DNA from: Bacteroidia bacterium
Lineage (GTDB): Bacteria > Bacteroidota > Bacteroidia > J057
NCBI GenBank assembly: GCA_030430205.1
Contig: JAUIGE010000003.1
Span: forward strand, 62,001-126,000
DNA: 64,000 nucleotides
Direction of reading: 5' to 3'
The number at the start of each line of letters is the position of its first letter. Positions within the stretch are counted from its first letter, which is position 1. Both the position numbers and the translations under genes were made by a program. This document shows positions 1-64,000 of the stretch, one piece after another. The notes beneath the pieces were generated by a model. It did not search any database. It saw only the letters and a program-made list of their open reading frames with translations, and was not told the DNA's origin.

Positions 1-929
1 GAGATACCCTGAGAAAGTTCAGAGATGGTATAGTCAAATGAATACCCAAAACTGAAGTTGTCTTTTCTCACCCCTATCAGGCCGATCAAGGCATCCTGAT
101 TTCTATACCATAGCCCAAAGACCATCGGGTCATAGTTCAGGTAAAGGCCCGCATCAATCTGTGAGAATTGTCCCTGTACCTTATAGAGGAAGGCAGGAGT
201 GATAGAAACCCTTTCCGGATCATTATAGGGACCTACAGGGAGTCTTATACCACCTGTAACCGTATACTTCCGGGGAAGATTTGCATTGATGTCTGGACTT
301 AAAGGCACTTGATTACTTGGATAAAACCTTTGTAGAGGCTCCGTCAGGTGATTGACGGTCAATCCAAGCCAGGCAAACTCATTGAAGTAAGTGACACCTG
401 CATGAAAGTCCGGGCGAATTTGCACTTCATTGAGCCCCGCAAGCGCGCCGGGCTCAAGGGTAGGTAAGATCACCCCATCTCGGGGGTCGATCTGGTCCGG
501 GAAACGAAGCTTGAAAAACTCGATACTCGCCTGCTGGAAACCAGCCCCCAGGCCAAAGCGCAATTTATGCTCTTTGGTCAATTCTACCTGGTAGGCATAA
601 TTGGCGATCAAGTCTATTTTTGTCAAGTTTCCTTCACCGGCACGGTCGTAGGACACATTGATTCCGTATCCCTGCAAGCTTCTCCCAATGTAAAGAGGTT
701 GATCAAAGGAAAAAGCACCTTGCTGGTAAGCTCCTGGAATCCGTACCCATTGGGCACGATAATTCAAGGCCAGGCGTGGACCGATTCCTGATCCGGCAAA
801 TGCCGGATTCAGCATCAATAGATTAGAATAAAACTGGGAATACTGCGGGTCTTGAGCAGTCGATTGCTGGGTAAAAATCAGACAAACGAACAAAGACAAC
901 AAAGAATGAGCTAGTGATTTTTTCATCAT
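1..929 (-). CDS. PorP/SprF family type IX secretion system membrane protein (3' end cut by window)
   Basis: Outer-membrane protein of the PorP/SprF family, found only in Bacteroidota and linked to type IX secretion and gliding. I translated it by hand from an ATG at 927-929 (a second ATG follows directly at 924-926); the frame stays open to the left edge. It starts with a signal peptide ending near STAQ, followed by the family's N-terminal signature (QDPQYSQFYSNLLMLNPAFA), then repeated beta-barrel strands such as GLGAGFQQASIEFF. The last visible residues, SFDYTISELSQ, match the family's C-terminal strand, so only the last few residues should be missing. It is divergent from the serine dehydratase gene, with about 250 bases between them. 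Family assignment is confident; which paralogue it is cannot be told. Confidence 0.9.
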   Translation of the reverse strand, partial: MMKKSLAHSLLSLFVCLIFTQQSTAQDPQYSQFYSNLLMLNPAFAGSGIGPRLALNYRAQWVRIPGAYQQGAFSFDQPLYIGRSLQGYGINVSYDRAGEGNLTKIDLIANYAYQVELTKEHKLRFGLGAGFQQASIEFFKLRFPDQIDPRDGVILPTLEPGALAGLNEVQIRPDFHAGVTYFNEFAWLGLTVNHLTEPLQRFYPSNQVPLSPDINANLPRKYTVTGGIRLPVGPYNDPERVSITPAFLYKVQGQFSQIDAGLYLNYDPMVFGLWYRNQDALIGLIGVRKDNFSFGYSFDYTISELSQGI

Positions 930-1181
930 AGATCACGTTAAAAGAAAACAATCACAAGGTAAAATATTTTTGTAGAAAACTTTTGACATATGCACAAATG
1001 AAATTATGCAATTCAAGAAGAGAAAAAAATAATACATTGCATAGGAAATGGTTCAGCAAGATGCAATTTTTTAAAAGAAATGCCAAGGTATGTTAAACAT
1101 GCCCAAAAGCAACAAAGAATCTTTTAAAAGGCGATTTCGACAGGCTTTTTTGAGTTAGTTAAAACTTCAACTAAAAAACGC

Positions 1182-1856
1182 ATGAGTGACCGAAGTAGTA
1201 TATTTGACATGATCGGGCCCGTAATGATTGGCCCCTCCAGTTCACACACCGCTGGTGTGGTCCGTATTGGACGGGTTGCCAGACGCATTTTGGGAGAACA
1301 GCCTCTCCAGGCTACCATTACTTTTTACAATTCATTTGCAAAAACCTACGAAGGCCATGGTAGCGACCGTGCAATCATTGCAGGGCTTTTAGACATGCAA
1401 ACAGACGATGAGCGAATTCGCACTTCGCCAGAAATAGCAAAATCTCTTGGCCTGCAATATACGTTTAAAGCCGTTCACAATGCTTCGACTAATCACCCCA
1501 ATACTGTTCGGGTGGAAGTAAAGGGCGAAAACCGCAAAGCATCGGTTCTGGGCATATCAAAAGGCGGGGGCATCATCTCTATACAAGAGGTTGATGGCTT
1601 TTCCACCAATTTTTCGGCCCAAAGCTATACGCTTCTCATCAAAGCGCAGGATGTTCGTGGAACGATAGCATTTATAAGCAATGTTATCGCCCATGACGGT
1701 GGAAACATCGCCACTGTGACGGTTAACCGGACAGGAAAAAATGCTACTGCCAAATTGGTCTATGAGATAGATCATGCACTCAAGCCTATCACCATTTCAT
1801 ATTTGAAAGAACTATCTTGGACTTTGGAAGTCCTTTATCTACCTATCATGGAATAG
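1182..1856 (+). CDS. sdaAB: L-serine ammonia-lyase, iron-sulfur-dependent, subunit beta
   Basis: Beta subunit of the two-chain iron-sulfur L-serine dehydratase, which deaminates L-serine to pyruvate and ammonia in the cytoplasm. The 224-aa protein opens with the family signature SSIFDMIGPVMIGPSSSHTA, followed by RIGRVARRI and TFYNSFAKTYEGHGSDRAI. Residues from about 150 to the end form an ACT domain (SYTLLIKAQDVRGTIAFISN, then NIATVTVNRT). Length is normal for the beta chain. The catalytic alpha subunit (sdaAA) is not next to it and not in the window, so it must be encoded elsewhere if the enzyme is functional. The start is the ATG just after an A-rich stretch; no Shine-Dalgarno is visible, as is usual in this phylum. 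Confidence 0.92.
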   Translation: MSDRSSIFDMIGPVMIGPSSSHTAGVVRIGRVARRILGEQPLQATITFYNSFAKTYEGHGSDRAIIAGLLDMQTDDERIRTSPEIAKSLGLQYTFKAVHNASTNHPNTVRVEVKGENRKASVLGISKGGGIISIQEVDGFSTNFSAQSYTLLIKAQDVRGTIAFISNVIAHDGGNIATVTVNRTGKNATAKLVYEIDHALKPITISYLKELSWTLEVLYLPIME

Positions 1857-1895
1857 CGACAGGTAAGGAAATCAAAAAAAGGAAATGAAATTGCC

Positions 1896-2753
1896 TTATC
1901 TAAAGGTGGGGCATTTTACCCAATCCAGGATATAAATAAAAGTAACCCCGGTATAGGAGTACCAATCCTTTTGGGTATTGTCTCCTCTTATTCCATTGTA
2001 CGCGGCAACGCCATTAGGCCACTCTACAGGATCACTTCTGTCTGAATAGATCAGTGATAAGGGGTTGGCAGCCACCAGTTGGTCCCGGTCGGCATAATAA
2101 CCACTTACATCATCTAAATAATCCGTAAAGGTTTTTCGCAAACCAATTTCCAGCTCCATATCCCATCTTGTACTAAGACGAAACCGGAGCCCTCCTCCAA
2201 ATGGAATATTAAATTGAGTTAATTCATAGGGTTCGGGATATTTGTTTTCAGGGTCTGCCAGCCATTGGCCTTCTGTCCCAAGGGGCTGTAAGTCAACCCA
2301 GCTATCACCATATTGAGCTTCAGGATTAAAGCTGAAAATACCGATGCCTCCGAAAATATAGGGGACAAGGTAGGGACGGAAAAGGTATCTGCGGTCAGTA
2401 GGGATAAAGTCAATCACCAGCTGTGCACTGACTTCCTGAACTTCAGAACGGAAGCTCAGGTTTCTTCTTCTGCGGTGAACGTCATTGTTCATGGCATCAT
2501 CAGCCCCAATCAGACCATATAGGTAGCTCATGCGGAGCTGTAGCATGGGGTTGAGTCGATAGCTACCTTGAATGCCGCCAGCAGGTTTGGTAAACTTGTA
2601 AACGCCAAAATCGTCATCCAAGTCACCAAAATAGTTCATAGCGCCCCCGGAAACGCCTACTCTGAAATAGCCGAAACGGTATTGTGCAGAAAGTTCACTG
2701 CAAAAAAGGAGAGCCAGGGCTAATAACAAAACTTGTTTGATCGCCTTCATCAA
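1896..2753 (-). CDS. DUF6089-like outer-membrane beta-barrel protein
   Basis: Predicted outer-membrane barrel of 285 aa with unknown function. A signal peptide (residues 1-23, ending ELSAQ) precedes strands with aromatic and glycine alternation: FRVGVSGGAMNYFGDL, GIQGSYRLNPMLQLRMSYLY, LVPYIFGGIGIFSFNP and FGGGLRFRLSTRWDMELEIG. The NYFGDL start and FRPYLVPYIFGG block resemble the DUF6089/PorT-like barrels common in Bacteroidota. It is convergent with sdaAB (39 bases apart) and follows, on the same strand, the Omp28-like gene, from which a terminator separates it. The family call rests on recognition of sequence style; the cargo or partner is unknown. Confidence 0.75.
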   Translation of the reverse strand: MMKAIKQVLLLALALLFCSELSAQYRFGYFRVGVSGGAMNYFGDLDDDFGVYKFTKPAGGIQGSYRLNPMLQLRMSYLYGLIGADDAMNNDVHRRRRNLSFRSEVQEVSAQLVIDFIPTDRRYLFRPYLVPYIFGGIGIFSFNPEAQYGDSWVDLQPLGTEGQWLADPENKYPEPYELTQFNIPFGGGLRFRLSTRWDMELEIGLRKTFTDYLDDVSGYYADRDQLVAANPLSLIYSDRSDPVEWPNGVAAYNGIRGDNTQKDWYSYTGVTFIYILDWVKCPTFR

Positions 2754-2863
2754 AGTACGGATTATCTGTTTAGTATAAGTGCTAAATAAAAAAGGTCTTT
2801 GTTAGTAACGTCGCGTTGGCAAATTAATTATATGCTATCCAAATTCAAAGATACCCCTGAAAG

Positions 2864-2900
2864 AAAAAGAGGCGCAGCCTGAAAGACTGCGCCTCAAAAA
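2864..2900 (-). terminator. Rho-independent terminator after the Omp28-like gene
   Basis: A perfect 9-bp stem (GAGGCGCAG, 2869-2877, pairing with CTGCGCCTC, 2887-2895) has a 9-base loop. Read on the minus strand it is followed by five T residues (2864-2868). It lies about 25 bases past the stop of the minus-strand gene that ends at 2923. Confidence 0.8.
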
Positions 2901-2922
2901 GTATAGCTTTTGGGGCCTTATC

Positions 2923-5106
2923 TTATTTGGCGACCATGAAACGCTGGGTTTCGACACCTTTCTCTGACTGGAAGCGAACGAAATAAATTCCGGCACTCAG
3001 TTCAGAGACATCAAAATTTATGTCATGTTCTCCTGCGAGGAACAAATTGCTTGCAATATCTCCAACAGTTTTACCCATCAGATCAACCAATTCGATTTTC
3101 AAATTGGTTTGCTCTTTCATTTCGAAATGAACACGTGCCTCGGTACGCGCAGGGTTGGGAGCAACCCAGGCACTGAAGCCATTTGCTACCAAATCTTCTC
3201 CGATGCCTACGCCTCTTTGAGCTACTTCAGCATCATCCGCGTTGATTACATATAATTCCTTTGCATTGACAGTAGCTTCGTCAGGATCCTGTACATAGTT
3301 GCTTAGGAAAGCCACAGCTGTCAGTTTTTGCCAGTTGTAGGTAATTGGAACGGTGAAGTTGTAGGTAGCTTTTTGCTGGCTTCCGGCAGTTGCAGGAGTA
3401 GGTAACAAATCTCCCCAGGTAGCAGATAACACCTCACGTACCACATGGCGGTGAGGATAACCAAGGATAGGATTACCCGCTCCAAAATAAGCGTGTCCTG
3501 CTGTACCATTATAGGCATTCACCTGGTCGTAACCTGATCCTGAACCTATTACCGTATCTTCTACCAGCATAACAGTCAGGCGAGCATCCGGGCGGATAGC
3601 ATCAGCAAAGTCCATGTTCACATCGATTTGAAGCTGGCGAGAACCGGCGTTAAAATAGGTCTGAACATCCATATCTACAGGTGTTACAGAAATAACCCTA
3701 TTCGCGAGCGGAGTAGACCAACCATTATTGGAACGGCTGAGGTAAGAAACCTCCTGGCCGGGTGGTACCCAACGGTCAACTGCCGCAGCAGGTGCAAAAG
3801 GAGAGCCACCTGACAAGCCACTGGCGTACTCTGAATGCGCTGGGATCGTCATTTGGTCAGTACCAAAACCTGCATGATGCTGTACCACGATCAGTTTGTT
3901 GCCATACTGCGCTTCAAACTGCTCTACCAATACCGCTGCATCAGGGCAAAACTGACAAGGAGCAGTAGAAAATTCTTCCATCAATACTTTTTTCCGGGTC
4001 GCGGCAAGTCCCTGATTTACAAAGGGATCTTCCGTCAGGGTATCAGGAGTAGCATCTACGCCTGCATTAACGGCACTGGCAAACATTTCAATTTTGTTGA
4101 GGCCGAGAGTTGTACCCTGGAAAGGAGTAGTATGGATAAATGTATACTTGGTATTGGGTGCAATTGGCGTACTCAAAGTGGGTGTGAAGACCTTTGGGCT
4201 GCCGCCATTGTTGGTATAAGTGATGGAAAGGCTGGTGATGGGCGCACTTCCATGGTTGAAGAGCGTACCTGCTACATCAGCAAAACCATTTTGTTTTATT
4301 TCGATAGGCATGTAGAAGTCTGTCAGGAATACATCATTGGCAGGTTGTGTACCTGTTTTGAAAGCATATACATGCGCATCTTTTAGGGGGGGAGCAGCAC
4401 CGTTGGGACCTGTCAGGTCAGGCCATTGAATGCTGGGGCTTCCAGTGAAAACAGCAGCTTTGGTGCCATTTGCGTTCTGGCAACCGATCGTTGCTGTGAT
4501 ACTTGAAGCGGCGATTGCACCCCTTTGATAAATGACGTCAAAGTCATATTCATTATTTTCATAAAGACGAATAGCAAAAGTCGAATAACCTCCCGCTACA
4601 CCAACTCGGCTCACACTATTCCATGCAATCACATGAACACGGTCGCCGGGATCTCCTACTGTATAGGTATGGATAACATCCTGGATTCCACCAGCAGTAG
4701 TATTCAATTCATGGTCATCCCAATAAGCAAAAATGGCGCTTTTCGGAGCCATTGCATCTGGCAAGGTATGGGCATTGTTTGCGCTGTTAGAAGTAGTTTG
4801 CGTAACATCAAAAACGATATACCCATTATCACTCACGCGGTAATTGGTTACTGCTGTACCATAGAAAGAGAAAGCAAAAGGGATAGTTTGCAGGCCAGAC
4901 ATTTGCTCATTGAAACTTCCCAAAGAACCTCCCAAAATTTCGTTATTGATGGGAACTCCTGTTGAAAAGTCTTCGCTAATCCCTTCGCTATAGGTAATAT
5001 AGTAGTCCTGTGCAATCGCTGTGCTCGTTCCGAGTATCGTGAGCAACATCAGCACACCTACCTGAAACCATTTGGAAGGAAAAGGTAAAATGTTGATTTT
5101 CTTCAT
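2923..5106 (-). CDS. Omp28-related secreted protein with type IX sorting domain
   Basis: Exported 727-aa protein. I chose the ATG at 5104-5106, because a longer open frame (to 5283) would overlap glpK and put 59 non-signal residues before a clear signal peptide (MKKINILPF... ending TSTAIAQ). Residues about 30-270 look like a beta-sandwich adhesin-type region. About 365-560 form an Omp28/thioredoxin-like domain (KKVLMEEFSTAPCQFCPDA) with a CxxC pair at 384-387. The last 85 or so residues are a Por secretion (type IX) sorting tail: APNPARTEARVHFEM, LKIELVDLMGKTV, SAGIYFVRFQSEKGVETQRF. It is therefore probably delivered to the cell surface or released. Divergent from glpK, with the start codons 121 bases apart. 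The substrate of the CxxC domain is unknown. Confidence 0.88.
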   Translation of the reverse strand: MKKINILPFPSKWFQVGVLMLLTILGTSTAIAQDYYITYSEGISEDFSTGVPINNEILGGSLGSFNEQMSGLQTIPFAFSFYGTAVTNYRVSDNGYIVFDVTQTTSNSANNAHTLPDAMAPKSAIFAYWDDHELNTTAGGIQDVIHTYTVGDPGDRVHVIAWNSVSRVGVAGGYSTFAIRLYENNEYDFDVIYQRGAIAASSITATIGCQNANGTKAAVFTGSPSIQWPDLTGPNGAAPPLKDAHVYAFKTGTQPANDVFLTDFYMPIEIKQNGFADVAGTLFNHGSAPITSLSITYTNNGGSPKVFTPTLSTPIAPNTKYTFIHTTPFQGTTLGLNKIEMFASAVNAGVDATPDTLTEDPFVNQGLAATRKKVLMEEFSTAPCQFCPDAAVLVEQFEAQYGNKLIVVQHHAGFGTDQMTIPAHSEYASGLSGGSPFAPAAAVDRWVPPGQEVSYLSRSNNGWSTPLANRVISVTPVDMDVQTYFNAGSRQLQIDVNMDFADAIRPDARLTVMLVEDTVIGSGSGYDQVNAYNGTAGHAYFGAGNPILGYPHRHVVREVLSATWGDLLPTPATAGSQQKATYNFTVPITYNWQKLTAVAFLSNYVQDPDEATVNAKELYVINADDAEVAQRGVGIGEDLVANGFSAWVAPNPARTEARVHFEMKEQTNLKIELVDLMGKTVGDIASNLFLAGEHDINFDVSELSAGIYFVRFQSEKGVETQRFMVAK

Positions 5107-5227
5107 ACCAAAATTGATTAAGTCGTGAATGTTAAACAAAAAGAAATAGTTAAGAATTTTTGAATCAATAAATATAAGACTAATTTTTCTATTCATTAAA
5201 AAATTAGGCTTCAAGAAAGAACTATCT

Positions 5228-6724
5228 ATGAAAGATCGCTTTATACTAGCCCTGGATGAAGGCACTACCAGTGCCAGAGCCATCCTGTTTGATCATACAT
5301 GTAATATTGTGGGAATCGCACAAAGGGAAATAACACAACATTTTCCGAAAGCTGGTTGGGTAGAACAAGACGCTTCAGAGATTCTGGAAGCGCAAATAGA
5401 CGTTGCTCAAGCTGTGCTTAAAAAGCATAACGTAGCTCCCTCCCAAATCGCTGCCATAGGCATCACAAATCAACGGGAAACGACCGTTGTATGGGATAAG
5501 AATACAGGGAAGCCTGTTTTTAATGCCATCGTATGGCAGGATAGGCGCACCTCTGCATACTGCGATGAGCTAAAAGCGCAAGGCTTTTCTGGTTATATCC
5601 GGGAGAATACAGGCCTTGTCATTGATGCCTATTTTTCGGGAACCAAAGTAAAATGGATCCTGGATTATATTGCCACACACGAGTTGGATGTCAAAATAAA
5701 CGAGCTGCTCTTTGGCACCATAGATAGCTGGTTGATCTGGAATCTGACAGATGGGAAAGTGCATGCCACTGACTATACCAACGCCAGCCGCACTTTGCTT
5801 TACAACATCAAGGACCTGAAGTGGGACGAAAAGCTGCTTTCCCAAATGGACATCCCGGCGCATATCCTGCCTGAGGTGAGGCCTTCGAGCGGTAATTTTG
5901 GCAGCACGGCTGCACATTGGTTTGATGGAGTGGAAATCCCGATCCGTGGCGTGGCTGGAGATCAGCAAGCGGCTTTATTTGGTCAGGCCTGCTTTGAGCC
6001 GGGCATGAGCAAAAATACATACGGGACGGGCTGTTTTATGCTAATGAATACAGGCAAACAACTCGTCCACAGCAAGCACGGCTTGCTCTCCACCCTGGCC
6101 TGTGGCCCTAACGGGCAGGTAAATTATGCCCTCGAGGGCTCCATCTTTGTTGCAGGTGCAGCCATACAATGGCTGCGGGATCGCATGAAACTGATAGATG
6201 AATCCCCGGATTCAGAGTTTTTTGCCAGCAAAGTCACTGACAGTGACGGCGTATATGTGGTCCCGGCTTTTGCGGGTCTGGGGGCACCCTATTGGGATAT
6301 GTATGCGCGAGGAGCGATACTGGGCCTGACCCTGGGCACAACCAAAGAGCACATCATCCGCGCAACCCTGGAGTCCATGGCTTTTCAGACCAAAGATGTG
6401 CTGGATGTCATGGAAAAAGATTCAGGAATAGAGCTTAGCACCCTGCGGGTAGATGGGGGCGCTACCGCCAACAACCTGCTTATGCAATTTCAGGCAGACA
6501 TACTGGATGTCCCGGTGGAGCGGCCTAAGGTCACTGAAACAACAGCGTTGGGCGCAGCTTACCTTGCAGGACTGGCCGTAGGCTTCTGGCAGCAGGAAAA
6601 GTTATCTGCCAATTGGCAGATAGACCAACGCTTTGATCCTCAGATGAAAAAGGCGGTTCGCACACAAAAATATGCCGGATGGCAAAAAGCCGTCAGCCGG
6701 GCCAAAGATTGGGCAAAAGACTAG
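5228..6724 (+). CDS. glpK: Glycerol kinase
   Basis: Phosphorylates glycerol to sn-glycerol 3-phosphate with ATP, in the cytoplasm. The 498-aa FGGY-family protein has the usual length and landmarks: [12 protein letters not shown] near the start (phosphate loop), [10 protein letters not shown] with R83-E84 in the glycerol site (same numbering as E. coli GlpK), [13 protein letters not shown], the [13 protein letters not shown] block, and the signature [20 protein letters not shown]. No glpF or glpD lies next to it, so it looks like a single-gene unit. Its TAG stop shares the palindrome CTAG (6721-6724) with the stop of sucA on the other strand. Confidence 0.97.
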
Positions 6725-9456
6725 CTGAAAGCTTCGCTTAAGATCGAATTGAGTTCAGCCATGTGCATTTTATAATGACCCGCAGAAGGGCTTGGACTTG
6801 GCTTGCGACCGATATAGCGCAGGTTTACATCCGTCATCACCCGCAGGATATAGTTCCATGGACCCATATTGCGGGGTTCTTCCTGAACCCATATACATTC
6901 CACATTTTTGGAATAGCGGGCGAGCAACTCTCTCAATTGTACCACAGGAAAAGGATAGAGCTGCTCCAACCGAATCAGGGCGATATCTTCCCGGTTCTGC
7001 TTTTCATATTCCTCCAGCAGGTCATAGTAGATTTTTCCGGAGCAAATCAACAGACGCTTCACTTTTTTCGGATCTGCATTCAGGTCGTCAAATACTTCCT
7101 GAAAGCGGGTTCCTTCTCCAAAATCAGCGATTTTGCTTACGGTACGGGGGTATCGGAGGAGTTTTTTAGGCGTGAAAATGATGAGGGGAATTCGGAAATT
7201 CCGGTTCATCTGCCTTCTCATGGCATGGAAGAAGTTGGCGGGGGTGGTGCAATTCAGCACCTGCATATTTTTGCGGGCACACAATTCCAGGTAGCGCTCA
7301 ATGCGGGCAGAGGAGTGCTCAGGCCCCTGTCCTTCATAGCCATGAGGGAGCAGTTGGACCAGGCCGCTCATGCGCTGCCATTTGGTCTCGCCGCTGGAGA
7401 CATACTGATCCATGATGATTTGAGCGCCATTGGCAAAGTCGCCAAACTGAGCCTCCCAAATCACGAGATTCTGGGGATTGGTGATGGAATATCCATATTC
7501 AAAACCCAGGACACCATACTCCGACAGGAGGGAGTTGTAGGCGATAAACTTCTCCTGGCCTTCGGCCAGGTAATTCAAAGGAATATATTCCTTCTCTCCT
7601 TCGCCATCAGGGCTCATCAAAACCGCATGGCGGTGTGAAAAGGTGCCACGGCGGACATCCTGTCCGCTCAGGCGTACGGGTTTGCCCTCTACCAAAAGCG
7701 TGGCATAGGCGAGCAACTCACCCAAAGCCCAGTCCAGGCGGTCCTCTTCAACCATTTGAAGCCGGTCACCGAACAGCTTTTCGATTTTTTTGTGCGCAGG
7801 AAAATCTTCCGGAATGCTGTGCATCTTTTTGACGATCTCCAGGAGTTTCTCCACAGGGACGCCTGTTTCTGGAGAGGCATTATCAAAATCCTCATTTGTT
7901 ACCCTGCGAAAGCCTTCCCAGGTACCTTTCAAATAAGGCTGATAGCTCAAATGCTTGTGCTCTTTGGCCTCTTCCAGCTCTTTTTGGAGTTCCTCTTTGA
8001 ACTTTTTTTCTACTGCTTTTGTATCTGCGACCGATAACTCCCCCGCTTCCTGAAGCTGTTTGGAGTAAATTTTATAGGGGTCCTGGTGTTTTTTAATCGC
8101 CTGATAAAGAAGGGGTTGGGTGAATGAGGGCTCATCAGCCTCATTGTGGCCGTGGCGACGGTAGCAAAGCAAATCAATGAAAACATCCCGGTTGAATGCC
8201 TGGCGAAATTCCATGGCCATTTCCACCGCAAAGACCACCGCTTCTGCATCATCCCCATTTACATGAAAAACCGGAGAACGCGTGACTTTTGCCACATCAG
8301 TACAGTAGGTACTGGATCGTCCATCCAGGTAATTGGTGGTAAAACCTATCTGGTTATTGATCACGATATGGATCGTGCCACCTGTCTTATAGCCATCCAA
8401 CAAAGACATTTGAATGACTTCATAGACGATTCCTTGCCCGGCGATGGCGGCATCACCATGGATCAGGATGGGCGCCAATTTTTTAAAATCCTGCCCGTAT
8501 TTTCGGTCAATTTTTGCCCGTGCAGAGCCTTGTACGACTGCGTCCACCGTCTCCAGGTGGGAAGGATTGGGCATCAGGCTCAAGTGAATATTATCTCCCT
8601 GCCGGGTCTTGATATCACTTGACATGCCCATGTGGTACTTCACATCTCCCTGAAAGACAGAGTCTTCATGCCCTTTGCCTTCAAATTCGGAGAAAATGAT
8701 GTCATATTCTTTTTTGAAAATATTGGCCAGTACATTTAGCCTGCCTCTATGGGCCATGCCCATGACAAATTCGCGTATGCCCAATTCGCCGCCTTTTTCG
8801 ATCACGGCATCGAGTGCAGGAATCAGGGTTTCTCCTCCTTCCAGCGAAAAACGCTTTTGCCCGACATATTTGGTGCCCAGAAATTTTTCGAAAGTAACCG
8901 CCTGGTTGAGTTTTTTGAGGATATGCCGTTTTTTCTCCCAATTGTATTGAGGAGTATTGCGGCTTTGCTCCATGCGCTTTTGCAACCACTCGATAGAGAT
9001 AGGGTTGCTCAGGTACATATATTCTGCCCCGATGGTTCTGCAATAGGTTTGCTTGAGCAAATCCAGGATATCCCGCAGCCTGGCAGAGCCAAGGCCTACG
9101 CTGTTACCTGCTTCAAAGACGGTATCCAGATCGGCCTCAGAAAGGCCAAAGTTTTCCAAATCCAGCGTAGGGGTGTATTTTCTGCGCTCCCGTACAGGAT
9201 TGGTTTGGGTAAAAAGGTGACCACGGGTGCGGTAGCCATTGATCAGATTGAGGACGTTGATTTCTTTGCTTGCAGGTCCGCTGCTGTGAGCAGGAGCCGC
9301 ATGCCCATTGGGACTGCCGGTGCTACCCAGTTCGAAACCTTCGAAAAACCGCTGCCATTCGGCAGAAACGGAAGCCGCATCCTGCTTATAGCTTTGGTAT
9401 AGGTTTTCAATAAATTCTGGAGTAGCATTATGTATAAAAGATAGTTTGTTCGCCAT
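6721..9456 (-). CDS. sucA: 2-oxoglutarate dehydrogenase E1 component
   Basis: Thiamine-diphosphate-dependent E1 of the 2-oxoglutarate dehydrogenase complex (TCA cycle): decarboxylates 2-oxoglutarate and passes the succinyl group to E2 lipoyl. 911 aa, normal for the family. The N-terminal E1o segment ([17 protein letters not shown]) binds E2/E3. The core follows with [48 protein letters not shown] (ThDP/Mg region) and [18 protein letters not shown]. The transketolase-type pyrimidine domain ([23 protein letters not shown]) and the C-terminal domain are complete. sucB is not adjacent; the E2 gene must be elsewhere. Convergent with glpK, sharing 4 bases. Confidence 0.97.
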
Positions 9457-9597
9457 CTGAGCCGCTTTTTTTGCCTGAAAATGATAAAGGAAAATCCCTT
9501 AAAATATGAAAGCGCAAAGGTAGAGAAATTGTTAGGGATTACCCCATATTTTTGGCGAAATCAGGATGATGAAGACCAGCTTTCCCGCAGGTTTTTC

Positions 9598-12066
9598 TTA
9601 TTCCGAGCGCAAAGAATCTGCCGGATTGGTGGCAGCGGCCTTGATTGCCTGTACACTCACAGTTGTCAATGCCAGGATCAGCACCATGACCGTCGCCAGG
9701 GCAAAGACTATCCAATTGATTTCGATCCGATGGGCATAGCCCTGTAGCCAGTTATTCATCAGCCACCAGATCAGCGGCCATGCGAGAACATTGGCGATGA
9801 GGATCAAAACGAGGAAGTCTTTGGACAAAAGCTTGAGTATATCGGTAGAGGTAGCGCCCATCACTTTTCGGATACCGATCTCTTTGGTTCTCTTTTGGGC
9901 GGTAAAAGCCGAAAGGCCAAATAAGCCCAGGCAGCCCACAAAAATGGCCAGAATGGCAAAGAAGGTGATCAGCCGCTGAAAACGATTTTCATTCTGATAC
10001 TGACGATTGAAGTAGTCATCCAGGAAAAAATATTCAAAAGGATTGCCTGGGAAAGCCTCTTTCCAACTGCTCTCCGCCTGGGCGATGGCCTCCCCTGCTT
10101 GTCGGGCCTGAAATTTGGCGAAATAATACTCTGCCCCATACAGGGTCGGATAAAAGAGCGCTGGCTCAGTAGCAAGTTTTAGCGATTCCTGGTGAAAGTC
10201 TTTCAATACCCCAATCACGATGGGATTCCATCGAAATTGCCCGATGGCCAGGGTCTTGCCGAGGGCTTCCCCGGGGGTGTCAAAGCCCAGGGCTTTTGCT
10301 GCTGTTTCTGTAAGCAAACAGGCTGTATCCAGGTCTGTGGCATGATCTTCCGAAAAATTTCGCCCCGCAACCACCTCCATATTCAGGCAGTCTACAAAGT
10401 CAAAATCTACTCCGGAGAAAACAAATGTGAGTTCCTGATCGGCTGGATCCGTATATTTTCTCACGCCTGCTTTAAACCGCATTTTTTTGCCCAATAATGT
10501 GCTGGAGCGGCTGCTTTGCAGAATCGCGGGGCTTTTTTCCAGTTTTTCGGTGAAAACATCAATTTGCTGAGAGCGCAAAGATCTGTCCCGGGCACTGACG
10601 CCCGGCCTTTCGATCACCATGATTTGCTCTGATTCAAATCCCAGGTCCTGATTCAGCATAAAATTTGTCTGCTGATAGATAATCATCGTGCCGATGATCA
10701 GGCCTACCGAAGCGGCAAATTGTACCACTACCAAAGCTTTTCGCAGCAATGCCCCCTTGCTTCCCGCGCCATATTTGCTGCTGAGTACATCTACCGGGCG
10801 GAAGGAAGACAGCACAAAAGCGGGATACAAGCCCGAAAGCAGGGTGCCTGCAAGAAGTAAACCGAGAAGAACGGGATAAAACCAGGGGCTTGTCCAAATG
10901 CCAAAAGCTGGCAGACTTTGGCCTGTTAGCTGATTGAAAAAAGGCAAAGCCACTTCCACACTGAGGAGGGCAACGAGCAAAGCCGCCAGATTGATAAGAA
11001 AGGCTTCTATGAGAAACTGCGTCAACAATTGCCCCCGATAGGCTCCCATCACTTTGCGTACGCCGACTTCATTGGCTCGCTCCAAAGAGCGGGCGGTGGA
11101 GAGATTGATATAATTGACATAGGCAATCAGCAAAATCAACAAGCCCACGATCAACATAAAATATACGACCTCCCCATTGCCATTGGCTTCTGCCTCGTCG
11201 GCGAGATCGGAATACAGATGGATATCTGTAAGGGGCTGAAGACTTAGGATGTCTTCGCGGGATTCCTGCTCATCCTCCGGGATATGCTGAGCGATGACAG
11301 CGGGAAATTTTTGTTCCAAAACCAGCGGGTCTACCCCTTCCCTTGTCTGGATATAGGTGTACATATCCTTGCGTTGCCAACTGCTGTTATAGCGTCCGGG
11401 TGCCCAGTCTCCTCTCGTATAGAGGGTGTTATAGGATATAAGAATATCAAATTTCAGGTGGGTATTGTCGGGCATATCGGCTACTACTGCCGTCACTTTG
11501 CACAATTCATCATTAAAATCATCATCCTTCATGTGCAGGCTTTTGCCCAGGGCGGACTCCTCTCCAAAATATTTTCTGGCGGTACTTTCTGTGATCACCA
11601 TGCTGAAAGGCTGGCTCAGGGCGCTTATAGGGTCGCCTTCGAGTATAGGGTAAGAGAAAAAAGTAAGAAAGGAAGAATCGGCATACAGTAACTTCCGCTG
11701 CTTGAAGGAAAGCGGTTCTCCGGGCGCCTCATCATAGGTGACGACCATATTGTTTTTGGAACCCAGGTTATAGAGGCGGGTATAGGAAAGGACCTCTGGC
11801 AGGTCCTGCGCAAGGGCCGGGCCTGCGGCCGGATAGTTTTCCGAACTCGCAAAAATGAGCTCCCCATTGCGGTATTGGTCCAGTTGAACCCGGTAAATCT
11901 GGTCTTTGTTCCCATGAAAATCATCATAACTCAGTTCAAAGTTCACGAACTGCATGATGAGCAAAAAAGCACTTATGCCCAAAGCCAGCCCCAGGAGGTT
12001 GAGAAAAGTAAAGCCTTTCTTTTTCCAGAGGTTGCGGAAAGCGGTCTTAAAATGGTTGCGAAACAT
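9598..12066 (-). CDS. FtsX/MacB-type ABC transporter permease
   Basis: 822-aa inner-membrane permease of the large two-FtsX-domain type frequent in Bacteroidota. Residues 1-45 carry the typical start (FRNHFKTAFRNLWKKKGFTF) and first membrane helix. A periplasmic MacB_PCD domain follows, then three helices with the FtsX signature (YINLSTARSLERANEVGVRK, VMGAYRGQL). A second periplasmic domain and a second FtsX block (GLSAFTAQKRTKEIGIRKVM) end the protein. No ATPase gene is adjacent, so the partner is encoded elsewhere; substrate unknown. Same strand as the small membrane protein upstream (72 bases apart). Confidence 0.88.
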   Translation of the reverse strand: MFRNHFKTAFRNLWKKKGFTFLNLLGLALGISAFLLIMQFVNFELSYDDFHGNKDQIYRVQLDQYRNGELIFASSENYPAAGPALAQDLPEVLSYTRLYNLGSKNNMVVTYDEAPGEPLSFKQRKLLYADSSFLTFFSYPILEGDPISALSQPFSMVITESTARKYFGEESALGKSLHMKDDDFNDELCKVTAVVADMPDNTHLKFDILISYNTLYTRGDWAPGRYNSSWQRKDMYTYIQTREGVDPLVLEQKFPAVIAQHIPEDEQESREDILSLQPLTDIHLYSDLADEAEANGNGEVVYFMLIVGLLILLIAYVNYINLSTARSLERANEVGVRKVMGAYRGQLLTQFLIEAFLINLAALLVALLSVEVALPFFNQLTGQSLPAFGIWTSPWFYPVLLGLLLAGTLLSGLYPAFVLSSFRPVDVLSSKYGAGSKGALLRKALVVVQFAASVGLIIGTMIIYQQTNFMLNQDLGFESEQIMVIERPGVSARDRSLRSQQIDVFTEKLEKSPAILQSSRSSTLLGKKMRFKAGVRKYTDPADQELTFVFSGVDFDFVDCLNMEVVAGRNFSEDHATDLDTACLLTETAAKALGFDTPGEALGKTLAIGQFRWNPIVIGVLKDFHQESLKLATEPALFYPTLYGAEYYFAKFQARQAGEAIAQAESSWKEAFPGNPFEYFFLDDYFNRQYQNENRFQRLITFFAILAIFVGCLGLFGLSAFTAQKRTKEIGIRKVMGATSTDILKLLSKDFLVLILIANVLAWPLIWWLMNNWLQGYAHRIEINWIVFALATVMVLILALTTVSVQAIKAAATNPADSLRSE

Positions 12067-12138
12067 GATGTGGAGGGTTAGAGAAACGGAAGTTTCTCTA
12101 AAGAGGCTTTTTAGAGGAGGGAGGTTGCACCTGGGTGC

Positions 12139-12612
12139 TTAAAATAAATCGTATATCTGCTTTGCCAGGCCTCTGAAGCTGGTAAAAAAGGCACTCCACA
12201 GGGCCAGCATCACGGCTAAAGATAAGATGATTTTTCGGGGAGGAGTACGGAAGGAAAGCGCGATAGCTACTGAAGCGGGAGGAGAAATGACTACTGCGAG
12301 AAAAGCGATGCCCCAAACCCCATATTTTCGCCAAACCTTGATGATCCACTTTCTGCGGGAGTACTTCATGGGTTTTTTGCGCTTGATGCGGTGGCTGAGC
12401 CATTCTGTGATCTGGCTCCCAAAATAGGTCAAAGCAACCACTCCCAGCATGGCCCCCAGATAGGCCGTAAGCAGAACTTCTGCCAGGTTAAATCCCTGAA
12501 TAACAGCGCCCAATACCCCTACAAGGTATTTGAGACTACTGAGCAGAAACACCCAGATATAGTCTTTCCAGGGTAAGTCTCCTATGGCAAAGTCAAACAA
12601 TAATTGGGTCAT
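12139..12612 (-). CDS. Small integral membrane protein, unknown function
   Basis: 157-aa protein with about four predicted membrane helices (around residues 18-38, 43-65, 100-118 and 128-148) and a very basic loop between helices 2 and 3 (SHRIKRKKPMKYSRRKWIIK). The layout recalls small SNARE-associated/DedA-like or 'small multidrug export' proteins, but I see no diagnostic motif. It ends 72 bases before the FtsX permease and starts 11 bases after upp, all on the same strand, so co-transcription with upp is likely. Function not assigned. Confidence 0.6.
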   Translation of the reverse strand: MTQLLFDFAIGDLPWKDYIWVFLLSSLKYLVGVLGAVIQGFNLAEVLLTAYLGAMLGVVALTYFGSQITEWLSHRIKRKKPMKYSRRKWIIKVWRKYGVWGIAFLAVVISPPASVAIALSFRTPPRKIILSLAVMLALWSAFFTSFRGLAKQIYDLF

Positions 12613-12623
12613 CGTTTATAATA

Positions 12624-13274
12624 CTACTTGGGACCGAAGGCTAAATCTCCCGCATCTCCCAGACCAGGAACTATGTAGCCCTTGGCTGTCAACTCTTTAT
12701 CTATCGCTGCAAGATAGATACGGGCTTGTGGTATTTTCCGTTGGATGTACTCGATTCCTTCTTCGCTGGCGATCACGCCTGCGATAAATAGGTTGGCGGG
12801 TTCGCCAAATTGGATCAATTGCTGGTAGCTGAGCTCCAGGCTTCTGCCTGTAGCGATCATGGGATCTACAAAGATCACATCACGCCCGCCAATCTGCGGC
12901 ATTGCCTGATATTCCACTTTCACCACAAAGTCATTGCCTTTGGTATGGTGGCGGTAGGCCGCGATGAAGCCATTGTCGGCTTTGTCAAACATGCGCAGAA
13001 AGCCATCATGAAGCGGGATTCCCGCTCGCAGGATCGAAACTATTACGGGCTGATCGACCAGCAAATCTATGTCCAGTGTCCCCAAAGGAGTAGTTACTTC
13101 CCTGGGACTATAAGCCAATGATTTGCTGATTTCATAGGCAAGAAGCTCTCCTATCTTTTCCAGATTGTTGCGAAAGCGGAGGCGATCCTGCTGGATCACT
13201 TCGTCGCGTAGCTCATGCAAAATGTGGTTGAGGTAAGAGTTTTCTCTACTGAGAAGGGTTACTTTTCCATCCAT
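12624..13274 (-). CDS. upp: Uracil phosphoribosyltransferase
   Basis: Pyrimidine salvage enzyme: uracil plus PRPP gives UMP and pyrophosphate. 216 aa, normal length. Landmarks are VSILRAGIPLHDGF (conserved R-A-G loop), the PRPP-binding loop VIFVDPMIATGRSL, and the C-terminal uracil-binding segment GYIVPGLGDAGDLAFG. Start is ATG at 13272-13274; another in-frame ATG does not follow closely. It overlaps the 3' end of the upstream FemAB-like gene by 16 bases, which suggests translational coupling. Confidence 0.95.
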   Translation of the reverse strand: MDGKVTLLSRENSYLNHILHELRDEVIQQDRLRFRNNLEKIGELLAYEISKSLAYSPREVTTPLGTLDIDLLVDQPVIVSILRAGIPLHDGFLRMFDKADNGFIAAYRHHTKGNDFVVKVEYQAMPQIGGRDVIFVDPMIATGRSLELSYQQLIQFGEPANLFIAGVIASEEGIEYIQRKIPQARIYLAAIDKELTAKGYIVPGLGDAGDLAFGPK

Positions 13275-14275
13275 CTTAGTGGCAAAGGTAGGGTATTTTT
13301 ACTGATCTCGAAATAAGTTTGAGGCCTGGTTCCGAATTTACGGAAAAAGCCTTCGATGCTGGCTATCATTGAGCCTTCAAAATCGAATGTCTGGCATTTT
13401 TTTTCCTTTGCTTTGCCTATCGCCTGCCACATCAACTGCGACATCGCGCCTGTATCCCGATGCTCCGGGTCATAGCTTCCTATCAGGTACAAAGCTGTAG
13501 CATTAAAATAGCCAAAAAGGCCTGCCGCCAGAACATGTCCCTCCTCGTTTTCGATGATCCCCAGTTTTCCTTTTCCTGAAGTTTTCAGGTAGTTCATCAC
13601 CTCTTGCAGCAATATAAGGCCATTTTTGGCCCCTTTTAGCACATCATGCCCTGCGGCATGTTGCCTGGCTATCAGCCCCAACAATGCTTGTGGATTGTCG
13701 GTCTCTTTGAATTGCAAATTCAACTTTTCGCCTTTTTTGATCTGCCGCCGCAAAGGCGGGGCAAGTGCTGCCCATAAGTCTTCCTTTCGTCTCTGGATAT
13801 CCAGGGTGTAGGTAAAGCGGGGATGAAGGGAAAATTGATCCCAATGAAAAGGCAGGAGGTCGGGGAAATGAGGCGAAAGGCGATGCTTCATCAGCCGAAA
13901 CGGCTGCAGGACAGGTAGCAAAGCTTCCAGGCACTTGCGCTGCTGACTCAACTGCGCATAAGCAGTTCCTTCCAATGGGGCAAAAAAAACGCCCCAATAC
14001 TGACAAAAAAGCGGTTGAAGGCTGTACTTCAAGCCCAGTTTTTGTCGGGCGACAAAAGGCATAACAGCGAGCCACCGCTCGCCTTTGCTCACCACCGCAG
14101 CCTGCCAGTCGGCTGCGACAGCCGAGGCGTAGCCGTGCAGGGCGTATAAAGCGCCCTGGGGCGAGCTTTCGATGAAAGTGTCCCATTGCTGAGCAGAAAA
14201 GAATCCGCTCGATAATATATCTACTCTAATTTCAGCCAATGAATAATGTGTATCCTGTTTTTTTGAAATATTCAC
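13259..14275 (-). CDS. FemAB/BioF2-like GNAT-fold acyltransferase
   Basis: 338-aa cytoplasmic protein with the double-GNAT layout of FemAB-like aminoacyl/acyltransferases: DTFIESSPQGALYALHGYAS near the N-terminus, LRRQIKKGEKLNLQF in the middle, and a C-terminal acceptor-type domain (LAAGLFGYFNATALYLIGSY, DFEGSMIASIEGFFRKFGTR). The last block is typical of Bacteroidota proteins annotated as GNAT or lipid II glycyltransferase-like; the true substrate is unknown. The open frame starts with GTG at 14273-14275, overlapping the TGA of the KilA-N gene; no nearby ATG exists, so the exact start is uncertain. Overlaps upp by 16 bases. Confidence 0.72.
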   Translation of the reverse strand: MNISKKQDTHYSLAEIRVDILSSGFFSAQQWDTFIESSPQGALYALHGYASAVAADWQAAVVSKGERWLAVMPFVARQKLGLKYSLQPLFCQYWGVFFAPLEGTAYAQLSQQRKCLEALLPVLQPFRLMKHRLSPHFPDLLPFHWDQFSLHPRFTYTLDIQRRKEDLWAALAPPLRRQIKKGEKLNLQFKETDNPQALLGLIARQHAAGHDVLKGAKNGLILLQEVMNYLKTSGKGKLGIIENEEGHVLAAGLFGYFNATALYLIGSYDPEHRDTGAMSQLMWQAIGKAKEKKCQTFDFEGSMIASIEGFFRKFGTRPQTYFEISKNTLPLPLRWMEK

Positions 14276-15107
14276 TCCATTAACCCCAGGTTTTTATGTG
14301 CAGAAAGACGCTTAAATTGTGAAATTGCTGTATTGGAGAGGATTTCAAACCTTTGTGATTTATCTACCTTCTGTCCTATAAGAACAGAATTAAGGCTTTC
14401 TATATTTGCCAGAACATTAAGCTGTATAATATCTGCCATATCTCTAATGTTTTTCCCTTGTTTGGCGAGTTCTAAATTGACCTCTCTCCATTGCTTGGCA
14501 GTGACTCCAAATACAGCCAAATTAAGTAAGTCTGCCTCATCAGCATATACTATCCATTCTATATTTTTAGGAGTTTCTAATGCAGGAAGAATATGATCTC
14601 TAATTGTATCTGTATGAAGACGATAATTAACTTTTGTTAAAAAACTTTGATAATCCCAATGAAGTTTTTGCCGACTATATTCTTCTTCTTTTAACCGCTG
14701 ATAGTCACGAATTAAAAGGAGTTTAAACTCGGGGCTAATATATGCCCCAAACTCGAATGCGATATCTCTATGACCATATGTCCCTCCCCCTCTACCTGGT
14801 TTGGAAATAAGTCCAATCGCATCGGTTTTTCAATCCAATCTTTGGGCGAAATAGCAAAACTATTAGAACCAGCATTTGAATAAAAGGCTTCGAATTCGAA
14901 GCCTTTAAATTCCGGGTTATAAAGTTTTTCCCAAACTCCTAAAAACTCAATGGTATCTTTATTCCGTAACCAGTTTGCAATAACCAGGGAAGGTCTACCA
15001 CTTTTTCTCCCAGCCATATCTGTTAACGAAATGTAATCTTCATTTTGAATCTGAGCGATAATAATATCCTGGCCCTGAATATTAATTTTTTGTTTATGAA
15101 TAGCCAT
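14272..15107 (-). pseudogene. KilA-N domain protein gene with a single-base frameshift
   Basis: KilA-N proteins are DNA-binding-type proteins of phage origin that are widespread in Bacteroidota genomes. The first part (15107 down to about 14830) reads MAIHKQKINIQGQDIIIAQI, then SLTDMAGRKSGRPSLVIANW, ending DWIEK. After that the frame runs into an unrelated sequence. In the other frame the expected continuation appears at once: DAIGLISKPGRGGGTYGHRD, IAFEFGAYISPEFKL, then LLNLAVFGVTAKQWREVN to LSAHKNLGLME. The two halves join if one base is added to the A-run that appears as TTTTT at 14826-14830. The total (836 bases plus one) then gives exactly 278 codons and a stop, the usual family length. 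So this is a recent indel or a sequencing slip in a homopolymer. Confidence 0.85.
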
Positions 15108-15119
15108 AAAAGGAAAATT

Positions 15120-16370
15120 TTAAGCTAATATCAAAGGTATGATTTTCTCAATGTGCACCTGCCATCCCTTCCACTCTCCCGATTCACTCAGCGAATCATT
15201 ATGCAAAAGTAAGACAAACATCCCGTTCACCTTCTTTACCTTTTCCACCAGTGTGGAAACCTCCTTTACAGCCGCTACGGGCTCCAGCCCCATATAGGCA
15301 AGCAGGCTCCGGTCCATCGCCAAAGTCGGATACAGCGTCAAAGCGGTCGTCTCATTTTTCTCTAAATCAAACCAGGGATAAGGCCTCGCCATGCCTGTGC
15401 GAAAACCGATTTCGCTATACATTCCCAGCGTGAAATCGTGACCTATGCCCGCAGCGATCAGGTGGCGGAAAGTTTCCGGCAGGCGGTAGCGCAGGAAGTG
15501 CTGTCGGCTATGGATAATGGGCTTTTGGGTGATTTCTGCCAGTTTTTCTGCTTCAAAGGCGATGCGCTTTCCATCCAGAAAAGTGGTGTAGGAGGGATGA
15601 ATCCCCAGCTGATAGCCTTTTTGAAGCAGATGCTGCATCAATTTCTGCACAGCTTTTTGCCGAAAGCTGAAGCGGGAATCATTGGGAGAATGGCGATCTA
15701 TCAGGCAGAAGAAAAGGGTATGTGCCGGAGGGCAAAGCAGGAAGATCTTTTCAAAAGTGAAATAGGGATCTTTGCCTGTAAAAAGGCTTTTTAGCTGCTC
15801 GCCAAGCTCAGGCCATTTCCCTTTCAGCAGGCGCTTAGCCATGCTTCCAAATTGAACAACGATGTTTTTGTTCAGATACTTCCAGGGATGGTCGAGATCA
15901 AATGTGATGAGGGCCTGATATTCAGGCTTTTCTCTCTCCAGTTTCGGAGACTTCCTTTTCAACTCATCCCACAGGGCTTCGCCCCAAAGGTGAACCAGAG
16001 GTTCACGATGCCATCCCTCCTGAAAGCATGTATATGCTTTTTCGTCATAACGCCCGTGGGCGTCGTAGATGGGCTCGCTCTGCTTCTCGTATTCCGTCAC
16101 ATACCAAAAAATTTTGGCAAGGATGTCTTCGCCTTTTTCTGTGAAAAAATCTTCCTTTCGCCATTTTCGCAGCCCTTCCTCCTCCAATAAGCCACAGGCC
16201 GGGATAAAAAGACTGTTGGGGTAATGTTGCTCGCCATATTCTATCTGGGGAAGGATACCTTCAGAAAATGCTTTTTCCAGCTGAAAAGGAAGCTTCAGCA
16301 CATGAGTGAAAAGAATATCCAGGCTATACCGCAGCCGGGCTCCAATATGTGATGCACGAACAAAAAGCAT
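15120..16370 (-). CDS. Polysaccharide deacetylase-like protein (DUF7033 type)
   Basis: 416-aa protein. The N-terminal 130 residues (RLRYSLDILFTHVLKLPF to YVTEYEKQ) match the domain found before divergent polysaccharide deacetylase (NodB-like) domains in Bacteroidota. The second part keeps NodB-like strands: YQALITFDLDHPW (candidate metal-binding Asp/His), LIDRHSPNDSRF, YQLGIHPSYTT (His-x-x-x-Tyr), IIHSRQHFLRYRLPETFRHL and FTLGMYSEIGFRTG. No signal peptide is seen. Probable role in modifying an envelope sugar polymer, by inference only. Divergent from the MlaE-like permease gene, with a heptamer repeat between them. Confidence 0.68.
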   Translation of the reverse strand: MLFVRASHIGARLRYSLDILFTHVLKLPFQLEKAFSEGILPQIEYGEQHYPNSLFIPACGLLEEEGLRKWRKEDFFTEKGEDILAKIFWYVTEYEKQSEPIYDAHGRYDEKAYTCFQEGWHREPLVHLWGEALWDELKRKSPKLEREKPEYQALITFDLDHPWKYLNKNIVVQFGSMAKRLLKGKWPELGEQLKSLFTGKDPYFTFEKIFLLCPPAHTLFFCLIDRHSPNDSRFSFRQKAVQKLMQHLLQKGYQLGIHPSYTTFLDGKRIAFEAEKLAEITQKPIIHSRQHFLRYRLPETFRHLIAAGIGHDFTLGMYSEIGFRTGMARPYPWFDLEKNETTALTLYPTLAMDRSLLAYMGLEPVAAVKEVSTLVEKVKKVNGMFVLLLHNDSLSESGEWKGWQVHIEKIIPLILA

Positions 16371-16426
16371 GGGAAGGTTTATTCGTTTTTGGTTTTAAGT
16401 TTTTGCCAGTCATTGTACTAACTATG

Positions 16427-16496
16427 TCTTGTCTCGCCTCTCTGCTCTCTTGTCCCGCTTCTCTTGTCCCGCTTCTCGCCTCCCGCCTCCCGCCTC
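16427..16496 (-). repeat. Ten-unit heptanucleotide repeat (minus-strand purine-rich), upstream of mlaE-like gene
   Basis: On the minus strand, ten consecutive 7-base words of the form GA-N3-G(A/G) fill exactly 70 bases. The words seen are GACAAGA, GAAGCGG, GAGCAGA, GAGGCGA and GAGGCGG. GAGGCGA and GAGCAGA recur in the repeats between genes of the ABC exporter operon (21.1, 22.6 and 23.9 kb), and GACAAGA in the first and third of those, all purine-rich on the plus strand. The tract lies in the 158-base divergent gap between the deacetylase-like and MlaE-like genes. Confidence 0.85.
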
Positions 16497-16528
16497 CCAA
16501 AGTAAATATTTTCCTTAACTTCCGCCCG

Positions 16529-17275
16529 ATGCAGGCGCTTTACAGCATATTGATTCCCCTGGGAGAAATCGGTTATCTGCTCTGGCAGGTGATCCTAAAC
16601 CTGCGCTTTGTGTGGAAGGACCGCAAGCGGGTTTTCTACCAATTGGCGCATATAGGCGTGGATTCTATCCCGCTGGTGCTGTTGGTGGGGCTTTTTGCCG
16701 GGGCGATTATCGCCTGGCAGGGGGCTTATCAGTTTAAGGGAATGGTTTCCCTAACTGTCTTGGGCGGGCAGGTGGCCCGCGTGATTTTTATGGAGATGGC
16801 GCCGATCCTGACGGCGATCGTGATTGCAGGGCGCATCGGCGCCTCTATGACTGCCGAAATCGGCAGCATGAAGGTCACAGAGCAGATAGACGCACTGCGT
16901 ACGCTTTCCATAGATCCGATCCGCTATCTGGTGTTGCCACGCTTTCTGGGGCTAAGCCTTATGATGCCAGTTTTGTGTTTTTTTGCCGTTTGCATCGGGT
17001 TATTGGGCGCTTTTGGCGTGGCTGCCTATTTTTTAGGCGTCAGCTACCAAACTTTTTTTGAGTCTGTCAGAGATTATTTCCAGCTGTCAGATTTGCTGGG
17101 AGGCTTAGTAAAGGCAGGATTTTTTGGTATATTAATAGCCTTGATCGGGTGCTATAAGGGATTATCCACACAAGGAGGCGCACAGGGGGTCGGTCATTCT
17201 ACCATCACCTCCTTTGTCAATTCTGCGGTTTCTATCCTGATTGCTGACTTTCTTCTGTGGATTATTTTGTTTTAG
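16529..17275 (+). CDS. MlaE/YrbE family ABC transporter permease
   Basis: Inner-membrane permease of the MlaFEDB/Mce-type lipid transporter family. 248 aa from the ATG at 16529. The open frame extends 60 codons upstream to 16349, but that stretch runs through the heptamer repeat and overlaps the divergent gene. Landmarks: GLFAGAIIAWQGAYQFKG, RVIFMEMAPILTAIVIAGRI, and the coupling-helix signature MKVTEQIDALRTLSIDPIRY, then VLPRFLGLSLMMPVLCFFAV. The matching ATPase (mlaF) and MCE protein (mlaD) usually follow directly; here the next gene is unrelated, so they are encoded elsewhere. Likely moves phospholipid between membranes. Confidence 0.87.
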   Translation: MQALYSILIPLGEIGYLLWQVILNLRFVWKDRKRVFYQLAHIGVDSIPLVLLVGLFAGAIIAWQGAYQFKGMVSLTVLGGQVARVIFMEMAPILTAIVIAGRIGASMTAEIGSMKVTEQIDALRTLSIDPIRYLVLPRFLGLSLMMPVLCFFAVCIGLLGAFGVAAYFLGVSYQTFFESVRDYFQLSDLLGGLVKAGFFGILIALIGCYKGLSTQGGAQGVGHSTITSFVNSAVSILIADFLLWIILF

Positions 17276-17377
17276 CATTGAGAGATCAAGGGATTTTTTC
17301 TAAGTTTGTTAACTTGATGAAAGGCGCCCCTTTTTTGTTTGTTTACCTGAATTGAATAGCTATTCTCAATACATATT

Positions 17378-19402
17378 ATGAGACGTACAGCCTTTTCGCT
17401 TACTCCCCTTATCCTGGCTTTGTTTATATTCTTTGTACCAGCAGAAAATCTGTTTGGTCAATCCGGCAAACCCAGCAAACTCCGGCTACAAGCCGATGAG
17501 TACTTTAGCAACCAAAATTATGTTGAAGCTGAGAAACTTTACAAAGAGATTCTCAACAATGAACCCAACAATTTTGAAGTCGCTTACCGCGTAGGACGGA
17601 TCAACTCCAACCTGAATGATTATCAGGAGGCATTGCGTTATTATGCCAAAGCCGTGAGTATCAATCCTACCCGCAATGACACCGTCTATTATTATATAGG
17701 GGTGACATACAAGACACTTGGCAACTTCCGTCAGGCCAAAGAGTCGTTTAATGAGTTTAAACGTCGTCACACAAAAAAGGACGATTATTATGAGGAAGCT
17801 GATCGCGAGATCAAAGGTTGTGACCTGGCTGAGGCACTTGCCAGCCGTGATCCTAACTTCCGTGTGAAGGAGGCTTCTTTTAACTCACCCGAGTGGGATT
17901 ATTTCCCCGCTTATCTCGACCAGCGGCAGGACGATAAGTTTTTGGTTTTTGCCTCCCACCGTCCGCTCAAAAATAAGAAAAAGAAAAGCCGGTATTCTAC
18001 GGCGCTGGGACAGCCGGCTCCTGCCGACTTGTATCTTGTCGTCATGGAAGATGACAGTACTTTCGGCACGGATGTGTACAATATGGGCAAACCACTCAAC
18101 TCCAAAAAGGAGTTGGAGGGAGCTTCCAGCTTCACCCAGGACGGTCTGACCGTCTTCTACACCATCACCCGTGAGAAGACCGGCAACGCCAGCATATATA
18201 GCTCTCGCTATGATCCGTTCAAAAAACGCTGGAGCAAGCCAGCGGAGGTCGCCGGAATCAACGGCACCCGTGAGGAGGTGATCAGTGGACGTGGAAAAAC
18301 GCAGCAGGTGCCTACCACAGACATCCATCCTTATATCACCAAGGACAGCCGCACCATGTTCTTCGCTTCTGACCGCGATGGCGGATATGGTGGCATGGAC
18401 ATCTGGTTTTCACGCCGCGTAGGCAACGGCTGGTCTGAGCCGATCAATGCCGGACCGCAGATCAATACGCCTTTCAATGAGATCACCCCTTTCATGAATG
18501 ATGCGGGTAACCGCCTCTATTTTGCTTCCAGCGGCCAGATTGGCCTGGGGGGCTATGACCTCTTCTACGCCGAAGGCGAGGTGGGTAACTGGCGTACGCC
18601 CCAAAACATGGGCATGCCCGTCAACTCTACCTATGATGACCTGGCAGGCATTTGGTCTGCTGATGACTCATCCATGGTCTTCACTTCCAACCGCCTGGGC
18701 GGTTCAGGAGGATATGATGTCTATACAGCCCGCGCGATTTATCGCCCGGAGCCGCCAATCGAGATCACCCTCCAGGGTAAGATTCGTGACAAAAGCACCA
18801 AATTGCCGATTGCCTTTGCGACGGCTATCCTATTCGAAGAAGTTGGACCGGACTTAATTGTGCTGGACACTTTCAAGACCGATCAAAATGCTCGCTACCA
18901 GTTTCCGTTGGAAGCAAACAAAAGTTATCGGGTTTTAGGAAATGCGCCTGAATACTTTGCCAATGAAGTAAGGGTACAGACCCCCGATAGTACGGTAGAT
19001 TTGGAGAGGAATATTGATATAGAGCTCGATCCTATCATTATTGATGAAATCATCGTTCTGGACAATATTTACTATGATTTTGATGAATATTACCTGAGAG
19101 AAGATGCTGTATTGGAGCTGGCAGATTTGGTGAAATTGTTGCAGACAAATTCCAATATTGCTATTGAGCTGCGCTCACACACAGACTCTAATGGTGGAAA
19201 CGGATATAACCTCAAGCTTTCTGAAAGCAGAGCCAAGGCAGCTGTTCGCTTCCTGGTAGACAGCGGCATACAGCCTGCCCGTATCAACTGGGTGGGACGT
19301 GGAGAAGAAGAATTGTTGATTTCTCCCGAAATCACACCCCAAGACGAGCAGATCAACCGCCGTACGGAGTTCAAAGTGATCTCTATTTATTATGGCGAAT
19401 AA
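17378..19402 (+). CDS. PorE-like protein: TPR, PD40 propeller, carboxypeptidase-regulatory and OmpA domains
   Basis: 674-aa envelope protein. A signal peptide (residues 1-28, ending NLFGQ) is followed by TPR repeats at about 32-150 (YFSNQNYVEAEKLYKEILNN; YQEALRYYAKAVSINP). A WD40-like PD40 propeller spans about 175-440 (DIHPYITKDSRTMFFASDRD; EITPFMNDAGNRLYFAS; SSMVFTSNRLGGSGGYDVY). A carboxypeptidase-regulatory-like sandwich covers about 450-545 (LQGKIRDKSTKLPIAFATA), and an OmpA peptidoglycan-binding domain about 555-674 (IYYDFDEYYLREDAV; LRSHTDSNGG; LSESRAKAAVRFL). This order is that of PorE, the type IX secretion subunit that binds peptidoglycan, but several paralogues share it. A terminator follows at 19461. 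Confidence 0.85.
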   Translation: MRRTAFSLTPLILALFIFFVPAENLFGQSGKPSKLRLQADEYFSNQNYVEAEKLYKEILNNEPNNFEVAYRVGRINSNLNDYQEALRYYAKAVSINPTRNDTVYYYIGVTYKTLGNFRQAKESFNEFKRRHTKKDDYYEEADREIKGCDLAEALASRDPNFRVKEASFNSPEWDYFPAYLDQRQDDKFLVFASHRPLKNKKKKSRYSTALGQPAPADLYLVVMEDDSTFGTDVYNMGKPLNSKKELEGASSFTQDGLTVFYTITREKTGNASIYSSRYDPFKKRWSKPAEVAGINGTREEVISGRGKTQQVPTTDIHPYITKDSRTMFFASDRDGGYGGMDIWFSRRVGNGWSEPINAGPQINTPFNEITPFMNDAGNRLYFASSGQIGLGGYDLFYAEGEVGNWRTPQNMGMPVNSTYDDLAGIWSADDSSMVFTSNRLGGSGGYDVYTARAIYRPEPPIEITLQGKIRDKSTKLPIAFATAILFEEVGPDLIVLDTFKTDQNARYQFPLEANKSYRVLGNAPEYFANEVRVQTPDSTVDLERNIDIELDPIIIDEIIVLDNIYYDFDEYYLREDAVLELADLVKLLQTNSNIAIELRSHTDSNGGNGYNLKLSESRAKAAVRFLVDSGIQPARINWVGRGEEELLISPEITPQDEQINRRTEFKVISIYYGE

Positions 19403-19460
19403 AAAGCATAATCGTCTGTAAGTAAGGGCATTAACCTTCGTCTTGCAGACAGGTAGATAC

Positions 19461-19492
19461 AAAAAGGCAAGTCTATCCGGCTTGCCTTTTTT
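19461..19492 (+). terminator. Rho-independent terminator after the PorE-like gene
   Basis: The hairpin AAAAAGGCAAG / CTTGCCTTTTTT has a 9-base loop (11-bp stem including the A/T part), about 60 bases past the stop at 19402. T-run on the plus strand; the A-run makes it potentially bidirectional. Confidence 0.85.
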
Positions 19493-19579
19493 CATACAGA
19501 TTGGCTAAGGGCGTATGACGGCTGGAGGCCGCTTTTTTCGTGTTGTCTATTTATGAAAGGAAATAGCAAAAGGTAACTC

Positions 19580-20443
19580 ATGAAAATTTCAGACATAAAA
19601 ACGATCGTTGTAATAGGTGCTGGCGTCATGGGGCGGGGCATCGCTCTGGTGAGTGCGCGTGCGGGCTTTCGCACGATTTTGTTTGATATCAACGCTGAGA
19701 TGCTGAAGGTATCTGAAAGCCATGCGCAAAAGTTTTTCAGTAAGTCCGTGGAGCGGGGAAAAATGACGGAGGAGGAGAAAAATCAAGCTCTGGGCAATTT
19801 GATTTATACAGATAAAGCGGAAGATCGCCGGGGCGAATTTGTGATCGAAGCCATACTGGAGCGGCTTGATTTGAAGCAGCAGGTATTCAAAGAGGTCGCC
19901 GCCCTCAACGGCCCGGGTTGCATCCTGGCAAGCAATACTTCCACCATTCCTATCACCCAGATCGCCAATGGCATCGAAAATCCCGGCCGCGTGGTCGGCA
20001 TGCACTTTTTCAACCCTGCTCCTATCATGAAGCTGGTGGAGGTGATTTCAGGTGAAATGACCGATCCGGCCATCAGCGATCTGACTTTTCAGCTCGCTGA
20101 ATTTATGGGCAAAAAGGCCGTTCACGCCAAAGATGAGCCCGGCTTCATCGTCAACCGGGTGGCACGCCACTTCTATGTGGAAAGTTTGAAGGTATTGGAA
20201 GAACAAGTTGCCTCCCACGAAGTTATAGATGCTTTGGTACGCAATTATGGCTTTCGCATGGGCCCATTCGAACTCATGGACCTGATCGGTATAGATACCA
20301 ACCTGGCGGTAACGAAATCCATGCATGCGTCCTTTTTCTATGATGAAAAATTTCGCCCCAGCCGTATTCAACAAAAGAAAGTAGATGCCGGACATATCGG
20401 CAGAAAATCCGGTCGCGGGTTTTACACCTATGACCCCAAATAA
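19580..20443 (+). CDS. 3-hydroxybutyryl-CoA dehydrogenase family protein
   Basis: NAD(P)-dependent oxidoreductase interconverting 3-hydroxyacyl-CoA and acetoacetyl-CoA-type products (fatty-acid or butanoate metabolism). 287 aa, the normal stand-alone length. Rossmann motif GAGVMG at residues 13-18; ASNTSTIPIT and the catalytic His segment GMHFFNPAPIMKLVEVI; KDEPGFIVNRVARHFYVESL at the start of the C-terminal dimerisation domain; it ends GRKSGRGFYTY as usual. Followed by the ABC exporter ATPase after 6 bases, which may be coincidence. Paralogues for phenylacetate degradation (PaaH) look alike and cannot be excluded. Confidence 0.9.
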   Translation: MKISDIKTIVVIGAGVMGRGIALVSARAGFRTILFDINAEMLKVSESHAQKFFSKSVERGKMTEEEKNQALGNLIYTDKAEDRRGEFVIEAILERLDLKQQVFKEVAALNGPGCILASNTSTIPITQIANGIENPGRVVGMHFFNPAPIMKLVEVISGEMTDPAISDLTFQLAEFMGKKAVHAKDEPGFIVNRVARHFYVESLKVLEEQVASHEVIDALVRNYGFRMGPFELMDLIGIDTNLAVTKSMHASFFYDEKFRPSRIQQKKVDAGHIGRKSGRGFYTYDPK

Positions 20444-20449
20444 GGCTCC

Positions 20450-21235
20450 ATGCTCCGTTTAACTGACATTCGAAAATCCTATCCCATCGGTCGCAGCAGA
20501 AGATTAGAAGTACTCAAAGGCATTGATATTCACATCAAGGAAGGAGAGCTGGTCTCTATTATGGGTTCTTCTGGCTCTGGAAAATCTACCCTGCTCAATA
20601 TCCTCGGCATACTCGACAACTATGATTCCGGCGAATATTACCTCAACAATCGCCTGATCAAAAACCTGAATGAGACGCAGGCGGCTCAGTACCGCAACCA
20701 GCTTCTGGGCTTTGTATTCCAATCATTCAATTTGATTTCTTTCAAAAATGCCATGGAAAACGTGGCTTTGCCACTCTATTACCAAAAGATGAACCGCCGC
20801 AAGCGCAACAAGCTTGCGCTTGAATACCTCGACAAAGTCGGCCTCGCCGACTGGGCCGGGCACCTGCCCAACGAATTGTCGGGCGGACAAAAACAGCGCG
20901 TGGCCATCGCCCGCGCACTCATCTCACAACCCAGCGTCATCCTCGCCGACGAGCCTACAGGTGCCCTGGATAGCCAGACATCCTATGATGTCATGGATCT
21001 GCTCAAAGGCATCCACCAGGAAGGTATCACCATCGTGATCGTCACGCATGAGCAGGACATCGCGGAAATGACGCAGCGGGTTATTCGGTTGAAGGATGGA
21101 ATGATTGAGAGGCGGGAGGCGAGAACGGAGAGTAGAGAGGCGAGAACAGAGAGTAGAGAGGCGAGAACAGAGAGTAGAGAGGCGAGAACAGAGAGTAGAG
21201 ACGCGAGAGGCGAGACGACAGACAAGAGACAATAG
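20450..21235 (+). CDS. MacB-type ABC exporter ATP-binding protein with repeat-encoded tail
   Basis: ATPase of a MacB/LolD-like exporter whose permeases and adaptor follow. Walker A GSSGSGKS at residues 39-46, signature [15 protein letters not shown], Walker [13 protein letters not shown], and H-loop VTHEQD. A normal LolD-type protein ends near DGMIE (about residue 220). Here 41 more residues follow, made of four near-identical REARTES units plus [12 protein letters not shown]. They are encoded by a 21-base tandem repeat of three 7-base words, so the tail is the intergenic heptamer repeat read as protein. The tail is extremely charged and probably disordered. Part of a plus-strand operon reaching at least to the adaptor gene. 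Confidence 0.9.
21106..21234 (+). repeat. Polypurine heptamer repeat, partly coding (21-base units)
   Basis: Purine-rich tract in register 7. Three words (GAACAGA, GAGGCGA, GAGTAGA) combine into a 21-base unit present about four times, flanked by variants such as GACGCGA and GACAAGA. As 21 is a multiple of 3, the ATPase frame stays open through the array and stops at TAG (21233-21235). The AACCC-type array at 21236 follows without a gap. Confidence 0.92.
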
Positions 21236-21336
21236 AACCCGAAACCCAAAACCCGAAACCCGAAACCCAAAACCCAAAACCCAAAACCCAAAACCCAAAA
21301 CCCGAAACCCAAAACCCAAAACCCAAAACCCCAAAC
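21236..21336 (+). repeat. AACCC(G/A)A heptamer array (telomere-like) before the first permease
   Basis: About 13-14 tandem copies of AACCCAA/AACCCGA fill the gap between the ATPase stop and the ATG of the permease at 21338. On the minus strand this reads as GGGTTTT/GGGTTTC, with regularly spaced G-triplets able to form G-quadruplexes. It is not a CRISPR array: there are no unique spacers. Confidence 0.93.
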
Positions 21337-21337
21337 G

Positions 21338-22573
21338 ATGTTCGATCTCGATAAATGGCAGGAAATATTCGCTTCGCTTCGCAAAAACTGGCTGCGGAGC
21401 ACCCTGACGGCCATCAGCGTGGCCTGGGGGATATTTATTCTCATTATCCTGCTGGGATCAGGGAAGGCCCTGCAAAATGGCGTTGACCAGATATTCAGTG
21501 ATGATGCGATCAACAGCATTTGGTTGCGGAGTGGCCGCACCAGCAATCCCTATAAAGGCATGCAGCCGGGGCGCAGCATTCAGTTTACCAATGAGGATAA
21601 AGACCTGCTTAAAAAGCAGGTAAAGGGGGTGGAGTACATTTCCGGAAGATTTTATATAGGTGGGAGCCTTACCGTCAATTATGGGCCCAACTATGGCTCC
21701 TTTGATATCCGCTGTGTTTCGCCCGATTATAAGCATCTTGAAAATATTGCGGTAGAAGAAGGCCGCTTCATCAATGAGAAAGATTCGCGCGAATTTCGCA
21801 AAGTGGCCTGCATCGGCTTTCCGGTGCAAAAAGAACTTTTCAAAGATGAACCAGCGATCGGTAAATACTTTTACATCAATGGCGTAGCCTTCAAAGTGGT
21901 CGGACTTTTTTCAGATGTGGGTTCGCCAGGCGAAGATGAAAGGGTGTATCTGCCGATCACGACCGCCCAGCGCGCCTTCGGCGGCGCCAATCGCCTCAAC
22001 CAGCTCATGTTCACCATCGGTGACGCAAGCCTGGAGGAGAGTTTCATCATCGCTGATGCAGCAAGGGCCCAAATGGCGCAAAAACATGTTTTTGACCCCG
22101 AGGACATCCGGGCCATTCATGTAGAAAACAATGTGGAAGAGTATGAGCGCTTCAAAGGCGTGATCACCGGTATCCGTACCTTTATCTGGGTGATCGGGAT
22201 ACTGACGATCATCGCAGGCATAGTCGGTGTCAGCAATATCATGCTCATCGTAGTGAAAGAGCGTACCAAAGAGATCGGTATCCGCAAAGCCATAGGCGCG
22301 ACGCCCGGCTCAGTGGTTGGCATGATCCTACAGGAGGCCATATTCCTGACAAGCGTTTCCGGTTATCTGGGCATGCTCGCAGGCATAGGCGTACTGGAGC
22401 TGATGCAAAAGTTTTTGCCAGAGGATTCTCCCTATTTCAAAAATCCCGAAGTAGATATGAAAATCGCTTTGATTGCCGTAGGCATTTTGGTTGTAGCTGG
22501 CGCTGTCGCGGGCTTTTTTCCGGCCTTAAAGGCGGCGCGGATTCGACCGATTGATGCTTTGCGGGATGAGTAG
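21338..22573 (+). CDS. MacB-type ABC exporter permease, first copy
   Basis: 411-aa permease with one N-terminal helix (RSTLTAISVAWGIFILIILL), a periplasmic MacB_PCD domain (about 50-270), and three C-terminal helices with the FtsX signature (GVSNIMLIVVKERTKEIGIR, KAIGATPGSVVGMIL), ending PALKAARIRPIDALRDE. It works with the ATPase at 20450, the second permease and the adaptor; substrate unknown (peptide, macrolide-like or lipoprotein cargo are possible). Its start MFDLDKW is nearly the same as that of the next permease, so the two are tandem paralogues that likely form a heterodimer. Both ends abut heptamer repeats; the stop codon itself lies inside a GAGTAGA word. Confidence 0.9.
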   Translation: MFDLDKWQEIFASLRKNWLRSTLTAISVAWGIFILIILLGSGKALQNGVDQIFSDDAINSIWLRSGRTSNPYKGMQPGRSIQFTNEDKDLLKKQVKGVEYISGRFYIGGSLTVNYGPNYGSFDIRCVSPDYKHLENIAVEEGRFINEKDSREFRKVACIGFPVQKELFKDEPAIGKYFYINGVAFKVVGLFSDVGSPGEDERVYLPITTAQRAFGGANRLNQLMFTIGDASLEESFIIADAARAQMAQKHVFDPEDIRAIHVENNVEEYERFKGVITGIRTFIWVIGILTIIAGIVGVSNIMLIVVKERTKEIGIRKAIGATPGSVVGMILQEAIFLTSVSGYLGMLAGIGVLELMQKFLPEDSPYFKNPEVDMKIALIAVGILVVAGAVAGFFPALKAARIRPIDALRDE

Positions 22574-22675
22574 AAGGGAGAGTAGAGAGTAGAGAGCAGA
22601 GAGCAGAGAGCAGAGAGCAGAGAGGCGAGACACGAAACCCGAAACCCGAAACCCGAAACACGAAACTCAAAACCG
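22568..22675 (+). repeat. Heptamer repeat between the two permease genes
   Basis: Same two-part layout as at 21106-21336, but shorter: a polypurine part with two GAGTAGA, four GAGCAGA and one GAGGCGA, then about five GAAACCC-type words (three perfect, then GAAACAC and GAAACTC). Only about 6 bases separate the array from the ATG at 22682. Confidence 0.9.
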
Positions 22676-22681
22676 TCCCCC

Positions 22682-23941
22682 ATGTTTGATTTAGACAAAT
22701 GGACTGAAATCTACCACACCCTGACGAAGAATCCGCTTCGTACGATCCTCACGGCGCTGGGCGTCGGCTGGGGGGTCTTTATGCTGGTAGCGATGCTGGG
22801 CTCAGGCAATGGCTTGAAAGATGGGGTCGGCAAAGAGTTTGCCGGGCGTGCGAATAATAGCTTTTCCCTTTGGGCGAGAAGCGCTTCTATCCCTTATGAT
22901 GGCTTGCCGGAAGGTCGCCCCATCAATATGGATTTAGATGATTACTATGGCATCATGCAAAATGTAGATGAGGTAGATGTGGTATGCCCCCGCACCAATT
23001 TTGGGTACAGAGGCGGCGGCACGGTAGTGCGAGGGCTGGAAAGTGGAGATTTTCGGGTAAATGGCGATTTTCCCCAGATTCAGAAAGTGGAATTGTTTGA
23101 AATTATCCAGGGGCGCTTTCTGAATCCTTTAGACATAGAGAAAAAGCGAAAAATAGCAGTCATTGGCTCGCGGGTACAGGAACTTCTCTTTGAGAAGGAG
23201 GAGGACCCTATTGGGGATTACATCCGCATCAGCGGTGTCTATTTTCAGGTGGTAGGAGTCTTTCAACCCCGGACCACGGGAGAAAGAAGTACGCGGGAAG
23301 CAGAAGGCATTTTTGTGCCTTTCAGCACCTTCCAGCAGGCCTTCAACAAAGGCGGGCGAGTCTCCTGGTTTGCCATGACTGCCAAAGAGAAGGTCCCCTC
23401 TTCTGAAGCAGAAGAAAAAGTGAAAAGTTATCTCAAAAGTACGCACCGCGTTCATCCCAATGATGCCCGGGCTTTTGGCAGCTGGAATATGGAGCGGGAG
23501 TTTGGCAAAATACAAAACCTGTTTACAGGCATCGAATTGCTGATCTGGATCGTGGGGGTAGGAACCCTGCTGGCGGGAGTTATCGGCGTGACCAATATCA
23601 TGTTGATCATCGTGAAAGAGCGCACGCAGGAGATCGGCATCCGCCGCGCCATAGGCGCGACCCCTCTCTCCATCACCAGCCAGATCGTGCTGGAGGCGAT
23701 CATCCTCACCACGGTAGCAGGCTATATCGGCCTGGTGATCGGCGTAGGCGTCAATGAGACCATCGCCTGGGCGATGGATCGCTTTCAGATAGAAGCAGAA
23801 ATGTACGCCAAACCTTCGGTTGAGCTGGGAGTAGCGCTGAAAGCGCTCGCCATCCTGGTGGTTTCAGGAGCTTTTGCGGGCCTTTTGCCCGCTACGCGGG
23901 CTGTGAGTATTAAACCTGTGGATGCGTTGAGGGCGGAGTAG
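22682..23941 (+). CDS. MacB-type ABC exporter permease, second copy
   Basis: 419-aa paralogue of the preceding permease: start MFDLDKWTEIYHTLTKNPLR, first helix ILTALGVGWGVFMLVAML, periplasmic MacB_PCD domain, then helices with GVTNIMLIIVKERTQEIGIR and RAIGATPLSITSQIVLEA, ending PATRAVSIKPVDALRAE. Both copies keep the coupling-helix region, so neither looks decayed. Expected to pair with the first permease in the inner membrane. Followed by a third heptamer repeat before the adaptor gene. Confidence 0.9.
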   Translation: MFDLDKWTEIYHTLTKNPLRTILTALGVGWGVFMLVAMLGSGNGLKDGVGKEFAGRANNSFSLWARSASIPYDGLPEGRPINMDLDDYYGIMQNVDEVDVVCPRTNFGYRGGGTVVRGLESGDFRVNGDFPQIQKVELFEIIQGRFLNPLDIEKKRKIAVIGSRVQELLFEKEEDPIGDYIRISGVYFQVVGVFQPRTTGERSTREAEGIFVPFSTFQQAFNKGGRVSWFAMTAKEKVPSSEAEEKVKSYLKSTHRVHPNDARAFGSWNMEREFGKIQNLFTGIELLIWIVGVGTLLAGVIGVTNIMLIIVKERTQEIGIRRAIGATPLSITSQIVLEAIILTTVAGYIGLVIGVGVNETIAWAMDRFQIEAEMYAKPSVELGVALKALAILVVSGAFAGLLPATRAVSIKPVDALRAE

Positions 23942-23942
23942 G

Positions 23943-24056
23943 GAGGCGAGAGTAGAGAGCAGAGAGTAGAGAGTAGAGAGTAGAGAGTAGAGAGTAGAGA
24001 GTAGAGAGTAGAGAGTAGAGAGCAGAGAGTAGAGAGCAGAGAAGCGAGACAAGAGA
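23943..24056 (+). repeat. Heptamer repeat between permease and adaptor genes
   Basis: About 13 tandem words GAGTAGA/GAGCAGA framed by GAGGCGA on the left and GAAGCGA and GACAAGA on the right, all in register 7. The AACCC-type half is missing; an A-rich stretch (GAAAAAAACGAAAAAC-like) lies in its place before the ATG at 24104. Confidence 0.92.
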
Positions 24057-24103
24057 CGTCAGCACATAGACTGGAAAAAAACGAAAAACAAAAAACGACT
24101 TAT

Positions 24104-25198
24104 ATGAAAACCTTTCTCCGAATATTTTTTCTTCTGGCCTTTCTGGGCGTTTTTGCCTGGACACTTTATTTTCTGTATAGCAAAAACGAGAAAAAGCCCA
24201 TTCGATATGTGACTGAACAGCCGTTTAAGGCTACGATCATCAACAAAACCGTGGCCACGGGCAAGGTCATTCCCCGCAAGGAAATCGAAATCAAACCGCA
24301 GGTTTCGGGCATCATAGACAAGCTCTATGTAGAGCCCGGAGATCGGGTGAAGGCAGGCGATCTGATCGCCCGTATCCGCATCATTCCCAATATGCTCAAC
24401 CTCAACAATGCCGAAAACCGCGTTCGCCTGGCGGAGTTGAACCTCAAAAACGCGAAGCGTGAGTATGATCGCAACAAACAGCTGTTTGATGAGGGCGTCA
24501 TTTCGACCTCTTCCTTTCAATCAGTGGAAATTTCCTTTGAAAATGCCCAGCAGGAGCTGAATGCTGCCAAAGACAACCTGGAGATCATCCGCAAAGGTGC
24601 GACAGCCCGCTCCGGCAAGACTGCCAATACGCTCGTCCGATCCACTGCATCGGGCATGGTGCTCGACGTACCCGTCGAAGAAGGCAACTCTGTCATCGAA
24701 GCCAATACCTTCAACGAAGGCACATCCATCGCCATGGTGGCAGATATGGAGGACATGATATTTGAGGGAACGGTAGACGAGTCAGAAGTGGGAAAAATCC
24801 GCACAGGGATGATCCTGCTGATGACGATAGGCGCTATCGAGGACCAGAAATTTGAAGCGAAGCTCGCCTACATCGCCCCCAAAGGGGTCGAGGAAAACGG
24901 CGCCATCCAGTTTGAAATCCGTGCCGATATGCAGCTCAAAGACTCTGTCTTTGTCCGCGCCAACTACAGCGCCAATGCCGATATCGTCCTGGACCGCAGG
25001 GACAGCGTGCTGGCCATACAGGAAGCCTGGCTTCAATTTGATGAAGAAAAACCTTATGTTGAGGTGGAAACCGGAGAGCAGCTTTTTGAAAAAAGAGAAG
25101 TGAAAACGGGCCTTTCTGACGGCATACAGATAGAAGTGCTCAGCGGCCTTACTCCCGATGTCAAAATCAAAAATCCCAACAAGACCATTACAGAATAA
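24104..25198 (+). CDS. MacA/HlyD-type periplasmic adaptor subunit
   Basis: 364-aa membrane-fusion protein that would link the two permeases to an outer-membrane channel. N-terminal membrane anchor (residues about 5-25, FFLLAFLGVFAWTLYFLYS), then barrel-sandwich halves (KTVATGKVIPRKEIEIKPQV, SGIIDKLYVEPGDRVKAGD; ASGMVLDVPVEEGNSV) around a helical hairpin (about 105-165), and a C-terminal beta-barrel. No TolC-like gene is adjacent. The next gene, ravA-like, starts only 12 bases after its stop, so the two may share a transcript. Confidence 0.9.
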   Translation: MKTFLRIFFLLAFLGVFAWTLYFLYSKNEKKPIRYVTEQPFKATIINKTVATGKVIPRKEIEIKPQVSGIIDKLYVEPGDRVKAGDLIARIRIIPNMLNLNNAENRVRLAELNLKNAKREYDRNKQLFDEGVISTSSFQSVEISFENAQQELNAAKDNLEIIRKGATARSGKTANTLVRSTASGMVLDVPVEEGNSVIEANTFNEGTSIAMVADMEDMIFEGTVDESEVGKIRTGMILLMTIGAIEDQKFEAKLAYIAPKGVEENGAIQFEIRADMQLKDSVFVRANYSANADIVLDRRDSVLAIQEAWLQFDEEKPYVEVETGEQLFEKREVKTGLSDGIQIEVLSGLTPDVKIKNPNKTITE

Positions 25199-25210
25199 GA
25201 TCCTTATTCC

Positions 25211-26782
25211 ATGAGCAATCAGCAGGCCATACAACCCAAGATTCGAAAGCTGCTCGAACAGCTCAACCAGGACCTCTTCGAGCGCGAAGAGGTTGTCAGG
25301 TTGGCGCTGCTTTCGGCTATCGCTGGCGAAAGCATTTTCCTGCTTGGCCCGCCCGGCGTAGCCAAAAGTATGGTCGCCCGGCGACTCAAATATGCTTTTG
25401 AAGGCGCTGACTCCTTCGAGTACCTGATGGGCAAATTCAGCACGCCGGACGAAATTTTCGGCCCCGTCTCCATCAGCAAGTTGCGCAATGAGGACAAATA
25501 CGAGCGCCTCGTAGACAACTACCTGCCCGGCGCACAAATCGTCTTCCTCGATGAGATCTGGAAAGCCAGTCCGCCTATTCAAAATGCGCTTTTGACGGTC
25601 CTGAATGAAAAAATATACCGCAATGGTGCGCAGGAAATCAGGGTAGATTTGCGCGGCCTGGTCGCCGCCTCCAATGAATTGCCGCAGCGCGGCGAAGGGC
25701 TGGAAGCCCTTTGGGACCGCTTTCTGCTGCGCCTGGTCATGGGCGGCATTGAGGACAAGGAACTTTTCAACGCCATGATCACCCTGAGTGGCGGCAGCGC
25801 ACATGGCGATTATGTGGAGCCGGGGCTGAAGATCACCGACGAACTGTATAAGGAGTGGAACCAGGAAATTGACTATATCTTTGTGCCACCGCATGTGCTG
25901 GGCCTGATCGGTCACTTGCGGCAGCGCTTCATCGAGCGCAACAATGAGCTCGACGAGCGCGAGCATATCTATGTCTCAGACCGCCGCTGGCGCAAAATCG
26001 TCCGGCTGATGCGAAGCTCAGCCTTTCTGAATGGCCGCAAGGAGATCGACCTGATGGATTGTTTTCTCATTGAGTATTGCATCTGGAGCGATGTGGGCCA
26101 GCTCGAAGATGTGCGCCTTATCCTGGAGGAAACGGTGGTGCGCCACGGCTATCGGGCGCTCTACGAGCTCAAGCCGGTCCAGCAATTATTTCGCAGCCTG
26201 ACAGAGGAAATCGAGGCAGAAACACAAATCGTTACCAAGGAAAAAATCGAGGAAAAGCTTATTCATATAGACGAAAATAAGCAGCAATACTTCAGCCTGG
26301 CTGGATTTTATGGCGAAGATCCCGCCTATATCCGAATAGAAGATTTTGATCGCTTAAACAAAGAGAAAGAAGTTTTTATTCAGGTATTTGAAAAAAGCTA
26401 CGAAAAATACCGCCCTTTTCAGACTTATAGTTTTGTGAAAATCAATTCTAAAAACCTGGTCAACAAAAATAAAAAATACCTCATAGAGACGGAACAGGCG
26501 GAAAAAGAGATTGTTTCTTCCCGTCCGCCCACAGCGGAGCTGATCAAAAACTGGGACAAGCAGGTCAAAGATATGTTGGCGCATTGCAAAGCGGCGATTC
26601 AGATTTTGAAAGAGAGGGAAGAAATAGATCTGGGGCATTTGCGCAGGCACCTTTTCATAGATCGCGAAAAAGCACTGCTTATCAAGGACAGCCTCAAAAA
26701 AGCAGGGCAGGAAGTATTGAACCTTAAACTGGAAATAGAAAAACTACAACATGGCTACCAGTCTCTGGGAGCGGGTGGATGA
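25211..26782 (+). CDS. ravA: MoxR-family AAA+ ATPase, RavA type
   Basis: 523-aa AAA+ ATPase of the MoxR class, RavA subfamily, which works as a chaperone-like hexamer with the VWA protein ViaA. Walker A GPPGVAKS at residues 46-53; Walker B FLDE at 112-115 in QIVFLDEIWKASPPIQNALL; sensor-1 region VAASNELPQRGEGLEALWDR; and arginine-finger-type segment DRFLLRLVMGGIED. The C-terminal 200 residues are helical and charged, including a coil (LLIKDSLKKAGQEVLNLKLE). Slightly longer than E. coli RavA. It overlaps viaA by 32 bases, indicating translational coupling. In enterobacteria the pair acts on respiratory complexes; the target here is unknown. Confidence 0.85.
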   Translation: MSNQQAIQPKIRKLLEQLNQDLFEREEVVRLALLSAIAGESIFLLGPPGVAKSMVARRLKYAFEGADSFEYLMGKFSTPDEIFGPVSISKLRNEDKYERLVDNYLPGAQIVFLDEIWKASPPIQNALLTVLNEKIYRNGAQEIRVDLRGLVAASNELPQRGEGLEALWDRFLLRLVMGGIEDKELFNAMITLSGGSAHGDYVEPGLKITDELYKEWNQEIDYIFVPPHVLGLIGHLRQRFIERNNELDEREHIYVSDRRWRKIVRLMRSSAFLNGRKEIDLMDCFLIEYCIWSDVGQLEDVRLILEETVVRHGYRALYELKPVQQLFRSLTEEIEAETQIVTKEKIEEKLIHIDENKQQYFSLAGFYGEDPAYIRIEDFDRLNKEKEVFIQVFEKSYEKYRPFQTYSFVKINSKNLVNKNKKYLIETEQAEKEIVSSRPPTAELIKNWDKQVKDMLAHCKAAIQILKEREEIDLGHLRRHLFIDREKALLIKDSLKKAGQEVLNLKLEIEKLQHGYQSLGAGG

Positions 26783-28391
26783 GCATCTCTCTTCCTTTAT
26801 TCATTTTGGAAAAATCCTCACTACAGAGCAGCGGCGCATCCTTGCGCGTAAGCTGGTGGCACATCTTTTTGATCCTTCTTTCAGCAGGTTGGAGGAGTGG
26901 AAAAAAATGAAAATAGCCGATAGCGAGCCCATCTGGGATAGCCTGATTCAGGATATTTTTGCCAAAGCAGAAATCCCCCAGCTTACAGCCCACAATGAAG
27001 ACCTCGCTATCAGCGTGGCCCAGAATCTCCTCAACTGGCTCCACAAAACGGCTCGCAGCCTCGAAATCGGGCATGTCCATGCCGATGAGCTGCTTGAATA
27101 TCAAGGCTGGCTGGAACAGCCCGAAGGCACTGCGCATAAAAGCTGGACAGAATTGATCGCAGGGTTGAAAGCGCGTTATCCGGATTTCTCCCAAAACTGG
27201 GATTTTTATAAACTGCGCTTGCAGGAAGAAGAAAATCAGGCTTCCTCAGAAACATTGATAGACAGCCATACGCTTTCCATTCTTCAGCAAAATATCCTCA
27301 AAGATTGGGAGCATCTGTTGTTTCAGAAAAAATACAGCTTCGAAAACGAATACCTAAGCGATGCTTTTGGGCAGTACTATGATCGCCTGAAAGGCAAGGT
27401 GGATAAGCTGAATTTTTTGGGAGACATCCTGGAGCCCTACTACCGGCATTTGGGGGCGCTTTGGAACAAAAGCCTGATGGAATGGAACAAGGTTCCATGG
27501 GACAAGATCGAATCCTATATCCAGACCTTGCGGTCGGACAAAACACTCAAAGACCTGGCCGCCATGCTGGGCCGCTGGCAGATGGTTGAGCTGGAAATAG
27601 AGGAAGAGCAGCGGGAAAAAATCCTGCCCCAAAACAGCTGGAAGCCCAATCCCTACGGCAAATCCGAGATCATCGGCATTCATTATAGCGACAACATCAG
27701 CGGCACGCTGCCGATGGAGTTTGCGATGCTGAGCCATCCCGATACGGAATTGATTTTTTCCCATCGCTTTGTCGAAAAAAAATTGCTTTCCTTCCAATTC
27801 CGCGCCCATGACCTGGCCAGCGATACCAGTCGGCAGGAGGAAACCATCAAAGAACCCAAAATCGCTGAGCAAGGCCCTGTCATCCTGGTGATAGACACCA
27901 GCGGCTCCATGTTTGGCAATCCCGAGCAGATCGCCAAAGCCATCAGCTTTGTGGTGCTGAGCCGCGCCTTGCGGCAAAAGCGCCCCTGCTACCTGATCTC
28001 TTTTTCCGATCATATCAAAACGCTCGAACTGACCCAGACAGGCCAGGAACTGGACCGCATGGTCGAATTTTTGACCATGAGCTACCATGGAGGCACGGAC
28101 ATCCAGCCCGCCTTGCGCGAAGCCCTCGAAATGCTGAAAAGGGAAGCTTTTCAGAAAGCAGATGTATTGGTCATTTCTGACTTCGTGATTCCCTGGGTAG
28201 AGGAAAAAGTCCGCAACGAGATCATTTTCCAACGAAAAGAAAACAATACCCAATTTCACAGCCTTTACATCACACGGAGCATAGACCCTGGAGCGGTACC
28301 GCTTGCAATATTTGACCACCACTGGCTTTATGACCTCGACAACCCCAAAATCATCCGCCAGACTTTAGAGACTTTTGAATCCTATGTATGA
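26751..28391 (+). CDS. viaA: VWA domain protein, ViaA type
   Basis: 546-aa partner of the RavA ATPase. The N-terminal two thirds are helical without a known domain. The von Willebrand A domain occupies about 375-546, with the metal site in VILVIDTSGSMFG (Asp382, Ser384, Ser386), a second metal residue region MSYHGGTDIQPALREAL, and VLVISDFVIPWVEEKV. Length is a little above the enterobacterial protein. Overlaps ravA by 32 bases and the amidohydrolase by 8 bases. Confidence 0.85.
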   Translation: MATSLWERVDEHLSSFIHFGKILTTEQRRILARKLVAHLFDPSFSRLEEWKKMKIADSEPIWDSLIQDIFAKAEIPQLTAHNEDLAISVAQNLLNWLHKTARSLEIGHVHADELLEYQGWLEQPEGTAHKSWTELIAGLKARYPDFSQNWDFYKLRLQEEENQASSETLIDSHTLSILQQNILKDWEHLLFQKKYSFENEYLSDAFGQYYDRLKGKVDKLNFLGDILEPYYRHLGALWNKSLMEWNKVPWDKIESYIQTLRSDKTLKDLAAMLGRWQMVELEIEEEQREKILPQNSWKPNPYGKSEIIGIHYSDNISGTLPMEFAMLSHPDTELIFSHRFVEKKLLSFQFRAHDLASDTSRQEETIKEPKIAEQGPVILVIDTSGSMFGNPEQIAKAISFVVLSRALRQKRPCYLISFSDHIKTLELTQTGQELDRMVEFLTMSYHGGTDIQPALREALEMLKREAFQKADVLVISDFVIPWVEEKVRNEIIFQRKENNTQFHSLYITRSIDPGAVPLAIFDHHWLYDLDNPKIIRQTLETFESYV

Positions 28392-29940
28392 TACCCTGAT
28401 TCTCCATGCACGTATTTTTTCGGGTAGAAAAGAAGCCCCCCGAACAACGCATCTCGCCATACAGGGCGATCGCATCGCCGCCATAGGCGACGAACTCGCA
28501 GAGGCTGACGCCCATGAGGTGATCGACGCCACAGGCCTCTACCTGACACCGGGCTTCATCGACACCCATGCCTCGACAGGATTTGGCTACTTTTTCCCCG
28601 AAGCTGCGGATCACAAATTGTATCAGGGCATCACGACAGAGATTTTTGGCAATTGTGGCACTTCTCCCGGCCCTATAGGTGAGGGCCTGCTGCCTACCAT
28701 GACACGCCTCTCCGGGGAAATCGGTTTTCCCTTTAACTGGCGTAGCCTGGGAGAATATTTTGAGGCTATTTCCAATAAACTACAGTTTAACATCGCTTCT
28801 CTGGTGGGGCACTCCACCCTGCGTGGCGGCTATGTAAAAGATGTCAATCAGCCCACAGCTGCTGAGCAGCAGGCCATGCAGCAATCGCTTTCGCAAGCGA
28901 TGGATGAAGGAGCCATCGGCCTGTCTTCGGGTTTGATTTATGCACCCGGCTGCTTCGCAGATTTGCAGGAATTGGTGGATCTGGCGAGGGTAGCAAAGGA
29001 AAAAGGCGGTCTCTACGCCTCCCACGTCCGCAACGAGCGGGACAAACTGGAGGAAGCCGTCGAAGAGGCGCTCACCATAGGTGACCAGGCGGGCATCAAA
29101 GTGCTGGTCAGCCACCTCAAAGCAGCAGAAAAACCCAATTGGGGGAAGATCGAAAGGGTGTTGGAAATGATCGAAAAATATAACGACAGCCATGCTGTCA
29201 AAACGAAAGTAGATGTATATCCCTACACTGCCGTTTCCACCAAAATGCGGGCATTTATCCCTAAATACCTCCTGGATCAGGGCATGGAGGCTTTGCCTAT
29301 CCGTTTGCAAAAAGCCTCAGCCCTTGAGGATATAGATAGCTGGGTCGCACAAAAAGAATATGACCTGGACAAGATGCTGATCATTTCGAATGATATTCCG
29401 GAATACCATGGCAAAACCGTGCACGAAGTGTCGCGGGAAATGAAGCAATCTTATGGGCGAACCATGGGGCAGGTTATCGCAGAAAACAGCGAGACATGGA
29501 TCGTCTATCATTGTATCCATGAAGAAGATATGGACAAAGCGGTGCTTTGGGACGAAGCCATGATCTGTACTGATAGCTGGAGCTATCCCATCAATGCGCC
29601 CAAAACGATTGGGCAACCTCACCCGCGCTCTTATGGCGCGTTTACTGCCTACCTGGAGCGTTATGTGCTACAGCAGCAGTCGCTGCAATGGCCGGAGGCC
29701 ATTTATAAAGTGACAAAATTGCCCGCCGAATTTTTCGGCCTGGAGGGAAGAGGAGAAGTCAAAGAAGGCTACTTCGCAGACCTTGTACTTTTTGATCCGC
29801 TCCATATTCGCAACCATGCCAGCTACCTCCATCCCCGCCAGCTTTCAGAAGGCGTGAGCTATCTTTGGGTCAATGGGCAGAAGACCATCTCGCAGAAGCT
29901 TGTGCAAGCCCATGCTATGGCGGGTCGGGTTTTGAGTTGA
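28384..29940 (+). CDS. D-aminoacylase-like amidohydrolase
   Basis: 518-aa metal-dependent hydrolase of the N-acyl-D-amino-acid deacylase / dihydroorotase-like family. I start it at ATG 28384; the open frame begins three codons earlier with TTG. Landmarks: YLTPGFIDTHAST at the N-terminal metal site, GNCGTSPGPIG (bridging Cys), GLSSGLIYAPG, YASHVRNE, VSHLKAAEKPNWGKI (metal His), DVYPYTAVSTKM, the catalytic-Asp region ICTDSWSYPI, and PHPRSYGAFTAYLERYVL. The usual HxH pair after GFID is HAS here, so one alpha-site ligand is replaced; D-aminoacylases mainly need the Cys/His/His site, so activity is still possible. C-terminal GYFADLVLFDP is typical. Overlaps viaA by 8 bases. Confidence 0.87.
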   Translation: MYDTLILHARIFSGRKEAPRTTHLAIQGDRIAAIGDELAEADAHEVIDATGLYLTPGFIDTHASTGFGYFFPEAADHKLYQGITTEIFGNCGTSPGPIGEGLLPTMTRLSGEIGFPFNWRSLGEYFEAISNKLQFNIASLVGHSTLRGGYVKDVNQPTAAEQQAMQQSLSQAMDEGAIGLSSGLIYAPGCFADLQELVDLARVAKEKGGLYASHVRNERDKLEEAVEEALTIGDQAGIKVLVSHLKAAEKPNWGKIERVLEMIEKYNDSHAVKTKVDVYPYTAVSTKMRAFIPKYLLDQGMEALPIRLQKASALEDIDSWVAQKEYDLDKMLIISNDIPEYHGKTVHEVSREMKQSYGRTMGQVIAENSETWIVYHCIHEEDMDKAVLWDEAMICTDSWSYPINAPKTIGQPHPRSYGAFTAYLERYVLQQQSLQWPEAIYKVTKLPAEFFGLEGRGEVKEGYFADLVLFDPLHIRNHASYLHPRQLSEGVSYLWVNGQKTISQKLVQAHAMAGRVLS

Positions 29941-29982
29941 TTTTTCGTAAATTAGCGCCCCAATCATTAAAATACGATTCCC

Positions 29983-30483
29983 GTGAATCCTGATTTGCAA
30001 TTTCTTCCAGCCCACCCAGAAGATTACCGCGCGATTGCTGACATCTATAATATTTACATAAAAGATGGCAAGCAGACCATGGAAGAGCGTATTCATAGCG
30101 AAAAGGATATTGCAGGATGGGTGGAAAAATTTCACGAACGTGAGGGTTTATTCGTCCTGAAAAAAAAGGAACAACTGATCGGGTGGGGAATCATCAAACG
30201 GTATAGCGAGCGCGAAGGCTACCGCTTCAGTTGTGAGACGGCCGTTTACCTACATGATGATTTTCGGGGAAAAGGCTATGGAAGCTATATCAAACGCCAA
30301 TTGATTAGCATGTGTAGGGAATGGAATTACCACCATCTGGTGGCAAAAATATTTGCTGTAAATACAGGCAGTATCGTCTACAATGAAAAATTGGGATATG
30401 AAATTGTCGGACGGCAAAAAGAAATTGGCTTTAAGGATGGGAAATGGACAGATGTCGTGATTATGCAGCTCATCCTGAAATAA
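29983..30483 (+). CDS. GNAT family N-acetyltransferase
   Basis: 166-aa acyltransferase with the complete GNAT fold. N-terminal FLPAHPEDYRAIADIYNIYI; acceptor strand RFSCETAVYLHDDFRGKGYG, including the acetyl-CoA loop (RGKGYGSYIKRQL); and the C-terminal NTGSIVYNEKLGYEIVGRQK. The start is GTG at 29983; the next in-frame ATG would delete the first strand. The closest known relatives would be phosphinothricin/L-amino-acid acetyltransferases, but the substrate cannot be read from the sequence. 39 bases separate it from the cysteine-dioxygenase-like gene. Confidence 0.87.
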   Translation: MNPDLQFLPAHPEDYRAIADIYNIYIKDGKQTMEERIHSEKDIAGWVEKFHEREGLFVLKKKEQLIGWGIIKRYSEREGYRFSCETAVYLHDDFRGKGYGSYIKRQLISMCREWNYHHLVAKIFAVNTGSIVYNEKLGYEIVGRQKEIGFKDGKWTDVVIMQLILK

Positions 30484-30522
30484 GCCTCAAAAAGAAATAG
30501 TAATTAAGCTAATTATAATCCC

Positions 30523-31254
30523 ATGCGAGCATTAACAGAAACCTATCCAGCCACCCTGGATAGACTTATTCACTTACTGGAAAAGCATTCCTCCGAGGAG
30601 CAAATTACCCCCAAAAGGGTCGCAGAGATTGTAGCAGAAGCGAAAATCGATGTAAATGACCTGATGCATTATGCTGATTTTGACCACCCCAAAGAAGATT
30701 GCTATGGGCGAAAACTGGTCTATGATGCAGGAAATTTTGAAATCATGGTGATGTCCTGGCGCCCACGTGATTATTCTTCCATCCATGATCATGGCTATAC
30801 AGAATGGGGCGTAGTCCAGGTATTTGGTCCCGTTCATCATTTTATTTTCAGTGAACGCAATGGCGAATTGGAGATTTCTGCCCGCCAGATTCTGAAGGTC
30901 GGCGAAATCATTAAAGTCAACAATCCTTTGATTCATCAGATGGGCAATGCCACTTCAAAGCCTTATCTGACATTGCATGTCTATGGCAGCAATAGCCGCG
31001 AAGGAGATATAACGGCAGACGCCAAGAGCTACGACCTTGAGTTTGACCGGATTGCACACACCCAGGGCGGGGCATTTTTTGACCTGCCTGAGGAGGAAAT
31101 ATATAATTTTCAACCTGCTCCTCGCCCCACGCGAGAAGTATTTCTCCATTATGCCCACCTCCTGATGGACTACTACAATCGCCAGGAGCAGACAGCCAGA
31201 GTCAAGCGACTCAAAGTCAATCTGCTGCGCAAAATGGAGTCCGTGATGGTATAA
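30523..31254 (+). CDS. Cysteine dioxygenase family protein
   Basis: 243-aa cupin of the type I cysteine dioxygenase family, which uses Fe(II) and O2 to oxidise cysteine thiol to sulfinate. Ligand residues are visible: His88 and His90 in YSSIHDHGYTEW and His138 in NNPLIHQMGN, with TLHVYGSN closing the cupin. It is longer than the mammalian and bacterial enzymes, with extra N- and C-terminal helices. The tRNA 2-selenouridine synthase gene follows after 5 bases, a sulfur/selenium pairing. Related 3-mercaptopropionate dioxygenases share the fold, so the thiol substrate is uncertain. Confidence 0.82.
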   Translation: MRALTETYPATLDRLIHLLEKHSSEEQITPKRVAEIVAEAKIDVNDLMHYADFDHPKEDCYGRKLVYDAGNFEIMVMSWRPRDYSSIHDHGYTEWGVVQVFGPVHHFIFSERNGELEISARQILKVGEIIKVNNPLIHQMGNATSKPYLTLHVYGSNSREGDITADAKSYDLEFDRIAHTQGGAFFDLPEEEIYNFQPAPRPTREVFLHYAHLLMDYYNRQEQTARVKRLKVNLLRKMESVMV

Positions 31255-31259
31255 GCAGT

Positions 31260-32300
31260 ATGCTACAACAACTGGATATAACAGATTTTTTATGCGAACA
31301 AGAGAAAGACCCCCGGGTAATTTTTGATGTGCGCTCTCCCGGTGAATTTGAAAAAGGGCACATCCCCGGAGCTTTGAGTTTTCCCCTGTTTGATAATATA
31401 GAAAGGTCTGTTGTGGGGACGCTATACAAGCAGCAGGGACGCGAGCATGCCATCAAAAAAGGCATTGAGTTGGTGGGGCCCAAGCTTGATCCTTTTGTAG
31501 AAAAAGCGAAAGAATTATGCCCTGACCGTCGGCTTTTCATCCATTGCTGGAGAGGCGGTATGCGCAGTCAGAATATGGCCAAACTTTTTTCTGCAGTAGG
31601 TTTTGAGGTGGGCCTTATAGAAGGCGGTTACAAGGCTTTTCGCACACACATCCGGGAGGTTTTGAGAAAACCTCTGAAACTCATCATTCTGGCCGGAGAA
31701 ACCGGAAGTGGAAAAACAGACATCCTGCATGCCCTTGCTGCGCAAGGGGAGCAAATCATAGACCTGGAGGGCATCGCCCACCACAAAGGCTCCTCCTTTG
31801 GCGGGCTGATGCAGCCCCAACAGCCCAGTTCGGAGCAGTTTGAAAACCTGCTCTATCACCGCCTTTCCCAGCTCAATCCGCAAGAGCGGATCTGGGTGGA
31901 AGATGAAAGCATGGCCATCGGCAAGCTGTATATTTCCGAGCCATTTTGGGCTCAGATGCTACAGGCGCAGCATGTGCGGATCAGCCTGCCATCGGCGATA
32001 CGGGTAGAGAGACTGGTGAAAGAATATGCGCAAGCATGGGATGCAGACCTGGTAGAGGCTGTGAAGCGAATAGGCAAACGCCTTGGCGGTCAGCATGTTA
32101 AAGCAGCGCTGCAAGCGCTGGCGAACAAAGACTACGCGCTTTGCGCGGAGATCAGCCTGAATTATTATGACAAAGCCTATCGCTTTGGTCTGGCGAAAAA
32201 AAAGCGGGATCCGATCTTTTCCTTAACGCTGGAAAAGGACGATCCTCCAGCTACTGCAAGCTTGCTCAGAAAACGTCTGACAGCCCTACCCAAAAATTAA
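31260..32300 (+). CDS. mnmH: tRNA 2-selenouridine synthase
   Basis: Converts 2-thiouridine to 2-selenouridine at the tRNA wobble position through a geranylated intermediate, using selenophosphate. 346 aa. Rhodanese domain (1-130) with IFDVRSPGEFEKGHIPGA and the catalytic Cys96 in FIHCWRGGMRSQ, matching E. coli SelU Cys97. A P-loop domain follows with LAGETGSGKTDIL. Length is normal. 5 bases after the cysteine-dioxygenase-like gene, so co-transcribed. Its 3' end overlaps the convergent GNAT-like gene by 35 bases. selD is not in the window. Confidence 0.93.
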   Translation: MLQQLDITDFLCEQEKDPRVIFDVRSPGEFEKGHIPGALSFPLFDNIERSVVGTLYKQQGREHAIKKGIELVGPKLDPFVEKAKELCPDRRLFIHCWRGGMRSQNMAKLFSAVGFEVGLIEGGYKAFRTHIREVLRKPLKLIILAGETGSGKTDILHALAAQGEQIIDLEGIAHHKGSSFGGLMQPQQPSSEQFENLLYHRLSQLNPQERIWVEDESMAIGKLYISEPFWAQMLQAQHVRISLPSAIRVERLVKEYAQAWDADLVEAVKRIGKRLGGQHVKAALQALANKDYALCAEISLNYYDKAYRFGLAKKKRDPIFSLTLEKDDPPATASLLRKRLTALPKN

Positions 32301-33144
32301 ATTTTTGGATCTCCTCCCTCCCGGCCTTCAAGGGATACCAGCAAAGGTAGCCAGAATCTGAAGGCACGGCTTTGGGAAAAAGCTGTGCATAATCTGCACT
32401 TTGGTGATAGAGAAAGGTCATCAGGTTGATGTCAAATTTGTTTGCGCAGCCCTGAACCAGCTTCCGAAAATCTGCATTTTCCCCCAGGATTACCCCTCCC
32501 ACCAAAAAGTGACTCAGCTTTATTTGTCCCTTTTTCACCCTGGCAAATTTTCCCCAAAGCTGGTTTCCCTTTTTATCCTTATAACAAAGAATATTGCGGT
32601 CGCGCTGCTGCTGCTTGAGGGAAAGCAACTGCCCGACATCTGGCGTCAGGGCCGAAGAGTGGGGGGAGAAATGGCGGTTTACGCGGGGCCAAAAGGCGGG
32701 CAGGAGCAAGGTCCTGCGGAGATAGCCGCCGTGGTTTTCATAGCCCAAAGGGCCTGTGAGGATGGGGCCGGAGCGCTCATTGGGCAGGCCCAATATCCCC
32801 AAAGCGCCTTGCGCTTTCAGGGGTTTTCTGGCAGCAGTCTGCAAGCGGAAAAACAGCTGTTTTCCCCTATGCTGCGGCGATACCGCCGACCAGCAACTTT
32901 GGTAAAAGACATGAGGCTTTTTCTTCCAGAGGCAATCATGCGCGATCCAGGCATTGAAAGCGATCAATTCCTCTCCCTCAAAAGCGCCGAGGTAGAAGGA
33001 CTCTCCGAGGCTACTTGCCGTCTGTGTATTGAGCCAGAGATCGTCTGCCTCCAAACCGAAGCCAAATGTGGCATTCAGCAATTGATTGACCTGTTTTTGA
33101 AGAAGGGGATGTTGGATGTCTATGGGCAAAATTTCCGCTTGCAT
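32266..33144 (-). CDS. GNAT-fold protein, unknown substrate
   Basis: 292-aa protein. The middle of the chain reads like a GNAT core: FYLGAFEGEELIAFNAWIA, YQSCWSAVSPQHRGKQLFFR (acetyl-CoA loop region, QHRGKQLFFRL) and LGILGLPNERSGPILTGPLG. The C-terminal 130 residues (QLSLKQQQRDRNILCYKDKK onward) have no domain I recognise. This two-part layout is seen in Bacteroidota proteins annotated as GNAT family. Convergent with mnmH, overlapping it by 35 bases, so the two 3' ends are transcribed against each other. Confidence 0.68.
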   Translation of the reverse strand: MQAEILPIDIQHPLLQKQVNQLLNATFGFGLEADDLWLNTQTASSLGESFYLGAFEGEELIAFNAWIAHDCLWKKKPHVFYQSCWSAVSPQHRGKQLFFRLQTAARKPLKAQGALGILGLPNERSGPILTGPLGYENHGGYLRRTLLLPAFWPRVNRHFSPHSSALTPDVGQLLSLKQQQRDRNILCYKDKKGNQLWGKFARVKKGQIKLSHFLVGGVILGENADFRKLVQGCANKFDINLMTFLYHQSADYAQLFPKAVPSDSGYLCWYPLKAGREEIQKFNFWVGLSDVF

Positions 33145-33216
33145 AAGGGAAGATAGCCTAATCCCTAAACAATTTCAATCCTGCTCTGTTCTTTTATCGC
33201 ATTCAAAAAATAAGAA

Positions 33217-33771
33217 ATGAAACGAATACTCGCCTTTGGCGCAAGCAATAGCCGGAATTCCATCAATCAAAAATTTGCTGATTGGGTGGCTCATGAAGTG
33301 AAGGCTGCAGAAGTCAGCCTGCTTGACCTCAATGATTTTGAGATGCCTCTTTACGGGCCTGACCGTGAGCGGGAGATGGGCATACCGCAGGCGGCTTATG
33401 ATTTTTTTGAGTTGATAGCCTCACATGATGCACTCGTTATTTCTTTGGCAGAATATAACCACAACTATACCACTGCCTTCAAAAACCTGATGGACTGGAC
33501 GTCCCGTGTTCAAAAGCAACTTTGGCAAAATAAGCCCATGTTTTTGCTCAGCTGTTCGCCCGGCGGGCGGGGCGGTGAAAATATCATGCTTCATTCTCTG
33601 AAGCATATGCCCTATATGGGCGGCAATATCGTAGCGAATTTTTCGCTTCCGGGTTTTCGCTTCACTTTTTCCGAAGGAAAAGGGATAGTGGATGTCGCCC
33701 AGCGGGCGGCCTTTTTGGAGCAGCTTGCTGCTTTTGAGGAGGCGCTACATGGCGCCCGTGTGGGCGTGTAG
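33217..33771 (+). CDS. NADPH-dependent FMN reductase family protein
   Basis: 184-aa flavodoxin-fold oxidoreductase. N-terminal FMN phosphate loop ILAFGASNSRNSINQKFADW, then PLYGPDREREMGIPQAAYDF, and the typical AEYNHNYTTAFKNLMDW segment that shapes the flavin site, followed by SCSPGGRGGENIM. Probably reduces flavin, quinone or azo/chromate-type acceptors with NADPH; the physiological role is not evident. Single gene, divergent from the GNAT-fold gene, followed 2 bases past its stop by a decayed TfoX-like remnant on the other strand. Confidence 0.88.
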   Translation: MKRILAFGASNSRNSINQKFADWVAHEVKAAEVSLLDLNDFEMPLYGPDREREMGIPQAAYDFFELIASHDALVISLAEYNHNYTTAFKNLMDWTSRVQKQLWQNKPMFLLSCSPGGRGGENIMLHSLKHMPYMGGNIVANFSLPGFRFTFSEGKGIVDVAQRAAFLEQLAAFEEALHGARVGV

Positions 33772-33773
33772 GA

Positions 33774-33934
33774 TTATTTTTCCTTCACTTCGGCATTGTA
33801 AGCCAGCGCTTTTTCCACCCAAAAATTCAGGTCTGCCTCCCTATCAAATCGATCGGGATAGATAAAGACACCACATCACCTTGACTTGCAAGGCGTTGGC
33901 GGATTCTGTCTGCTAAAAATTCACTGAATGCCAT
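33774..33934 (-). pseudogene. TfoX N-terminal domain protein remnant with internal deletion
   Basis: Read by hand on the minus strand. From ATG at 33932-33934 the frame gives MAFSEFLADRIRQRLASQGD, the typical start of TfoX N-terminal-domain proteins. After VVS the frame is lost. In a second frame the typical C-terminus appears: VFIYPDRFDREADLNFWVEK, ALAYNAEVKEK, stop at 33774-33776. A full family member is about 100-115 aa, so roughly 60 central codons have been deleted and the frame broken. It is a clear relic and not expected to make a functional protein. Confidence 0.8.
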
Positions 33935-33974
33935 GGGATGATTTTTGGGTGAAAATACGCAAAATGACGAGTTC

Positions 33975-35078
33975 TTATTGGGATGTTAATTTTTTTAGTT
34001 CTTGATCAATGTAGCTTTCTAACTGTTCCTTACTGGGCAATTGTACCAAATATTGCTGCACAAAGAGGTTTTCATCCATACCTGCGGTTGCATATTTGAC
34101 AAGTGCGTGGTCTTTTTCAGCAACCAATAACATGCCGACAGGAGGGTTGTCCGTTTTTTCACTTATTTCGGCTTTGAAATAGTTGAGATAGGTATTGAGC
34201 TGACCTATATCTCCGTGTTCGAAAGCGCCTATTTTTAGATCAATCAGGACATGGCATTTCAAGATTCTGTGGTAAAAAACGAGGTCAATGAAATAGTAAT
34301 TTGCGCCGATCAGGATTCGTTTTTGCCTTGCCTCCAGGCAAAAGCCATTTCCCAACTCGATGATGAATGCTTGCAAATGCGTCAAAAGAGCAGTTTCCAG
34401 ATCGGATTCTTCCACAACATCCTGTGCCCTCATATCCAAAAATTCGAAGGCATAAACGTTTTTAATTATGTCCATGGGAGCTTGAGGCCGGGTTCTGTCC
34501 TGCACCATTTCAGATAGTTTTTCCGGTTTGGTGGAAAGGCCTGAACGTTCATAGTAGAGACTTGCGATTTGTCGCTTGAGTTCGCGGACGCTCCAGATTC
34601 CTTTGATGCATTCGATCTCGTAGAAGGTGCGTTTGAGGTCGTCCTCGATACGGATGAGTTGTTCAAGATGAGTATAGGATAACTTTGATAGAATGATCTT
34701 TCCTTCTACCCTGTTTTTGAATTCGGGGGTCAGTGACCCCCGAATTGGAAGGGTATTGATTTTCGGGCTCATTGTCTCCGAAATTCGATTTTGGATTAAG
34801 TAGTTTCCTATTTGAGGATAGTAGGTATAAAATGTTCGAAATCGACGAAGTGCTCTTTCATCAACTCCTTTTAAACCAGTTAATTCCTCTGCTACATGGA
34901 AAAGCAACCTTTCCCCATAAACCGCCCGATCCTCCCCATGCTGCTCATACTCTACGATATAGTAGCCGATCAGCCAGTTTCTGATGGTCAAGGATTGGTT
35001 GACAGCGCTTGCAGCTTGTTGCTGTAATGAGGTGTGAATGGTTGAAATGTTGTCAACAAGGAGCTTGAAATTTTTCAT
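33975..35078 (-). CDS. DUF1016/YhcG-type PD-(D/E)XK nuclease domain protein
   Basis: 367-aa protein with the DUF1016 N-terminal helical domain (IRNWLIGYYIVEYEQHGEDR; YGERLLFHVAEEL) and a C-terminal PD-(D/E)XK nuclease fold: Asp265 in YYFIDLVFYHRIL, Asp280-x-Lys282 in HVLIDLKIGAF, and Gln293 in GQLNTYLNYF. All key residues are present. Such proteins occur in defence islands and near mobile elements; their exact role is not settled. It stands at the left end of the accessory stretch and is flanked by the TfoX relic and a CAT-type gene. Confidence 0.88.
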   Translation of the reverse strand: MKNFKLLVDNISTIHTSLQQQAASAVNQSLTIRNWLIGYYIVEYEQHGEDRAVYGERLLFHVAEELTGLKGVDERALRRFRTFYTYYPQIGNYLIQNRISETMSPKINTLPIRGSLTPEFKNRVEGKIILSKLSYTHLEQLIRIEDDLKRTFYEIECIKGIWSVRELKRQIASLYYERSGLSTKPEKLSEMVQDRTRPQAPMDIIKNVYAFEFLDMRAQDVVEESDLETALLTHLQAFIIELGNGFCLEARQKRILIGANYYFIDLVFYHRILKCHVLIDLKIGAFEHGDIGQLNTYLNYFKAEISEKTDNPPVGMLLVAEKDHALVKYATAGMDENLFVQQYLVQLPSKEQLESYIDQELKKLTSQ

Positions 35079-35189
35079 ACATGATATTTTGCTGGGTTAA
35101 AAAAGTGTGATAATCACTTCCCAAATGAAAATATCATGGCGCAAAAAAAGGGGAAAAGATATGCACAAAGGTGGAAAAACCTCCCAGGC

Positions 35190-35831
35190 TCAGCCCCCCA
35201 AAAAAGCCCCCACCTCCGCCGAAAAGGCCTCATAGGCCTCAAAAAACTGCCCTGCGTGCAGCCCATCCATCAGGGCATGATGCCCTGAGACGGAGACTGG
35301 CAGATACCAGTCTGCTCCCCGCTGGTGCAGCTTCCCCAAAACAATTTTGGGGATGGAGTCGCCTTTTTTCAGGCGGCGGGCGTGCTGGAAGCTGGTAAAA
35401 GAAATCCAGGGGATAACAGATGAGTGGATGAGGTCATCGACCTCAAAACGTGGCGCAAAAGGCTCGCCGCCTTTGATGGCTGCGATCACCGCCCGCGCCT
35501 GCGGGACAAAGTCAGCGAAGCTTTCGCTGTATTCGAAATAACCGTAGCCAAAATTTCCGTCATCCTTCAGGATGGTGCAGCTGCCGCCGATCTTGTCGTG
35601 CAGCACGACTTCCTCGCCACGTATGCGGTAGCGAAAAGCTTCCAGTTCATTCACCGTTTTCAGCACGCCATAGTAGGATGCGAGGAAAAAGGAAATGCCA
35701 TGTTGGGCAGTATAGGCCTTGAGCTCATTCACTTTTACTTCGCCACAAATATTGAAAAAGGGGTCATCAAACTGAATGAAATTCAGGAATTGTGCTTTGC
35801 GGGACCAGCGGTCGATATCGATGGTTTTCAT
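35190..35831 (-). CDS. Chloramphenicol acetyltransferase family protein
   Basis: 213-aa trimeric-type acetyltransferase. It keeps the start of the family (IDIDRWSRKAQFLNFIQFDD), FASYYGVLKTVNELEAFRYR-like text, FTSFQHARRL and the catalytic HHxxxDG motif (HHALMDG, residues 184-190). Length is that of type A CATs. Chromosomal homologues in Bacteroidota often do not confer resistance, so the acceptor may be another alcohol. The C-terminus ends AEVGAFLGG, close to the gene's low-complexity downstream region. Confidence 0.87.
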   Translation of the reverse strand: MKTIDIDRWSRKAQFLNFIQFDDPFFNICGEVKVNELKAYTAQHGISFFLASYYGVLKTVNELEAFRYRIRGEEVVLHDKIGGSCTILKDDGNFGYGYFEYSESFADFVPQARAVIAAIKGGEPFAPRFEVDDLIHSSVIPWISFTSFQHARRLKKGDSIPKIVLGKLHQRGADWYLPVSVSGHHALMDGLHAGQFFEAYEAFSAEVGAFLGG

Positions 35832-35858
35832 GTGCGAATGATGAGAAGGTGTATGCTT

Positions 35859-37310
35859 TTATTTTGAGTATGGAAGCTGGAGGAAAATGCTTTTTTCATC
35901 TGAAGCGATCTCGATCAGGCCAGCAAACTTTTCCTGATTCGCCCAATAATTGTCAGGGTTGATCACAAACAAATAGCCTGGGGCATTATTTAAGTCAGGG
36001 AAACTGTCTTCCAGCACACAGTTGGGATTGCGAAAGTGGATATATAAAAAGCGATCCAGCGGAAATTTGCTCATGAAAACGACCTTTTCCGCTTCTTTGA
36101 AAAGGGCTTCATGCTGCACAAGCAGGGGCGCATCGCTTTTGGGAGAGGCTGTTTTGTACAGTTTTAAGCCCGCGCTTATCAGGAAAAGCAGCAAAATCAG
36201 GTAGCTGAAATAGCGGTATTTTTTTGTATAAAAATCTACAAGCCCCCAGATATTGATGGCCAAAAATGGCAGGACAGGGGCCATATACCAGATGTGTTTG
36301 CTGCTGGCAAAAGTCAGAAAAAGCGCAAGAATCAGCCAGCAAAGGCAGGCGTAGAGGTGGAGGGAGCCTTTTTCATTTCTTTGGAAAATGTGTTTGAAAT
36401 CGCCTTTTATCCATGAAAAAAGGAGCAGGGCATAGCCCACATAATTCCAGATGCTGAATTTGACATCCAGCACATGGAAAAAGTAAAAATAGCCAAAGGT
36501 ATTGGGCGCGCCGGAGCCCTGGGTGAAGCGCTCGACGATGTCGTACAAAATGAGGGTTTCCAGGCTGTTTTTTCCCAGAAAAGGCTTATCCGGAAACTCA
36601 TTGCCGAGTCTCAGGCTCAAGCCTATCCAGCTGGCTAGGATGAGGATAAAGAGGAAAATGCCTGTCCAGGCCCAGGGTGAGCGAAGGTAGCTTTTGAGCT
36701 TTTTACCCAAAATCAGGTACAGCAGCCAGGCTGGCAGCAAGGTGAGCGCGGCGGGTCCTTTTACCCAAAAAGCCAGGCCCAGAAATAGCCCGACATAGAT
36801 CGCAGATACAGGGCGCTGTCCGTCTACACATTTCAGGAAAAAGTAGGAAGCCATCATCAAAAAGCAGACCAGCAAGGCGTCGGTATCTCCGCTGCGGCCT
36901 ACATGCGAGCCAATCAGGCTCTCGGTGGTGATAAGCAACAGGCAACTGAAGAAAGCAAAGCGCTCGTCTTTGTAAATCCGGATGCTTTTATACAGAAAAA
37001 AGATGCTGATGACAATGGCCAATGCAGAGGGTAAGCGCAGGGCAAAAGCATTGATACCGAAGCTTTTATAGGATAAAACGATGGCCCATATCGCCAGCGG
37101 AGGCTTGGCAAACCATGACTCCTGCTGACCGCCAAAATAATAGTTGAAGTAGTCTCCATTTTGCAGCATTTGCAAAGCGATCTCGCCATGCAGCGATTCA
37201 TCCCAATGCATCAAGGGATGGGCACCCAAGAGCAGCAAGCTGAAAAAGGCAGCCAGGAAGACAATCAGCCCAACGGGCGCAAAGGGATGTTTAAAAAAAC
37301 TGTTTAACAT
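35859..37310 (-). CDS. ArnT-like glycosyltransferase family 39 membrane protein
   Basis: 483-aa polytopic membrane protein of the GT39/PMT-like GT-C class, which transfers a sugar from a polyprenyl-phosphate donor on the outer face of the inner membrane. The N-terminal catalytic loop is LMHWDESLHGEIALQML (Asp-Glu), followed by QESWFAKPPLAIWAIVLSYK and the loop HVGRSGDTDALLVCFLMMAS, as in ArnT homologues. About eleven helices, then a soluble C-terminal tail. It overlaps the desaturase gene by one base, pointing to a two-gene envelope-modifying operon. Confidence 0.87.
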   Translation of the reverse strand: MLNSFFKHPFAPVGLIVFLAAFFSLLLLGAHPLMHWDESLHGEIALQMLQNGDYFNYYFGGQQESWFAKPPLAIWAIVLSYKSFGINAFALRLPSALAIVISIFFLYKSIRIYKDERFAFFSCLLLITTESLIGSHVGRSGDTDALLVCFLMMASYFFLKCVDGQRPVSAIYVGLFLGLAFWVKGPAALTLLPAWLLYLILGKKLKSYLRSPWAWTGIFLFILILASWIGLSLRLGNEFPDKPFLGKNSLETLILYDIVERFTQGSGAPNTFGYFYFFHVLDVKFSIWNYVGYALLLFSWIKGDFKHIFQRNEKGSLHLYACLCWLILALFLTFASSKHIWYMAPVLPFLAINIWGLVDFYTKKYRYFSYLILLLFLISAGLKLYKTASPKSDAPLLVQHEALFKEAEKVVFMSKFPLDRFLYIHFRNPNCVLEDSFPDLNNAPGYLFVINPDNYWANQEKFAGLIEIASDEKSIFLQLPYSK

Positions 37311-38260
37311 CAGGCGGCATGAGCTATTTCATCCAATAAACCCGTGAGATACCCATGGGTTATATGGGCTCTCTCTTTGAACTGACTTTGCTGCATCAGT
37401 AAGTCATGAAGTTTGGGAAGGTTGTAGAAGGGCACGCCGGGATATAGATGGTGATCCAGGTGATAGTTTACATTATGAGGTGCCAGAAAAAAACATTCGA
37501 TCCAGGAAGCTTTTACCGTTCGGGAAGAGCTGAATAAGGAGTCATAGGCTAAACCGCCATAATGCTCTGCGATACTTCGAAAGTATTGAAACATAAGAAA
37601 AGTGGTGAGGCCGGGAATAACCCATAACAGCAAAAAATAATTCCACCATCCCATCATCGTTAAGCCTCCGAATAAGACGGCATAAAATCCTATTTTCAGC
37701 AACTTCTCGCTTGGTTTTTGGGGAGCTTTTTTGACCTTTTTATCAAAATCCATGCTCTTCTTCATTAACCAAATCATATCCAGTACCCCTCTGTAGAATA
37801 CCAGGTATAAAGTCAAAGTCGTAATAAATTCTCTCTTGCTTTGTGGGAAATCGAATCTGGGCCTCCCCAGTTTTGCCGTCCAATCCGGGTCTTCATCTGT
37901 GTTGAGTTTGCGGTGGTGGGGCAAATGGATTTTTCGAAAAGAATGGACTGTGGTAAAGATGGGAAACATCGCAAAGAGATTGACTATCAGGTCATTCCAT
38001 TTTCTGTTTTTCAAAAGCCGGTAATGTAAGGCATCGTGTGTCAATGCAGCCAATGCATGGATCCGGCCTCCAATGATAAAGACAAGCACCACATACAGCC
38101 AGACGGATGGAAACAGCGACCAAAGGTAGATACTCCCCACAATGACAGCCCAGTCAAACACCAATGCAGCAATCGCGAGATAAGGATTGATGCGATAGAG
38201 GGGTTTGAGGTCTTTGGGATTTAGTTTAATGTTCAATTCCCTGGAATCATAAGTGTGCAT
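37310..38260 (-). CDS. Fatty acid desaturase family protein
   Basis: 316-aa membrane di-iron enzyme. Three histidine boxes are visible: HDALH at 75-79, HLPHH at 112-116 and HLDHH at 267-271, plus His233 in AEHYG. Two pairs of membrane helices surround them (about 27-65 and 195-225). Likely inserts a double bond or hydroxyl in a lipid acyl chain or carotenoid-like substrate. The downstream GT39 gene overlaps it by one base. No regulator is adjacent. Confidence 0.9.
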   Translation of the reverse strand: MHTYDSRELNIKLNPKDLKPLYRINPYLAIAALVFDWAVIVGSIYLWSLFPSVWLYVVLVFIIGGRIHALAALTHDALHYRLLKNRKWNDLIVNLFAMFPIFTTVHSFRKIHLPHHRKLNTDEDPDWTAKLGRPRFDFPQSKREFITTLTLYLVFYRGVLDMIWLMKKSMDFDKKVKKAPQKPSEKLLKIGFYAVLFGGLTMMGWWNYFLLLWVIPGLTTFLMFQYFRSIAEHYGGLAYDSLFSSSRTVKASWIECFFLAPHNVNYHLDHHLYPGVPFYNLPKLHDLLMQQSQFKERAHITHGYLTGLLDEIAHAA

Positions 38261-38359
38261 AGTCTTTAGGGTTTTTTGAAGGACTCAAACAAGGCAGGAA
38301 TAACAAAATACAAAAAAACCAATAGATTTGGAAGAGTAGTGCCAGATAATAATCTGATA

Positions 38360-38818
38360 CTACTGCTTTGTTTGAGCCTGTTCAAACAACACCACCGCCA
38401 ACCTGGCGAAGGCAGGCAACCCCCGGCTGATGGTGGCTTCCACCACCTTGCCGTTTCTGAAACGCCCGAATTTTGCCACATCATCATAAGTCCAGCCTTT
38501 GGCTTGCATCATGGCGCGGAAGCGATCGGCCCATTCCTTGCGGATGAGCTTCTCCATCTGGGACTTGTAAAAGAGCCAGGTCTTTTCGGGCAGATCGCCA
38601 CTTTCGAAGTGAATGAGGCGGACGTATTCGAGGGTTATTTCCCGCTCAGAGAATTCTGGGTGCTGGGATTTGACCCATTCGCGCGTGCGGTCGACGGCCA
38701 TATTGGCGAAATCCAAAGCGATCTGGAATCGCTTTTCAGGGGGGAAAGAGGTGTAGATTGCGACTTGACGGGCGGCGGCTTCACGCGTGATATGGATTTT
38801 TTTACCCCAGTAGTCCAT
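38360..38818 (-). CDS. Unknown 152-aa protein paired with a nucleotidyltransferase
   Basis: No domain recognised with certainty. The N-terminal half (FPPEKRFQIALDFANMAVDR, TREWVKSQHPEFSEREITLE) and the C-terminal half (WADRFRAMMQAKGWTYDDVA, KFGRFRNGKVVEATISRGLP) look like two small helical units. Its start overlaps the 3' end of the nucleotidyltransferase gene by 17 bases, so the two are translationally coupled. That layout is typical of toxin-antitoxin or other two-component defence modules; which protein would be toxic is not visible. Confidence 0.7.
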   Translation of the reverse strand: MDYWGKKIHITREAAARQVAIYTSFPPEKRFQIALDFANMAVDRTREWVKSQHPEFSEREITLEYVRLIHFESGDLPEKTWLFYKSQMEKLIRKEWADRFRAMMQAKGWTYDDVAKFGRFRNGKVVEATISRGLPAFARLAVVLFEQAQTKQ

Positions 38819-39338
38819 CGGTTTTGAGATTTAATTTGTTTACCCAGCCTTTGATATAATCTAAATCCAAATTTTCAGTCGTCAGCAAAAATTGAATATC
38901 TTCTACTTGCTTGTCACTTGGACTGATATTGTGCCACTTGATTTTGGAAATAACCAGGTCTTCTTCAGAAGCCATGAAACATTCAACCCCAAAGTATGTC
39001 ACTTTCTGTCTCCACTCAAAAGCGGCTCTTCCATATTCCGTATCCTGAAATGGCATAAAGTCATATCTCATACCAAATTCATATTCCACAATACTGAATA
39101 CAATTCCCCTCCTGATGTCGTCCTGAAAAGATGCTTCATAAGGCTCCCAAAGCGGGAAATGTTTCAGGATTCCGCCTACCTTTTCAGGCAGTATCCTGAT
39201 CACCATATCAATATCATTGGTAGTCCTCGCTCTGTTGTGGTAACTCACCGCGAATCCGCCAACAATCATGTAGTCAATGTTTTCTTCAATCAGTACATCA
39301 ACGATTTTTTGAAGCGCTTTTTGAAAGAGAGTAGCCAT
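38802..39338 (-). CDS. Nucleotidyltransferase (AbiEii/DUF6036-like)
   Basis: 178-aa protein with the minimal nucleotidyltransferase core: VGGFAVSYHNRARTTNDIDM, with Gly27-Gly28 and the metal-binding pair Asp42-x-Asp44, followed by the helical and strand elements to FLLTTENLDLDYIKGWVNKL. Such proteins transfer a nucleotide to RNA, protein or small molecules and often act as the toxin or antitoxin of paired systems. First gene of a pair with the 152-aa protein (17-base overlap). Start ATG at 39336-39338. Confidence 0.83.
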   Translation of the reverse strand: MATLFQKALQKIVDVLIEENIDYMIVGGFAVSYHNRARTTNDIDMVIRILPEKVGGILKHFPLWEPYEASFQDDIRRGIVFSIVEYEFGMRYDFMPFQDTEYGRAAFEWRQKVTYFGVECFMASEEDLVISKIKWHNISPSDKQVEDIQFLLTTENLDLDYIKGWVNKLNLKTDGLLG

Positions 39339-39404
39339 GTAATAAAGTTAACATATGTTAATGAGGATTGCAATGAAATGCCTCAATAAAGGCTGTTTCC
39401 TCCC

Positions 39405-40097
39405 TCACAAACGCAGCCTGCGCAACTCCTTATCCAAAGCCCGCCAGCCCGGCATATGCCGGGCCACCTCCGCCCAAAACACCTTCGAGTGATTCTTCAC
39501 CCGGGTGTGCGCCAACTCATGCACGATGAGGTAATCAATCAGAGGGAGCGGCAGCTTCACCGCATAAATATTCAAGTTGATATTATTGACGAAGGAACAG
39601 CTCCCCCAGCGGGTCTTCATCTTCTTGAATGTGAGCTTTGCAAAAGGTAGCCCGGTGCGCTGTGACCATTCCTGCACGCGGGGCGTGATGACTTCTTTGG
39701 CTTTTGCGCGGTAGAAGGCGTCAAAGGTTTTTTGGAGGTTTTCCTGCGTATGCAGGGCCTCGGGAAGGGAAAGCCTGAATGTTGAGCCCGTAAATGCCAG
39801 GACTACTTTTTTCAGTGCCTCATTGCGTATGATCTCCACCTCATAGTCGCTGCCCAGGTAGGGCATCTGTGAACCCTTGACGATGTCGGTGTTCACTTCT
39901 GTCCCCAGCTGTTCCAGTTTTTTCAGGATCCAGGGGGCTTTCTTCAGGATCAGTTTATTTGCCTGCTCTTCGGGAATAGGGCGTCCCCGCAGGATAACGC
40001 CCTTCCCTTTTTTGATGATGATATAGTGGTTTTTGAGGCCGCTTTTCTGCTCGAAAGTGTAGGTTATGATTTGGGATTTGTATGAGATGCCTGGCAT
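39405..40097 (-). CDS. YgjP-like metallopeptidase domain protein (DUF45, M48 type)
   Basis: 230-aa protein with a C-terminal zinc site HELAH at 193-197 and a third ligand His203 in HTRVKNHSKVFW. The preceding segment LTFKKMKTRWGSCSFVNNIN is the conserved block of the YgjP/DUF45 family. These proteins are common near type I restriction genes and in defence islands, though a substrate has not been shown to my knowledge. Single gene, 66 bases from the nucleotidyltransferase start and 15 bases past the next upstream gene's stop. Confidence 0.88.
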   Translation of the reverse strand: MPGISYKSQIITYTFEQKSGLKNHYIIIKKGKGVILRGRPIPEEQANKLILKKAPWILKKLEQLGTEVNTDIVKGSQMPYLGSDYEVEIIRNEALKKVVLAFTGSTFRLSLPEALHTQENLQKTFDAFYRAKAKEVITPRVQEWSQRTGLPFAKLTFKKMKTRWGSCSFVNNINLNIYAVKLPLPLIDYLIVHELAHTRVKNHSKVFWAEVARHMPGWRALDKELRRLRL

Positions 40098-40112
40098 GTT
40101 TTTGTGAATCTA

Positions 40113-40598
40113 TCACCGCATTTTTTGCAATTTAATTATTTGCAGCCATTTTTCAGCCAATTTGAGTTCCCCACTCAATTGAAAGTTTTCATCTACCTTA
40201 AAAAAATCAAGGACAAGCTCTGCTTTGTTTTTACTGGTAAAAGAAAAAGAGAGGCCCAGGGCCTCCGTGATTTTATGAGGGCCTTCCTTGGCAGAAACCG
40301 TTTTACTCAAATGGATAAGCTTGCAGCTTTTGACTTCTGAAAGGTCGATATACTCAGAAGTCGTTTTATTTTTCCCCTGCCTAAAAAATATCAAGGCATT
40401 ACCATTTTCACATAGACCGATGGCCATGTCTTTACAAGAGTCCTGCTGCGAAAGGCTGCAGTTATGCTGTTTTGCGATCTCAGCAAGTGAACGCAATAAT
40501 TGCTTTTCCCTTTTTTTACTGCCTGTGGCAGCTAAGACGAATGGCATAAGGCAGATGGCCAGGAAAAAAACGGCCATAATTACTGTTACTGAATCCAT
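40113..40598 (-). CDS. Membrane-anchored protein of unknown function
   Basis: 161 aa, not recognised. One membrane helix at residues 5-24 (TVIMAVFFLAICLMPFVLAA) followed by a basic stop (KKREKQ), so the rest is predicted to be cytoplasmic. The soluble part is a mix of strands and helices with three Cys (CSLSQQDSC, LCENGN) and a region LSFSFTSKNKAELVLDFFKV. Same strand as the YgjP-like gene, 15 bases apart, so possibly co-transcribed. Confidence 0.55.
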   Translation of the reverse strand: MDSVTVIMAVFFLAICLMPFVLAATGSKKREKQLLRSLAEIAKQHNCSLSQQDSCKDMAIGLCENGNALIFFRQGKNKTTSEYIDLSEVKSCKLIHLSKTVSAKEGPHKITEALGLSFSFTSKNKAELVLDFFKVDENFQLSGELKLAEKWLQIIKLQKMR

Positions 40599-40707
40599 GA
40601 TTATTTTGATTATGTGTTAAAAATTGAAATCCTCCCTTTTACCGGAAAGCATTCCCGTAAAAGCTATTTGCATGGTGGTACAGCCGTCCATGCTCCTTTA
40701 AGAAGGA

Positions 40708-41076
40708 TTACCAGAAATAATCAAATGGAAACAGCAACTCGACTTTCTGTCGGTTGACAGGAAAGTCAATTATCGAGGAGACATATTGTGAAAACTTGTT
40801 TTCCCTTAGCTGTGCAGCTATTCGGAAGGCGGCCCACAGTCGCTTTACCGATTCTGTAGAGGCAGGATAAGAGATATTCCAGGAAGCAATTCCTGTATTT
40901 TCAGATTGATGTGCCGGGATCAGGTGATTTTGTGATACAAGAGAATAGGTGGCCTGCTTCTCAGCATGGGTATCCCGATGGCTGTCATGGGCAAAAAAGC
41001 TGCCTGCCCCAACTATCAGGAGCCAGCAAAGGACAGATATGTATATGATTCCATAATCCTTAACAGCCTTTTTCAT
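40708..41076 (-). CDS. Small protein with N-terminal membrane helix, unknown
   Basis: 122 aa, not recognised. A hydrophobic segment (IIYISVLCWLLIVGAGSFFA, about residues 10-29) followed by a His-rich patch (AHDSHRDTHAEKQ) suggests a signal anchor. The remainder has no motif. Support is only the open frame, an ATG start and its strand agreement with neighbours; it could be a relic or a real small exported protein. Confidence 0.4.
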   Translation of the reverse strand: MKKAVKDYGIIYISVLCWLLIVGAGSFFAHDSHRDTHAEKQATYSLVSQNHLIPAHQSENTGIASWNISYPASTESVKRLWAAFRIAAQLRENKFSQYVSSIIDFPVNRQKVELLFPFDYFW

Positions 41077-41177
41077 GGGACAGGTATCGATTTAGCGACA
41101 TTTTACGAGAGATTTCTTAATTGGATTTCGGTATGTGGGTAACTTTTTGCTGGCCGCGTCCGGGCTACTCAGGACAT

Positions 41178-41276
41178 TTTTTTGACGCTGACTTTTTATG
41201 GCAGGTATGAATGATTATGACCAGGGCTTTCGTCATAAAAATTCATAAATAGTCAGCGTCTCTCAGCGTCAAAAAA
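41178..41276. repeat. Imperfect inverted repeat, about 100 bases
   Basis: The left arm includes TTTTTTTGACGCTGACT (41178-41194). The right arm reads AGTCAGCG, then a short interruption, then GCGTCAAAAAA (41251-41276), the reverse complement with an extra copy of the core. It could fold as a hairpin or be a small palindromic element. Not coding. Confidence 0.6.
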
Positions 41277-41376
41277 CAAGGCATGTCTTTTTTGTCTGGT
41301 AGCATGTGGAGGGATTATATTTCATAGTTTGTTAATCAGGTTATAGCTGATTATGTGACTATGAAAGGTATTTTCC

Positions 41377-41411
41377 CTCACACCCACCCCACAAAACTCA
41401 CCGCCTCAAAG
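41377..41411. repeat. 35-base direct repeat, left copy
   Basis: Identical except for one base to 42944-42978, which is the 3' end and stop of the DUF3883 gene. Read on the minus strand this copy would encode FEAVSFVGWV and a stop. The two copies enclose the AbiE module. Confidence 0.9.
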
Positions 41412-41455
41412 GAGTCAGTCGGCAGGATGGAGTGGGCAGTTGGCAGGGAAAAAGC

Positions 41456-42076
41456 CTAAAAATACCGCGCAATCACCTCCTCCTTCAACCAATCAAAAGC
41501 AGCCTGCTGCTCATAGTTCACGCCCGAGCGCAAAAGCGCCTCCATATCACCCCCAAAATCCAGGTCGCTTTCTTTCTCCTCCAGGTTTTGCAGGAACTCT
41601 TTTATACCCCTCGTCCAGGACGCCCCCTCAAGGCAGGGGTGATTGGTTCTAACAAAAAGGCACTCTCTAAACCCACCCCGCTTCGTCTACGACTCCGCCG
41701 CCCCTCCCTTAAGAAAGGAGGGGCTCATGCAAAAATTTTATTTTTGCTGTTTCATCAGCCCATTCCTTTCAAAATGAAAGGCGCAACACACAAAAATTTT
41801 ATTTTTGTCCCTCTGAGCTTCCCCCTCTTTGCTTCAGAGAGGGGGAAAAAAAGGGGGTGAGTTCAACAAAAGATGCCGCCGGCAAAAGCATTCCAGAACC
41901 AATCACCCCTGCCCTCAAGGGGTGTCACAACTGTCTTCCGAGTACCTGGGCGCAGGCTGTAAATACAGCTTGTGCAGAGCCGTGCCGCCCCGGAAGGCGA
42001 GGTTTTCCCGGAGAAAATCATCCGAGAAAATGGCGATGATGGCTCGGCAGATGATGAGGTCTTGCTCGACCTGGAA
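41456..42076 (-). pseudogene. AbiEii toxin (nucleotidyltransferase) gene, broken by a small element
   Basis: Two fragments of a type IV AbiEii toxin are readable. The N-terminal part (42076 down to 41931), in frame after the AbiEi stop, gives FQVEQDLIICRAIIAIFSDD, then FLRENLAFRGGTALHKLYLQ and PAPRYSED, the nucleotidyltransferase core up to its first catalytic Asp region. The C-terminal part (about 41620 down to 41456) gives GIKEFLQNLEEKESDLDFGG, DMEALLRSGVNYEQQAAFDW, LKEEVIARYF and a TAG stop. The start codon and about 150 central codons are missing, and roughly 310 bases of unrelated repeat-rich DNA sit between the parts. The toxin is therefore inactive, while the antitoxin gene upstream is intact. 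Confidence 0.85.
41621..41930. mobile_element. MITE-like element with terminal inverted repeats inside abiEii
   Basis: The ends are inverted repeats: the inner 17 bases CAGGGGTGATTGGTTCT at 41634-41650 match the reverse complement at 41895-41911, and the flanking C-rich parts match imperfectly. Inside are two more hairpins (a CCCCTCC / GGAGGGG stem near 41705-41725 and a CCCCCTCT / AGAGGGGG stem near 41821-41845) and a direct repeat CAAAAATTTTATTTTTG seen twice. No transposase is encoded, so it would depend on another element. A target-site duplication is not evident, and part of abiEii is missing. Confidence 0.65.
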
Positions 42077-42868
42077 TCATATATCACTATCTAAATGAAC
42101 ATTTACATCTACTTTCCAGCGGTTGTCAACGGCTCCCGGTCGTTGCCCGGACCTTGGGCTCAACAGGACCGGGAAGTACTTTTTATCCTCAAAGTATGTT
42201 TTCAGCAATTCCACCACAGCATCTTCTGCCTCTGTTTGTTCCAGCATATATCCCAGGCGCTGCAAACTGCTATTGAAAGGATACCAACTCAGTAATTCGT
42301 CCATATCTGCCGGAGTAATCTCTTCCACCAATTCCACCAAAACCGTAAAAACCCGATTGATCCCTCCCAGTTTTTTGTGGTGATGCACCAGATCAACGGC
42401 AGTCAGCGCCGGGCTGGAAACCTGATAATAGCCCGCATCTGATTTCCTCTTTAGGATATTTTGAGTTGGCCAATGTGTCAGGCCGAAAAACTGTATGTCA
42501 AAATTTCCTTTTTGGATGTTATGCAGCTTGGGGAGCGGCGTAAGGATGTAATCCCGCATGACCTGCTGGTGACTGGCACCATGTAAAAGGGCCGCAGAGT
42601 ATAATCCAACATAATAATCCCGCTCCAAAAAATCGAAAAGCTTATCGATATACAGAGACAAAGGCAGGTATTTTGAGGCCTTGTAGCGCGGAGGTAAGAT
42701 CAGGTAAAAACCCTGTCGGAGATTGATGACATCCCCTTTTACGATCAATTTGGTCAACATACGCTGGACCGAAACGGCTGATTTGCCAGATTTTTGGATC
42801 CATTCCTGCCATGAGAAGCTGAATTGTTCGCGTGCGAGAAAGTCTTGTATGTAGGATTGGGATGCCAA
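42077..42868 (-). CDS. AbiEi-type antitoxin (type IV toxin-antitoxin)
   Basis: 263-aa antitoxin. The N-terminal winged helix-turn-helix (FSFSWQEWIQKSGKSAVSVQ; MLTKLIVKGDVINLRQGFYL) binds DNA in the AbiE family. The C-terminal domain includes YVGLYSAALLHGASHQQVMR and IQFFGLTHWPTQNI, and PALTAVDLVHHHKKLGGINR, as in AbiEi. Start is probably TTG at 42866-42868; no suitable ATG lies upstream. It ends directly against the fragment of its toxin AbiEii, whose start codon is deleted. Normally AbiEi represses the operon and counteracts the toxin; here the toxin is broken, so only the antitoxin or regulator role could remain. Confidence 0.88.
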   Translation of the reverse strand: MASQSYIQDFLAREQFSFSWQEWIQKSGKSAVSVQRMLTKLIVKGDVINLRQGFYLILPPRYKASKYLPLSLYIDKLFDFLERDYYVGLYSAALLHGASHQQVMRDYILTPLPKLHNIQKGNFDIQFFGLTHWPTQNILKRKSDAGYYQVSSPALTAVDLVHHHKKLGGINRVFTVLVELVEEITPADMDELLSWYPFNSSLQRLGYMLEQTEAEDAVVELLKTYFEDKKYFPVLLSPRSGQRPGAVDNRWKVDVNVHLDSDI

Positions 42869-42943
42869 GTTTTAGTAAAATTTTACATAAATTACCCTTT
42901 ATGGGTTAATAATGCAATTTTTTACTAAGGAAAGTTTTGGATG

Positions 42944-42978
42944 CTCACACCCGCCCCACAAAACTCACCGCCTCAAAG
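42944..42978. repeat. 35-base direct repeat, right copy (3' end of DUF3883 gene)
   Basis: Right partner of 41377-41411, with a single base difference. It contains the last codons and stop of the DUF3883 gene. The 1.5 kb between the copies is the AbiE module. Confidence 0.9.
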
Positions 42979-43781
42979 CGGCACATCTCATCAAAACTCC
43001 CATTCTTCACAAACACCCTCGGCCCCTTCCGAAACTGAAACACCCGATACAAAAAGTAATCCCGCGCCTTCTCCTGGCTGACGCGCAGCTCGTTGCGGGT
43101 GAAGTAGAAGGGGGTGGATTCGCCTAAGGTCGTAGTCTTCACTTCGATGTAGCGGTCTGTGCCATTTTCGTTGCGGGAGAGGATGTCGAAGCCTGCGCCG
43201 TCGCCTGCGTCACGGGCGATCCATTCGATTTGATCGGCGAGGCTGGCTTTGTCGGCCTGGAGGAGGCGGTGCTTTTCGTATTGGAAGATGAGTTCTTCTC
43301 CGAGTTGGCCGAGCTGGCGGTTTTGTTGCTCGATTTGGAGGTAGTTGGGTTTGCGGAGGCGGGGGGTGTAGGTGGCTTTAGATTCCTGGATCTGCACAGG
43401 CGCAGGCGGATTGACGAGCAGCCTGGAGAAGTCGATCTTTTGAGGAGCTTTCAGCTCTTTCGGTTGAGCGAAACGCTCAAATAGCTGATCTAGCTCTTTG
43501 CGCTTGTCCAGGTAATCGAGGACCATGTCTTCGAGCAGGGACTGGTAGTTGAATAATGGCTTATAGCCGATGATATAGGGCTTGTCGTATTTCAGCAGCA
43601 CGGCGCTGATGTTTTGGTGCTTGAATTCGATGGCGCCTTCGGAGCGGTGGTTTAGCTGTGGGAGGAGGGCTTTCCGGAAGGCGGATTTGGTGTAGGGTTG
43701 TCCGGCTATTTCCAGATCGAGCATCTGGAAGTAGTGGTGGAGGGTTTGGGTGATTTCGTGGTGGGACCAGGGGAGTGGCAT
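42945..43781 (-). CDS. DUF3883 domain protein, PD-(D/E)XK-like
   Basis: 278-aa protein. The C-terminal DUF3883 domain (about 155-278) has the pattern of a restriction-type nuclease: LGQLGEELIFQYEK, Asp199 in GAGFDILSRN, and Glu213-x-Lys215 in DRYIEVKTTT. The N-terminal half is a helical domain with an HRSEGAIEFKHQNISAVLLK segment seen in proteins linked to HNH or McrBC-type systems. It is GC-rich like the core genome and unlike the AT-rich operon that begins 20 bases upstream, so it probably predates that insertion. Possible restriction or DNA-damage role; not tested. Confidence 0.82.
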   Translation of the reverse strand: MPLPWSHHEITQTLHHYFQMLDLEIAGQPYTKSAFRKALLPQLNHRSEGAIEFKHQNISAVLLKYDKPYIIGYKPLFNYQSLLEDMVLDYLDKRKELDQLFERFAQPKELKAPQKIDFSRLLVNPPAPVQIQESKATYTPRLRKPNYLQIEQQNRQLGQLGEELIFQYEKHRLLQADKASLADQIEWIARDAGDGAGFDILSRNENGTDRYIEVKTTTLGESTPFYFTRNELRVSQEKARDYFLYRVFQFRKGPRVFVKNGSFDEMCRFEAVSFVGRV

Positions 43782-43801
43782 GGGGAAATTGAGAAGTATA
43801 A

Positions 43802-44863
43802 TTAAATTAATTCAATTAGATAAAGTCTATGTATAAATAATTGGACGAGGTCATCACTCTTGTCCACATCCTCCTTGTATAAAAAGTTTATCTCTAACCG
43901 AGTCGGAATCATAAAAGAAGCCAATTTGTCTTCAATGGATTTTAGAACTTTTTTTCTTATTGATTGATCTTCGGAGTTAAAATAAGTGTTAATCAAATCA
44001 TCATATGAATTACTTTTATTTATCGAATTCTTGAATTTGTATTGATCCAAAAGTTCATTAAAGCGAGATCGAATAATTATATAACCTGGTTTGTATGATT
44101 CAGAATCGTAATCATCCAACAGCGGTAGATATTCTATGGGAGGAACTACATCTTTTAATTTTGTTTTAGTCAGTAGTTCCTCTAAATAAAAAGCATCGCT
44201 AATTTTCAACGCCACTTCAATATGGTCGATTAGTCTAGTATAGAATACTATGGCTTTCGAATTATGGAAAGGATTTGTGAAAACCGGGAAATGATTCCAA
44301 ATCTTAGTAAATAAAATAAATGAGTCTATATGTTTTTCATTAGGAATACCAGATAACTGGACAGTTAACCAGTCCGCATATTTTGTAATCAAAGGGTTAT
44401 TATGTATTGATTCTGAAACCCAATCTGATTCTCGCACGGATTCAACTGAATTAATAAATTGCTGCTTTACAAAGTTTTCTAAATCCGCTTTAATGTATTG
44501 TCCATTAGAGTTGATTTTTGAAGAAATTTCATCGAAAAACAGTAGATTTAAATGGGAACGAAAATATTGCCTCAGCTCTGGTTTCAAACAACCGCTATTT
44601 TCTAAGAAAGTTACGATTGCAACTAAATCTTTTTCAAAAAAAATATTCCGAAAAATAAAATCTATCTCAAATTCTGAAAGAGTTAATATTACTTCCCTAT
44701 AAAAATTTAACTTATCATTTTCATTGTAGGAGTTGTAATACCTTTTCCGAGTATCTCTTCTTATTTTTTCATATCTATTTTGACGCTCATCTGGGTCAAG
44801 CTCTTTCATCTCCGATCTTAGTCGGATATGAATGAAATTTTTATTATCCGACTGAAATCCCAT
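43802..44863 (-). CDS. Unknown 353-aa protein, last gene of the DISARM-like operon (drmC position)
   Basis: Not recognised. The protein is helical, Lys- and Asp-rich, with no membrane helix. Visible blocks are KNFIHIRLRSEMKELDPDER, VILTLSEFEIDFIFRNIFFE, NHFPVFTNPFHNSKAIVFYT, YLPLLDDYDSESYKPGYIII and MIPTRLEINFLYKEDVDKSD. I looked for HxK(x)4D phospholipase-D motifs, a P-loop, PD-(D/E)XK, HNH and TIR patterns and found none. It starts 2 bases after the drmB stop and ends the operon. In described class 2 DISARM loci the gene in this place is drmC (PLD nuclease). It may be a replacement effector or a structural partner; that is inference from position only. Confidence 0.75.
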   Translation of the reverse strand: MGFQSDNKNFIHIRLRSEMKELDPDERQNRYEKIRRDTRKRYYNSYNENDKLNFYREVILTLSEFEIDFIFRNIFFEKDLVAIVTFLENSGCLKPELRQYFRSHLNLLFFDEISSKINSNGQYIKADLENFVKQQFINSVESVRESDWVSESIHNNPLITKYADWLTVQLSGIPNEKHIDSFILFTKIWNHFPVFTNPFHNSKAIVFYTRLIDHIEVALKISDAFYLEELLTKTKLKDVVPPIEYLPLLDDYDSESYKPGYIIIRSRFNELLDQYKFKNSINKSNSYDDLINTYFNSEDQSIRKKVLKSIEDKLASFMIPTRLEINFLYKEDVDKSDDLVQLFIHRLYLIELI

Positions 44864-44865
44864 GA

Positions 44866-46962
44866 TTATCTATGCATTACTTCTTTAAAAAATCCATTTG
44901 TTTCATCAACCAAAATTCGTCGATCCAAGTACATATTTCGATGTTCGCATGAAGTTTCACTTACCAAACTGCATGAGAAACAGGATGAAAAATTGAGGTC
45001 AAATAACCCCTGACCTTCCGATTCCCAGCATAATGGATCACTTTGGCAAATTGTTGCTCTGCTAAGCGCATTTTCTACGAGTGCATTTAAATTTCGCTTC
45101 GTAGTCTGCGCAATAAGTCCTCCCATACTACCTTCTGCACCTTCAGCCGTGTAAATCATTACTCCATACATGAGCGTGTCTTTATTATTCGAAACATAAA
45201 TCCTCTCTGATAATGAAGCAGTAGGATACCCACATCTAAACTCTAATTCCTTCATGATTAAGTGGCTAAATGAGTGGATAAGGTATAATTGCCAGTTATG
45301 TGTTCTACCGAATTCAATAGATATTCTGGAAAAAGAGTCCGAGTTAATACCTTCTAATTTTTCATTCAATTCTTCAATCATTAACCTGCCGGAATCACTC
45401 ACTAAGAAATCTTCTAGATAATCTTCATCAAATGCAAAAAATATTCCTTCACCAAAAGATTCTACGACGGGGTACACCTCTACATCTGCTTTCTGACTTC
45501 TGAAGATATTCTTAGAAACAGTGTTCGTTGAATCAGCATCTGCTGGCATAACTCTAGAAAAGTCTAATTGAGCAGAAGTGATTTTCATATTATCAATCCT
45601 CAATATTCTCTTGAAGTAGGGAGACAATTTTAAATTGAGGTTTGATGTAACGTTCCGAACTTTCAAGTGATCTTTCGAGAAATTTATGTCTTCTTCACTT
45701 TTTGTACTGAAGGCATTAAACTCCTGATACCTATAGTGAACTTCTTTCTCCGAATCTTCCAACTGTAATTCAAGTTCATCAGCCTTATCTATTTCTAATG
45801 CTTTTAATTTGTCCCTAAACAGTATTGCGTCTTCTAATCGAGACTCTTTAATCGCTTTTTCTTTTTCGAGTTCCAGTTGCTTTAATTTTAAGGTTCTATC
45901 ATCTAAAGTTAACTCATCAGGCATATAAATACTGGAAAGTACTCTTGAGAAATATAAGTTATTTCCTGTTGTTAAGGCGGCCTTCATTGGATCCTTGTTT
46001 TTACACCCCCCCCTTTCAATTTTTGGGGATTTACTCCTAGCTTGCTTGCTTCCAGAGTAATATTTGTTTTCTCCCGTATATACTTCCCAAGGTAAATGCC
46101 CAGGACACTTAATCTTTAAGCTCATCAACCCTTGCAGAGAAGTCTGCTTTCCACATTTACTACAACTGAGCCATTTACCATCAAACCCTGAAGCATTGGC
46201 AGTACTTGAGGTGATTTTTATTTCTGACGTTGGGCTATTATCATTTCCGCAACATCGGGGGTGATTAAATAAATCGATCGTCTCTTTATTATTAAAACTC
46301 CTTGAAGTATTGGTTTTCCACGCAAGATATTTTGACCATGGAAAATCACTAATATGCCCATGTTCACAGATTAAAACTATGTTATCTTGAATTAAATCTC
46401 CATACCAACCCTTTTCATCATTAAAAATGAACTTAGGTGGAAAAAAATTATTTCCATGCCGATCATCGATTTTCTTGTTAGAGGTCCACTCATCATACCA
46501 TTTACTATAAGGTTTATATTCCTTTTTCTTATTTCGAAATAACTTAGGCATAAATGTACTCGGAATTGTTAGATCTACATTTTCCTTGACCTTATTATTA
46601 TAGTTCTTTAGCTCTATATCAGGAATAAGAACTAAATAATTGAGATTTGGTAACTCTTTTCGATCTGAAAGGGAACGGAGTAACCTTTCATCATTGGAAA
46701 TCTGTATGTTCCCATTTCTACCTTCTTTAGCCTGGGATATTACATATTCATTTAACTCCTTGTCCGTTTTTCCCTGATTGATCCCTTCTTTGCGAATCTC
46801 CTGAATTCTTTTTAAAAAGCCCCATTCTTCAATACACGATACTATGATACTTCCGTACCGTGTATGTACAATTGAACCTGCTCCTCCATAAGCAGTCAAT
46901 AATTTGAACTTACTAATAGATTCGTTTGCCGTTTGGTTTAAATATTGATCCTTTTTTGTCAT
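44866..46962 (-). CDS. drmB: DrmB: DUF1998 domain protein of DISARM
   Basis: 698-aa core DISARM protein. Zinc-type clusters are visible: IVLICEHGHISDFPWSKYL, LSCSKCGKQTSL, and in the C-terminal DUF1998 domain CGYPTASLSERIYV, IYTAEGAEGSMGGLIAQT, ATICQSDPLCWESEGQG and SSCFSCSLVSETSCEHRNMY. A central coiled-coil-like stretch (LKQLELEKEKAIKESRLEDA) is unusual. In characterised DISARM, DrmB binds DrmA and the complex acts on non-self DNA. 4 bases separate it from drmA. AT-rich like the rest of the operon. Confidence 0.9.
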   Translation of the reverse strand: MTKKDQYLNQTANESISKFKLLTAYGGAGSIVHTRYGSIIVSCIEEWGFLKRIQEIRKEGINQGKTDKELNEYVISQAKEGRNGNIQISNDERLLRSLSDRKELPNLNYLVLIPDIELKNYNNKVKENVDLTIPSTFMPKLFRNKKKEYKPYSKWYDEWTSNKKIDDRHGNNFFPPKFIFNDEKGWYGDLIQDNIVLICEHGHISDFPWSKYLAWKTNTSRSFNNKETIDLFNHPRCCGNDNSPTSEIKITSSTANASGFDGKWLSCSKCGKQTSLQGLMSLKIKCPGHLPWEVYTGENKYYSGSKQARSKSPKIERGGCKNKDPMKAALTTGNNLYFSRVLSSIYMPDELTLDDRTLKLKQLELEKEKAIKESRLEDAILFRDKLKALEIDKADELELQLEDSEKEVHYRYQEFNAFSTKSEEDINFSKDHLKVRNVTSNLNLKLSPYFKRILRIDNMKITSAQLDFSRVMPADADSTNTVSKNIFRSQKADVEVYPVVESFGEGIFFAFDEDYLEDFLVSDSGRLMIEELNEKLEGINSDSFSRISIEFGRTHNWQLYLIHSFSHLIMKELEFRCGYPTASLSERIYVSNNKDTLMYGVMIYTAEGAEGSMGGLIAQTTKRNLNALVENALSRATICQSDPLCWESEGQGLFDLNFSSCFSCSLVSETSCEHRNMYLDRRILVDETNGFFKEVMHR

Positions 46963-46966
46963 GCGT

Positions 46967-49900
46967 TTATTGTTGAACAGTTTTAATAACAGAGGAAGGA
47001 TCTATCTCCCTTAACGAGTGTGAAACTTTCCAATGGTTGGGATAGTTATCGTTAGAAGCGCTAACAAAGAGGGATTGAATCAGTCTGTCATGAAAACGAT
47101 ACCTCAATTCAAAAGATTCATCTGAACCTTCCAAGCGATCAATCCAATTATTTAATAGTATATCCACCTTTTGTAGTAAATCGTCTACTTCTTCATCTGA
47201 TATGATTCCGTCAATGCTAGACTTCATACCAAAAGGTTTGGTTGTCAGGAATTCCTCTAATCTATTTGCATTGCAAAGTACTTGTTCCACCTCCTGCTTT
47301 ATTTTTCCTTTTATTTTTTTAATCAAATCATAGGTTAGATTTACAGCACTTTCATTATTGGCTAATCCAAGTTCAGGATCGTGCCTTATCAGAACCGCAA
47401 CATACATAGCTAAATACCTATCAAGTGCTTTTGCCGCGTAAGGAGTTACGGATATTGGTTCGACATAACTGTAGAATTTTTCATGGAACTCCTTGAATTT
47501 TTGATAATGAGATATATCCCTTGATCTAAAAGGATGATGTATTGTAAAGACTATCCCTGCTTCATCACGTGCGACACGACTTGATGCTTGAATATATTCG
47601 GCGATATTTCTTGGCATTGAACAAATAACCATTGTATTAAACCTTGGCACATCTATTCCCACTGAAATCATATTTGTTGAAATCACATATTCAGGAGGGT
47701 TTGTTGTTTTAACTCTTGGCTTTTTACCCGGAACATTTGAGATAAGGCGCCAAGTACTTTCAATATCTGAAAGATTCGTTTTAACCTCTTCACCCGTTAA
47801 CCTTCCTGTAAGTTCAGAGTATTTGACTTCTCCTTCTGAGCGTAAGATCTTATCTAAAAAATTCCATGGCACAGTATTATTTGTGACATAATTGATATCT
47901 CCAGGTAGATAATGACTAAGTTGAGATTGGGTCTTTCCAACATCTTTTAAGCTATTGAAATAAGCAAGAACCGTATGATAGTAGTCAAAGACCTTAGCTT
48001 GATCATTAATGGCAGTTTGATCGCCAAACAGCTCGTCAAGCTCATATTTCTCTCGTAGATATTTCAATCGATGCACAAGAGCTATCGAAGAGACTCTTAG
48101 ATGCATCCAAACTTGGGTTTTGCCAACTGGTAAAACACCGACATATTTCCTGTTTGATTCTATATGCTGTATGTTATTTTCCGACCTTTTATAAAACGAA
48201 AAAAAAGAATCTTCGCAAGAGATTCCCTGCTTGGGAAAGATTTCTGATCTTCTGTTGAAAAGAGCAAATATTTGCTTGTCGGTATTCCTTGTGGTAGCGG
48301 TGGATGTAACAATTTTTGGCTTAATCTTGATCCCAGTATTAGAGTCGAAATATGTACATAAGTAGTCTATACTTCTTTCAAATAAACCAACAGCTGAACC
48401 AAGGGGTCCTAAAAGCAAATGCAACTCATCTTGAATAATCAATTCTGGCGGCAAACAAGCACGCTCTTCATCTCTTGATGAATATCCTTTCCCAAATAGT
48501 CGTCTAGTATCTTTATTACGTTCGCTTGAAGATGTTGAGACATTGTTTGCTAAGGATGCGAATTTGTCCACGGTCCCAAACAATAGTGTTGGAGGAAACT
48601 TGTAAATATCATCATCAAAAATTCTTACCGGTAGGCTAGAGTTGTTGCTGGCCCTGCTAGAATTAAATGTGCAACCATCTGATGGACAAGCAATATTGAG
48701 TTGTTTATCTATTTTATATTCATCTTTCCCATCTTTTATTGTTGGATTGGGATGGACGTTTGGCAAACTGTCACTTTTAAACAAATTTCCACCACACCAC
48801 GGGCATTCCGTGAAAGGAATATTTGTTTTCAATGGTTTACCGGTTCTTATATATTGAGAAATTTTAAGTAACTCCTGAACCATTGATTTCTCTCCTAGAT
48901 CCCAGTAATTGGGTAAAGAGTCCTGGCCAACAAATAAACCGATCGTAATTCTTTCTTCCCCAAGATCATACTTGCCGATATTAAAATTGTCCTTCCTTAT
49001 GACTTCCAATGCACATATCAACATGGTTGCCCGTTGAAATTGTTGAAGAGTAAGAAGTCTTAAGGTGTATCGCATCAAAACTGTAGTTCCAAATCCTTCT
49101 ATACCTTTAGTAAATCTCCTGAAAGCAATTGTGAACCCAATGATTCCTAAGTAAGCTTCGGTTTTGCCGCCACCAGTCGGAAACCACACTAAGTCTGCAA
49201 TTTCATTTCTCTCTGGCCAACCGGTTTTGAAAATATCTTCTACCGTTTTATCATCAATATCTGGTCTTACGAAAGCATCAATATTCAGTAAAATGAATGC
49301 TAGCTGAAAAGATCTCCAGGAATAATCCCTTTCTAATTGAACTTCTTTATAATATGACTCACCACCATGAGGTATAAATGGAGCAGAACCCTTTTTATTA
49401 ATACTATGATGGAGTTGCAAAAACATCGCAGTATTCATTACTCTAAAGGCACTCATCGCAGCTGGATTGGATTCCAAAAGTTGAATATTCCGATTCATTC
49501 TTTTGTAATCTTTCTCGCAACTATTTAATTGTTTTTCTAAGAGTTTTTTTTGGGTTATATCGATAACCTGTTTACTAAGCTCTTCTCTTTTATCGTTTAT
49601 CCAACCCGTTTCACCACCATAAGCCTGAATGAAGTTTCTTAGACTTTTTATGACATCAGAATCACTTACATTATTTTTTGATAGACTAGATAAATAGCGA
49701 ATTTCCAATCCTTGCTCATCCTCTATTCTATTAACCACTTTGTTTTTTTCAATTTTGCTTGGTACGTAATCCACACTTGGCGTTTCCTGGTCGGGAAGAA
49801 ATTCAGTTGTGACAAACTTCAAGCCCCCTGGATTAGTTCCCCAATCAACTGATGTATTGTATCCTTCACCGTAGTCAACATAGTTTCGATAAATGATTTT

Positions 49901-51262
49901 GTTGAAATTATCTTCCTCATCGAAAGAAAGTAATTGAGGAGGGTTATATTGCTGTAAACTATTAACCTTAGTTTCAGTGACAGTTAGCCGCACACCGAAA
50001 AATGATATTTCGTTAGCCTTGTCTTTCTTATTCAATTGGGGCGGCTCCCCCTCTTCTAGTTCAATCAAATTCTTGTTGACAAGAACAATTTTGATATACA
50101 TCAAGTTATTTGCCAAGTCATTGAACTTCACATATTGAACCGCAAATCTTAATCCAGCCAACTCTTCTGATGAAGAATCCACAGGAATCAATTCTTTAGA
50201 TCTATATACCTTCTCCACATTTTCTGAAGAAGGAAGAGTAAGTTCTAATTTGTGAGGGACTGATTCCCAAATTGGTGTGGGTTTATTTTTTTTAAAAACA
50301 GATTTAAGGTTGGTTACATAAGCTTGCAACTGCTTGTATATTTCAATTGATTCAATCAATAATTTTAACCGGTCATAATTCTCAATGCCTTGTCCCAACT
50401 CCCCCTTGATATAATCGATTAGGCTGTTATCAAAAAGGGTATATACGTTTTCGTAATTAAACTTTTTTGGATTAAATGAATATAATGACCTTTCACCTTT
50501 TTGCCCAAAGTAAGATACACCCTTCCCATCTGTTTCCGTCAACATGACATTGCCTGGGAAATGATCGCTTAGGTTATCTATAAGTTCATCTTTCAAATAC
50601 TGGTTTAAACACCCATAATCAATTTCATAGATATTATCACCACTAATCTCATTCTTAACGAAAATGAATAGGTTTCCATCAATCCACTCCGTTCCGAAAA
50701 ATGATTGAAAATATTTACCTATTGCTGCTTCAATTTGAGTGCAGTACTCAGGTACCCAATGGGCAAACCTTCTCTCAATTAATTGTTTTTTCTTTACTTT
50801 CTTATAAGTTCTGAAGGTTAGGTTTACTTTCAGGTCTGATTCTAAACTTATACTTTCATTCACGGCAAACGTGAGCCCCAGTGAATTAGGATAGTTCTGT
50901 TGTTTACTAATAATGCTTTCGGACGAATCATCTTTCATATTCTCGTCGTCAGCACTATTGCTTTCAACCTCAATTTCCTGATTGGGCTTTGATTCATTTT
51001 GTGTTGTTGTTTGTTGCTCTTGAGTTACAATTTCCCGAGTTTCCGGAAACAAAATGCCAGAGCTGTATTGGTAAGCGGGAACTTCAGGTATTATTTCATG
51101 GAGATTCTTGATAGGTTGGCCTTCTTTCAGGTTTTTTCCCGCAAATCCGGAATTTTGCCAATCCTCTAAAAAGAAAAATCTCAGGTTATAACTACCTGGT
51201 CCAATGATTTGCTCTCGAACAAATGTTTCTAGTTTTGCCCTTTTTTTCTTAAACGCGTTCAT
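46967..51262 (-). CDS. drmA: DrmA: superfamily 2 helicase of DISARM
   Basis: 1431-aa DNA translocase or helicase, the hallmark of DISARM. After an acidic N-terminal region, the helicase core has Walker A WFPTGGGKTEAYLG (about residue 690), a zinc insert (CPWCGGNLF and CPSDGCTF, about 820-865), Walker B in the unusual form LIIQDELHLLLGPLGSAVG (about 945), and motif VI in IQASSRVARDEAGIVFTIHH (about 1227), followed by the family's YSYVEPISVTPYAAKALDRY. All motifs are intact. DrmA with DrmB loads on DNA and is thought to be relieved of inhibition by phage DNA. Start ATG at 51260-51262, 10 bases after the preceding stop. Confidence 0.92.
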   Translation of the reverse strand: MNAFKKKRAKLETFVREQIIGPGSYNLRFFFLEDWQNSGFAGKNLKEGQPIKNLHEIIPEVPAYQYSSGILFPETREIVTQEQQTTTQNESKPNQEIEVESNSADDENMKDDSSESIISKQQNYPNSLGLTFAVNESISLESDLKVNLTFRTYKKVKKKQLIERRFAHWVPEYCTQIEAAIGKYFQSFFGTEWIDGNLFIFVKNEISGDNIYEIDYGCLNQYLKDELIDNLSDHFPGNVMLTETDGKGVSYFGQKGERSLYSFNPKKFNYENVYTLFDNSLIDYIKGELGQGIENYDRLKLLIESIEIYKQLQAYVTNLKSVFKKNKPTPIWESVPHKLELTLPSSENVEKVYRSKELIPVDSSSEELAGLRFAVQYVKFNDLANNLMYIKIVLVNKNLIELEEGEPPQLNKKDKANEISFFGVRLTVTETKVNSLQQYNPPQLLSFDEEDNFNKIIYRNYVDYGEGYNTSVDWGTNPGGLKFVTTEFLPDQETPSVDYVPSKIEKNKVVNRIEDEQGLEIRYLSSLSKNNVSDSDVIKSLRNFIQAYGGETGWINDKREELSKQVIDITQKKLLEKQLNSCEKDYKRMNRNIQLLESNPAAMSAFRVMNTAMFLQLHHSINKKGSAPFIPHGGESYYKEVQLERDYSWRSFQLAFILLNIDAFVRPDIDDKTVEDIFKTGWPERNEIADLVWFPTGGGKTEAYLGIIGFTIAFRRFTKGIEGFGTTVLMRYTLRLLTLQQFQRATMLICALEVIRKDNFNIGKYDLGEERITIGLFVGQDSLPNYWDLGEKSMVQELLKISQYIRTGKPLKTNIPFTECPWCGGNLFKSDSLPNVHPNPTIKDGKDEYKIDKQLNIACPSDGCTFNSSRASNNSSLPVRIFDDDIYKFPPTLLFGTVDKFASLANNVSTSSSERNKDTRRLFGKGYSSRDEERACLPPELIIQDELHLLLGPLGSAVGLFERSIDYLCTYFDSNTGIKIKPKIVTSTATTRNTDKQIFALFNRRSEIFPKQGISCEDSFFSFYKRSENNIQHIESNRKYVGVLPVGKTQVWMHLRVSSIALVHRLKYLREKYELDELFGDQTAINDQAKVFDYYHTVLAYFNSLKDVGKTQSQLSHYLPGDINYVTNNTVPWNFLDKILRSEGEVKYSELTGRLTGEEVKTNLSDIESTWRLISNVPGKKPRVKTTNPPEYVISTNMISVGIDVPRFNTMVICSMPRNIAEYIQASSRVARDEAGIVFTIHHPFRSRDISHYQKFKEFHEKFYSYVEPISVTPYAAKALDRYLAMYVAVLIRHDPELGLANNESAVNLTYDLIKKIKGKIKQEVEQVLCNANRLEEFLTTKPFGMKSSIDGIISDEEVDDLLQKVDILLNNWIDRLEGSDESFELRYRFHDRLIQSLFVSASNDNYPNHWKVSHSLREIDPSSVIKTVQQ

Positions 51263-51272
51263 AATCCATGTC

Positions 51273-53597
51273 CTAAAATATTTGAACTTCAGCGAATTCT
51301 AATTCACTAAATATTGTTGAGATTATTGACTCACTAATCTCGCTTAGCTCAGCTGTTTCTTTTCCTGGAAAAATATCTTCGTAGGTACTGATGATTTTAT
51401 TTGTTTGAATTAAAATCTCAGGATTTTCTGACATTCCGAAGAACTCATTTTCAATGAAAAAACTGATTATTTCCTGGTACAATTCAGTGATTCTGTTTTT
51501 CTTCGTTCGACCATAATATGCAATGAAGGCTAAATTCATCTCTGCTTCATCAATCCCAAGAAAGTCACAAATTATTTTCCAATCATTTTTCCGTTTGGGA
51601 ATCACAAATGCCTCGTCTGTCATGCTGTCTTTTTCGATAATATATCTTTGCTCGAAATACTGTTTATGTGAATATGAAATACCTCGTCTGTTCAATTGGG
51701 TGTATAATTCTGGATATTCCGCAAGACGAGTCTGATAATTTCTTATGCTTTCAGAAATTTCTGAATACTTTTCTAGAATGTCCCCTTCATCAATTAATTT
51801 ATCCAAGTCTGATTTTAGCAAAAATTGATCTCCAACCTTCAAATTTTCGGCTTTTGCCTCTATAATGGAGTTTCGCTTAATGTAGACTTTTGAAGTGGAT
51901 TTGAGATCGATTTCCCCATGAATATTGGACTTAATTTGAATTATTCTAGCTTCTGCCCTCTTATCATTTTTTTGGATTTCAACGATCTCCTCCTCATTTC
52001 TGTATTCATCATCGTAATCCGTTGAATCATACTCTTCCTCTTGTAGGACTAATTTTTTCTTTAAATACTTCGAATTATATCCTTTTACTAGTCCCTTAAT
52101 TTCTTGAATGGTATTTTCTTTAAGAGCTTTATATTGGTCAATGTGTTTTGAATAATTGGGATCAAGAATTGATCTGGCAGAACCAATGATGCTACTCCAA
52201 TGAAATCTAATTGTGTGGTATTTCACCCAAGGTTGATAACTGTAAAAAATGAAATCGGGTATAATTATTTGAAATCTCGTGTTACTTAGATGAAGGTTAG
52301 TTTGATCAATAATACTGAACCCATTAAACAGGTAAATAGGCTCAGAATCTTTCCAATGAATACTAGTTTCAGTCACAAATTCTAAGCTATCCTTTAAAAT
52401 CATAGCATAGCTTCTTAATTCGGTCATTATAACTCTAAGTTTATCGCCTGAACGACCTACTAGCTTAGGAAGCAGGATCTTTTGTACATCATTTTCTTGA
52501 AAAAACTTTTCAATCCAATTTAAGTCATGTAACTCTGATATGATTTGCTCGAAATGTTTAATAATTGGTCTATCTACAAGACTTGGATAATCAATAGAAA
52601 ACCGTTCTATCCACCATTGTTTGGCTCTCCCTTGGTTTATACACATCAGCCAATACTTTGGAAATGGAACTTCGAAGCGATTCAATTCTAAGCATTTCCA
52701 ATCTTCCTTTAGAGTCTGCAATAATGAATACAATTGTAAATTGTGGTTAGTATCAAAAACCGTAAAATTGTCATACTTCCACAAACGAATATCTACTCCC
52801 TCTTTTTCTCCTGGATACAAGTTTAATTCATCCTCTGAGTTTGGATCACAAAAGAATCTACTGTTGAATTTTAAACTGAACCTTTTTCTTGAAACTTCCC
52901 GCAGGTATGAGTGAGCCCGCCTTGCATAAGGAAAGATCAATTGTAGTTGCAAGGAGATATTCTCTTGTTTTAATTGTTTTTCTAAGTCTGCAGCTTCATC
53001 TTCATCCATTTTACCGTCAACAAAAAGCAGTATTTCCTTAATGTAATCATTGGATTCTATGCAAGAAAGCGTAAGTATTTTAGGTGACTCCAAATCAATA
53101 AGTCTTGGTTTTTTAAAAAGGTCAACTTGACGAATTGCTTTGAAAATTTCAAATGAGTTATGAATGCCTTGAGAATCATTAAAGGTTCTGATTTGATCAA
53201 TTTTGAAAAATGGCAAGAATTTTTGCCTGCCTGTGAGTATTCCATTTTGCCATCGATCTATGTTCAATTTCGAATGGTCAAAATGAATGATGTAATCCAA
53301 TGGTTCATCTAATTGCATTTTCGGCCGTGGCCTGAAAAAATCAAAAAGGCCTGTGTTTTGATCAGGGCAGGGAGAATTTTCATTTGATAATTCGATTAAT
53401 ATTGAAAGTACTCGAATATATTTCCAGGAAATATTTACAAATTCACTATCATATTCTGGCAGAGTCAAAATCAATTCTGAACATTCAGACTCCATAAATC
53501 TCCAAAACCAGCAACCAATTTCCTTAAGCCTAGGATTTTCTCCTATCCCTATTGCTTTAGTAACAGCTATATGAAAGTCATTAAAACCTACTTCCAT
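51273..53597 (-). CDS. Unknown 774-aa protein, DrmE candidate
   Basis: No domain recognised. Placed directly before drmA, where class 2 DISARM loci carry drmE, and similar in size; I cannot confirm the family from memory of sequence. Visible segments: IVSYPYARRA-type text (QLIFPYARRAHSYLREVSRK), GRSGDKLRVIMTELRSYAMI, WSSIIGSARSILDPNYSKH, then a very acidic linker at about 515-540 (EEEYDSTDYDDEYRNEEE) and a small beta-rich domain with KVYIKRNSIIEAKAENLKVG, ending with two helical units (WKIICDFLGIDEAEMNLAFI; RITELYQEIISFFIENEFFG). No P-loop or nuclease motif is seen. Its start overlaps the NERD-helicase gene by 10 bases. Confidence 0.72.
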   Translation of the reverse strand: MEVGFNDFHIAVTKAIGIGENPRLKEIGCWFWRFMESECSELILTLPEYDSEFVNISWKYIRVLSILIELSNENSPCPDQNTGLFDFFRPRPKMQLDEPLDYIIHFDHSKLNIDRWQNGILTGRQKFLPFFKIDQIRTFNDSQGIHNSFEIFKAIRQVDLFKKPRLIDLESPKILTLSCIESNDYIKEILLFVDGKMDEDEAADLEKQLKQENISLQLQLIFPYARRAHSYLREVSRKRFSLKFNSRFFCDPNSEDELNLYPGEKEGVDIRLWKYDNFTVFDTNHNLQLYSLLQTLKEDWKCLELNRFEVPFPKYWLMCINQGRAKQWWIERFSIDYPSLVDRPIIKHFEQIISELHDLNWIEKFFQENDVQKILLPKLVGRSGDKLRVIMTELRSYAMILKDSLEFVTETSIHWKDSEPIYLFNGFSIIDQTNLHLSNTRFQIIIPDFIFYSYQPWVKYHTIRFHWSSIIGSARSILDPNYSKHIDQYKALKENTIQEIKGLVKGYNSKYLKKKLVLQEEEYDSTDYDDEYRNEEEIVEIQKNDKRAEARIIQIKSNIHGEIDLKSTSKVYIKRNSIIEAKAENLKVGDQFLLKSDLDKLIDEGDILEKYSEISESIRNYQTRLAEYPELYTQLNRRGISYSHKQYFEQRYIIEKDSMTDEAFVIPKRKNDWKIICDFLGIDEAEMNLAFIAYYGRTKKNRITELYQEIISFFIENEFFGMSENPEILIQTNKIISTYEDIFPGKETAELSEISESIISTIFSELEFAEVQIF

Positions 53598-55267
53598 TGA
53601 ATCAGTTTTAAGTCGTCCATTGCTCTTGTAGCACCAATATAATTTTGAGTTTTTGATGCAGACTCAAAATTATCTGTAAATAGATAAACAGAACTTGTTT
53701 CGAGTCCACGATACTTTATTGGAGTAGTATACCTGATTTTTGTTGATGCGATGCAAACATTCTGCTCTGTCAGTTCTTCCAACTCAGATTTGAAAAAATC
53801 GTTTACTAAAATGTTAAAGTCAAATAAAATTTTGGAGTTAACTAAGATCACCTTTTCACCATTTGTATACCTCGAATCATTGACAATTTCTTGAACGATT
53901 TTAATTTTGGATTCTTCACTTGTGACCTCGACAATTGAGTGCTTGAATTGATTGATTAGAGCTGTGCTAGACTTTTTCAGAATTGTGTTGGAGATATCAC
54001 CAATTGTTGGGTTTTGTATGCAACGAAAGTTTGAATCAAATAAATAATGTGTGAACCCAAGGTCAATGAAATAATCAGCATACCATGAAATATCTGTAAA
54101 GTCTTGTCTGACTGTTTGGTTAGGGTCAAATAATATCAATAATTTCGGCTCTTCGGATTTCTTCTCAAGAGATTCTATAAATTCGGCAAGACCCTTATCC
54201 AGATACTCTTGAGCCTCATCGAAAATAACAAAGTCAATATCAGCGCCAATCGAATCTATAGATATTTGCTGACTAAATATTTTAAAAGCAATTGAGTTCG
54301 AGTCCAACCGATAGTCATTTGTAATAATGTTTTCTAGTTTTTTTCGAACCAATTTGTTTGCGCAAAAGACTATTCCTCTATGTTGCTTCAACAAGTTTTC
54401 CGCAAGGTATTTGGTAGCCAATACTGTTTTACCGGTTCCGGGAGCTCCTTGAACTAAAACACATCGATTTCGCCGAAGGCCTTTGAGTGTTTCATAATTT
54501 TCATTGAGTATAATTTCCGATATTATCTTATCTGGATTATATCCATATGAAGTTTGATTTGGAAACAATTCAGATTTTATTCTTTTGATTTCTTTTGTCT
54601 TTAATTCAGGATATGTAGAGAAAAGATTTTTATTGATTTTTTCCAGTGATTTATTCGGATATAGTTCCTTTCGAACCCTTCTTCTTGAGCGTATTCCTAA
54701 TTCTGATATGAATTGAAAAAACGATTCGTTGATAGCTCGAAAATCTGTACTGGTATTCAAATGCCCGAAATCCTTTTTCGAATAGAATAGATAGTCGTAT
54801 CCTTCTAATTGTGGTCCCAAGAGCTTGAACCCAGCTTCGTGAGGTAGTACAACTGCACGATACACGAATATCTTTGAGCTTATTAAATTCCTAAAACTAT
54901 GAATGTATTCTTTTGCTTGATTAAATGGATTTTGTGTTTCGTACTCTCCTTGGCTATTGTAAGAGTAGTAAACGTCATTCCCATCAACTCTAAGTCCTCC
55001 TCCTTTGACTTCAATCACGAGTAAACCGTGCTTTGACAGCAGTATAAAATCAACTTGACCTTCCACTTTTCCTTCACTACCCGGATTTTTAGATAAGTTA
55101 TAATTGTGCTTTAAATACCAGGTTTCATCTGGAACAAGATTCAGCTCGTTAAATTGCAAGAATTGCCTATAAACCCAGATTTCCCCCTCAAGAGCTGAGC
55201 CATCTTTTTTGGTAATAACCTGCTCTAAGCCGTTACTTGGATAATTATCGATGAAATGTATTGGCAT
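53588..55267 (-). CDS. NERD nuclease - superfamily 1 helicase fusion protein
   Basis: 559-aa two-domain protein. Residues about 25-130 form a NERD (nuclease-related) domain with the PD-(D/E)XK-type triad Asp73 and Glu86-x-Lys88 in GQVDFILLSKHGLLVIEVKG. From about 255 a DUF2075/UvrD-like ATPase core follows: Walker A GAPGTGKT at 275-282, Walker B VIFDEAQEYL with DEAQ at 351-354, and a final motif NYIGATRAMDDLKLIQW. All catalytic residues are present, so it could cut or unwind DNA or RNA. It is not one of the standard DISARM genes. Its ATG overlaps the methyltransferase stop by one base (TAATG on the minus strand), so the two are tightly coupled. Confidence 0.85.
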   Translation of the reverse strand: MPIHFIDNYPSNGLEQVITKKDGSALEGEIWVYRQFLQFNELNLVPDETWYLKHNYNLSKNPGSEGKVEGQVDFILLSKHGLLVIEVKGGGLRVDGNDVYYSYNSQGEYETQNPFNQAKEYIHSFRNLISSKIFVYRAVVLPHEAGFKLLGPQLEGYDYLFYSKKDFGHLNTSTDFRAINESFFQFISELGIRSRRRVRKELYPNKSLEKINKNLFSTYPELKTKEIKRIKSELFPNQTSYGYNPDKIISEIILNENYETLKGLRRNRCVLVQGAPGTGKTVLATKYLAENLLKQHRGIVFCANKLVRKKLENIITNDYRLDSNSIAFKIFSQQISIDSIGADIDFVIFDEAQEYLDKGLAEFIESLEKKSEEPKLLILFDPNQTVRQDFTDISWYADYFIDLGFTHYLFDSNFRCIQNPTIGDISNTILKKSSTALINQFKHSIVEVTSEESKIKIVQEIVNDSRYTNGEKVILVNSKILFDFNILVNDFFKSELEELTEQNVCIASTKIRYTTPIKYRGLETSSVYLFTDNFESASKTQNYIGATRAMDDLKLIQWK

Positions 55268-57021
55268 TATTTCATGTTTGATGTTGTCGAGATTTTGTTA
55301 ATCGCATAAAGAGCAAAAAGCTGCTCCATCGGCACCTCTGATTTATGCTTGAAAACTCTCATCGAGTTCTGCCTAAACATTTCTTGATCAAAATTCATTG
55401 AATCAATTCTCTCCCGAACTGTTTCAATTAACTCAATTGGACACATGAAGGAACTATTCCCTTTATTATGTTCATATAAGATTTGCAATGTTTGACTATC
55501 TGGAATTCTTTCTGAGAAGCCATTATTTATGTAGTTAACAAATTGCTTCCCATTCTCAATAGCGAAAAGGATTTTTTCTATTTTCTCAAAGAAATAATCT
55601 GGAACAGATTGATTAGGGTATCCATGCCCATTGCCGTACTGTATTGACGTCCTCCATTTGCTTGTCTCCGCGGGCGTTTCTCCAATTTTGTAATTTGATA
55701 GAGTTACGGTTATGTTTCCATACTTAAATGGATGACGTCTGAATCTGGCACCTGGATTCCTTTTTGGTCTTTCATTAAACACTCTTGGAGAAAATGTATT
55801 AAGATTGGTAACAGACTTCAATTTATCGGCATTAATTCTGAAACTTTGAGCCTTTGATTTAAAGCCAATTTCATCAGAGAGTTTTTTAGATAACGCTTTG
55901 CTTACCGTAGGGCAAACTGCATTACCCACTAGTCTCTTCTTTGCATTGGACTTCCCAATGAACTGATATGTTATAGGAAATCCCATTAAGCAGGCCATTT
56001 CACGTATAGTCGGAATTCTATATTCCCCATCTCCTTTCCTCCCGTACTCAGATGGATAGATAATTGCTTCTCTAGAAGTCCCAATATTGGTAGCTGTAAT
56101 GGTTCGACTTGGTCTTGAAAGCTTTTCAGGAAATGACATTCTTCCCATGAATGGGTGATTGGTCTTTAGGTATCTTGATTGTTCCCAATGTATTTCATAC
56201 AATCCACTGTCATAGAAATGGTCCGTAACCTCTGAGAGGGTCAAGGTGATATGAGGGTAAATAGGGTCTTTTACTTCTCTATTCGATTTCTTAGAATTTG
56301 GGCCAGGCAGAACATCCATAACATCTCCAAGTGTTATCCAACGTTTTAATCCTATGATTTCCCCTTTCTCTCCATGAGTTACCTTAGGTATAATCGGTGT
56401 TGACTTTGCGATATTTTCACTAGTAATTAATCGTTTTCTTACCTGAGGGCAGCCGTAGTCTGAAGAAATTAAAACTTTGCTATGTCCCTTTATGTTGATG
56501 GCTACATCTTTACCTGAATACCCCAAACCCTCAGCCCAATCCATTAGATTCAAGTCCTGAAATGTGTATCGGTCTTGAAGATATTTGGCTGAGTTTGTGA
56601 CATTTTCCATGAACCAGGCTTCTAGAATAGAATCTTTAGAATATTTCTTAACCACGATAATCCTTAAAAATGTCTCCGTCAAGCGGACCCCTAATGATTT
56701 GTCTGACTTACCTGATTTATTAGAATTGGAAAAAGAAACGCATGGAGGACTCCCAATAATTATGTTTGTATTTGGTAGTTTCTCAATTTGCTCGATATCA
56801 TCCTCGAAATCGAGAACATTTTTAACAGTACAATTGAGACCGTAGTTAAAGTTAAAAGTATTAATTGCAGGTTGCCAACTATCTATCCCATGTATGATTT
56901 TATATCCATGCAGGAAAAATCCGGAAGAAAATCCACCTGCCCCACAAAATATGTCCATCACAGTTTTGTTGCCATTATTGCTCAACAATTTATTTGGTTC
57001 ATTTTGTATATAAGCCTCCAT
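55267..57021 (-). CDS. drmMII: DNA (cytosine-5) methyltransferase, DrmMII type
   Basis: 584-aa C5-cytosine methyltransferase, first gene of the DISARM-like operon. Motif I DIFCGAGGF at 23-31; motif IV SPPCVSFSNS with catalytic Cys94; motif VI ENV at 139-141; motif VIII QVRKR at 193-197; target-recognition region about 200-345; motif IX RPSRTITATN; motif X GNAVCPTVSKAL at 366 on. A 200-residue C-terminal extension (RRHPFKYGNITVTLSNYKIG and following) matches no domain I know and may contact the other DISARM proteins. In DISARM the methyltransferase marks host DNA as self. Upstream lies a TTTACA-N5-TGTAAA palindrome. Confidence 0.9.
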   Translation of the reverse strand: MEAYIQNEPNKLLSNNGNKTVMDIFCGAGGFSSGFFLHGYKIIHGIDSWQPAINTFNFNYGLNCTVKNVLDFEDDIEQIEKLPNTNIIIGSPPCVSFSNSNKSGKSDKSLGVRLTETFLRIIVVKKYSKDSILEAWFMENVTNSAKYLQDRYTFQDLNLMDWAEGLGYSGKDVAINIKGHSKVLISSDYGCPQVRKRLITSENIAKSTPIIPKVTHGEKGEIIGLKRWITLGDVMDVLPGPNSKKSNREVKDPIYPHITLTLSEVTDHFYDSGLYEIHWEQSRYLKTNHPFMGRMSFPEKLSRPSRTITATNIGTSREAIIYPSEYGRKGDGEYRIPTIREMACLMGFPITYQFIGKSNAKKRLVGNAVCPTVSKALSKKLSDEIGFKSKAQSFRINADKLKSVTNLNTFSPRVFNERPKRNPGARFRRHPFKYGNITVTLSNYKIGETPAETSKWRTSIQYGNGHGYPNQSVPDYFFEKIEKILFAIENGKQFVNYINNGFSERIPDSQTLQILYEHNKGNSSFMCPIELIETVRERIDSMNFDQEMFRQNSMRVFKHKSEVPMEQLFALYAINKISTTSNMK

Positions 57022-57548
57022 TTGGTCAAATTTCTACTTTTTCTAACTTTATTTACATTTTGTGTAAACAGGACTATTCCATTTACCCATTACCATAAAA
57101 TAAGAACATTTCTCCAGGATTACCTTTAATCTTGTCAATACCTTCATTAAAAAAGGATGATGGAAATACTAATACTAAATTAATTCCACATTCAGGCATC
57201 GGCATCCAGACTCAGACCCCCAATATCCAAAAAATCCGCAGCCCCTCAAACTCATTTTCCTCCCAACAAGAAAAATACTAAAAATAAGCTCCCCGCCCCC
57301 ACCCAAATCAACCCCCCTCACCCAACCCATTCCCCTAAAACCATATAGCACATAGAAGCCCATATAAGCCCCCCATTCCACCCAGCTTAAATGAACTAAA
57401 TGCCCTTTTATGGTTCAAAAATACAGCCCTCATTGAAAACGGAATGTTTATAGAAAACCCTCCTCCTCCTACAAACATTACCGTAATTTCCCCTTTCTGT
57501 TCATTTCCGGTTTATGAGAAAATTCCATTTTTAATTTTACCTTAGGGT
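57022..57548. other. Intergenic region between the DISARM-like operon and lodA-like gene
   Basis: 527 bases without a credible gene. The left part is AT-rich and should hold the promoter of the DISARM-like operon (minus) with a palindrome at 57052-57068. The middle (57225-57385) is strikingly C-rich on the plus strand, with a G-quadruplex-type motif on the minus strand at 57312-57335. The right part should hold the lodA-like promoter. A 68-codon open frame here (57175-57381, minus) is Gly/Trp-rich low complexity and looks spurious. Confidence 0.7.
57052..57068. promoter_or_regulatory. Candidate operator palindrome upstream of the DISARM-like operon
   Basis: A perfect inverted repeat, TTTACA-N5-TGTAAA, centred 39 bases before the ATG of the methyltransferase, where a repressor or activator could control the whole operon. 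No regulator gene is adjacent. Six-base arms in AT-rich DNA can occur by chance. Confidence 0.4.
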
Positions 57549-60251
57549 ATGAAAAGAAGAGACTTCATCCAAAAATCCCTTTCTGCTGGCATCCTGCTTG
57601 CTGGCATGCCTGTCCTGGACTTGTTTGCGGCGGGCAGTTTGCCCATGATTCCGTTGGGAGCGATAGATTCAGGTGTCAGGAAAAAGATGCTTGCGCTGCT
57701 GCAGTGGATGCAGGAGCAGGGTTGGCAGGCCTTTTTGAAAAAGGAGTTGGGGATAGATGTCGCCCTGCTAGGCGGCGATCTGAACGACCTCTCCCAGCCC
57801 CTACCAGACATAGAATCCATCACCCGCAAGGCGGGCATAGAAGACTTTGGCGGCGACAAACTCATAGAGCCGGGCTCTCCCTCGCTGAGTCTGTTGTACC
57901 ATATCCTGGCTTCGCCCCGCGTCAAATCGAGCCATATCAAGGCCTATCCGGCCCTGACGCAGCTCGATGATATCGAAAATTACATTTATGCCTTTGTGGA
58001 TGTGGGCCGATACCCTTACCAGGCGGGCGGGCAATCCAATATATTTTTGGCGGTGCTGGCCTATGAATACAGGCCTGCCTATAAGGTGCCTCCGCTGGAC
58101 TTCTGGAAGCGCGATGGGAAGACCTTTGCGAAAATGGTGTATTCCCGCTGCGGCATCGCCCGAACGGGCACCCATGCGGACCATTACGATGCCGAAAACC
58201 GCTCCTTTACCAATCTTCCGGCAGAGGAGGGTGCCGAAAAGGCTGTGGCTGTCATGCCTGCGAGATATGGCTTGTTTCTGGTAGAATTGGTGGATGCCAA
58301 CAGCAGCGAGCTTCAGATCATGAACCAGCAAAGCGCCGAAAGCACCAATCTGGGGCCCCGCTATTTTATCAACCCGATCCGGAAGATCGGCAATAGCGCG
58401 GAGGTGGAGGTCGAGTTTGGCGAGTTTCATATCAATGAAAAACTGCAGAAAATAACGACCTACAGCTATGAGGGCGTAGGCTTCACCTTTGATGATGATT
58501 TGAATTTCAATAGGCCGCCTTTTATCCGGATCAGCTCCTCCAACAGCTTAGGCAAAAAACTGCCCATGCATGCCACCGATCAGGAGATGGTGAAACTGAC
58601 ACAGGCGGGTTCGAGCGTGCTGCTCAGCTCTGTGCCCGGAGACCTGATCCGGGAGGCCAGGCAATACGGCAGGCAGATCAGCTTTAAGATCACGGGTGCC
58701 TGGGATAAAAAGGGAAACAGGCGATACAGCGCATTAAAAATGCCCAATGAAGCGGGCAGCGATGCCGTCAACTTTGTGATCGCAGATATCATTGGCCGCA
58801 AGCGGCGGGAAACCACGGCCTTTAAAGAGCCGAAAATAGCGCCCCTTTTTGCCAACATTAAGTTTGAGGTAGATGACAACAATGAGGTAAAACATATCGA
58901 TGGGCTCAGCTATTCGGGCAGTAAGTTTGAGGAAAAAATCAACCAGGGCGAATACCGCGCCCTCTTATTTGAAGACAGCATCTGTGATGGCTGCGTCTCT
59001 GCCCGTATCATCCATAAGGGCGACAGCAAAAACATGGCATTGGAACGGCAGATTTTGCCTGCCTTCTCGCTGGTGACAGCGCCCGACTTTTTCCCCTATG
59101 CCGACAGCAACGACATCCGCGCCTACTACCAATCCCTGCCCGATGTGAATACCGACCAGGATTTCCTCGAAGGCGGCAGCATGAACCTCAGCGGGATCAG
59201 GCAAAGGGGCAATCCCATGCTGATCGACCCTTTTACCCAAAAACAGGCGTTTGCAGATAGCTGGGAGGAGGATAAAAGCTTTGACACCCTCACGGCTGTG
59301 ATTGGCGCGGGCAGCCGCATGACTGCGGGCAGGGAAGGCGATGCCTTCCAATTCAATTTTCAGCGAAAATACCGGGCGACCAGCTTTCTGCCGGATACCG
59401 GCACGGGGGTGTTTTTTCCCGGATGGGATGTCACCTACTCCGGCGACCCCAAAAATCCCTATTTCGCGACCTACGGTCTGGGCTCTCCTTTTCCGGAGGA
59501 CATGAAGCTCTGCGCCGCTGCCAACGGCATGTGGCCGGTTACCTCGCCCGATGCGGGCAGGACCTTCCAGGGCTCCCTGGAGCCGCTCTACCTGGGCAGA
59601 AAGCCCAATACGGCCATTCCCCTTATGGATCGGGAGATCGGGCTGAACAGGCATTCTCCCTATGTCAAGGACCATCGCGAAAAAGAAAGCTATGGTTGGG
59701 ATGGCGAGCAGGGCCCCTATCTGGAGGTTCGGGACGGCACCATCATGATCAATTATACCGATATCAACCGGGCGGACTACCTCCAGAATTTGCTGGACCC
59801 GAAGATCGGTTTTGATATGTCGCAGCTGCGCAATCTCGAAAGCAGTGAGCTGATCCACCGGATGGACTGCCAGCGAAAGCTGATTAAGGAAATCGACCAC
59901 AAGGCGGTTTGGAAAACCAAACTATGGCTGGTAGCTGCCGCCAAAGTGACGGACTGGAGCAAAGTCCAGGACTTTAAATGTCTGCCCCAAGCAGAGATTT
60001 TTGATGGGCTGGATATCGCGCATCGCCAAAATCCCCAGCTCAAAGGAGCGGGCTACCTCTATGTCTATGTGTTGGCGGGCAAAAATAAGCATGAGCCGCT
60101 CGGAGAGCTGGACCCTTATGACAAGGCGCGCAAGCGCAGGATCCTGAGCTGCGACAACATCTGGATATGCCAGGTGACTCGGGATGAGGTGGCTTATTTC
60201 CCCATCAAAAAAGGCAAAGCAGGGAAATGGGTGTCGAAGTCTTTTAAATAA
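57549..60251 (+). CDS. LodA/GoxA-like CTQ-dependent amino-acid oxidase, Tat-exported
   Basis: 900-aa oxidase of the LodA family, whose members oxidise amino acids (lysine epsilon-oxidase, glycine oxidase), releasing H2O2 and ammonia. The cofactor cysteine tryptophylquinone is built from a Cys and a Trp in the chain: Cys655 in KLCAAANGMWPVTSPD and Trp717 in YGWDGEQGP, spaced 62 residues, close to the 65 of LodA. The N-terminus has a twin-arginine signal (KRRDFIQKSLSAGILLAGMP). The chain is longer than LodA (about 730 aa), mainly in the N-terminal half. The partner flavoprotein gene follows after 4 bases. Likely outside the cytoplasm, possibly antibacterial through peroxide. Substrate unknown. 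Confidence 0.87.
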   Translation: MKRRDFIQKSLSAGILLAGMPVLDLFAAGSLPMIPLGAIDSGVRKKMLALLQWMQEQGWQAFLKKELGIDVALLGGDLNDLSQPLPDIESITRKAGIEDFGGDKLIEPGSPSLSLLYHILASPRVKSSHIKAYPALTQLDDIENYIYAFVDVGRYPYQAGGQSNIFLAVLAYEYRPAYKVPPLDFWKRDGKTFAKMVYSRCGIARTGTHADHYDAENRSFTNLPAEEGAEKAVAVMPARYGLFLVELVDANSSELQIMNQQSAESTNLGPRYFINPIRKIGNSAEVEVEFGEFHINEKLQKITTYSYEGVGFTFDDDLNFNRPPFIRISSSNSLGKKLPMHATDQEMVKLTQAGSSVLLSSVPGDLIREARQYGRQISFKITGAWDKKGNRRYSALKMPNEAGSDAVNFVIADIIGRKRRETTAFKEPKIAPLFANIKFEVDDNNEVKHIDGLSYSGSKFEEKINQGEYRALLFEDSICDGCVSARIIHKGDSKNMALERQILPAFSLVTAPDFFPYADSNDIRAYYQSLPDVNTDQDFLEGGSMNLSGIRQRGNPMLIDPFTQKQAFADSWEEDKSFDTLTAVIGAGSRMTAGREGDAFQFNFQRKYRATSFLPDTGTGVFFPGWDVTYSGDPKNPYFATYGLGSPFPEDMKLCAAANGMWPVTSPDAGRTFQGSLEPLYLGRKPNTAIPLMDREIGLNRHSPYVKDHREKESYGWDGEQGPYLEVRDGTIMINYTDINRADYLQNLLDPKIGFDMSQLRNLESSELIHRMDCQRKLIKEIDHKAVWKTKLWLVAAAKVTDWSKVQDFKCLPQAEIFDGLDIAHRQNPQLKGAGYLYVYVLAGKNKHEPLGELDPYDKARKRRILSCDNIWICQVTRDEVAYFPIKKGKAGKWVSKSFK

Positions 60252-60255
60252 TCCC

Positions 60256-61260
60256 ATGGATTTTGACGTCCTCATCATCGGCTCCGGCCCCGCCGGCACA
60301 GCCGCCGCCCTCTCCTGCCTGCAGGCAGGTCTGCAGGTCGGTCTCGTCACCAGGGCCTTGCGGCAGGAAGCGGGAGAGGCCTCGCCTCTGCAAAGCATCC
60401 ATCCGGGCGTCCTGCCCCTGCTGGAGCAACTGGGCTTGCAGGGGATCGTCCCCTACAGCAGCAAAGCCACTTTCAGTGGCATCAGGGTGAACGGGCAGTT
60501 GAACAGCCTGAGCCCGGAGGCGGGCGAGACATGGCATGGCCATCACCTGGACCGGCATTTGTTTGATGCCTTTTTGCGCAAGATATTAGAGGCAAGTGAT
60601 GTGACTGTGATGGAGCAGGAGGATATAAAAATCCTGAGAGGTTCAGCTTCTCATCCCCTGGCGATTCAGCTGGCTGGGGGCGAAAAAGTGGGTGCCCGCT
60701 TTCTGATCGATGCCTCAGGCTATCAGCGAAAAACCCGGCATTTTCTGGATCTGGAGGAATATTTCCTCAGCGCGCCCCTGCACTGCTGGACAGGGGTGGC
60801 AGAGCACAAGGCAGGCCTGCCGCCTGCGGTGGCTGAAACGGCATTTTTCCCCAGGAAAAATGGCTGGCTGTGGGTCGCGCCCGAAAGCGCGCAGCGCTTT
60901 ACCTGGACGCAATTGCTCAACCAGAAAAAGCAGCCTTTTGCCCTTCCTTTTCCCGAAGCCCAGCCGATCGGCAAGTTATCTGCTCACAATGTGAGATGGC
61001 GGGTTTTCAGGCCCGTTTGCAAGGAAAAGATTATCTTGTGTGGAGATGCCGCAGGCATGCTAGATCCTGCCGCCGGGCAGGGGATCTTAAACGCACTCAT
61101 GTCTGGCATCATGGCTGCCAGATGTGTAGCGACCAGCCTGGCGCAGCCCCAACTGGAAGCTTTTAGCTTCATGGAGTACGATCAGTGGTTCATCACCCAA
61201 TTCGAAGAAAAAGTCGAAGCACTCAAACGATACTATGCCGGGCTCAATATTGATATGTAA
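60256..61260 (+). CDS. LodB-like FAD-dependent maturation protein
   Basis: 334-aa flavoprotein related to tryptophan halogenase/geranylgeranyl-reductase-like monooxygenases; LodB homologues are needed to form the CTQ cofactor of LodA. FAD motif DFDVLIIGSGPAGTAAALSC with GSGPAG, mid-chain FLIDASGYQRKTR, and the second FAD motif IILCGDAAGMLDPAAGQGIL. I chose ATG 60256; the longer open frame from 60184 would overlap the oxidase's 3' end. No export signal, which fits cofactor formation in the cytoplasm before Tat export of the folded oxidase. 4 bases after the oxidase stop. Confidence 0.88.
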   Translation: MDFDVLIIGSGPAGTAAALSCLQAGLQVGLVTRALRQEAGEASPLQSIHPGVLPLLEQLGLQGIVPYSSKATFSGIRVNGQLNSLSPEAGETWHGHHLDRHLFDAFLRKILEASDVTVMEQEDIKILRGSASHPLAIQLAGGEKVGARFLIDASGYQRKTRHFLDLEEYFLSAPLHCWTGVAEHKAGLPPAVAETAFFPRKNGWLWVAPESAQRFTWTQLLNQKKQPFALPFPEAQPIGKLSAHNVRWRVFRPVCKEKIILCGDAAGMLDPAAGQGILNALMSGIMAARCVATSLAQPQLEAFSFMEYDQWFITQFEEKVEALKRYYAGLNIDM

Positions 61261-61280
61261 AACCTTTAACAAATACCATC

Positions 61281-61394
61281 ATGCCGCAAGAACAAAAGCA
61301 AATTCAGAAGCAGGAAAAAATGCCCAGGAAGCTCAAGAAGAAATTGAAAAAGGAGGAAGCGGAAAGGAAGAAGAAAGAGGAGGAGGAGAAATAG
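61281..61394 (+). CDS. 37-aa Lys/Glu-rich small ORF after lodB-like gene
   Basis: Hand-read frame: MPQEQKQIQKQEKMPRKLKK to a run of K and E, stop TAG at 61392-61394. Over 70 percent of residues are K, E, R or Q, so a single charged helix is predicted. It starts 20 bases past the lodB-like stop on the same strand. It could be a small partner of the oxidase system, or just low-complexity DNA that happens to be open. Confidence 0.35.
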   Translation: MPQEQKQIQKQEKMPRKLKKKLKKEEAERKKKEEEEK

Positions 61395-61429
61395 ACGAAA
61401 TAGGAGGGGAGGGGCTGTGTTGGCATGGA

Positions 61430-62281
61430 TTACCTCCTCTTTTCCATCATCTCAATTTCATGAGCAGATAAGCCCGTTAGTTTAGCAATCAGGTCTTTGG
61501 AAAGGCCTTCTTCCAACGCCTGTTGAGCCATGGCAAATGCTTTACGCATTTCTCCTTCGGCTATACCCTCATCAAAATACGTATCCATTGCACTTTTTAA
61601 ATCCCAATAATCCTTCAAACTCTCCTGATAAACAGCCTGCTCTTTTTTGTTCATTCGGGAGATTTCCGCGAGTTCTAATAAACGCTTAAAAATTCCTTCT
61701 TCTAATTCTTTGGGTCTGTCGGCGAGTTTATGGAGGTTTTTAAAAGCGAAAAGCCATTTTTCATAATCGTTTTCCAGGTATGGGAGTTCTTTGTTGAACT
61801 TAGGGATTTCCAGGTAAATGAATGTTAGTTTTTCATAAAAAACCTGATTTGTTAGGGTTTCCATTAATTGGACATGATGATGAAATTTGGCTTCATCCTC
61901 GTCAAATTGGAAGTCTAAAATTCCGATGGTATAAACTCCCTTCAATTCATACTTCCAATCTTTTCCTTTTGCAGCCTGTTCCTGTATCGCAAAAGTCGAA
62001 TAATAGACGCTTCTATCTTTGAAAAATTGTTGCTTAACTCGTTGAACCTCAACGATAAATTTCTCACCATGCTCATTTGAACAATACAAATCAAAAACCG
62101 CCCTTCTTTCTGTATCGCTTTTTCCTAAATGTTCGTTTTTTAGATAAGTAAGGTCTGTGATTTTTTCTCTTTCTTTTAACAATTCATTGAGAAAACCTAT
62201 GAGCAAGTCCTTATTGGGTTCTTCTCCAAATATCTTCTTAAATCCGTAATCTGTAAAAAGATTTATGAATCGATCGTTCAT
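61430..62281 (-). CDS. Rpn family PD-(D/E)XK nuclease (recombination-promoting / transposase-like)
   Basis: 283-aa protein of the Rpn/PDDEXK transposase-like family. Start MNDRFINLFTDYGFKKIFG is diagnostic. Nuclease residues: Asp64 in RRAVFDLYCSNE and Glu78-x-Gln80 in KFIVEVQRVKQQ. The C-terminal part carries the usual low-complexity tail (YFDEGIAEGEMRKAFAMAQQ, then LTGLSAHEIEMM). Homologues promote RecA-independent recombination, and some Rpn proteins act in anti-phage defence. Single gene in a minus-strand orientation between two plus-strand genes, typical of mobile distribution. Confidence 0.92.
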   Translation of the reverse strand: MNDRFINLFTDYGFKKIFGEEPNKDLLIGFLNELLKEREKITDLTYLKNEHLGKSDTERRAVFDLYCSNEHGEKFIVEVQRVKQQFFKDRSVYYSTFAIQEQAAKGKDWKYELKGVYTIGILDFQFDEDEAKFHHHVQLMETLTNQVFYEKLTFIYLEIPKFNKELPYLENDYEKWLFAFKNLHKLADRPKELEEGIFKRLLELAEISRMNKKEQAVYQESLKDYWDLKSAMDTYFDEGIAEGEMRKAFAMAQQALEEGLSKDLIAKLTGLSAHEIEMMEKRR

Positions 62282-62424
62282 CTTTATTTATTCATTTTTG
62301 TCTAGCAGCAAGATAAGCATTTCTCTTTATGCAAAGAAGCTGATTTCATAGCTAACTCTCCGCCTCACCATTCAATCCGCCCCCTCACTGTAATAATCCC
62401 CTCTCCGCCACCACCAATACCAAC

Positions 62425-64000
62425 ATGAAAAAAACACTACTCACCATCATCACACTCCTCGCCTTCCTCGCTACCTCCGCCCAGGGCGACAAACGCCTCA
62501 AAGGCCTGGAAGCCGACCTCAACGCCATCCTTGAAGTGACCCACGCAGCGGGATTTGCTGTGGCAGTCGTGGAAGGCGATAAGGTCGTCTATGCCAAAGG
62601 CTTTGGCTATAGGGACTATGAAAACAAAGTGCCTGCCGATGCCAATACCCTCTTTGCCATTGGGTCCAGCAGCAAGGCGTTTACCTCGGCCATCCTGGGA
62701 CAGCTACGCGATGAGGACAAATTGTCATTTGATGACAGTCCCATCCAATATGTGCCGGAGTTGAGTTTTTTTAATGAAGAGATGAACAACCAAATCAAGA
62801 TCAAAGATCTGATGTGTCACCGCACGGGATTGCCGCGCCATGATTTTTCATGGTATCTGTTTCCGACTTTTGACAAGGATAGTTTGGTTGCGCGGATTGA
62901 GTTCCAGGAGCCTTTTACAGGCGTCAGGGAGCAGTGGTTTTACAACAACTTCATGTTTTTGACGCAGGGGGTTATAGCAGAGCGCATCACGGGCAAAAGC
63001 TGGGAAGACAACATCAAAGAACGTTTCTTCCAGCCCCTCGGCATGAGCCGATCCAATGTCTCGATCACAGAGCTGGAGCAAAGCTCCAATGTCGCCCTGG
63101 GCTACGGCCTCAAAGATGATACAGTCATCAACAAAATGGCCTATTATCACATAGCAGCCATGAGTCCGGCGGGCAGCATCAACAGCAGCGTGAATGACAT
63201 GACCCATTGGGTAAGCACCTGGATACATAATGGAAAATTTAAAGGAGAGCAAATCCTGCCGGAAACCTATGTAAATGAAGCCATGAGCTCTCAGATGGTC
63301 GTGGGGGGAGGCTTGCCTGACAAAGAATTTCCGGATATGCACATGTCAAATTATGGCTATGGCTGGTTTGTGTCTTCTTACAGAGGGCACTACCGCGTGG
63401 AGCATGGAGGCAATATTGATGGCTTTTCTGCCAATGTAGCCTTTTTCCCCGCTGATAGCCTAGGGATCATTGTACTGGCGAACCAAAATGGATCAGCCGT
63501 ACCCAATCTTGTGAGAAATACGGTGGCAGACCGCATGCTGAAAACAACAAAAACAGATTGGGCAAAACGCTATAAAGAGCAAAGGATCAAGGCGAAGAAA
63601 ATGCAGGTGGAAAATGTAGCTGCCACCAGCAGCGTAGCCAATACCCGCCCTTCTCATATCCTCCAGGATTATACCGGCAAGTATTCCCACCCAGGCTATG
63701 GCAATTTTGTTCTTCAGCTAAAAAACGATTCCCTTTTTGCCGCTTTTTCGAAGAAACGCTTTTATGTGAGCCACTATCACTATGATATCTTTGAGCTTCT
63801 TGAAGTGACCGAAGAAGGGGTAGACACAACAGGATTTGGCAATGTGAAAATCAATTTTGAAACCAATGAGTCAGGAGATATCTCTTTGGCAAAAATAAAA
63901 TTTGAGCCGACCGTAGATCCCCTCGAATTTAGCCGCACCCCCACTTCCATGGAGGTTAAAAAAGAGACCCTGGAACGCTATGTTGGGGAATATATGTTAG
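62425..64000 (+). CDS. Class C beta-lactamase-fold serine hydrolase (3' end cut by window)
   Basis: Read by hand from ATG at 62425; open to the right edge (525 codons seen). Signal peptide (about 1-20, ending TSAQG) implies export. Peptidase S12 / beta-lactamase-related domain with nucleophile SxxK in AIGSSSKAFTSAIL, second motif Tyr-x-Asn in WFYNNFMFLT, and HGG in YRVEHGGNIDGFSANVAFFP. The C-terminal part (from about 420, ILQDYTGKYSHPGYGNFVLQ) is a DUF3471-like lipocalin-type domain; a second such segment starts at the edge (ERYVGEYML). Probably a D-aminopeptidase, esterase or peptidoglycan-active hydrolase rather than a resistance enzyme. Confidence 0.9.
   Translation, partial: MKKTLLTIITLLAFLATSAQGDKRLKGLEADLNAILEVTHAAGFAVAVVEGDKVVYAKGFGYRDYENKVPADANTLFAIGSSSKAFTSAILGQLRDEDKLSFDDSPIQYVPELSFFNEEMNNQIKIKDLMCHRTGLPRHDFSWYLFPTFDKDSLVARIEFQEPFTGVREQWFYNNFMFLTQGVIAERITGKSWEDNIKERFFQPLGMSRSNVSITELEQSSNVALGYGLKDDTVINKMAYYHIAAMSPAGSINSSVNDMTHWVSTWIHNGKFKGEQILPETYVNEAMSSQMVVGGGLPDKEFPDMHMSNYGYGWFVSSYRGHYRVEHGGNIDGFSANVAFFPADSLGIIVLANQNGSAVPNLVRNTVADRMLKTTKTDWAKRYKEQRIKAKKMQVENVAATSSVANTRPSHILQDYTGKYSHPGYGNFVLQLKNDSLFAAFSKKRFYVSHYHYDIFELLEVTEEGVDTTGFGNVKINFETNESGDISLAKIKFEPTVDPLEFSRTPTSMEVKKETLERYVGEYML

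Follow-up and report, generated by a model that had tools for sequence, protein, structure and literature searches.

The window, i.e., the entire 64,000-nt stretch of Bacteroidia DNA analyzed here, carries a tightly packed, six-gene operon on its minus strand, in which adjacent genes are separated by gaps or joined by overlaps of no more than 10 bases throughout. In order, the operon encodes a C5 cytosine DNA methyltransferase (584 aa; 55267..57021), a fusion of a NERD nuclease with an SF1/Schlafen-type helicase (termed the NERD-helicase; 559 aa; 53588..55267), a 774-aa protein (51273..53597), a DrmA-like SF2 helicase (1431 aa; 46967..51262), a DrmB-like DUF1998/MZB protein (698 aa; 44866..46962), and a final 353-aa protein (43802..44863). 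The NERD-helicase ORF occupies exactly the positions given in an earlier note on this DNA, which had left out the strand; stop codons abound on the plus strand in this region. The same note had placed the gene's start one base into the methyltransferase stop, and this was verified: the methyltransferase ends in AAATAA, the last A of which is also the first base of the NERD-helicase ATG (TAATG, at 55267). At its 3' end, the NERD-helicase gene overlaps the 774-aa gene by 10 bases. The operon adjoins a PDC-S36/NOV_C gene and an AbiEi antitoxin gene, and the neighborhood as a whole constitutes a defence island.

The domain composition of the NERD-helicase is well defined. The NERD domain (PF08378; about residues 36-142, 54841..55162) was matched in Pfam with an E-value of 1.5e-12 and 48.4 bits against a cut-off of 22.1, and it contains the D73...E86-V-K88 residues of a PD-(D/E)xK nuclease. 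The helicase domain (about residues 243-559, 53591..54541) was matched by SLFN-g3_helicase (PF09848; residues 268-442, E 1.7e-14, 54.3 bits against a cut-off of 24) and by Viral_helicase1 (PF01443; E 2.8e-9). It possesses Walker A (GAPGTGKT, residues 274-281), Walker B (DEAQ, residues 350-353), motifs III-VI, including the motif VI arginine R548, and two RecA-like domains, as is characteristic of SF1/Schlafen group 3 helicases. Both the nuclease-helicase fusion and the integrity of the catalytic triad and Walker motifs, as originally described, are therefore borne out by the Pfam matches and motifs. Within residues 243-559, an AlphaFold2 model of the protein (mean pLDDT 84, pTM 0.69) matched helicases of the UvrD/RecD type as well as Schlafen 11/14 (Foldseek E 1.5e-13), with VIA-align superpositions on UvrD (Z 24.9, 301 residues, rmsd 3.3) and SLFN11 (Z 23.0); these fold-search matches reflect the helicase half, which filled the list, and barely probe the NERD half. 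Schlafen proteins (SLFN11, SLFN14) provide the best profile and fold match for the helicase core, whereas the window protein has NERD in place of their N-terminal RNA-cutting domain. Taken together, the sequence and the model support the prediction of a complete cutting and translocating enzyme.

The genes flanking the NERD-helicase point to DISARM. The DrmA-like protein was matched by NF038325 (DISARM_DrmAS; 726.7 bits, E 5.6e-218) and by PADLOC DrmA (5.9e-174), and because the NF038325 score lies below the equivalog cut-off of 950, the operon appears to represent a divergent DISARM branch. The DrmB-like DUF1998 protein, encoded by its own gene as in DISARM, scored 298.9 bits against NF038324 (DrmB_fam), above the NCBIfam cut-off of 240, and also contains an MZB domain (PF09369). 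The methyltransferase (PF00145, E 1.2e-33) retains the DIFCGAGG, PPC, ENV, and QVRKR motifs and bears a C-terminal extension of about 190 aa. Its PADLOC match to MTase_II (1.3e-41) is better than that to DrmMII (8.9e-25), such that the label "DISARM methyltransferase" applied in the earlier note holds by operon context but not by family, where a generic type II C5 enzyme is the closer match. No PLD nuclease or DrmC was matched among the operon proteins in PADLOC, Pfam, or NCBIfam. This does not exclude a DISARM relative, since DrmC is dispensable, is often missing, and does not co-purify with DrmAB, and the recruited nuclease is not known (PMC9142583). PLD proteins are encoded elsewhere in the genome and could act as DrmC in trans, which counts against a substitution of DrmC by the NERD-helicase. 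The 353-aa protein likewise has no family match in PADLOC, Pfam, or NCBIfam; its relatives follow DrmB in roughly 14 loci of the window's subclade.

The 774-aa protein had no family match in PADLOC, Pfam, or NCBIfam, and the DrmE model NF038316 did not match any of 42 members of its family. Profile-profile comparison, however, aligned the C-terminal 169 columns of this family with a DrmE-family alignment (probability 94%, E 1.2e-7), an inference of moderate strength that the protein is a remote DrmE relative. Its predicted structure (pLDDT 82) weakly resembles SF2 helicase cores. An inactive SF2 helicase was considered and rejected: the Foldseek matches were weak (best E 0.004, TM 0.2), and the VIA-align scores (Z 8 to 10, with large rmsd) lay near background. 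The only reading retained is an SF2-like resemblance, suggested by the model, without a P-loop, which was found in none of the 42 family members. The DrmE-like protein is also the fastest-evolving of the four genes compared, with a median pairwise identity of 0.16 versus 0.31 for the NERD-helicase, and for that reason it may serve as a recognition or counter-defence surface.

In its overall plan, the operon most closely recalls class 2 DISARM (DrmMII, DrmE, DrmA, DrmB, and DrmC), with which it has in common a C5 methyltransferase, DrmA, DrmB, and probably a distant DrmE relative, all encoded in one tight operon. Unlike class 2, it contains the NERD-SF1 helicase and the extra 353-aa gene, and no PLD DrmC is recognised; moreover, the best match of its methyltransferase is not DrmMII, and its DrmE-like protein is too diverged for NF038316. 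The NERD-helicase itself matches no DISARM component in PADLOC or NCBIfam, in agreement with the initial claim that it stands outside the described DISARM classes. Among the papers searched, which did not include the first description of DISARM, none links the NERD domain with DISARM, and such loci may have been noticed before.

The arrangement is widespread among Bacteroidota. Four aligned DrmA proteins, searched against one genome per species, recovered 78 loci, and the order methyltransferase, NERD-helicase, ~800-aa protein, DrmA, DrmB, with genes a few bases apart or overlapping by as many, recurs in many families, including in Flavobacterium, Polaribacter, Sphingobacterium, Pedobacter, Chryseobacterium, Dyadobacter, Spirosoma, and Psychroflexus. 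The methyltransferase is nearby but non-adjacent or on the opposite strand in Pontibacter (L031, L032) and at one further locus (L035). In a DrmA tree built by a quick method (LG+G4), all such operons fall within a single clade of 53 loci with an SH-aLRT support of 100. Eight of these are cut by contig ends, leaving 45 testable loci in which the upstream side is visible, and the NERD-helicase is present in 43 of the 45, the window operon included. The earlier note had called for a check of gene order in other DISARM loci, and had named absence of the gene from all related loci as the outcome that would speak against it; what emerged instead was the recurrent order just described. The two clade loci that lack the gene (L037 and L053) indicate that it is not strictly indispensable. 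A seeming loss at L019, which is almost identical to the window operon, results only from a contig end that cuts the gene, and the nearest outgroup loci (L016-L018) lack the NERD-helicase. No close relative of the operon was found on plasmids, and no viral contig matched the 774-aa protein. The one close match to the NERD-helicase from a viral contig (L005; 61%) was left out, being a truncated gene on a 4.6-kb contig, where it abuts genes for phage structural proteins.

Selection has preserved the enzyme's active sites. Across an alignment of 42 homologues (23-61% identity to the window protein; mean column identity 42%), the nuclease residues D73, E86, and K88, the Walker A glycines, K280, and T281, and the Walker B residues D350 and E351 are invariant, as are D381 and Q384 of motif III, R415, E523, and the motif VI residue R548. 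The gene has also been inherited together with its neighbors. Specifically, pairwise distances among 40 loci correlate with those of DrmA at r = 0.97 for the NERD-helicase, 0.98 for DrmB, and 0.95 for the DrmE-like protein, and none of 2000 permutations gave a correlation as high. Accidental or hit-and-run co-location was rejected on the basis of gene order, the DrmA tree, and these distance correlations, and it is very unlikely that the NERD-helicase is an accidental neighbor. Rather, a DISARM variant that had not been named before probably uses it as its standard cutting enzyme.

A different question is whether the NERD-helicase, even when co-inherited, works with its neighbors. Its best PADLOC match is Nhi (E 8.1e-11), and PMC10952713 lists NERD among the domains of Nhi-like and Mokosh I systems, such that the gene could be a self-sufficient, Nhi-like defence gene that is carried along in the operon and acts alone, for example when triggered by phage SSB or DNA ends. 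In keeping with this idea, Nhi likewise combines a nuclease and an SF1-type helicase in one protein, and related NERD-helicases occur outside DISARM in other Bacteroidota, alone or beside SbcCD-like genes (L123, L125), from which it follows that the module is common to several defence contexts. Nhi is, however, a single-gene system, whereas the window gene belongs to a six-gene operon; the Nhi match covers only residues 257-390 of the helicase core rather than the full length; the gene's position within the operon is fixed in 42 other loci; and its start and stop are coupled to both neighbors. Co-inheritance with DrmA, as reflected in the correlation of their distances, also weakens the notion of a solitary actor, which is considered unlikely.

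Further evidence comes from beyond the clade, where separate profiles of the NERD half and the helicase half were used for searching. In a Chloroflexi locus (L081), a DrmE_fam gene is followed by a NERD-helicase, DrmA, DrmB, and a C5 methyltransferase, and in Leucothrix (L077), a NERD-helicase comes after genes for an SNF2 helicase, a PglX-like methyltransferase, DrmA, DrmB, and DrmC. Two contigs from a viral collection (L105 and L106) carry a C5 methyltransferase and a NERD-helicase that face DrmA/DrmB; another locus (L124) has a C5 methyltransferase, a DrmE-like gene, and a NERD-helicase along with a DrmA-like gene; and in yet another (L108) the NERD-helicase follows a 2121-aa protein of weak DrmA similarity. 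The catalytic D, E, and K are kept in all of these enzymes. Finally, in a sample of 395 genomes of the class, seven had a match at E <= 1e-10, five of them in a DISARM-type context.

Comparable additions of nucleases and helicases have been described on other branches of the YprA family, namely in TALON and ARMADA type II (PMC12458937). TALON, like the window operon, pairs a YprA/DUF1998-type helicase system with a NERD nuclease, but it consists of one ARMADA-like helicase with an inactivated RNase H domain plus TBP and TPR-CSD proteins (PMC12458937). In the window, by contrast, the helicase is split between separate DrmA and DrmB genes, NERD is fused to an SF1 helicase, and no TBP or TPR-CSD neighbor domains occur in the operon. 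ARMADA type II shares a YprA-type helicase operon with an SF1 (GajB-like UvrD) helicase that bears a predicted N-terminal nuclease (PMC12458937); it differs in that this N-terminal domain is RelE-like, the methyltransferase is PglX-like, and a Vsr nuclease is fused to the main helicase.

On balance, the explanation that is favored, with some reservation, is that the operon encodes a divergent DISARM of Bacteroidota, similar to class 2, whose effector nuclease is the NERD-SF1 helicase instead of the PLD nuclease DrmC. This reading builds on the observed gene content and order, the intact and invariant catalytic residues, the co-inheritance with DrmA and DrmB, and the recurrence in separate lineages. 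To judge from its family, the C5 methyltransferase would mark the host's own DNA. DrmA-DrmB would then load on incoming, unmarked DNA that exposes single strands or 5' ends, by analogy with the Serratia DISARM DrmAB, the ATPase of which is stimulated by unmethylated DNA and which prefers 5' overhangs (PMC9142583), and the fast-evolving DrmE-like protein may act as a sensor or adaptor for DrmA-DrmB. Once engaged, DrmA-DrmB and the DrmE-like protein might recruit or license the NERD-helicase, which would translocate by means of its SF1 motor and cut with its PD-(D/E)xK NERD domain, thereby destroying the invader. With regard to how DISARM destroys DNA, this large branch, in which a NERD-helicase with invariant active sites is co-inherited, supplies a concrete effector candidate that is accessible to single-residue mutation.

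An unexpected result was that the methyltransferase is not a constant partner. A gut-type subclade of Bacteroidales has 14 loci in which the gene ahead of the NERD-helicase encodes, instead of a methyltransferase, a protein of 460-530 aa bearing the motif CxxxCxxC (mostly as GCIRHCPFC); in two of these loci (L051, L052), a gene of about 230 aa separates it from the NERD-helicase gene. A 15th locus of this type (L053) is one of the two clade members that lack the NERD-helicase, and a faecal contig (L121) shows the order radical-SAM gene, NERD-helicase, DrmE-like gene. Pfam Radical_SAM matched the swapped-in protein weakly (four of 12 members, best E 0.02); a search of the family alignment against solved structures gave AcrIIA6 as its sole match, which was dismissed as spurious. 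A crude motif scan of the available flanks found no methyltransferase near these loci, and on the DrmA tree a single change between the C5 and radical-SAM states is needed.

This subclade also bears on two other proposed roles for the NERD-helicase. Its direct coupling to a self-marking gene would suit a second-line, abortive-infection effector that degrades all cell DNA if the methyltransferase is inhibited or the host mark is lost, much as the PglW NERD domains of type 2 BREX have been proposed to be back-up suicidal nucleases (PMC12839542). At most loci it directly follows the modification gene, which might instead suggest a role in modification rather than restriction, either remodelling DNA for the methyltransferase or repairing damage made by the system. 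Both ideas are weakened by the retention of the NERD-helicase where the methyltransferase is gone. Against the suicidal role, moreover, DrmA/DrmB of the window operon have no nuclease partner recognised other than the NERD-helicase, and this role is regarded as rather improbable. A part in modification is more doubtful still: the same adjacency is seen with two unrelated enzymes of the modification type, the NERD-helicase adjoins DrmC or DrmA rather than a methyltransferase in L077 and L081, and the nuclease residues are invariant.

For the preferred DISARM-effector reading, the same subclade implies that methylation-gating cannot be general, as it lacks the methyltransferase; the presumed marking enzyme is exchanged beside an unaltered core. 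It is tempting, if quite tentative, to suggest that restriction relies on a fixed core of four proteins (the NERD-helicase, the DrmE-like protein, DrmA, and DrmB) with which different self-marking enzymes can be paired: a C5 methyltransferase in the majority of lineages and, in the gut-type Bacteroidales, a radical-SAM enzyme. DNA modification by the latter enzyme is a guess. If this is true, the gut-type version would be a DISARM-like system in which self is told from non-self by some DNA modification that is not classical methylation, and the swap beside the same core raises the question of whether the self mark must be methylation at all. Phage homologues of the swapped-in protein (31-37% identity) are annotated as radical SAM, and one of them adjoins a DNA methyltransferase.

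NERD-helicases, in which a NERD nuclease is fused to an SF1/Schlafen-type helicase, have also been found beside DrmA/DrmB in distant bacteria. For example, one directly follows DrmC in a class-1-like DISARM locus of Leucothrix arctica (L077:15865-17541), and another lies between DrmE and DrmA in a class-2-like DISARM locus of Chloroflexi (L081:7923-9371); both proteins fall outside the Bacteroidota clade. In another setting, the genes adjoining a NERD-helicase encode an SMC-like ATPase as well as an SbcD-like nuclease (L123:9873-15125), possibly a further defence context for the same module. A truncated NERD-helicase, 61% identical, abuts phage structural genes on a viral-collection contig (L005:2-691) that is possibly a chimeric assembly.

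A radical-SAM-type gene with a CxxxCxxC motif substitutes for the operon's methyltransferase and is coupled to the NERD-helicase in loci L040, L043, L044, L055, L057, L058, L060, L062, L063, L066, L069 and L071, and such a gene also replaces the methyltransferase in L051, L052, L053 and L121. Gut phages carry homologues, one of which adjoins a DNA methyltransferase.

The DrmE-like protein is split at approximately the same place in two loci (L050:7527-9989 and L122:7129-8025), with a 298/299-aa protein after the NERD-helicase in both; the second part comprises 517 aa in L050, and in L122 the contig ends. The split looks like a natural domain boundary. In L018 (8371-20000), a prokaryotic Argonaute, a 559-aa unknown protein and a McrB-like AAA protein lie ahead of a related Bacteroidota DrmE-like/DrmA/DrmB operon.

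Immediately 3' of DrmB in the window is a 353-aa protein (43802-44863), conserved there only in the window's subclade, for which PADLOC, Pfam and NCBIfam searches found no family match. Directly downstream (42077-43781), a defence gene candidate, PDC-S36, which has a NOV_C domain, and an AbiEi antitoxin gene place the operon in a defence island.
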